Part shown: one piece after another, positions 1-32,040 of the stretch | Layout of the letters: each line of letters opens with the position of its first letter | Numbering within the stretch: position 1 is the stretch's first letter | Assembly (NCBI GenBank): GCA_019306185.1 | Contig: JAFDMD010000011.1 | Span: forward strand, 1-32,040 | From: Deltaproteobacteria bacterium | GTDB taxonomy: Bacteria; Desulfobacterota; Desulfobacteria; Desulfobacterales; JAFDMD01 | Length of the DNA: 32,040 nucleotides | Direction of reading: 5' to 3' | The notes under the pieces: model-generated | Databases searched by the model: none | The model's input: the letters and a program-made list of their open reading frames with translations, nothing else | Told to the model about the DNA's origin: nothing | Translations under genes and position numbers: made by a program

Positions 1-49
1 TATCCCTAAACTTCGACCATTTCTCATTATTGAGCATTAGTCGAACCAT
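1..49 (-). CDS. IS5-like transposase, N-terminal 16 codons only (partial)
   Basis: Reverse complement reads ATG GTT CGA CTA ATG CTC AAT AAT GAG AAA TGG TCG AAG TTT AGG GAT. Confidence 0.55.
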   Translation of the reverse strand, partial: MVRLMLNNEKWSKFRD

Positions 50-143
50 CGCAATCTCGTTATTATTTTTATATGTAAAAAAAAATAATTTACAAAATCG
101 CGATGGTATTTCAAGCTGTTATTCCGAAAATGTCAACAGCCCC
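1..143 (-). mobile_element. Right-hand edge of an insertion sequence (IS5-like), running off the window's left edge
   Basis: Minus strand from 49 encodes MVRLMLNNEKWSKFRD..., resembling the N-terminus of IS5-type transposases (M.RLML.DE.WSKL...). The Mod reading frame resumes right after CAGCCCC|TAG at about 143-146, suggesting the IS terminus with a TA/CTAG-type target. Boundary approximate. Confidence 0.65.
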
Positions 144-1281
144 TAGTATAAATCATGAATATATTTTAACTTATGCCAAAATAAGAAGACAGGAACATAG
201 AAGGCTTAAAGACGAAAATTTTGATGTTTGGTTTAGGCTTTCCAGTTTTGCATTTTATCCTATACCTCTTAATGAAAAAAGATACTCTAACCCCGACAAT
301 GATGATAGAGGCAATTGGAAAGCTGATCCTTTTGACGCTCCGAATATCAGAAAAAATTTAACTTATATTATTAAAAATCCGCAAACAGGCGTAGAGTTTT
401 TACCTCCTACAGGAAGATGCTGGCGAACAGACGAAAAAAAATTTAAAAAATTACTCTCCGATAATAGAATTATTTTCGGAACAAATGGAAAATCAAGACC
501 GCAATTAAAAGTGTTTTATGAAGAAAAGAAAATGTTAGGAGAGGTTGAAACCACATGGTATGAAGGAAATAACAAAGGAACAGTTACGGAAGCGACTAAA
601 GAACTCCAAAAAAATTTTGAAAAAAAAATATTTTCAACCCCAAAGCCTATAAGGCTTATTAAAAGTTTATTACGAATTGCGACAAATTCAGACGATATAA
701 TCCTCGACTCCTTTGCAGGCTCCGGAACAACCGCTCATGCGGTTTTGGATTTAAACGCCAGAGACGGCGGAAACCGAAATTTTATTCTTATAGAATGCGA
801 AGATTATGCGGATAACATAACCGCCGAGCGTATTCGAAGGGTTATAAAGGGAGTCCCCGGCGCAAAGGATAAAAAACTTAAACAAGGGCTTGGCGGAGGC
901 TTTTCTTTTTATAATTTGGGCGCGGCAATAGATATGGACGAAATGTTGGAAGGCAAAAATTTGCCCTCTTACAAAGATCTTGCCGGATATGTATTTTTTA
1001 CCGCTACCGGAGAAAAAATAAAGATTTCCCAAATAGATAAAAAAAATTATTACATAGGAAGCGCAAAAGGGATAGAGATTTTTTTAATGTATGAGCCGAA
1101 TAAGGAGAAGCTTAAAAAGCTTGCTTTAAATTTGGATTTTGCGGAAAAAATCGCCGCAAAGTTTCCGCGTAATAAAAAACTTATTTTTAGCCTGGCTACT
1201 TTTTTGGATGAATGGAGTTTATCCGAATTTAATATAGATTTTGCTCAGATTCCTTATGCAATTTACAGGTATGTAGAATAA
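144..1281 (+). pseudogene. 3' remnant of type III DNA methyltransferase (Mod), interrupted by the IS
   Basis: NHEYILTYAK, ILDSFAGSGTTAHAVL (SAM-binding FxGxGT) and C-terminal SYKDLAGYVFFTATGEKI are present. The upstream DPPY-containing half is missing from the ORF. The called start (103) lies in IS sequence. Confidence 0.8.
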
Positions 1282-1449
1282 CGCCTGTATTTTAATTATA
1301 AACAGAGAAAAATTCCGTTATTTAAAAAAAATAATCGCAAAAAAGAATAATGATAAAAGGATATGCTTTTTTTGCGTAGAGGCAAGCAATAAGCGGAGTA
1401 AAGAAATTTTAAAATATCCGAATTGAATATAAAGGAACATTAATAACCA

Positions 1450-3994
1450 ATGCCCCTATTTTTAAAAGAATATCAAAAACGATGCGTTAAAGCTATGGAT
1501 AAGTATTTTGATAAGCTTAAGGAGGAAAAGGAAAAGTTTGACGCTATTCCCATTGAATATCAAGCCGACATTATAGACTATAATAAAAAAGTATGGGAAA
1601 CGATTATTTCCGAAAACAAATATTATAGCAAAAAAACCGGACACGGCAAATGGGCGCCGAATTTCTGTTTGAAAATTCCTACGGGAGGCGGTAAAACCAT
1701 TCTTGCTATTAGATCTATAGAATTTTTTCAAAAATATGTCGCGAAAAGAAAAACAGGGCTTATTTTATGGGTTGTTCCGAGCGAGCAGATTTTTAGCCAA
1801 ACTTTTAAAGCGCTTGATAATCGCGCTCATCCTTACAGGGAAGAACTGGACTTTATAAGCGGAGGAAGAGTCTTAATAAAAAAAAAGGGATGAATTTTCT
1901 CCGCAAGACGTTAAAGAAAATTTGGTTATTCTTATGATGATGCTACAATCTTTTTCCAGAGATAAGCTTAAAAAGGAGGATTTGAAATTTTTTCAAGACA
2001 ACGGAGCGTTTCCGGAGTTTTTTCCCGCAGAAACAAATAAGGTAAAACAGGAGGGGCTTTATAATCTTTATCCTAATCTTGATTTGGAAAGCAAAAAAAG
2101 CGATCTGTTGGGAATACAAATAAAAACCTCTTACGGTAATGTAGTAAAGCTATTGGAACCCTTTATGATTTTAGACGAAGGGCATAAAGCAAAATCTAAA
2201 ATAGCCGAAAAAGCGGTTTCCCAATGCAACCCAGCCTGCATATGCGAACTTTCCGCCACTCCGCATGAAAAATCTAATATTCTTTTTTCGGTTGTCGGAA
2301 GAGAACTTGCAGACGAAGAGATGATTAAGCTTGACCTTAATATTATAGAAAAGAATAAGGGCGAATGGAAAAGGATAATAGATTATACGGTTGAAGAGTT
2401 GGATAAACTTCAAAAAGAGGCTGATTTATACTTAAAAACAACAGGCATATATATTCGCCCGACAAGTCTCATACAGGTTGAGGCGACAAGCGCAAAAACA
2501 AAGGACGGCGTAAAAATTCATTCGGACGACGTTGCCGATTATCTTATGGAAAAAGGTATTGCGAAAGATCAAATAGCTATAAAAACAAGCTCTAAAAATG
2601 AGATTGAAGGGATTGATCTTTTATCGAATATTTGCCCTGTACGTTTTATTATTACAAAACAGGCGCTTCAAGAGGGCTGGGACTGCCCTTTTGCTTATAT
2701 TTTAACCACTCTTGGCGGCTCCCGTTCTTATACCGCTTTAACTCAGATATTGGGCAGGGTATTGCGTCAGCCTTACGGAAGAAAAACAAGGGTAAAAAGT
2801 CTTGACGAAAGCTATGTGCTTACCTTTAGGCAATCTTCCAAAAAGCTTTTAAACGCTATTAAAAAGGGTTTTGAATTGGACGGCATGGGAGATATGATAA
2901 ATAGAATAAACTCTCCTTTTATAGACGGCGATTTGGGAAAAAAAGAGAAACAGGTTATACGAAACAAAATTTTTGAAAAAAGCTTAGTAGATTTTTTTCT
3001 TCCGGCATTTGTAGTAAAAGATAAAAGATGTAAAGATAAAATAAGAATAATAGATTTTAATAAGGATATTTTGCCTTATATTGATTTTGATAAAATAGAT
3101 TTTTCCGGTTTAAATGATGTTGTTTTGCCGAAACAAGCCGATAAAACAAATATTACCGCTTTAAGATTTGCCAAACAGGAGGCTGTAGATAAAGAGGATT
3201 TTTTGGAAATAGAAAGGGTAAATAAAGAGATTGAAACTTCGAGGCAATGGAAAAAAAGTTTTTTTGTCCGAAATATAGGCGATTTTGTTCCTAATCCGTG
3301 GGTTGCAAACGAGGTTGTAAATAAGTGGTTAAAAATTTTAAAAGAAAAATTTACAAATAAAGATATTGCGACTCATCAGATTTATCTACTGGAATATATA
3401 AGAAAAATTTTGGCGGGCTATGGTTCCAAAGAAGGAGAAATAAACAGACTGGCAAGAGAGGTTTTTGAAACAAGGCTTAAAAAGGATGAAATTCGATTTG
3501 TAGTAAAATTTGATTCTACAATATTAACAAAGGAGTTTTATTTTAGAAAAGAAAAAAATATGGCGTTTGTTAGCAAAAGTCTTTTTAAACCGGAATTTAT
3601 GAAAGATTATAACCGATTGGAAGAGGATGTAATATATGATATTGATAAAAAAGAGAATACTTTTTGGCAGTATAGAAATAAGCCGAATAAAAAGAATTAT
3701 TTTCTTACAACATGGCGAAAAGAGGAATTTTATCCGGATTTTATTTTAACTTTAAAAAACGGGAATGATAATAAATTTGAAAAAATTTATGTTTCGGAGG
3801 CAAAAGGGTCTCATCTGTTAGGCGGACTTGATACGGATTATAAAAAGGAGCTTATAAGGATGTATAATAGAAATATTCAACAAGGCTGGAACAGGGTTGT
3901 GAAAGAGGAATATAAAAAAATAGAATTGGAGTTTGTAGAAGAGGGCGCATGGAAAAATAAACTCAATAAAATTTTTCTTAATAGCGAAAGATAG
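1450..3994 (+). pseudogene. Type III restriction subunit (Res, SF2 helicase/nuclease), split by a frameshift
   Basis: ORFs 1450-1893 (frame 1; Walker A IPTGGGKT) and 1922-3994 (frame 2; LDEGHK, GRVLRQPYG) join if one A is removed from the A9 tract at 1878-1886. The downstream frame is open right up to that tract (..DEFSPQDVKENLVILMMMLQS). Confidence 0.85.
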
Positions 3995-4003
3995 TTAAAA
4001 ATA

Positions 4004-4040
4004 AAAAAGCGGAGAGGCCGGTTGCAGACCCTCCGCTTTT
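4004..4040. terminator. Bidirectional terminator between res and secF
   Basis: Stem AAAAGCGGAG...CTCCGCTTTT between convergent genes, with flanking A and T runs. Confidence 0.8.
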
Positions 4041-4059
4041 CTGTTAGAAGGCAAACTTT

Positions 4060-5085
4060 TTATTTTTTGCCGTACATAATTAATATGGGACTCGCCACAA
4101 ATACGGAAGAGTATGTTCCTACCAACACTCCGATAATCATAGCAAAAGCAAAATCGTGTATGATTCCGCCTCCGAATATAAATAAGGATGTTAAAACAAG
4201 CAGGGTTGTAAAGGAGGTAAGAATTGTTCGGCTTAATGTTTCGTTAATACTTTTGTTTATTATGTTTTCGAGGCTTTCTTTTTGAGATTTTCTTACATTT
4301 TCTCTTATTCTATCAAATACTATTATGGTATCGTTAAGGGAATAACCTATTATGGTGAGAATAGCCGCAATTATTGGAAGGGTAAACTCTTTATCTAATA
4401 TTGAAAATATGCCTACTGTTATAAGAACGTCGTGTATTAAGGCGACCGTAGCTCCCATCGCATATTTTAATCGCAGCAGCCAAAATAGTATTAAGCTGAT
4501 TATAAACGCCGCAATTATAAGGAACGGTATGCCTGTTTCAAAAATAGATAATCCGTAAACGGTTCCCATTAAAGCTCCGGCTACGACTCCGTTTAGTATC
4601 CATTTTAATTCAAATCTACCGGAAATGTATATTGTAATAAACAGAATGGCATAAAATATTGCAAAAAGCGCTTTTTCTCTTAATTCTTTTCCTATTTGAG
4701 GACCTACCGCCTCTATTCGTCTTATTTCGGCTTTATTATCTGAAAAGGTTTTTAAGGAATTATGAAAGTTTGTTCCGAATTCTTCATCTGTTATTTCGGC
4801 ATTTGTTCTTATTAAAAATTCGTTATCCTTTTTATCTCCGAATTCCTGAATCGAAGGTTTGTCAAAATTTATAGCCTTAAGGGTTTTATTTATTTCTTTG
4901 ACGGTTATGCTTTTTTCAAATTTTATTTGTATGATTGTTCCGCCCGCAAAATCGACCCCGAGTTTTGGACCTCCTTTTATAATTAAAGAGGATAGACCGA
5001 TCAGTATCATTATACAAGAGATCGCAAAGCCCATTTTTCTTTTTGCTATAAATCGAATATTTGTATTCGGCTTTATAAACCGCAT
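4060..5085 (-). CDS. secF: Protein translocase subunit SecF
   Basis: RND-type export membrane protein: GVDFAGGTIIQIKFE, GYSLNDTIIVFDRIRE. Confidence 0.96.
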   Translation of the reverse strand: MRFIKPNTNIRFIAKRKMGFAISCIMILIGLSSLIIKGGPKLGVDFAGGTIIQIKFEKSITVKEINKTLKAINFDKPSIQEFGDKKDNEFLIRTNAEITDEEFGTNFHNSLKTFSDNKAEIRRIEAVGPQIGKELREKALFAIFYAILFITIYISGRFELKWILNGVVAGALMGTVYGLSIFETGIPFLIIAAFIISLILFWLLRLKYAMGATVALIHDVLITVGIFSILDKEFTLPIIAAILTIIGYSLNDTIIVFDRIRENVRKSQKESLENIINKSINETLSRTILTSFTTLLVLTSLFIFGGGIIHDFAFAMIIGVLVGTYSSVFVASPILIMYGKK

Positions 5086-5132
5086 TTATTGCTTCCTTCC
5101 TTTATGTTGCATAAAAATGGCAAAAAATTTGA

Positions 5133-6716
5133 CTATCCTATGCTGAATTTTTTTATTTTAAGTTTTATGAACATGTATTCGAATATGAGTTTGGAAAGGA
5201 TAAGCGCCGTAAACATACTCGCCAAAACCCCCAAACTTAAAGTTACCGCAAATCCTTTAACAGGACCTGTTCCGAATTGAAATAATACTAACGCCGCAAT
5301 AAGCGTGGTAACGTTTGCGTCTAAAATGGTAAGCGAAGATCTGTCAAAGCCCGCTTTTAAAGCCGCGCTGGGAGGCTTGCCGGTTGCAAGCTCTTCTCTT
5401 ATTCTTTCATAAATTATTACGTTGGCGTCCACCGCCATGCCTATGGTAAGTATGATGCCCGCTATGCCCGGCAATGTTAGAGTGGCTTCAAAAGCGGCGA
5501 GACCGGCGGCTATTAAAAGTATGTTGAATATAAGAACTATATTTGCCACTAAACCTGCGACTACATAGTATATAAGCATAAAAGCTATTACTATTAATCC
5601 TCCTATATATACGGAGGAAAGTCCTTGTTTTATCGAATCCGAACCTAAAGACGGACCTACGGTTCTTTCTTCTATTATTTTAACCGGCGCGGGAAGCGCC
5701 CCGGCTCTAAGAGCTATAGCAAGATCGCTGGCGTCTTCGGTAGTAAATGAGCCTGTAATTCTTGCGGCTCCGCCGCCTATTTTTTCCTGAATTACGGGCG
5801 CGGAATATATTTTATTATCTAATACTATTGCAAGACGTTTTCCAACGTTTGCTTCGGTGATTTTAGCAAATATTTTTCCGCCTTTTTTATCAAAATCTAT
5901 GGAAACGTAAGGTTCGTTATATTGAGAATCTATTTGAACTTTTGCGTCGGTAAGAGACGCTCCCGTAAGAAGAGCCCTTTTTTTAACAAGGTAAGGAGTT
6001 TTGATGGCTCTATTGGTATCGGGATTTTCTTTTACCTGATATAACAGTTCCGAATCCGGAGATATTGTTCCGGCTAATGCGGAATTTATATTGCCTGTTT
6101 CGTTAAGGAGTTTAAACTCCAAAAGCGCTGTTTTTCCTATAAGCTTTTTTGCTCGTTTGACGTCTTTTACTCCGGGCAGTTGTATCAAAATGTTTTTTTC
6201 GCCCTGCATGCGTATATCCGGCTCGCTTACTCCGAATTGATCTATTCTGTTTCTTATTGTCTCCAACGCCTGACGAACCGCCATGTTTTTTATATGTTGA
6301 GCCTCTTTGTCCGGAAAGTTTATATTAAGATAGGTAAATCCGTTTTCGGTTTTTTTATTAAGAAGTCTCATATCCTTATAATTGTCGTCTAAAAATTCTT
6401 GAAGCTTTTTATAATTCTCGCTTTTTTCCCTGATTTTAAAAGATATTTTTTTGTTGTCCGTTATACTAATATTTGCAGGATATATTTTTTCGGCTCTAAG
6501 ATCGTCTCTTATTTGATTATATACATTTTCCAAGGCGCTTTCCAAACTTTTATCCGTATCTACGGAAAGAACAAGGTGCATTCCGCCTTGCAGGTCTAAC
6601 CCGAGATTGATTTTTTTATAGGGCCATAACCCGGTTTTGAAGGTTGGGATTACATATAATAAAGCCGCCAAAAAAACCGCGGAGACAATAACGGTTCTTA
6701 ATAAAAATCTATTCAA
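5133..6716 (-). CDS. secD: Protein translocase subunit SecD
   Basis: INLGLDLQGGMHLVLSVD, GMAVDANVIIYERIREEL; adjacent to secF and yajC. Confidence 0.96.
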   Translation of the reverse strand: MNRFLLRTVIVSAVFLAALLYVIPTFKTGLWPYKKINLGLDLQGGMHLVLSVDTDKSLESALENVYNQIRDDLRAEKIYPANISITDNKKISFKIREKSENYKKLQEFLDDNYKDMRLLNKKTENGFTYLNINFPDKEAQHIKNMAVRQALETIRNRIDQFGVSEPDIRMQGEKNILIQLPGVKDVKRAKKLIGKTALLEFKLLNETGNINSALAGTISPDSELLYQVKENPDTNRAIKTPYLVKKRALLTGASLTDAKVQIDSQYNEPYVSIDFDKKGGKIFAKITEANVGKRLAIVLDNKIYSAPVIQEKIGGGAARITGSFTTEDASDLAIALRAGALPAPVKIIEERTVGPSLGSDSIKQGLSSVYIGGLIVIAFMLIYYVVAGLVANIVLIFNILLIAAGLAAFEATLTLPGIAGIILTIGMAVDANVIIYERIREELATGKPPSAALKAGFDRSSLTILDANVTTLIAALVLFQFGTGPVKGFAVTLSLGVLASMFTALILSKLIFEYMFIKLKIKKFSIG

Positions 6717-6728
6717 TCTAAGATACCT

Positions 6729-7088
6729 TTATCCTTTCTTTTTTTTATCTTTAGGAGGCAAAGCGCCGGTATTTCCGTTTATCAAAGCCGCAATGCTGCC
6801 TCTGTTTATCTTTATGGTTACTCCTTCGGAGATTTCTACGGTGGCAAAAGATGGGTCTATTGCGGTAATTTTACCGTGAATTCCGCCGCCGGTTATAATT
6901 TGATCGCCCGCTTGAAGAGCGTTTATCATTTCTTTATGTTCTTTTGTTTTTTTCTGCTGCGGTCTTATTAAAAGAAAATAAAAAACTACAAACATAAGTA
7001 TGAGAGGTATAAAAGCCGTAAATCCTCCTCCGGATCCCGCGGCGCCTCCGCCAGCCTGTCCCATTGCATAAGCTGTATTTATAAACAA
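6729..7088 (-). CDS. yajC: Preprotein translocase subunit YajC
   Basis: FYFLLIRPQQKKTKEHKEMINALQAGDQIITGGGIHGKI. Confidence 0.95.
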   Translation of the reverse strand: MFINTAYAMGQAGGGAAGSGGGFTAFIPLILMFVVFYFLLIRPQQKKTKEHKEMINALQAGDQIITGGGIHGKITAIDPSFATVEISEGVTIKINRGSIAALINGNTGALPPKDKKKKG

Positions 7089-7216
7089 AGTTTGCCTCCT
7101 AATAAATTTTTTTTTGTTTTGATTGTACGATTAGCGGTTATAAAGCTTTATTTTTAACCTTTAACCAAGTTCTTAAAAAGATATTTTGATACTCTATTTA
7201 TTTTTACGTGTCAAAT

Positions 7217-8704
7217 CTATTCAACATCATTTAATTCTTCATAAATTATTTTAGAATCCGAGCAATTCATAGTATCGTCGCATTCGATGCTAATTGATAT
7301 ATTTCTTATATCCTCTAACTCAATAATATCTTTTCTTTTTTTATTAAGTAGATACTCTGCCGTTTTTTTCGGAAGAATGCATTTTACGACTCCGCTTCGT
7401 TTTTTAAGGGTATCTAAGTTAAGCCTTCTTAAAAAGCTTAATCCTAATGTTTCTTTTGAAGAGACAAGCCCTTTTCCGTTACAATGTTTGCATGTTTCAA
7501 GGCTGCCGAATTCAATCGAAGGTCTTATTCTTTGTCTCGACATTTCCATTAATCCGAACATAGAGATATTTCCGACTTTTGTTTTTGCTTTATCTTTTTT
7601 AAGGCATTTTTTCATCTCTTTTTCTAATGCGGATTTATTCTTTTTTTCTCTCATGTCTATAAAATCTATTACTATTAGTCCGCCCAAATCTCTTATTCTA
7701 AGCTGTTTGGCTATTTCTTGAGCGGCTTCCAAATTTGTCTGCGCCGCAGTCTCTTCCACGGAATGTTTTCGAGTCGCTTTGCCGGAGTTTACGTCGATAG
7801 CCACGAGCGCTTCTGTCTGGCCGATTACGATTGAACCCCCGGATTTTAGTTTTACAAGATTTCTGTAAACGGAGGCTATCTGATCTTCAAGCTGATATTT
7901 GGTAAATATGGGTTTTAATCCGGCATATAATTTTACAATTTTGTTATGTTTGGGAGAGATAAGATTGATAAAAATTTTTATTTCGTCAAAAATAACGGGA
8001 TTGTCTATAAGGATTTCCGAAACGTCGTCCGTAAAGGAATCTCTTATAGCTCTTAAAGCGACGTTGCTTTCTTCGTAAAGAAGGCAGGGCGTCTTTTTTT
8101 TTTTAATTCCTGCTTTAATGCCGCGCCAAATACGCATAAGGTAACGAACATCTTCATTTATCTTTGTTTTTGTGCAGTTTATAGAAGCGGTTCTTATAAT
8201 TATCCCGAAATCTTTCGGGAGCTTTATATTATTTATGATATTTTTTAAACGTTCTCGCTCTTTTTCGCTTTCTATTTTGCGGGATATGGCGCGATTAGCG
8301 CTTCCCGGCATAAGAACCGTATAACGTCCGGCAAGGCTTACAAATGTGGTAAGAGCAGCGCCTTTTTTCATAATTCTGTCTTTTACTATCTGAACAATAA
8401 TTTCTTGACCGGGCTTTAAAAGTTTATCGATTGTTTTTTCGCGGGACTCTGCATTTGCAAAATAATCCTGATGAATTTCTTCGAGTTGTAAAAAGCCATG
8501 TCTTTCGTCTCCGTATTCTATAAATGCCGCCTGAAGGCTCGGCTCTATTCTTACTATTGTTCCTTTATATATATTACCCTGTGTTATTTTTTTTGCGGCG
8601 GTTTCTATATTGAATTCTTCCAATAATCCGTCTGCAACTTTTGCTACTCTGCATTCTTCAGGATCAATAGCGTTTATTAAAATTTTTGTATCCATATTAG
8701 GCAT
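7217..8704 (-). CDS. Ribonuclease G/E family
   Basis: N-terminal S1-like region (IYKGTIVRIEPSLQAAFIEYGDERHGFLQLEEI), GGLIVIDFIDM, VAIDVNSGKAT, zinc-link CKHCNGKG. Start may be the second Met at 8695. Confidence 0.92.
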   Translation of the reverse strand: MPNMDTKILINAIDPEECRVAKVADGLLEEFNIETAAKKITQGNIYKGTIVRIEPSLQAAFIEYGDERHGFLQLEEIHQDYFANAESREKTIDKLLKPGQEIIVQIVKDRIMKKGAALTTFVSLAGRYTVLMPGSANRAISRKIESEKERERLKNIINNIKLPKDFGIIIRTASINCTKTKINEDVRYLMRIWRGIKAGIKKKKTPCLLYEESNVALRAIRDSFTDDVSEILIDNPVIFDEIKIFINLISPKHNKIVKLYAGLKPIFTKYQLEDQIASVYRNLVKLKSGGSIVIGQTEALVAIDVNSGKATRKHSVEETAAQTNLEAAQEIAKQLRIRDLGGLIVIDFIDMREKKNKSALEKEMKKCLKKDKAKTKVGNISMFGLMEMSRQRIRPSIEFGSLETCKHCNGKGLVSSKETLGLSFLRRLNLDTLKKRSGVVKCILPKKTAEYLLNKKRKDIIELEDIRNISISIECDDTMNCSDSKIIYEELNDVE

Positions 8705-9055
8705 GTTTCCTATTCATATAATATTTTCTTCCTTTTTATAATGGTTATAATTTCCCCATAATGTTTTTATACGTTTGTCTTAAAATTAGTCATAGATGTT
8801 CCAGGGTAAACTTTATAATTATTTTAACAAAAGATATAAGTCAATTTTTTTAACTTGAAATAATCGAAAATGTTTTTTTAAGCATTTATACTCTATAATC
8901 TTTAACTTGACAATATATTAAAAATTTATATAAAGACGGTTATTAAATTCTAATGTTAAATTCTAATTTTTGCCATTGGCAAAATTGGTTTTTTCTCCTT
9001 TTTATCTCTTATCTCTGGCGTAAGCGGTTTAACTCCGCTTGCATCTAAAACTTAA

Positions 9056-9142
9056 GCCGAAGTGGCGGAACTGGTAGACGCGCTAGGTTCAGGACCTAGT
9101 CGAAGTATTTCGGCGGGAGTTCGAATCTCCCCTTCGGCACCA
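9056..9142 (+). tRNA. tRNA-Leu (anticodon CAG)
   Basis: GCCGAAG...CTTCGGC acceptor stem with encoded ACCA end, long variable arm, anticodon loop TTCAGGA, T-loop GTTCGAATC. Confidence 0.95.
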
Positions 9143-9152
9143 TTTTTAAAAT

Positions 9153-9194
9153 AACAAAGCCTTATTCCAAAAGAGTAAGGCTTTGTTGTTTTAT
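9153..9194 (+). terminator. Terminator downstream of tRNA-Leu
   Basis: AACAAAGCCTTA-TTCCAAAAGAG-TAAGGCTTTGTT stem followed by GTTTT. Confidence 0.85.
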
Positions 9195-9243
9195 ATAGGG
9201 TTAAAAAGATATGTATATTTTTAAATTTGATTTACTCGCTTAA

Positions 9244-9910
9244 TCACAAATCCGCCGATTTTTGTTTAACAATATTACAAAGTAATAATTCTTTCCAATA
9301 AAAAGGAAAAACAGGGGTTCTAAAATGTCTGCTTGATATCCAAGGCAGTATCAGTAAGCCTTGTTTTATAGAAGATATTTGCTCCGGTTTTATAGTGTTC
9401 ACGCCAACCTCTTTATTTATCTTGATCATATCGTCGATTGATTCTTTTAGCTTGATCGGCGCATCCGTAGCGCCGGTTTTATTTCCGGCATTAGTTGTAT
9501 AAAGATATTGATCCGTTGTATCGTCAGGATACCATCAAATTCAAAATTGTTCTTTCCGCAGCAATAACGGCAGGCTTTAGGTTCTTGCCCAAAAGTATAT
9601 TATCAGGCAAATTAAAAAAATGGGATAAATCATATTCCGGCTACGAAAGAGGAGCGAGGGCTTTTCCCATATACGATTTTAAGTCGCCTTGAAAAATATT
9701 TTCGCTAAACATGTATTTTTCAATAAGCAAGTTTATCTCCGCCCCAAAATTCATATTCTATTTCTCCCTCTTTTCTATTATCGGATATATACCCTGCCCA
9801 ATTTTGATCTATCTCCTGCTTTAACTCTCCGCCGGCACACATTTTTTCTTAAATCTTTATGTTCCGGCGTTATATTGTTTTTTAAATATACATCCTTATT
9901 AAGAGTTCAT
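9244..9910 (-). pseudogene. Multiply frameshifted remnant of one or two minus-strand genes
   Basis: Protein-like segments in alternating minus frames: CAGGELKQEIDQNWAGYISDNRKEGEIEYEFWGGDKLA / NLLIEKYMFSENIFQGDLKSYMGKALAPLS*PEYDLSHFFNLPDNIL / FGQEPKACRYCCGKNNFEFDGI / YPDDTTDQYLYTTNAGNKTGATDAPIKLKESIDDMIKINKEVGVNTIKPEQISSIKQGLLILPWISSRHFRTPVFPFYWKE. Confidence 0.5.
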
Positions 9911-10030
9911 TGAAAATAATAGCTTCTTGAATTGTTAAAAAATTTTTAATATATTATATTCATACCTTTAATTAGCAAGTATTATGTAAAAAAAAGGAGA
10001 AAACGGAATTGGCAAATTTCCTATAATATA

Positions 10031-10371
10031 ATGAATGAGGGTATAGTTTTTAAAAAAATTGTAGAAGCGGCAAAAAACGGCAATTATGCTTTGCGTCCGC
10101 ATGCCGTTACCCATATGCTTGCCGAAGGGTTAATATTATTGAAGCAATAATAAATGTAATAATACTTGAGCATTACATTATGGAAAACCGTTGTTTAATT
10201 ACAGAAAAGTTTCGATTGACAAAAAGGGTAAAAGAAACGCTTCATGTAGTTATAGATTATTGGTCGGAATTGAAAAAAATTGATTGGATTGATATTGTAA
10301 CCGCATATATCCCGCGTTATCCTTTTTGGAAAACGCCATATATAAGAGGGAAAAAATATGAAAGAAAATAA
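10031..10371 (+). pseudogene. DUF4258-like toxin remnant (frameshifted)
   Basis: MNEGIVFKKIVEAAKNGNYALRPHAVTHMLAEG, then after a 1-nt slip FNIIEAIINVIILEHYIMENRCLI..LHVVIDYW..DIVTAYIPRYPFWK: DUF4258-like RpHa...H.vV.y....iiTaY.P...W. Confidence 0.55.
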
Positions 10372-10668
10372 TACTTGTAAAACCTGCCGAGAAGGAAAAT
10401 TGCTGAAACGAGAAGTAATTCAAAGTTTTGAACGGGAAGGGCTTAAAGTTAAAATAGAAGGTATTCCCGCCCTGGTTTGTGAAAAATGTTCTTAAATATA
10501 TTTTCAACCCGGTATAGCGGATAAAATAGCCGCTGCTGCCGATCATTTGGTTTATACTCTCCGAAATAAAACATACAGGAGAATATAGAGAGCCGTTATA
10601 TAGCGCCGAAACGTTAAATATGTCCTGTGAAAACGGCGATATTTTATCCCGAAAAAATAGGAATAAAT
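10358..10668 (+). pseudogene. YgiT-type (MqsA-like) zinc-finger antitoxin remnant
   Basis: MKENNTCKTCREGKLLKREVIQSFEREGLKVKIEGIPALVCEKCS*IYFQPGIADKIAAAADHL: two CxxC motifs, an in-frame TAA at 10493-10495, homology-like sequence continuing past the stop, then a further frame change. Confidence 0.6.
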
Positions 10669-10767
10669 AACGCAAATATAACCGGAACTCGGTTGACTAA
10701 ACGGTAAGCCTGTGTTATACGCCGGTAGTTTTTATTATTGACCGTTAAGATTATAAGGTCTGTATAT

Positions 10768-10989
10768 ATGAAAAAAGAAACGCTGCAGGCAATGAGGGAA
10801 TTGGCTTATTACAGCAGCCTCGGGTTATCCGTTGCGCTTTCTATTTTTATAGGATTGGGAGTAGGGGTTTATTTTGACAGATACGTTTTTAATACGACTC
10901 CTTTATTAACTTTTATTTTTTTAGGACTTGGAATAGCGGCGGGTTTTAGAAATATATGGCTCGCCATTAAAAAATCTAACAAACAATAG
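10768..10989 (+). CDS. AtpZ/AtpI-family small membrane protein of F-type ATP synthase
   Basis: AYYSSLGLSVALSIFIGLGVGVYFDRYVFNTTPLLTFIFLGLGIAAGFRNIW; followed by subunit I, a and c genes. Internal ATG preferred over the listed 10738. Confidence 0.8.
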   Translation: MKKETLQAMRELAYYSSLGLSVALSIFIGLGVGVYFDRYVFNTTPLLTFIFLGLGIAAGFRNIWLAIKKSNKQ

Positions 10990-11002
10990 AATATAACTAA
11001 TT

Positions 11003-11389
11003 ATGAATATTTCGGAACGTCTTTTAAAATTTGTTACAAGATCAAACTGGGTTTTGTTTGTTATAGCGGTTATTTTCGGTTTTGCAATTATGCCTTCCGG
11101 CTTTGCGAGAGGCATTCTTTTCGGCGGACTCATTGTAACCGTCAATTTTCATCTGCTTGATAAAACCTTAAAAAAAGCGTTTACTCCTCCTAATATTTCA
11201 AATCATAGCGTCGTATTATTTAAATATTATATACGCTTTACAATAAGCGGTATGATTATTTTTTTTCTTATTTCAAAAAAGTATGTAGACCCGCTGGGTC
11301 TTATTGCCGGTTTATCTATAGTGGCGGCGAGTATAATGCTTGCAGTATTATGCGAGCTTAAAAAAATTATTTTCAAGGAGGCAACGTAA
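11003..11389 (+). CDS. ATP synthase subunit I-like protein
   Basis: Four-helix hydrophobic profile, GFARGILFGGLIVTVNFHLLDKTLKKAF; position directly upstream of atpB. Confidence 0.75.
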   Translation: MNISERLLKFVTRSNWVLFVIAVIFGFAIMPSGFARGILFGGLIVTVNFHLLDKTLKKAFTPPNISNHSVVLFKYYIRFTISGMIIFFLISKKYVDPLGLIAGLSIVAASIMLAVLCELKKIIFKEAT

Positions 11390-11390
11390 G

Positions 11391-12080
11391 GTGGAACATC
11401 CATATCTTTTTTTAGTAAAACTGTTTGAATTGTTTGGTCTCGGAGATTTTGCCAGTCAATACCCTCATGTGGTTTATATGTGGGCGGTTATGATTCTTCT
11501 TATAATATTCGGAATAATAGCCACTAGAAGTATTAGCATTATTCCGGGAAAAGCGCAAAATTTGTTTGAAATGCTGGTATCCGGAATAGAAGAGTTTATG
11601 ATCGGCGTAACAGGCGAGGAAGGCAGATGGCTTTTTCCATTAGCGGGAACCGTATTTATTTTTATTTTTACAAGTAATCTTATAGGACTTGTGCCTGGGT
11701 TCTTTCCTCCTACGGCAAGTATTAACACTACGCTTGCATGCGCTTTAACGGTTGTAGTATTTACTCATGTTCTGGGCGTAAAATATCATGGCGTAAAATA
11801 TATCAAACATTTCTTAGGACCGGTCTGGTGGATGGTTCCTATTATTTTTCCGATTGAAATCATAGGACATCTTGCAAGAATTTTATCCCTTACGTTCCGT
11901 CTTTTCGGGAATATGATGGGACATGAGCTTGTATTAGGAATTCTTTTTGGACTTGCGGGTCTGTTTTTCGCTCCTCTGCCAATTATGGCTTTGGGTATTT
12001 TTGTAGCGCTGGTTCAGGCGTTTGTTTTCTTTTTGCTCTCTATTATGTATTTTTCGAGCGCTATGGAGCATGCGCATTAA
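11391..12080 (+). CDS. atpB: F0F1 ATP synthase subunit a
   Basis: LSLTFRLFGNMMGHELVLG and LVQAFVFFLLSIMYFSSAMEHAH. GTG start at 11391 preceded by AAGGAGG (track ORF at 11340 is over-extended). Confidence 0.95.
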   Translation: MEHPYLFLVKLFELFGLGDFASQYPHVVYMWAVMILLIIFGIIATRSISIIPGKAQNLFEMLVSGIEEFMIGVTGEEGRWLFPLAGTVFIFIFTSNLIGLVPGFFPPTASINTTLACALTVVVFTHVLGVKYHGVKYIKHFLGPVWWMVPIIFPIEIIGHLARILSLTFRLFGNMMGHELVLGILFGLAGLFFAPLPIMALGIFVALVQAFVFFLLSIMYFSSAMEHAH

Positions 12081-12166
12081 TTTGTTGTTTATAACTCTTT
12101 TATGGGGTTTTACTGGGAATAGGAAGAAGTGATTTTTAATTTTATTTATTTAAGGAGGATTATTTA

Positions 12167-12451
12167 ATGGAAGCAGATGCATTAAAATTTTTTATTGCTT
12201 GCGTAACTGCGGCAGGTTTCGGTATTGCGGTAGCGGCTTTTGGCTGCGGTATTGCTCAGGGAGTGGGTCTTAAAGCGGCAGTTGAAGGCATTGCCAGAAA
12301 TCCGGAATCTTCCGGTAAAGTAACCGTTACTTTGCTTATCGGTCTTGCTATGATCGAGTCTTTGTGTATTTATGCTCTCGTAGTATCATTAATACTCATT
12401 TATGCTCATCCGCAGGCTGCGGCAATCGCCAGTCTTCTCGGCGCTCATTAA
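12167..12451 (+). CDS. atpE: F0F1 ATP synthase subunit c
   Basis: Two-helix hairpin: [24 protein letters not shown] and [26 protein letters not shown]. Confidence 0.96.
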
Positions 12452-12482
12452 TAATAATAAGCCGCTGTAGATAAAACAAAAT

Positions 12483-12516
12483 AATAAGGCGTTTGAAATT
12501 TTTTCAAGCGCCTTAT
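12483..12516. terminator. Terminator between convergent atpE and uvrA
   Basis: AATAAGGCGTTTGAA-ATTTT-TTCAAGCGCCTTATT. Confidence 0.8.
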
Positions 12517-12551
12517 TTATTTGGAATAATATTATTAACGGGCTTTGTTGT

Positions 12552-15374
12552 TTAAGAAGAAATAGGTTTAAATATTTTTTTTAAAAACCGTCCCGTATAA
12601 GAATTGCGATTTTTTGCTATATCTTCGGGAGCGCCGAAAGCCACTACGCTTCCGCCTCCGTCTCCTCCTTCCGGTCCCAGATCGATTATATAATCGGCGG
12701 ATTTTATAACCTCAAGATTATGCTCTATCACTATAATGGTATTGCCGGAATCGGCAAGTCTGTTTAATACTTCCAAAAGTTTTGCAATATCGTCTATATG
12801 AAGCCCTGTAGTGGGCTCGTCTAACATATATACGGTTTTCCCCGTAGATCGTTTGGAAAGCTCTTTGGACAGTTTTATTCTTTGAGCCTCGCCGCCTGAT
12901 AAGGTTGTGGCAGGCTGCCCTATTTTGATGTAACCGAGTCCCACGTCCTGTAATGTTTTTAATTTGGAACGTATATTTGATATGTTTTCAAAAAATATTT
13001 TTGCCTGATTAACGGTCATGTTTAAAACGTCGTCTATGTTTTTTCCTTTGTATCTTATTTCAAGCGTTTCTTGGTTATACCTTTTTCCATGGCATACGTC
13101 GCATGCTACGTAAACGTCGGGCAAGAAGTGCATTTCTATTTTTATTATGCCGTCTCCGCTGCAGGATTCGCATCTGCCTCCTTTTATGTTAAAACTAAAA
13201 CGTCCGGGCTGATATCCGCGTATTCTTGCTTCCGGAGTTTTTGCAAAAAGTTCTCTTATGTATGTGAATAAGCCGGTATATGTTCCTGCATTTGATCGCG
13301 GGGTTCTTCCTATCGGAGATTGGTCTATGTTTATGATTTTGTCCACATATTCTAATCCTTGTATCTCCTGTAGATTAACTCCGGAAGCGGTTTTTTTATT
13401 GCCTAATCCGTTTGATAAAGCTTTATGTAATGTTTGAACAAGGGTGGATTTTCCCGAGCCGGATACTCCGGTAACGGTTATGAAGCTTCCTAACGGCAGG
13501 TTTACGCTGATATTTTTTAAATTATGCGCCGAAGCTTTTATTAAGCAGAGTTTTGCGCCATTTCCTTTACGTCTTTTTTTAGGAATTTTTATCTCTTTTT
13601 TTTTAGAAAGATATAATCCGGTTAAGGACTTTTCATTTTTTATTAAGTCTTGCGGCAATCCTGTAAATACAACTTTGCCACCGTTTATTCCCGCCCCGGG
13701 CCCCATGTCTATTATATAATCTGCGGCAAGCATTGTTTCTTCGTCATGTTCTACTACGAGAACCGTATTGCCCAGATCTCGCATTTTAAAAAGGGTTGAT
13801 AAGAGTCTCTTGTTATCCCGTTGGTGGAGGCCTATGCTCGGCTCGTCTAATACATAAAGAACTCCGGTAAGTTTTGAGCCTATTTGGGTGGCAAGCCTTA
13901 TTCTTTGGCTTTCGCCGCCTGAAAGTGTGGAAGCGGATCGGGATAATGTAAGATAGCCGAGACCCACATTTTTTAAGAAGCCGAGTCTTTCTTTAATTTC
14001 TTTTATTATTTTTTCCGCTATAATTTTTCTTTTACCCTCTAATTGAAGGTTTTCTATAAAATTTATCCCGTTTTTAACGCTTAAACTTGCAAATTGATAT
14101 ATGTTTAATCCGCCCATTTTAACAGCGAGGCTTTGTTTGCTTAATCTTGCTCCCGAGCATTCGAGGCAAGGAGTGATGTTCATAAATTTTTCCATTTCGC
14201 GTCGAGACCAATTAGATGCGGTTTCTTTATAGCGTCTTTGAAGGCTTGGAATGATGCCTTCGTAGGTTTTATGATAGGCGTAAACCCTTGAGCCTTTTTC
14301 GTATTTAAAGGGTATTTTGTCGGAGTTTGAGCCGTAAAGCAGGACATTTTTAAATTTTTCCGGCAAGTCTTTAAAGGGAGTATATATATCGGTTTTATAA
14401 AAGGAGGTTAAAGCGTCCAAAAATTCGACAAAATATACGGAATGTCTTGTTTTCCATAAGTTTACAGCTCCGTCTCTTAAGGATAATGTTTTATCCGGGA
14501 TTATGAGATCGGGGTCGAATTCCCTTGCGGCGCCTAATCCGCCGCATTTTTGGCATGCTCCCTGCGGGGAATTGAATGAAAAGGATGCCGGTTCAAAAGG
14601 TTTATAACTGATTCCGCATTTTAAGCATGCGGCTTTTTCGCTGAAAAGAAGTTCCTCTTTTTCCGGTATTTCTATAATAACGGTTCCGCCGGATTTGGCG
14701 ATTGCAAGTTCTAATGAATCGGCAAGTCTTTTTTTTATTTCTTTTTTTATAATAAGCCTATCTATAACAACCTGTATTTTATGTTTTTTATTTTTATCAA
14801 GCGTAGGGACGTCTTCTATATTGTATATCTCGCCGTTTATTTTAACTCTGGCGAAGCCGTCTTTTTTCAGTCTGGTTAAAAGGGCTTTATGGGTTCCTTT
14901 TTGCCCCTCCGATAAAGGCGCTAAAATTATTATTTTTGTTCCGGTTTCAAGGCTCGTTACGCTTTCTAATATTTGATCGACGCTTTGAGAAGCAATTTTT
15001 TTTCCGCATTTATAACAATGGATTGAGCCGGTTCTGGCATAAAGTAAACGTAGATAATCGTATATTTCCGTAACCGTCCCTACGGTTGATCTGGGATTAT
15101 GGCTTGCCGTTTTTTGTTCTATCGCTATTGACGGGGATAATCCTTCTATAAGATCGACATCGGGTTTATCCGTTTTTCCGAGAAATTGTCTTGCATAAGT
15201 AGAAAGGGATTCAACATACCGTCTTTGTCCTTCGGCATACAGGGTGTCAAATGCAAGAGTAGATTTGCCGGAGCCTGAAAGTCCGGTAATAACCACAAGC
15301 TTTTTTGTGGGAATTTCTATATCTATATTTTTAAGATTATGCTGTCTTGCCCCTTTTACTATGATTTTATCCAT
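12552..15374 (-). CDS. uvrA: Excinuclease ABC subunit A
   Basis: Two ABC ATPase domains, zinc-finger CxxC motifs, LSGGESQRIRLATQIGS, LSGGEAQRIKLSKEL. Likely start MDKIIVKGARQHNLKN. Confidence 0.97.
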   Translation of the reverse strand: MDKIIVKGARQHNLKNIDIEIPTKKLVVITGLSGSGKSTLAFDTLYAEGQRRYVESLSTYARQFLGKTDKPDVDLIEGLSPSIAIEQKTASHNPRSTVGTVTEIYDYLRLLYARTGSIHCYKCGKKIASQSVDQILESVTSLETGTKIIILAPLSEGQKGTHKALLTRLKKDGFARVKINGEIYNIEDVPTLDKNKKHKIQVVIDRLIIKKEIKKRLADSLELAIAKSGGTVIIEIPEKEELLFSEKAACLKCGISYKPFEPASFSFNSPQGACQKCGGLGAAREFDPDLIIPDKTLSLRDGAVNLWKTRHSVYFVEFLDALTSFYKTDIYTPFKDLPEKFKNVLLYGSNSDKIPFKYEKGSRVYAYHKTYEGIIPSLQRRYKETASNWSRREMEKFMNITPCLECSGARLSKQSLAVKMGGLNIYQFASLSVKNGINFIENLQLEGKRKIIAEKIIKEIKERLGFLKNVGLGYLTLSRSASTLSGGESQRIRLATQIGSKLTGVLYVLDEPSIGLHQRDNKRLLSTLFKMRDLGNTVLVVEHDEETMLAADYIIDMGPGAGINGGKVVFTGLPQDLIKNEKSLTGLYLSKKKEIKIPKKRRKGNGAKLCLIKASAHNLKNISVNLPLGSFITVTGVSGSGKSTLVQTLHKALSNGLGNKKTASGVNLQEIQGLEYVDKIINIDQSPIGRTPRSNAGTYTGLFTYIRELFAKTPEARIRGYQPGRFSFNIKGGRCESCSGDGIIKIEMHFLPDVYVACDVCHGKRYNQETLEIRYKGKNIDDVLNMTVNQAKIFFENISNIRSKLKTLQDVGLGYIKIGQPATTLSGGEAQRIKLSKELSKRSTGKTVYMLDEPTTGLHIDDIAKLLEVLNRLADSGNTIIVIEHNLEVIKSADYIIDLGPEGGDGGGSVVAFGAPEDIAKNRNSYTGRFLKKIFKPISS

Positions 15375-15510
15375 TATGCTCCATGTATTTCTACGGTTAA
15401 AATTTTTATCCGCCTTCAACTCTACTTTGTTATAAGTCGAAATGTCATCATTTTTTTAGATGTTGATATTTTTTCCGATTAAACGTTCGTAATAATGAGC
15501 CTTTCTTTTT

Positions 15511-16536
15511 TTATTTTTCAATTACGCCTAAACCGGTTGAATGGCTTTGATAAGCCGCAAGCTTGATCGCTGAAAATAGGCTTTTATAATCTGCTTTTCC
15601 TTTGCCTGCAATATCATAAGCGGTTCCGTGAGCTACGGAGGTTCTTATTATAGGAAGCCCTAATGTTGTGTTTACTCCGTCCTTAAAATGTATCATTTTA
15701 AAGGGAATAAGTCCTTGATCATGATATATTGATATAACGGCGTCATACTCTTTTTTTAAGGCGCGGTAAAAAACGGTATCTCCGGGAATTGGTCCGAAAA
15801 GCCGGTATTGTTTTGATTCGGCAGCCTTTATTCCGGGTATTATTATTTTTTTCTCTTCGTCTCCGAACATGTTATTCTCCCCTGCATGAGGATTTAAAGC
15901 CGCAATCGCAATTTTCGGTTTTTTTATTCCGAATCTTTCAATTAAAGCCTTGCCGGTTATCCGGATTGTTTTTTCTATTTTATTTTTTGTAATTAAAGAG
16001 GGGACGTCTTTTAAAGGAACATGTATTGTAACAAGGGTTGTTTTTAATTTATCTCCGTAAAACATCATTGCATAATTGTTTGTTTCTGTTTTTTCTGCAA
16101 AGATTTCGGTATGCCCGTTATAGTTATATCCTGCAAGATTCATCGCCTCTTTATTTATGGGGCAGGTTGCGACGCCGTCTATTTTTTTTTGCATGGCAAG
16201 TTTTATAGCCTCTATTATATATTTTACCATAGCTTCGGAGGTTTTATTATTAGGTTTTCCATAGATCGTTTTTTCATATGTAAGATCAGACAAATTTATA
16301 ATATCTATGGTTCCGAATTGATATTTGCCGTAAGCGGGGTCTTTTATAGGGTTGATTTTTATGTCGCTTGATAATATTTTTTTTGTTCCCTCGATTATAC
16401 TTGCGTCTCCTATAACGAGCGGACGGCATTCTTTATATATGGATTCTTCTCCGGCGACTTTTAAGATTATTTCGGGTCCTATTCCGGTAGGGTCTCCCAT
16501 TGTAACGGCTATTATAGGAAGGTTTTTTTTATTCAT
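15511..16536 (-). CDS. pdxA: 4-hydroxythreonine-4-phosphate dehydrogenase
   Basis: AVTMGDPTGIGPEIILK, NGHTEIFAEKT, YHDQGLIPFKMIHFKDGVNTTLGLPIIRTSVAHGTAYDIAGKGKAD. Confidence 0.95.
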   Translation of the reverse strand: MNKKNLPIIAVTMGDPTGIGPEIILKVAGEESIYKECRPLVIGDASIIEGTKKILSSDIKINPIKDPAYGKYQFGTIDIINLSDLTYEKTIYGKPNNKTSEAMVKYIIEAIKLAMQKKIDGVATCPINKEAMNLAGYNYNGHTEIFAEKTETNNYAMMFYGDKLKTTLVTIHVPLKDVPSLITKNKIEKTIRITGKALIERFGIKKPKIAIAALNPHAGENNMFGDEEKKIIIPGIKAAESKQYRLFGPIPGDTVFYRALKKEYDAVISIYHDQGLIPFKMIHFKDGVNTTLGLPIIRTSVAHGTAYDIAGKGKADYKSLFSAIKLAAYQSHSTGLGVIEK

Positions 16537-16570
16537 GGTTTTTAAGATTATATTTCCAACCGGCGTTTTA

Positions 16571-16753
16571 TTAATTTGCACAAACTCTCTTTAATTTCCG
16601 AACTTCTTGCAATGTAACCGCAAAAGCATCTTTAATATTAATTTTTAACTTCTCTAATGTCTCTCCTTGACTAAAAACGCCGGGAACTTCTCGAAGCTTA
16701 CCAACATGCCAACCATCATCCATCCAATAATCCAAAGTAAAATTTTTAATCAT
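16571..16753 (-). CDS. HicB-like antitoxin family protein
   Basis: DDGWHVGKLREVPGVFSQGETLEKLKINIKDAFAVTLQEVRK matches the HicB fold pattern. Confidence 0.75.
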   Translation of the reverse strand: MIKNFTLDYWMDDGWHVGKLREVPGVFSQGETLEKLKINIKDAFAVTLQEVRKLKRVCAN

Positions 16754-16860
16754 GTTTCACCTCGTTATTTTAACGATTACGCTAACTTTTTCATTTTTTA
16801 CTTGCTTGCCCTTTAAGCAAATTTTTTGTTTAACATCCGGTTTTTCGAGCGCATTATATT

Positions 16861-17274
16861 CTACGTTAATATAATAAGTCTTTCAATAAACGTCTCTGCC
16901 TTTATTACTTCAACTTTTGGAAATTTTATATCTTTTAATATATTATAATGCCTGTCATTTGTAATCAAAAAATCGGCATTGCCACAAACTGCACAGTCAA
17001 CAAACTTTTGGTCGTCTGCATCTGCAAAAGGAAGCTGAAAATTAAAAGTCGGATTAATAAAAAATATATTTTCGGAAGTTAGAATAAATAACCAAAACTC
17101 TTCTAATAGAGTTTCAGAAAAAACCTTTTGTAAGATTTCTTCATATTCAAGAAGAACAGATGTTGAAATAAGAAGGCTATACTTTTTTAAATATATACCT
17201 TTAATAATCGGATGATAATAACTTTTTGGATTCAAACCCGAAAAAAATATATTTGTATCAACAACGATTTTCAT
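16861..17274 (-). CDS. PIN-domain toxin (putative toxin-antitoxin PIN family)
   Basis: MKIVVDTNIFFSGL, PFADADDQKFVDCAVCGNADFLITNDRHY: canonical PIN acidic residues. Confidence 0.88.
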   Translation of the reverse strand: MKIVVDTNIFFSGLNPKSYYHPIIKGIYLKKYSLLISTSVLLEYEEILQKVFSETLLEEFWLFILTSENIFFINPTFNFQLPFADADDQKFVDCAVCGNADFLITNDRHYNILKDIKFPKVEVIKAETFIERLIILT

Positions 17275-17525
17275 TTTTTATTTTCATTTCTAATATCTTC
17301 AACAATGTCAAAAAAATTTTCTTCACTCCATTGATTCTTTTCAAAGGTTTCGGCAACTCCTTTTGATAAATTCTCAAAAGCGACTCGGTTTATCAATTTT
17401 TTTATATCAATAGAATATAAGCCGGTTTTTAACTGATGAACCAATTGGATTGTATTTATTTCATCCTTTTGAAAACCGATTTTTTCAAGTTTTTTGCATA
17501 TTTCAGGAGTAATTGTTTGAAGCAT
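17271..17525 (-). CDS. Antitoxin partner of the PIN toxin
   Basis: 84 aa; stop overlaps toxin start by 4 nt (ATGA). Confidence 0.65.
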   Translation of the reverse strand: MLQTITPEICKKLEKIGFQKDEINTIQLVHQLKTGLYSIDIKKLINRVAFENLSKGVAETFEKNQWSEENFFDIVEDIRNENKK

Positions 17526-17567
17526 TTTTTTCTCCTTTCTTAATTAAACATAACAAAAACATTTATT

Positions 17568-18512
17568 TTATATAGATAAGCTTTTTTCCCGCAGTTTATC
17601 AAGAAAATTTTGCATGTCCGGATAAAGCTCGGCTTCAAAAGAAATATATTTTTCTGTTTTCGGATGTATAAAGCCGAGAGAATAGGAATGAAGCATTTGA
17701 CGGGTTAATTGAAACGGCTTTTCCTTTTCTTTTGATTTGCGGTTATTATATACGGCGTCTCCGACTACAGGATGTTTTATGGCAAATAGATGGACTCTTA
17801 TTTGATGGGTCCTGCCTGTTTTTATTTGAACTTGAAGAAGCGAAAAATCGCCGTATTTTTCTTTAACTTTATAAGCGGTTTCTGCGGTTTTGGAACGTTT
17901 TGTATCCGAAGCGATAAATTTTTTTCTATTTGCGGGGTGTCTTGTTATAGGTATGTTGATTTTACCGGTAGGCGTTATAGGTTCGCCGTGAACTATTACA
18001 AGGTATTGTTTTTTAACTGTTCTGTTTTTAAACTGACAAGCAAGTCTGTTATGGGCGTTATTATTTTTTGCAATTACCATAATGCCGGAAGTATCTTTAT
18101 CAAGTCTATGAACGATGCCGGGTCTTAATTCTCCGCCTATTCCTTCTATATTCGGGCAATGATATAATATGGCGTTTGCCAATGTGTTTGAGGAGTTGCC
18201 GCAAGCGGGATGGACTACAAGATTTGGCTGTTTGTTTATAACGATGATGTCTTTATCTTCAAATATAATTTTGATTTCTATGGGCTGAGGCTCTAATACA
18301 TTTTTTATAGGAGGAGGGACATTGATTGATATTATATCGTTTTGTATAACTTTATAGCTTGGTTTTTTTGTTTGTCCGAAAACTTTTATGTTTCCGTTTT
18401 TTATTAAGTTGGATATAAAACTTCTTGAATGTCGAGAAGTTTCGGAGGCTATAAAGGTATCAAGACGAATTCCCGCGTTTTCGGGTAAAACAGTAATTAT
18501 TTGCCCTGGCAT
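17568..18512 (-). CDS. rluD: RluA-family 23S rRNA pseudouridine synthase
   Basis: S4 domain N-terminus plus PGIVHRLDKDTSGIMVIAK, KTGRTHQIRVHLF. Confidence 0.92.
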   Translation of the reverse strand: MPGQIITVLPENAGIRLDTFIASETSRHSRSFISNLIKNGNIKVFGQTKKPSYKVIQNDIISINVPPPIKNVLEPQPIEIKIIFEDKDIIVINKQPNLVVHPACGNSSNTLANAILYHCPNIEGIGGELRPGIVHRLDKDTSGIMVIAKNNNAHNRLACQFKNRTVKKQYLVIVHGEPITPTGKINIPITRHPANRKKFIASDTKRSKTAETAYKVKEKYGDFSLLQVQIKTGRTHQIRVHLFAIKHPVVGDAVYNNRKSKEKEKPFQLTRQMLHSYSLGFIHPKTEKYISFEAELYPDMQNFLDKLREKSLSI

Positions 18513-18517
18513 ATTAT

Positions 18518-19105
18518 TTATTCAACGGCTTCTTTGCCGCCGTTGGGCGGGTTGTTGTTATCCTCTTTAAGATCATCTAACGGCAGTTCCGAAAACAGGG
18601 TTTCGATTTCAAATAATATATTTTTTTCATCCGTATTTTTAGCTATGGCAATTTCTTTTACAAGAAGGGAGTTTGCCGTGTCAAATAGTTTGCGCTCGCC
18701 AAAAGATAGGGTTTTGGTTAGTTTTAATATGTAAAGGTCTCTGAAAACTTCGGCTACGCTTAAAATGGAACCGGCTTTTAATTTGTCCGTATATTCTTTG
18801 TATCTTCTGTTCCATGTTTGGCGGTCTATATAAAAATCTTCTATGTTTCTAAGAACTTTATAAACTTCGGGGATGTAATCGGCTTTTATAACTTTTCTTA
18901 CGCCTATGTTGCAGACATTATCGACGGGTATCATAATTTTTATATTGTTTTCGATGATGTTCATTATATAAAAATTTTGCTGCTTGCCGCTTATTTTTTT
19001 ACTCTCGATTTTTTCTATAATGCCGACTCCATGAGCCGGATAAACAGCCATTTCATTTACTTTAAATGTCGTTGGGTTAGTATGCGTCTGGTCTTGAGAG
19101 ATCAT
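18518..19105 (-). CDS. CarD family transcriptional regulator
   Basis: FKVNEMAVYPAHGVGIIEKIESKKISGKQQNFYIM. Confidence 0.92.
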   Translation of the reverse strand: MISQDQTHTNPTTFKVNEMAVYPAHGVGIIEKIESKKISGKQQNFYIMNIIENNIKIMIPVDNVCNIGVRKVIKADYIPEVYKVLRNIEDFYIDRQTWNRRYKEYTDKLKAGSILSVAEVFRDLYILKLTKTLSFGERKLFDTANSLLVKEIAIAKNTDEKNILFEIETLFSELPLDDLKEDNNNPPNGGKEAVE

Positions 19106-19164
19106 ATATTATTTTACCTCTTTCAATTTTTTTCTTTAATACCATTATTTATAATATTAATCAA

Positions 19165-19205
19165 TAAAAAAAGGATTGACGTATAACGCCAATCCTTTTT
19201 TTTAT
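19165..19205 (-). terminator. Terminator downstream of hppA
   Basis: AAAAAAGGATTG-ACGTATAACGC-CAATCCTTTTTT. Confidence 0.75.
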
Positions 19206-19224
19206 TATTGAAAAGTTTAACCTA

Positions 19225-21246
19225 TTATAAAAACGGTATAAGAAGCAACGCTACAACGTTTAATATTTTTATCATAGGATTGATAGCAGGTCCTGCGGTA
19301 TCTTTGTAGGGATCGCCTACGGTATCGCCGGTAATAGCCGCTTTATGAGCTTCGCTGCCTTTGCCGCCATGATGACCGTCTTCAATATATTTTTTGGCGT
19401 TATCCCATGCCGCTCCGCCCGTAGTCATAGATATGGCTACAAATAGTCCGGTTGTAATACTTCCTATAAGAAGTCCTCCGAGAGCCTGAGGTCCGAGTAT
19501 AAAGCCTACCAAAACCGGAGCGAGAACCGGAAGGATTGCCGGAACCATCATTTTGGATAAAGCAAATTTGGTTACTATGTCAACGCATGCCGCATAGTCC
19601 GGTTTTGCTTTGCCTTCCATGATTCCTTTGATTTCTTTAAATTGTCTTCTTACTTCTTGAACAACCGCATGACCGGCTTCGCCTACCGCGGTCATTGCCA
19701 TAGAGGCGAACAAGAATGGAAGCAGTCCGCCGAGAAAGAGTCCGATTAATACGTTAACGTCGGAAAGATCAAAAGTAAGTTTTCTTCCCAAATGCTCGAA
19801 CTCCTGAGTATATGCCGAGAATAGAACAAGCGCCGCAAGTCCTGCGGAGCCTATTGCATAACCTTTTGTTACGGCTTTTGTAGTATTTCCTACGGCGTCA
19901 AGAGGGTCGGTAACCGCTCGGACGCTTTCGTCCATTTCAGCCATTTCCGCAATTCCGCCGGCATTATCGGTAATAGGTCCGTAAGCGTCTATCGCTATAA
20001 CCATACCTGTCATAGAAAGCATTGAAACCGCCGCAGTTGCAATTCCGTAAAGTCCGCCGAGAGCGTTTGCCGCGAATATAGCGGCGCAGATGGCAAGAAC
20101 AGGGAGAGCGGTTGACTGCATGCTTACCGCAAGCCCTCTGATAATATTTGTGCCGTGTCCGGTAGTGGAAGCTTCCGCTATATCTTTAACCGGCTTTCTT
20201 AGTCCCGTATAATATTCGGTAATAAAAACTATAACAACCGTTAGTATAAGTCCGACTAAAGCCGAAAGATATATTGAGGTAGTATTTACGCCTTCAAGAT
20301 CCGCTAAAAGTTTATTTGTTGCGAAATAGAATGCTATACCGGCAATGATTGCGGAACCGAACATTCCTTTATAAAGAGCGCCCATTATATAGTCGCTGCC
20401 TTCTTTCAATTTTACGAAAAATATCGCTATCATTGAAGCCACAATTGATATAGCCCCGAGAACAAGCGGGAATACTATAGCGGAAGCAGAGCCTCTGAAA
20501 ATGATTTCGGCAAGAACCATTGCCGCAACCGTAGTAACCGCATAGGTTTCAAAAAGGTCTGCCGCCATACCGGCGCAGTCCCCTACGTTATCCCCTACAT
20601 TATCCGCTATGGTGGCGGGGTTTCTGGGATCGTCTTCAGGAATTCCGGCTTCTAATTTGCCGACTAAGTCCGCTCCTACGTCAGCGCCTTTTGTAAAAAT
20701 ACCGCCTCCAAGTCTTGCAAAGATCGATATAAGGCTTCCTCCGAAACCGAGAGCTATAAGCGCTACGGATATTTTCTTAGGGTCCAAACCTAAATTGGTA
20801 AGAAGAGCAAAAAGTCCGGCGCATACGGTAAGAGCAAGAGAGGCTACTATCATTCCCGTAACGGAGCCTCCTCTAAACGCCATCATAAGCCCCGCATTTA
20901 ATCCGCTTTTTGCGGCTTCGGCGGTTCGAACGTTAGCAATAACCGAAACTCTCATTCCTATGTAGCCTGCCATAAATGAGGCTACCGCGCCCAAAGTAAA
21001 TCCAAAGCAGGCGTATCCGCCGTATCCGGGCGCAAATAGAATGATTATAGCAAGAATAACTCCTACTATCAGCATACTCCTCATCTGACGATTAAGATAT
21101 GCTATGGCTCCATCCTTTATGGCAGCAGCGATTTCATTCATTCTTTCATTCCCTGCGGGAGCTTTTTTAACGCTCGCCGCTAGAATGATAGAAAAAATTA
21201 CGCCTACGATGCCCACAAGTGTACAAATCCACGCTAAATTTTCCAT
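19225..21246 (-). CDS. hppA: K+-independent membrane-bound proton-pumping pyrophosphatase
   Basis: [46 protein letters not shown] (Lys at the K+-site position). Confidence 0.96.
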
Positions 21247-21281
21247 TTTTCCTCCGTTTTTGAAAAATCAACAACAATATA

Positions 21282-21851
21282 TTATTTCCTATTAAAATAG
21301 TTCATACTATCTTTAACGCCTTTGAGAAGTATTGATATAGTCGCTTCTTTTGCTTTGTTTATTAGGGTTTGTATATTTTTTTTCTCGCGATAGTCGTAAG
21401 GTTTAAGAACATAATCGGATATTGCGATTATGTTTTCGGTTTCGGGTCTTCCTACGCCGAAACGAACTCTTACGAAATTATTATTTCCGAGATTTTCTAT
21501 TATTGAACGAATGCCTTTATGGCCTCCGTCTCCCCCTTTTTCTTTTATTTGTATTCTGCCTAACAAAAGGTCTATATCGTCATGTATAACTATTATATCC
21601 GTATGTTTTATATTGTAATAATCGGAAAATTGTTTAATCGTAAAACCGCTTAAATTCATGTACGTTGTCGGTTTTACGAGTATAACTTGTTTATTTTCGA
21701 TTATTTCTTTCGAATATAATGAGTTAAACTTTTTTTTATTGATATTTATAGAGTAAGCTTGCGCAATAGTCTCTATTATATCAAAGCCCGCATTATGGCG
21801 GGTATGTTTATATTTTTTACCCGGGTTGCCGAGCCCAGCTATTATTTTTAT
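21282..21851 (-). CDS. pth: Peptidyl-tRNA hydrolase, apparently starting at ATA
   Basis: Extending the track ORF upstream gives (I)KIIAGLGNPGKKYKHTRHNAGFDIIETIAQAYSIN...QVILVKPTTYMNLSG, restoring catalytic Asn (GLGNPG) and His (TRHNAG). 189 codons plus stop. No ATG/GTG/TTG between the upstream in-frame stop and this motif. Confidence 0.85.
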   Translation of the reverse strand: MKIIAGLGNPGKKYKHTRHNAGFDIIETIAQAYSININKKKFNSLYSKEIIENKQVILVKPTTYMNLSGFTIKQFSDYYNIKHTDIIVIHDDIDLLLGRIQIKEKGGDGGHKGIRSIIENLGNNNFVRVRFGVGRPETENIIAISDYVLKPYDYREKKNIQTLINKAKEATISILLKGVKDSMNYFNRK

Positions 21852-22516
21852 TTATTTTTATCCTCTTTTTTTTCTTCGTCGGCAGTTTCTTCGCCGGTTT
21901 CTTCGTCGGCAGTTTCTTCGCCGTCAATCTCTTCTTCTTCCTCTTCCACAACTTCTTCCGCCATAGGACTTGCTATGGTTAATAAAGTAAATCTTTGGTC
22001 AAATGGTATTTCAATGTTTTCGCCCAGATTTATTTCGTCTATATGTATTGAATCGCCTATCTCAAGCTTGCTTATATCTAATTCAACCGATTCCGGTATT
22101 TCGATGGGCAAACAAATGATTTCTATTTCGCGTCTTAATATTTGTAATATTCCGCCGTTTTCAACTCCTATCGAGTGTCCTTTTGTAGTAACCGGAATTG
22201 TTATTTTTATTGTTTTATCCATGTCTATTTCATAGAAATCCGCATGCAGATAAGTCAAACTTACGGGATGACGCTGCAATTCTTTAATCATAACCGTTTT
22301 TTTAGAGCCGTCGTCAAATATAATGTCTAAAATAGCTTGACTGCCGGATTTGTTTTTTAAAGCGGTTTGCATATCTTTGGCATTGACCGATAATAAGATG
22401 TTGTCGGCTTTATTTCCGTAAAGAATAGCCGGCATTCTTCCTTCTGTACGAAGTCTTCTTGCGGGGTTATTGCCGGTCGTTTTTCTGGTTATTGCTTTAA
22501 GTTTAACTTTTTCCAA
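21848..22516 (-). CDS. rplY: 50S ribosomal protein L25 (TL5/CTC form)
   Basis: N-terminal L25 domain (RKTTGNNPARRLRTEGRMPAILYG) plus CTC beta domain and acidic tail. Confidence 0.93.
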   Translation of the reverse strand: MEKVKLKAITRKTTGNNPARRLRTEGRMPAILYGNKADNILLSVNAKDMQTALKNKSGSQAILDIIFDDGSKKTVMIKELQRHPVSLTYLHADFYEIDMDKTIKITIPVTTKGHSIGVENGGILQILRREIEIICLPIEIPESVELDISKLEIGDSIHIDEINLGENIEIPFDQRFTLLTIASPMAEEVVEEEEEEIDGEETADEETGEETADEEKKEDKNK

Positions 22517-22538
22517 AACTTTTTCTCCTTTTAAAAAT

Positions 22539-23483
22539 TTATACGAACAGCGAATTAACCGAATCGCCCGTATGACTTCTTATAATCGCTTCTCCGAGAA
22601 GTTCCGAAATGGAAAGGACTTTTATTTTGCCGCATTCTTCGGCATGTTCGGATAACGGTATTGTATCGGTAACTATAAGGCTTTCCAAATTTGAATCGGA
22701 TATTCTTTTAACTGCCGGACCCGACAAAACGGGGTGAGAGCAGCAAGCATATACTTTTTTTACCCCTTTGCTTAATAATAGGTTTACCGCTTCGGTTAAA
22801 GTGCCTGCAGTATCTACCATGTCGTCTAATATCACGGCGATTTTATTTTTAACGTCTCCTATAACCTCCATAGCTTTTACTTTATTAGGTTCGTCTCGAC
22901 GCTTGTTGATAATGGCAAGCCCTGCGTTGTCAAGACGTTTTGCAAATGCCCGCGCTCTTTCTACGCCTCCGGCGTCCGGAGATACTATAACAAGCTTTTC
23001 TTTAAAGTAATTTTTCATATATTTGAGCAATACAGGAGCAGCGAAGAGGTTGTCCACCGGAATATCAAAAAAGCCTTGTATTTGCCCCGTATGCAGATCC
23101 GTTGTAATGACTCGGTTTGCGCCTGCCGTAGTAATAAGATCCGCGACAAGCTTTGCGCTTATCGGAACTCTGGGTTCTACTTTTTTATCCTGACGCGCAT
23201 AGCCGTAATATGGTATAACAGCGGTTACTCTTCTTGCCGAAGACCGTTTAAAAGCGTCTAACATCATTAGAAGCTCTACAAGGTTTTCATTTACGGGAGG
23301 AGATACGGATTGAATGATAAAAATATCTTTAAGTCGGACGTTTTCATTGATTTCTATTCTGATTTCTCCGTCGCTAAATCTATCCACTTTAGCGCTGCCA
23401 AGAGGTAGGTCGATATATTTGCATACCGCTTGAGCAAGCTTATAATTGGAGTTTCCGCTAAAAAGCATTATATCGTTATTCAT
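22539..23483 (-). CDS. prs: Ribose-phosphate pyrophosphokinase
   Basis: [34 protein letters not shown]-type motif, [13 protein letters not shown]. Confidence 0.96.
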
Positions 23484-23539
23484 AAATTTTCTCTGACGTT
23501 TTTATATAAAACCGAAAATATGTTATTGTCTAATATATT

Positions 23540-23614
23540 TGGCTGGGGCGGGAGGATTCGAACCCCCAAATGCAAGGTCCAAAACCTTGTGTCTTACCAT
23601 TTGACGACGCCCCA
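23540..23614 (-). tRNA. tRNA-Gln (anticodon TTG)
   Basis: Reverse complement TGGGGCGTCGTCAAATGGTAAGACACAAGGTTTTGGACCTTGCATTTGGGGGTTCGAATCCTCCCGCCCCAGCCA; CCA encoded. Confidence 0.95.
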
Positions 23615-23653
23615 ATATAAATTATTTGTTTGTTCCGATAATCAAAATTTTTA

Positions 23654-24496
23654 TTAAACGATTAATTTCGTATTAAAAACGATTAATTGTTTATTTTTTA
23701 AAAAGTATTCAAAAGCGTTAGTTGCCGTTGTAAAATCTTTAAAAATACCGAAAATTGCAGAACCGCTTCCGGTCATTAAGGTTTTATCCGCTTTATTTCG
23801 GATAAAATCTTTTTTTATATCCGATATTTGCGGATAAAAAGGCTCAACCGCCTCTTCAAGATTATTTTTAATATAGATTTTATCTTTTCGATTTATAAAA
23901 AATGGATATTTATTTCTCTTTTTAGTATTTGTCAATCCTAAATTCTTTTTAATTTCGTTAAATTTTTTATAAGCCCAAGAGGTCGAGACTTCAAAACGGG
24001 GGTAAACCACAACGATATTAAAAGGATAAAGCCCTTTATACTCGTAAAGTTTTTCGCCTATGCCTGTCGCGAGCGCCGGTTTGGAACGAATAAAAAAAGG
24101 AACGTCCGCCCCTATTTTTAAGCCTATTTTTTCTAATTTTTCAACTGAAAAAGTTTGATAATGTTTATTTAAAGCCGTAAGAACCGCGGCGGCGTTGCCG
24201 CTGCCTCCTCCGAGACCGGCTCCCGCGGGTATTTTTTTATTTATTGTTATTTTTACTCCGGCTTTTATGTTTGCTTCTTTAAAAAAAAGATCTGCCGCTT
24301 TAAAAGCAAGGTTGTCTTCTTGAGCGCATATTTTGGGGTTGCATTCCACAAGAATTTTTTTTTGGTCAAATATAAAAGAAAGGGCGTCAAATATTGCTAT
24401 AGGGCATATAAGGGTTTCGATATTGTGATAACCGTCCGCTCTTTGATTTTTTATTTTAAGATATAGGTTTATTTTTGCGGGGGAGAGAATTTTCAT
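23654..24496 (-). CDS. ispE: 4-(cytidine 5'-diphospho)-2-C-methyl-D-erythritol kinase
   Basis: MKILSPAKINLYLKIKNQRADGYHNIETL; GHMP motif KKIPAGAGLGGGSGNAAAVL. Confidence 0.94.
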   Translation of the reverse strand: MKILSPAKINLYLKIKNQRADGYHNIETLICPIAIFDALSFIFDQKKILVECNPKICAQEDNLAFKAADLFFKEANIKAGVKITINKKIPAGAGLGGGSGNAAAVLTALNKHYQTFSVEKLEKIGLKIGADVPFFIRSKPALATGIGEKLYEYKGLYPFNIVVVYPRFEVSTSWAYKKFNEIKKNLGLTNTKKRNKYPFFINRKDKIYIKNNLEEAVEPFYPQISDIKKDFIRNKADKTLMTGSGSAIFGIFKDFTTATNAFEYFLKNKQLIVFNTKLIV

Positions 24497-24525
24497 TACT
24501 TGCGTTTCAGCGCGATTTGCTATCT

Positions 24526-24714
24526 TTATATATACCATATGGAAACCAGAGAATAAAACTTGTCCTCATTGTTATCAAAAGCATAATTTTGTTTAATATG
24601 TTTTATCTCAATGTTATTGTTATTATCAAGCCAGTTGTTTATCTCCTTTTCTAATTTGCCGATTTTACTTAAACCAATTAAACAAGAAGAATCCGAAATG
24701 ACTGTTTTAGACAT
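24526..24714 (-). pseudogene. Truncated DUF3368-like toxin
   Basis: MSKTVISDSSCLIGLSKIGKLEKEI... resembles the DUF3368 N-terminus, but the ORF is only 62 aa and follows a UPF0175-like gene with an 8-nt overlap. Confidence 0.55.
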
Positions 24715-24970
24715 TCGTTAGTTTCTCCATGTCTTTTCTCAAATCTTCTTTATTATAAAGGATTGGTATTTTGAGCCTGCGATTCATCTCAAAATACTCC
24801 CACTGGCTAAAGCCCCCGAGTTCGCAAGCTTTGCTTAATGAAATTTGTTTATGCTCATATAAAAAAAACGCAATAATCTGTTTTATATCATGGCTTATGT
24901 TGTTTAAATCTAAACCGGCTTGAAAAGCAATTGCCGCAGGTATTTCAAATTTTACGCTTAATGTATTCAT
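24707..24970 (-). CDS. UPF0175 family protein (antitoxin-like)
   Basis: IIAFFLYEHKQISLSKACELGGFSQWEYFEMNRRLKIPILYNKEDLRKDMEKL. Confidence 0.8.
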   Translation of the reverse strand: MNTLSVKFEIPAAIAFQAGLDLNNISHDIKQIIAFFLYEHKQISLSKACELGGFSQWEYFEMNRRLKIPILYNKEDLRKDMEKLTNV

Positions 24971-25053
24971 AGTCGTTTACCTTTTCTTATGGGCGATTAC
25001 ATATTTAACTCATACTTTTTTTGCGGGAGAAAGAAGTTTTATTTGATAGATAT

Positions 25054-25090
25054 GATATAGGGAGGTTGTATTCAACCTCCCTATATTGTT
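25054..25090 (-). terminator. Terminator downstream of htrA
   Basis: ATATAGGGAGGTTG-TATT-CAACCTCCCTATAT, perfect 14-bp stem. Confidence 0.8.
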
Positions 25091-26536
25091 TTATTTTATT
25101 AGTTTAACAACCATATAGCCTCTGTCCGCTCTTTTAATATAAAATTTTATTGTTTCTCCGGCTTTGGTTTTTTTAATTGCAGCCTTGTAATCTGTTTTTG
25201 ATTTTATGATTTTGCGATTTATTTCTTTTATAATATCGAATTTTGCCAAACCGGCTTCGGAGCCTTTTTTATCCGGATCCATATTGATTATAATAACGCC
25301 TTCTTTGTCCGTTATTCCGGTTTTTTCCATTATTTCCGGCGTAATGTCCGCTACGCTTATTCCAAGCTCGTCTGTTTCCGCCTCTTTTTCTTTATATTCG
25401 GAAGATGATAATTTTTCGCTTTCTCTTTTTGCTATTTTAACCGTAAAGATTTTTTTAACGCCGTTTCTCAACACTGTTATGTCAACCGATTTACCCGCTT
25501 TAATTCCGGCTATTGTGGCGGAAAGTTCTCTTGAGGTTTCTATTTTTTTGCCGTCTGCTTGTACGATTATGTCGTTTGCTTTTATGCCGGCTTTATCTGC
25601 GGGATCGCCCGGGAATACTTTGCCGATAAGAACCCCTTTTGTATCTTTTAAGCCTTTATATTCGGCAAGCTCTTCGGTTAAATTCTGTATTTGAACGCCA
25701 AGCCAACCTCGCGCGTATTCTCCGTGTTCTTTTAATTGTCGAATTATATCTCCGGCAAGATTCATGGGTATTGCAAAGCCTATTCCGTTTCCTCCGGCTA
25801 TAATTGCGGTATTTATGCCTATTACTTCGCCGTTCATGTTTATTAGGGGTCCGCCGCTGTTTCCAAAATTAATGGAAGCGTCGGTTTGAATAAAGTCATC
25901 GTAAGGTCCGGAGCCTATTACTCTGCCTTTTGCGCTTACAATGCCTGCCGTTACGGTATGTTCCAATCCAAACGGGCTGCCTATGGCGATTACCCACTCG
26001 CCCACTTTTAATTGATCGGAATCGCCTATTTTTATCGCGTTAAGTTTTTCGTTTGTTTTTACTTTAATAAGGGCAAGGTCTGTTTCCGGATCTCGTCCTA
26101 CTATTTCGGCTTCAAGCTCTTTGCCGTCTTGTATTTTTACTTTTATTTCATCCGCGTTTTGTATAACGTGATTGTTGGTAACTATGTAGCCTTCTTTATC
26201 TATTATAAAACCGGAGCCAAGACTTGTTTCTTTACGCTCTTTTTGATTTTGTTCTCCGAAAAACTTTTCAAAGAATTCATTCATAGGATCATTTTTATCA
26301 AAAGGACCATTAAAAAAATAATGTTTTGATACCGGGCTTTTTCCTTTGATAATTTTAACGGCGCTGATGTTTACAACGCCGGGAATAACAGACTCGGAAA
26401 GTTTTGAAAAGTTTTGGGGTATCATTCGGACGGCTTGTTCTTCTTTCGCATATCCGAAGGAGGAAAAAGCGGTTATTAATAAAATAAAAAATAAAGCAAA
26501 GGTAAGCGTAAGCGCCTTGTTTGAATTTTTTTTCAT
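25091..26536 (-). CDS. DegP/HtrA-type periplasmic serine protease with two PDZ domains
   Basis: Signal peptide, GSGFIIDKEGYIVTNNHVI, TDLALIKV, FGNSGGPLINMNGEVIGINTA, two PDZ regions. Confidence 0.95.
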   Translation of the reverse strand: MKKNSNKALTLTFALFFILLITAFSSFGYAKEEQAVRMIPQNFSKLSESVIPGVVNISAVKIIKGKSPVSKHYFFNGPFDKNDPMNEFFEKFFGEQNQKERKETSLGSGFIIDKEGYIVTNNHVIQNADEIKVKIQDGKELEAEIVGRDPETDLALIKVKTNEKLNAIKIGDSDQLKVGEWVIAIGSPFGLEHTVTAGIVSAKGRVIGSGPYDDFIQTDASINFGNSGGPLINMNGEVIGINTAIIAGGNGIGFAIPMNLAGDIIRQLKEHGEYARGWLGVQIQNLTEELAEYKGLKDTKGVLIGKVFPGDPADKAGIKANDIIVQADGKKIETSRELSATIAGIKAGKSVDITVLRNGVKKIFTVKIAKRESEKLSSSEYKEKEAETDELGISVADITPEIMEKTGITDKEGVIIINMDPDKKGSEAGLAKFDIIKEINRKIIKSKTDYKAAIKKTKAGETIKFYIKRADRGYMVVKLIK

Positions 26537-26658
26537 TTATTTTTCCTTTTCTGATTACGAGATTCTGCTTTGCCGGTTTTGTTAAAACAAGGCGACAAAC
26601 TTATAAAGCCTGTTTTGCTTGGCAAGCGGGAAATCTCTATTTAATTTTTGTTTGAAAA

Positions 26659-26937
26659 TTAGGAATCTTTTTCGGCTTTTACGTAAGCGAGTCTTAAATC
26701 GTGCAAGAGGTTTATTAAAAGATTCTCTTCTTCATTGGTAAGATTATTTTTTGTTTTTTCCTGTATAACGCCGAGTATGTCTATTGATTGTTGCGCCAAA
26801 AGTAGATTTTTTCCGCTTTCTCCGGCAGTATCCTGCATCATTCCCAAATTAACGAGCGCCGAAGCCGCAATGGAATTTATAAAAGTGGAAAAATCTATTT
26901 TAGGCAGTTCCTGTTTTATATTTTTATTATCGGACAT
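26659..26937 (-). CDS. DUF1844 domain protein
   Basis: IDFSTFINSIAASALVNLGMMQD...LLAQQSIDILGVIQEKTKNNLTNEEENLLINLLHDLRLAYV. Confidence 0.85.
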   Translation of the reverse strand: MSDNKNIKQELPKIDFSTFINSIAASALVNLGMMQDTAGESGKNLLLAQQSIDILGVIQEKTKNNLTNEEENLLINLLHDLRLAYVKAEKDS

Positions 26938-27085
26938 TTTAAAACCTTTAATTATTTATTAATATTATTCTGTCTTTTACTGTTTTTACCGGTTTTGTTA
27001 AATCGCCGGTAGTTTTTTGTATGGAAAATAAAAGCGTAAAATTAATAATACTATACGGCGGGTTAGTCAACCTACGATATTTTTT

Positions 27086-27122
27086 TAATCCTCTTAATCT
27101 GCGTAATCTGTGGTCAATCTAC
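27086..27122. repeat. 9-bp-period GATTA-type repeats overlapping the hsdS stop codon
   Basis: Minus strand: (CCG)TAGATTGAC-CACAGATTA-CGCAGATTA-AGAGGATTA-AAAAA. Confidence 0.65.
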
Positions 27123-28559
27123 GGTCAAAAACCGTACCGCTTCGGCTTCATCCGTTTCTATTGCAATTTCAACCGCCCGCTTTGCGGTTTCCAAAAGTTG
27201 TGCAGATTCTTTTTTCAAACGGAAGCTTTCCTCTACAAGCTCGGCGATTTTTTGTTGTTTTGTATAATCGATTATCGGGATAATAATATTTTTTATCGAG
27301 GTATTTGAAATTTTAGGTTGCGCTGTTTGCGTAAATTCTTTTTGTATTTGTTCTTGAACAAAAAAACTTCTAAAAAGAATTTCATAAAAATAATAATTAT
27401 CCGTTGAAACAGTTAATCTTAAGCGAGATGTGTTATTTGAGATAAACGATTCGTTGAATTCTTTTGTAACTAAATTTATTTTCCCGATGGTATTTCCAAT
27501 CGTTGCAATAACGAAATCATTTTCTTTTACCGTAGTTTCATTGGACGCTTTAAAATCATCAGTTATGAAAATTACTTTATTCGTATTAATAGGCTGATTC
27601 CATGAAAGCTCTTTTATTCTCAAATAAGCTCTTTTAGCTTTTTCTACGTAAAAAGTATCCGGTATAAAACTGCCGTTTTTCAGTTTCGCAACGTTTGATA
27701 TGTTTTGGAATCCGAGTTTGGATTTTTTTATAATATTTTCTATCTCTTCATATTTCTTTTGATAATACTCCGCATCCAACCTGCCGGTTGTTAAAAAGGA
27801 ATTTTTAAAGCTTTTTATGTTTATAGGTTCTTTGCTTGGTTTAAAGTCGGTTAAGCCTATGGTTTCTAATAGGAGAGTTTCGGCTTGAGCGTAAAGGTTT
27901 TTTGATTTTTCTAAATTAGCATGAGCTTTTATCACTAAAGCTTCAATTAGTAATTGAAATTTTTTAGATAATAAAGGAACTATAACTTGTTCAACTTCTC
28001 TACAATTTAAATTTACCTGTTCCATTTGTCTTGATAAATAGTGTAAATATTTTTTACCAAAACGGGTAGTTAAATAAATATTCAAGAACTCAGGGCTTAT
28101 TTTATTTTTATCAACTCTTATTAATGCGATGTTTTGGTTAATATTTGCAGGTAATATTTCTTTTTTAATTATACATGACCTTGCAATAATATCATGTGAT
28201 GCTCCGATTATAGTAACGATTATATCTTGTTCTTTTAAAAAGGTGCGCTTGATTTTGTTATTGCCTTTTTCTGATAAAAAATGATTAAAAGTGGGCTTAA
28301 TAAAGTTATCACGCAAATTATCTGTTTTGATAAATTTTATATTTCCCCCATAAAAATTACTATTTTGCATAGATGGCGTATGACCTGTTTGAACGGATTT
28401 ACTTAAAAAATATAATAATTTTTTATGTGGTTTTGACAATAACTTATTTTTTAGTATTTTATATTCTTTTTTAAAGTATTCGCTTTCAATTCTAAAGCCA
28501 ACGTTTTCTGATTTTATAAAATTATAACCCAGCTCTACCGCTTCCAGCCCTTTTAACAT
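27114..28559 (-). CDS. Type I-like R-M specificity subunit HsdS
   Basis: Two TRD regions with coiled-coil spacers (ALVIKAHANLEKSKNLYAQAETLLLETIGL; QQKIAELVEESFRLKKESAQLLETAKRAVEIAIE). Confidence 0.88.
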   Translation of the reverse strand: MLKGLEAVELGYNFIKSENVGFRIESEYFKKEYKILKNKLLSKPHKKLLYFLSKSVQTGHTPSMQNSNFYGGNIKFIKTDNLRDNFIKPTFNHFLSEKGNNKIKRTFLKEQDIIVTIIGASHDIIARSCIIKKEILPANINQNIALIRVDKNKISPEFLNIYLTTRFGKKYLHYLSRQMEQVNLNCREVEQVIVPLLSKKFQLLIEALVIKAHANLEKSKNLYAQAETLLLETIGLTDFKPSKEPINIKSFKNSFLTTGRLDAEYYQKKYEEIENIIKKSKLGFQNISNVAKLKNGSFIPDTFYVEKAKRAYLRIKELSWNQPINTNKVIFITDDFKASNETTVKENDFVIATIGNTIGKINLVTKEFNESFISNNTSRLRLTVSTDNYYFYEILFRSFFVQEQIQKEFTQTAQPKISNTSIKNIIIPIIDYTKQQKIAELVEESFRLKKESAQLLETAKRAVEIAIETDEAEAVRFLTVD

Positions 28560-28591
28560 TTCAAGGTATTTATTTTCATTAAAAGGGCTTG

Positions 28592-30616
28592 TTAAAAAAA
28601 ACTTAGCTTTTCCTTTTTGGCAAATTCGGCGAATGCTTCGGCGATTCCGTTTTCTGTTAAGCCGTCGTGGTTAAAGAGGTCATGTTTTACTATTCTATGC
28701 CCGTTAGAGTCTAAAAGATATTCTTCTAATTTTTTTTCTGTTGTTTGATTATCGGAAGTTTCGGAAGTATTTTTTTTCCGAAGGAATATTTTTTTTCCGC
28801 TGTTATCTTTGCTCGGCTGTTGCATTGTAGCAAAAAATATGGGGTAATCTTCAAGTTGCGGGCAGAGTTTATCGTCCCATTTTTGTAGAAATAGGAGGCT
28901 TGTTTTTGTTCCTGTATGGGGTTTAAAAGCGTTTCCGTGTAAGCCTACAACCGCGAGTATGCGGCAGCGTTGGGCAATGAATTCTCTTATATGTTTATCG
29001 CTGCTGTTGTTGAAGCGTCCCTGAGGCAATACTATTGCCAGTCTTCCGCCGGGTTTTAAAAAATCTATGTTTCTTTCTATAAATAGTATGTCTCTGCCTA
29101 TTTTTGTATTGTATTTGCCGCTTGGTTTTTTGCCGAGTTCATATTTGTTGATTATTTGGCTTTGTTGTATGTCTCCTGCAAAGGGCGGATTTGCCATTAG
29201 TATGTCGAATTTAAAGTTTTTATTTATGTTTTTTGTTTCTCTTAATTTTTTAAGTTTTTTCCATCCTTCGTTGTATGTATCGCGCCAGTCTTCGTCATCG
29301 TCGGTTGTTTCCTTCCAATTTTCCCAATCGAGCGTATTTAGGTGTAGAACGTTTGTTTGTCCGTCTCCTGCAATTAGGTTTAAGGCTCTTCCTACGCGAA
29401 CGGCTTTTTCGTCGAAGTCTATGGCAAAAACTTTGTCTCTTACATAGTCTATACATTCGGGCGGTTTGGTTTCGAGGGTAAAAAGATGGCTTTTATTTAA
29501 GCCTTTTTTTTTCATTATTTGTTCCCATACGTGGAAGATGGTATGCACGGGAAAACCGCAGCTTCCGGCGGCGGTATCTATCATTGTTTCATCTTCTTTG
29601 GGGTTTAGCATTTTAACCGCCATGTCTATAACGTATCTTGGAGTAAAGTATTGTCCTTTTTCTCCTTTGCTGCTTTGGTTTATTAGGTATTCAAAGGCTT
29701 CGTCGATAATGTCGAGATTTGAATTGAATAGCTTAACGCTTTGTAGCGAAGATACGCAGATGGCAAGGTGTGAGGGGGTGAGGGTTATTTTGGAATCTTC
29801 GTCAAATACGCCCTCCCATTTTTCTTTGGCTTTATCAAAGAGTTTTTGAAGTTTTGTTTTTAATTCGGTGTCGGTGTCTCCGTAATTTCTAAATTGTAGG
29901 TTGCGCGAGATTTTTCGTCCGCTTTCCATTTCGTCGTATAGTTTTGCAAATATAAGTTTGAATACTTCTTCGAATACGTCAACGCCGGCGTTTGCCAAAA
30001 CCTCGTTTTCCATTTCTACGATTAAGCCTTCTAATGATTTGCCTTCGGTAATTAATTTATCTTTTTTTATTAGATCGGCTATTTTCCAACGTTCGGTTAG
30101 TATGTCGGATAGTTTTTGATCGGCTTTTGGGATATTTGGGATGTCTTCAAAATAATTTGGATCTTTTCGGTGATAGTATGAGATTGAATCGCCGTTAGTC
30201 CAAACGCCTATAGGCGCGCCGGTTACGTTACAGTAGGATTTTAATTGATTTTTTCCGTCTTTAAGTTTTGGTTTTTTCAGCTCTATTATTATAAAGGGGG
30301 TTTCGGTTCGGTCTTTGTCGAAGATTACTATATCCGCGCGCTTTTTTTCTCGTCCAAAGGTAATAGGATGTTCAACGGCTATTCTTGTTTCTATGGGATA
30401 ATCCATATCTTTGTTTAATACCATAAGGTAAAGCTGGCGTATAATTTCTTCCGGCGTTAGCTTAATATCTTTTTCTCTTTTAAGGCATTTGACGTAGGGG
30501 GTATTTTTGCCTCTTACCTCTTTTATGACGATATTTTTTTCAAGCGTTTTTATTTTATCGTCGCTAAATCGGGTAAGTTTATATTTGGTATCTTTTAATA
30601 TTTCGGATATAGTCAT
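28592..30616 (-). CDS. HsdR_N-type nuclease domain fused to N6-adenine methyltransferase (HsdM)
   Basis: N-terminus VEHPITFGREKKRADIVIF...FIIIELKKPK (PD-(D/E)XK pattern); C-terminal half GQYFTPRYVIDMAVKMLNP, DTAAGSCGFPVH, ILMANPPFAG. Confidence 0.9.
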   Translation of the reverse strand: MTISEILKDTKYKLTRFSDDKIKTLEKNIVIKEVRGKNTPYVKCLKREKDIKLTPEEIIRQLYLMVLNKDMDYPIETRIAVEHPITFGREKKRADIVIFDKDRTETPFIIIELKKPKLKDGKNQLKSYCNVTGAPIGVWTNGDSISYYHRKDPNYFEDIPNIPKADQKLSDILTERWKIADLIKKDKLITEGKSLEGLIVEMENEVLANAGVDVFEEVFKLIFAKLYDEMESGRKISRNLQFRNYGDTDTELKTKLQKLFDKAKEKWEGVFDEDSKITLTPSHLAICVSSLQSVKLFNSNLDIIDEAFEYLINQSSKGEKGQYFTPRYVIDMAVKMLNPKEDETMIDTAAGSCGFPVHTIFHVWEQIMKKKGLNKSHLFTLETKPPECIDYVRDKVFAIDFDEKAVRVGRALNLIAGDGQTNVLHLNTLDWENWKETTDDDEDWRDTYNEGWKKLKKLRETKNINKNFKFDILMANPPFAGDIQQSQIINKYELGKKPSGKYNTKIGRDILFIERNIDFLKPGGRLAIVLPQGRFNNSSDKHIREFIAQRCRILAVVGLHGNAFKPHTGTKTSLLFLQKWDDKLCPQLEDYPIFFATMQQPSKDNSGKKIFLRKKNTSETSDNQTTEKKLEEYLLDSNGHRIVKHDLFNHDGLTENGIAEAFAEFAKKEKLSFF

Positions 30617-30770
30617 GTTTTTTATCCTGTTTTATGTTGCTTTTTAAAAAAACGGTTTTGTTTGCTCAATGTTATGCGGATTATCAAGAAAACGGCTTTT
30701 TTGCAATCTTGGATTTTACTGCGGCTTAAGCTTTAACGATTTGGAGGATGTTGTTGTATTGGAAATGGAG

Positions 30771-30802
30771 CATTGCGCAACTTTATATTAGGTTGCGCAA
30801 TG
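30771..30802. terminator. Perfect hairpin downstream of the FN3 gene
   Basis: CATTGCGCAAC-TTTATATTAG-GTTGCGCAATG followed by GGTTTTTT on the plus strand. Confidence 0.6.
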
Positions 30803-30817
30803 GTTTTTTGAAGTTGA

Positions 30818-31435
30818 TTAGAATCTTATGCTTACGGCGTTGCTTCCCACTCCTAATCCGGCTTTATTAAGCGCTCGGACTCTATATTCAAAGATTTGAT
30901 CTAATGGTTGCCCTTTTATTTCGGCTTCTTTGTCAACTGTAGTCCATACGGTTTCCCATGTTTCTGTTTTGTCGCCGAATTTTCTGCGCTGTATTATATA
31001 GGCTCTTATTCTTCCCTCTTTTACGGGACGTTGCCATTTAAATGTAGCGCTGTCTATTTCTTGTTTTGTTACGGTAAAAAGTCTGCATTGTCCGGGCATT
31101 TCCGCTGGTTTTCTTTCTTGCGGGGCGCTTAATCCTACTTTTGAAAGAAGCGTTTGATTATTTTTAGTAACTCTATAGCAAAAATTTGCAACTTCCGTAG
31201 TTTTTTCGTATAGGTCTGTAGCGTCGTGATCTTTATGTGCAATCGCCGCTTCGTAATTCGCTTTTTGTTTGTTTACCTCATCTTTGGAAGATATAAGCTT
31301 TGATACGGCGGCAGATAGTTCTTTAGAGTTTATAGGCGAGTTTTTAAATATATCCGGATTTTCTTTTAATCCTCCTACTATAGCTTCGGCTACTACTAAA
31401 AGATCTGCTTCTTTGCGGGGTATTCTTCTGCTCAT
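30818..31435 (-). CDS. Fibronectin type III domain protein
   Basis: ATFKWQRPVKEGRIRAYIIQRRKFGDKTETWETVWTTVDKEAEIKGQPLDQIFEYRVRALNKAGLGVGSNAVSIRF; no evident signal peptide. Confidence 0.8.
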   Translation of the reverse strand: MSRRIPRKEADLLVVAEAIVGGLKENPDIFKNSPINSKELSAAVSKLISSKDEVNKQKANYEAAIAHKDHDATDLYEKTTEVANFCYRVTKNNQTLLSKVGLSAPQERKPAEMPGQCRLFTVTKQEIDSATFKWQRPVKEGRIRAYIIQRRKFGDKTETWETVWTTVDKEAEIKGQPLDQIFEYRVRALNKAGLGVGSNAVSIRF

Positions 31436-31524
31436 GTGTTCCTCCTTGTTATAAAATTTATAGATTAATAAATTATGGCTTTTGGTCGCAATGCCATGAT
31501 TTTACGCTGCTTTTTATAATTTTG

Positions 31525-31613
31525 GGTCTGCTATCTGCAATTTTTGGTCTGCTATCGGCAATCTCCGGTCTGCTTGTAGCGTTTAGGGTCTGCTATCGGC
31601 AATCTCCGGTCTG
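31525..31613. repeat. 21-bp-period degenerate direct-repeat array
   Basis: GGTCTG at 31525, 31546, 31567, 31587 and 31608; best unit GGTCTGCTATCGGCAATCTCC. Confidence 0.75.
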
Positions 31614-31721
31614 GTTTGAGAATGCTTGTAAAAGCGATTGTTTTTTATTTACATATTTTTTATTTATGTCAAGATTTATTTATGTAATTTGATTGTTTGA
31701 TAAAAAACTTTATCATATTTT

Positions 31722-31750
31722 TTGACTTTTTAATTATCTAATCGTAATAA
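31722..31750 (+). promoter_or_regulatory. Sigma70-type promoter for the small ORF at 31788
   Basis: TTGACT-17 nt-TAATAA, followed by AAGGAGAGGATTTATG. Confidence 0.6.
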
Positions 31751-31787
31751 AAAAAAACATTACTATATTTAAAAAAGGAGAGGATTT

Positions 31788-32036
31788 ATGACTTGCAATA
31801 AGCGTAATGCGCATTCCCATAATGATAATAGCGAATTGTCATTTGAAGAAAAACTGGTCAAGCTTCTAAAGCATTGGGGGGTTCATAATAAGGAGCATAA
31901 CGAAAATTATAAAAAGTGGAGCGTTGAAGCAAAGGAACGGGGATATGCAGACGTATCTAAGTTGATTGAAAAGGCGGCGGATATGTCGCTTGAAATTAAC
32001 AAGTATTTTGAAGAAGCGGAAGGTTTAATGAAATAA
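31788..32036 (+). CDS. Conserved small helical protein with HxH N-terminus, function unknown
   Basis: 82 aa, MTCNKRNAHSHNDN...LLKHWGVHNKEHNENYKKWSVEAKERGYADVSKLIEKAADMSLEINKYFEEAEGL; strong RBS. Confidence 0.75.
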   Translation: MTCNKRNAHSHNDNSELSFEEKLVKLLKHWGVHNKEHNENYKKWSVEAKERGYADVSKLIEKAADMSLEINKYFEEAEGLMK

Positions 32037-32040
32037 TTAT

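Follow-up and report, generated by a model that had tools for sequence, protein, structure and literature searches.

A predicted hairpin that may hide the transposase start codon of an IS5-family insertion sequence in read-through transcripts

Transposase control by hiding the start codon in incoming transcripts is textbook knowledge for IS10 and IS50. In IS10 of Tn10, a member of the IS4 family, an inverted repeat lies around the mRNA start; the transcript that begins outside is folded, and the one that begins inside is open. In IS50 of Tn5, also of the IS4 family, the start region is said to be sequestered in read-through transcripts. A second promoter of IS50 gives rise to an inhibitor protein (PMC4265352). 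In IS200 (IS200/IS605 family), a stem-loop occludes the ribosome-binding site, and the element is protected from impinging transcripts (PMC3196728); of its two structures, one terminates incoming transcripts and the other occludes the ribosome-binding site.

Here we analyzed an insertion sequence (IS) at the start of a 32,040-nt stretch of contig JAFDMD010000011.1 of a Deltaproteobacteria bacterium (the window). As in IS10, one arm of an inverted repeat is situated at the ribosome-binding site, but the two elements belong to unrelated IS families, and an antisense promoter is unsupported here. Its transposase family is also unlike that of IS50. Compared with IS200, the present IS has a single stem, the 5' arm of which lies outside the predicted native mRNA, and a DDE transposase, whereas IS200 uses HuH single-strand transposition. 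ISPa67, ISSpu10, ISAba31, and similar IS5-family elements have a transposase of the same family, the same terminal repeat and TA target, and a leader built alike, but their arms and loops differ in sequence from those of the present IS, and the exact overlap of the stem with the ATG also differs. Covariation, the placement of the promoter, and a sister clade that lacks the hairpin indicate that the same control solution may operate in a widespread IS5-family group, including elements on resistance plasmids. A search of the open-access literature returned no report of such control for IS5-family elements, which is weak evidence of novelty.

The minus strand of window positions 143–1 is the left, regulatory end of an IS5-family insertion sequence (DUF4096), with the following features.

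145–144: TA target dinucleotide, adjoined by the start of the IS at 143.
143–131, minus strand: left terminal inverted repeat, GGGGCTGTTGACA here and GGGTCTGTTGACA in most copies, with a sharp loss of similarity beyond.
114–109, minus strand: predicted -35, TTGAAA, the best-scoring one, as far from the IS end as the TTGATT-like -35 is in the ISPa67-like group.
107–92, minus strand: hairpin 5' arm, ACCATCGCGATTTTGT, which doubles as the spacer of the predicted promoter.
95–68, minus strand: TTGTAA (95–90) and TATAAA (73–68), a weaker promoter-like pair outside the conserved place.
92–87, minus strand: predicted -10, TAAATT (TAAGTT in some copies), at the start of the loop, where the relatives have a conserved TAnnnT.
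91–61, minus strand: loop of 31 nt, with a possible 9-bp upper extension (89–81 with 70–62).
60–45, minus strand: 3' arm of the hairpin, ACGAGATTGCGATGGT, containing a weak Shine-Dalgarno-like GAG and the start codon.
49–1, minus strand: 5' end of the transposase gene (MVRLMLNNEKWSKFRDI...), which is truncated by the contig end.

The ends of the IS were delimited by comparing its copies. About 33 places in the same genome carry it, mostly at contig ends, as would be expected of a repeat that breaks an assembly, and these copies agree inward from GGG(T/G)CTGTTGACA and diverge outside. The right end of another copy reads TTA and then GGGTCTGTTGACAATT, and GGGTCTGTTGACA is present at both ends of the IS, as in the terminal inverted repeats of the IS5 family. 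Of the 72 complete relatives, 69 have a TA at either end, the pattern of a TA-type target duplication, here observed in the relatives. The frame opened by the ATG at 49–47 extends to 92 residues in the sister copy L031, the longest one; these residues match PF13340 (DUF4096, IS4/IS5 transposase; E = 2.5e-22). The transposase is 63% identical to that of ISPa67, an IS5-family element, which places it in the DDE IS4/5 group; fragments of its C-terminal part, and right ends with GGGTCTGTTGACAATT, occur at other places of the genome, and the catalytic part was read piecewise. Residue 1 of the full-length plasmid relatives is the same ATG, so the start codon assumed in the initial annotation is the start used throughout the family.

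The hairpin had been described in that annotation as a 16-bp stem of 13 Watson-Crick and three G-U pairs (107–92 with 60–45) closing a 31-nt loop, with the ATG inside the 3' arm, and each of these details was reproduced exactly. RNA folding of the minus strand from 160 to 1 returned this stem together with the 9-bp upper extension, at -46.7 kcal/mol versus -25.75 kcal/mol in shuffled sequences (z = -6.55; 0 of 200 shuffles reached this stability). Each of the 30 own-genome copies that were examined retains either all 16 pairs or 15 of them. Their 5' arm variants, ACCATCGC[A/G]AT[C/T]T[C/T]GT, each pair with ACGAGATTGCGATGGT, giving stems that range from a perfect 16 bp to 13 pairs plus three G-U; a few copies have a single mismatch in the 3' arm. 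We rejected an intrinsic terminator on the sense strand, as no U run follows the 3' arm. A second hairpin just 3' of the ATG (UUCGACUA...UGGUCGAA) is predicted in the native mRNA, at 44–12 on the minus strand of the window and at the beginning of the coding sequence in relatives such as L080.

Relatives were collected by tblastn on plasmids, where transposases are up to 63% identical, and from viral contigs and other genomes; a search with a single protein found only distant relatives in genome contigs and none in viral contigs. The transposase tree comprises four groups: A (ISPa67-like), B (ISSpu10-like), C (Acinetobacter/Psychrobacter-like, with ISAba31), and M (Methylomonas-type). The present IS joins L114, a member of group A, and this placement is moderately supported (93/68). 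In the relatives, 79–96 nt usually separate the IS end from the ATG. The stem of group A stops one or two bases before the ATG, and the stems of groups B and C cover it. Arms as unlike as GCAAGCTCGTATCG/CGATACGAGCTTGC in L080, GGCATAGCAAC/GTTGCTATGCC in L195, and ATAGCGAGAAAGTAAA/TTTACTTCTCGCTAT in L086 all keep a stem at the ATG. Group M, the sister clade, has no start-codon stem and behaves as a negative control. These Methylomonas-type elements (L085, L113, and L167–L185) retain the terminal repeat, but their start-codon stem was either lost or never present; several of them carry a different small leader hairpin, TTGATTGAG...CAATCAA.

Complementarity between the arms survives wide sequence change in three groups of relatives, which is the comparison on which the initial annotation had staked its proposal. 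In group A, 90% of the cells of the 10 pairs are paired, and two-sided changes occur at seven of these pairs, amounting to 18 cells versus 6.9 in shuffles. In group B, with eight pairs, the corresponding values are 90.6% and 16 versus 5.1. In neither group did any of 500 shuffles reach the observed number of two-sided changes; these counts are uncorrected for kinship, a bias corrected in part by sliding the partner by 1–3 columns, upon which only 21–38% (group A) and 22–41% (group B) of cells remain paired. Pairing amounts to 79 and 75% when arms are exchanged within a group and to 52% when they are exchanged between the two groups; alignment-based counts replaced a swapped-arm energy ranking, which was blurred because close relatives share arms. 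The 3' arm of group B is partly fixed by coding (ATGCC), which accounts for some of the invariant pairs, but not for the changing ones. Pure sense-RNA pairing predicts an excess of G-U over A-C, and no such excess was seen in groups A and B: group A has 0 G-U and 10 A-C cells, and group B has one and two, respectively. The own-genome copies have G-U at three sites and no A-C. The wobble shortfall could reflect antisense-strand pairing, constraint on the 3' arm by the ribosome-binding site, or a small number of independent events.

The position of the promoter relative to the 5' arm is a second property of the group. Scored with matrices that approximate E. coli sigma70, which may not be the values of the host, TTGAAA-16-TAAATT (114–87) ranks first in the leader and is the likely promoter of the present IS, with transcription predicted to start near 80. 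The combination of TTGACA in the terminal repeat with TGAAAT ranks second (score, 10.5), and its transcript would start near 101 and retain part of the 5' arm. The promoter suggested in the initial annotation, TTGTAA-16-TATAAA, is indeed present and would also yield a hairpin-free transcript, but it ranks fourth and is not the likely one. In an unguided scan of whole leaders, the best sigma70-like promoter puts the transcript start at -33 to -24, within the loop, in 24 of 31 hairpin elements, where 2.7 were expected. TATAAT is nearly invariant directly after the 5' arm in group B, and a -10-like hexamer occupies this position in groups A (yAnnnT) and C (TAnnnT). The TTGATT-like -35 of group A lies just outside the 5' arm, and the 5' arm is therefore a spacer of 16–18 nt; the -35 of group B is weak. 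By promoter prediction and alignment, a predicted start site in the loop is thus a conserved property of the relatives. The loops of groups A and B contain a conserved piece after the -10, TTTCGCCAAA or AAGNTCTNACMC, which is absent from the IS of the present genome and probably marks the transcript start.

The initial annotation had also called for folding of transcripts that start outside and at the internal promoter, and the predicted accessibility of the AUG differs between them as it had anticipated. With transcript starts taken from the -10, opening the region from -13 to +6 costs 24.5 kcal/mol in the read-through RNA of the present IS versus 5.9 kcal/mol in the native RNA. The costs for groups A, B, and C are 13.0, 13.3, and 14.2 kcal/mol in read-through RNA versus 4.5, 3.0, and 2.6 kcal/mol in native RNA, and those for the hairpin-less group M are 5.5 versus 3.2 kcal/mol. 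By computation, the ribosome-binding site and AUG are paired in read-through RNA and not in native RNA. When only the part upstream of the -10 was replaced with dinucleotide shuffles, at most 5 of 100 shuffles were as strongly structured in 24 of 31 hairpin elements, and this held for 0 of 9 elements of group M. The seven hairpin elements that fail this test are L082, L084, L090, L202, L091, L129, and L198; the transposase match of L090 consists of only two pieces, and this element may be decayed.

The stem and its place at the start codon, its compensatory conservation, the promoter-like placement, and the accessibility difference are thus computational observations. Given these, we consider, with a probability of about 0.73, that the hairpin locks the transposase start only in transcripts entering from flanking DNA. 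Transcription of the transposase gene would start inside the loop of the inverted repeat: the -35 would immediately precede the 5' arm, which would itself serve as the promoter spacer, and the -10 would open the loop. Because the 5' arm is then the spacer, a self-initiated mRNA would lack it and have an open start codon. A read-through transcript would carry both arms, and its stem would bury the ribosome-binding site and AUG, so insertion beside an active host promoter would not raise transposase production. The block of impinging host transcripts of the IS10/IS50 type that was initially suggested is therefore supported by prediction and comparison, and we infer from them the transcription start, the translation block, and its benefit to the element. 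If true, this would explain how such an element can insert beside active promoters without runaway transposition, and the relatives would supply a collection of naturally occurring arm variants.

An antisense RNA like RNA-OUT of IS10 is an unlikely explanation of the same repeat. An outward transcript would carry the mirror-image hairpin, the loop of which would pair with the transposase mRNA at its 5' end, and the effect on read-through transcripts might be a by-product, or both might act. IS10 RNA-OUT is a 69-nt antisense RNA that matches the mRNA start region over its first 35 nt (PMC5006887). Read on the antisense strand, an A-C cell of the sense strand becomes G-U, which suits the mispairs of group A, and the A run that precedes the 5' arm in Acinetobacter-type elements would give an antisense hairpin followed by a U run, resembling a terminator. 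In addition, the antisense reading of the conserved loop piece TTTCGCCAAA is UUUGGCGAAA, which resembles known kissing loops. However, the U run is not general, and an Rfam search yielded no family above threshold. In the first codons, sites resembling antisense promoters are no better than those that arise when the proteins are synonymously recoded (mean z, 0.25; sem, 0.14), a comparison that could miss a weak promoter, and synonymous variation at codons 2–10 is not reduced compared with other windows (observed/expected, 1.10). The sites cluster at coding nt 42, and the recoding test does not separate this cluster from the protein sequence. With the antisense promoter tests negative, the antisense RNA is accordingly a low-probability rival. 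It is rather unlikely that one palindrome has both functions across much of the IS5 family, closing the start codon in sense read-through transcripts and forming an antisense stem-loop RNA whose loop pairs with the native mRNA 5' end; if true, this would be a complete IS10 control module that evolved independently.

It is doubtful that the native promoter is instead TTGACA (136–131) with TGAAAT (113–108), which would place the hairpin in every transposase mRNA as a general damper of translation. Its score is the second best in the present IS, and TTGAC/TTGCC is conserved at the IS end, but a matching -10 is absent or weak in the relatives, where the loop promoter dominates; moreover, the TTGACA hexamer also occurs in the right terminal repeat and is therefore explained by transposase binding. 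That the repeat is a double-stranded DNA site, either an operator or a subterminal site bound by the transposase or by a host dimer, with incidental RNA pairing, is improbable. The repeat does straddle the -10 and the start site, as an operator would, and the lack of preference for G-U over A-C fits a DNA site. Nevertheless, identity between elements is only 55% in the outer 5' arm, although it is 82% in the terminal repeats, the transposase's own site; compensatory change preserves complementarity and not sequence; and an operator would not need the fixed position that the arms have relative to the start codon and the -10. A chance or mutational palindrome without function is highly improbable: the own-genome copies are near-identical and therefore cannot by themselves demonstrate selection on the stem, but the arms covary in groups of relatives and the structure lies far beyond that of shuffles.

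The surroundings of the IS and of its copies were also inspected. In the window, the IS interrupts a DNA methylase gene on the plus strand (144–1281; N6_N4_Mtase, PF01555, profile positions 93–215 only), and the helicase-like gene that follows the methylase is split into two frames (1450–1893 and 1922–3994); the restriction-modification system at the insertion site looks broken. In another contig of the same genome (C114), one copy of the IS lies inside another, at CTA within the first transposase codons (L018, 1–225). Short MITE-like derivatives, consisting of two facing terminal repeats about 115 bp apart, occur in G937:C123 (9794–9908) and G899:C298 (6524–6637).
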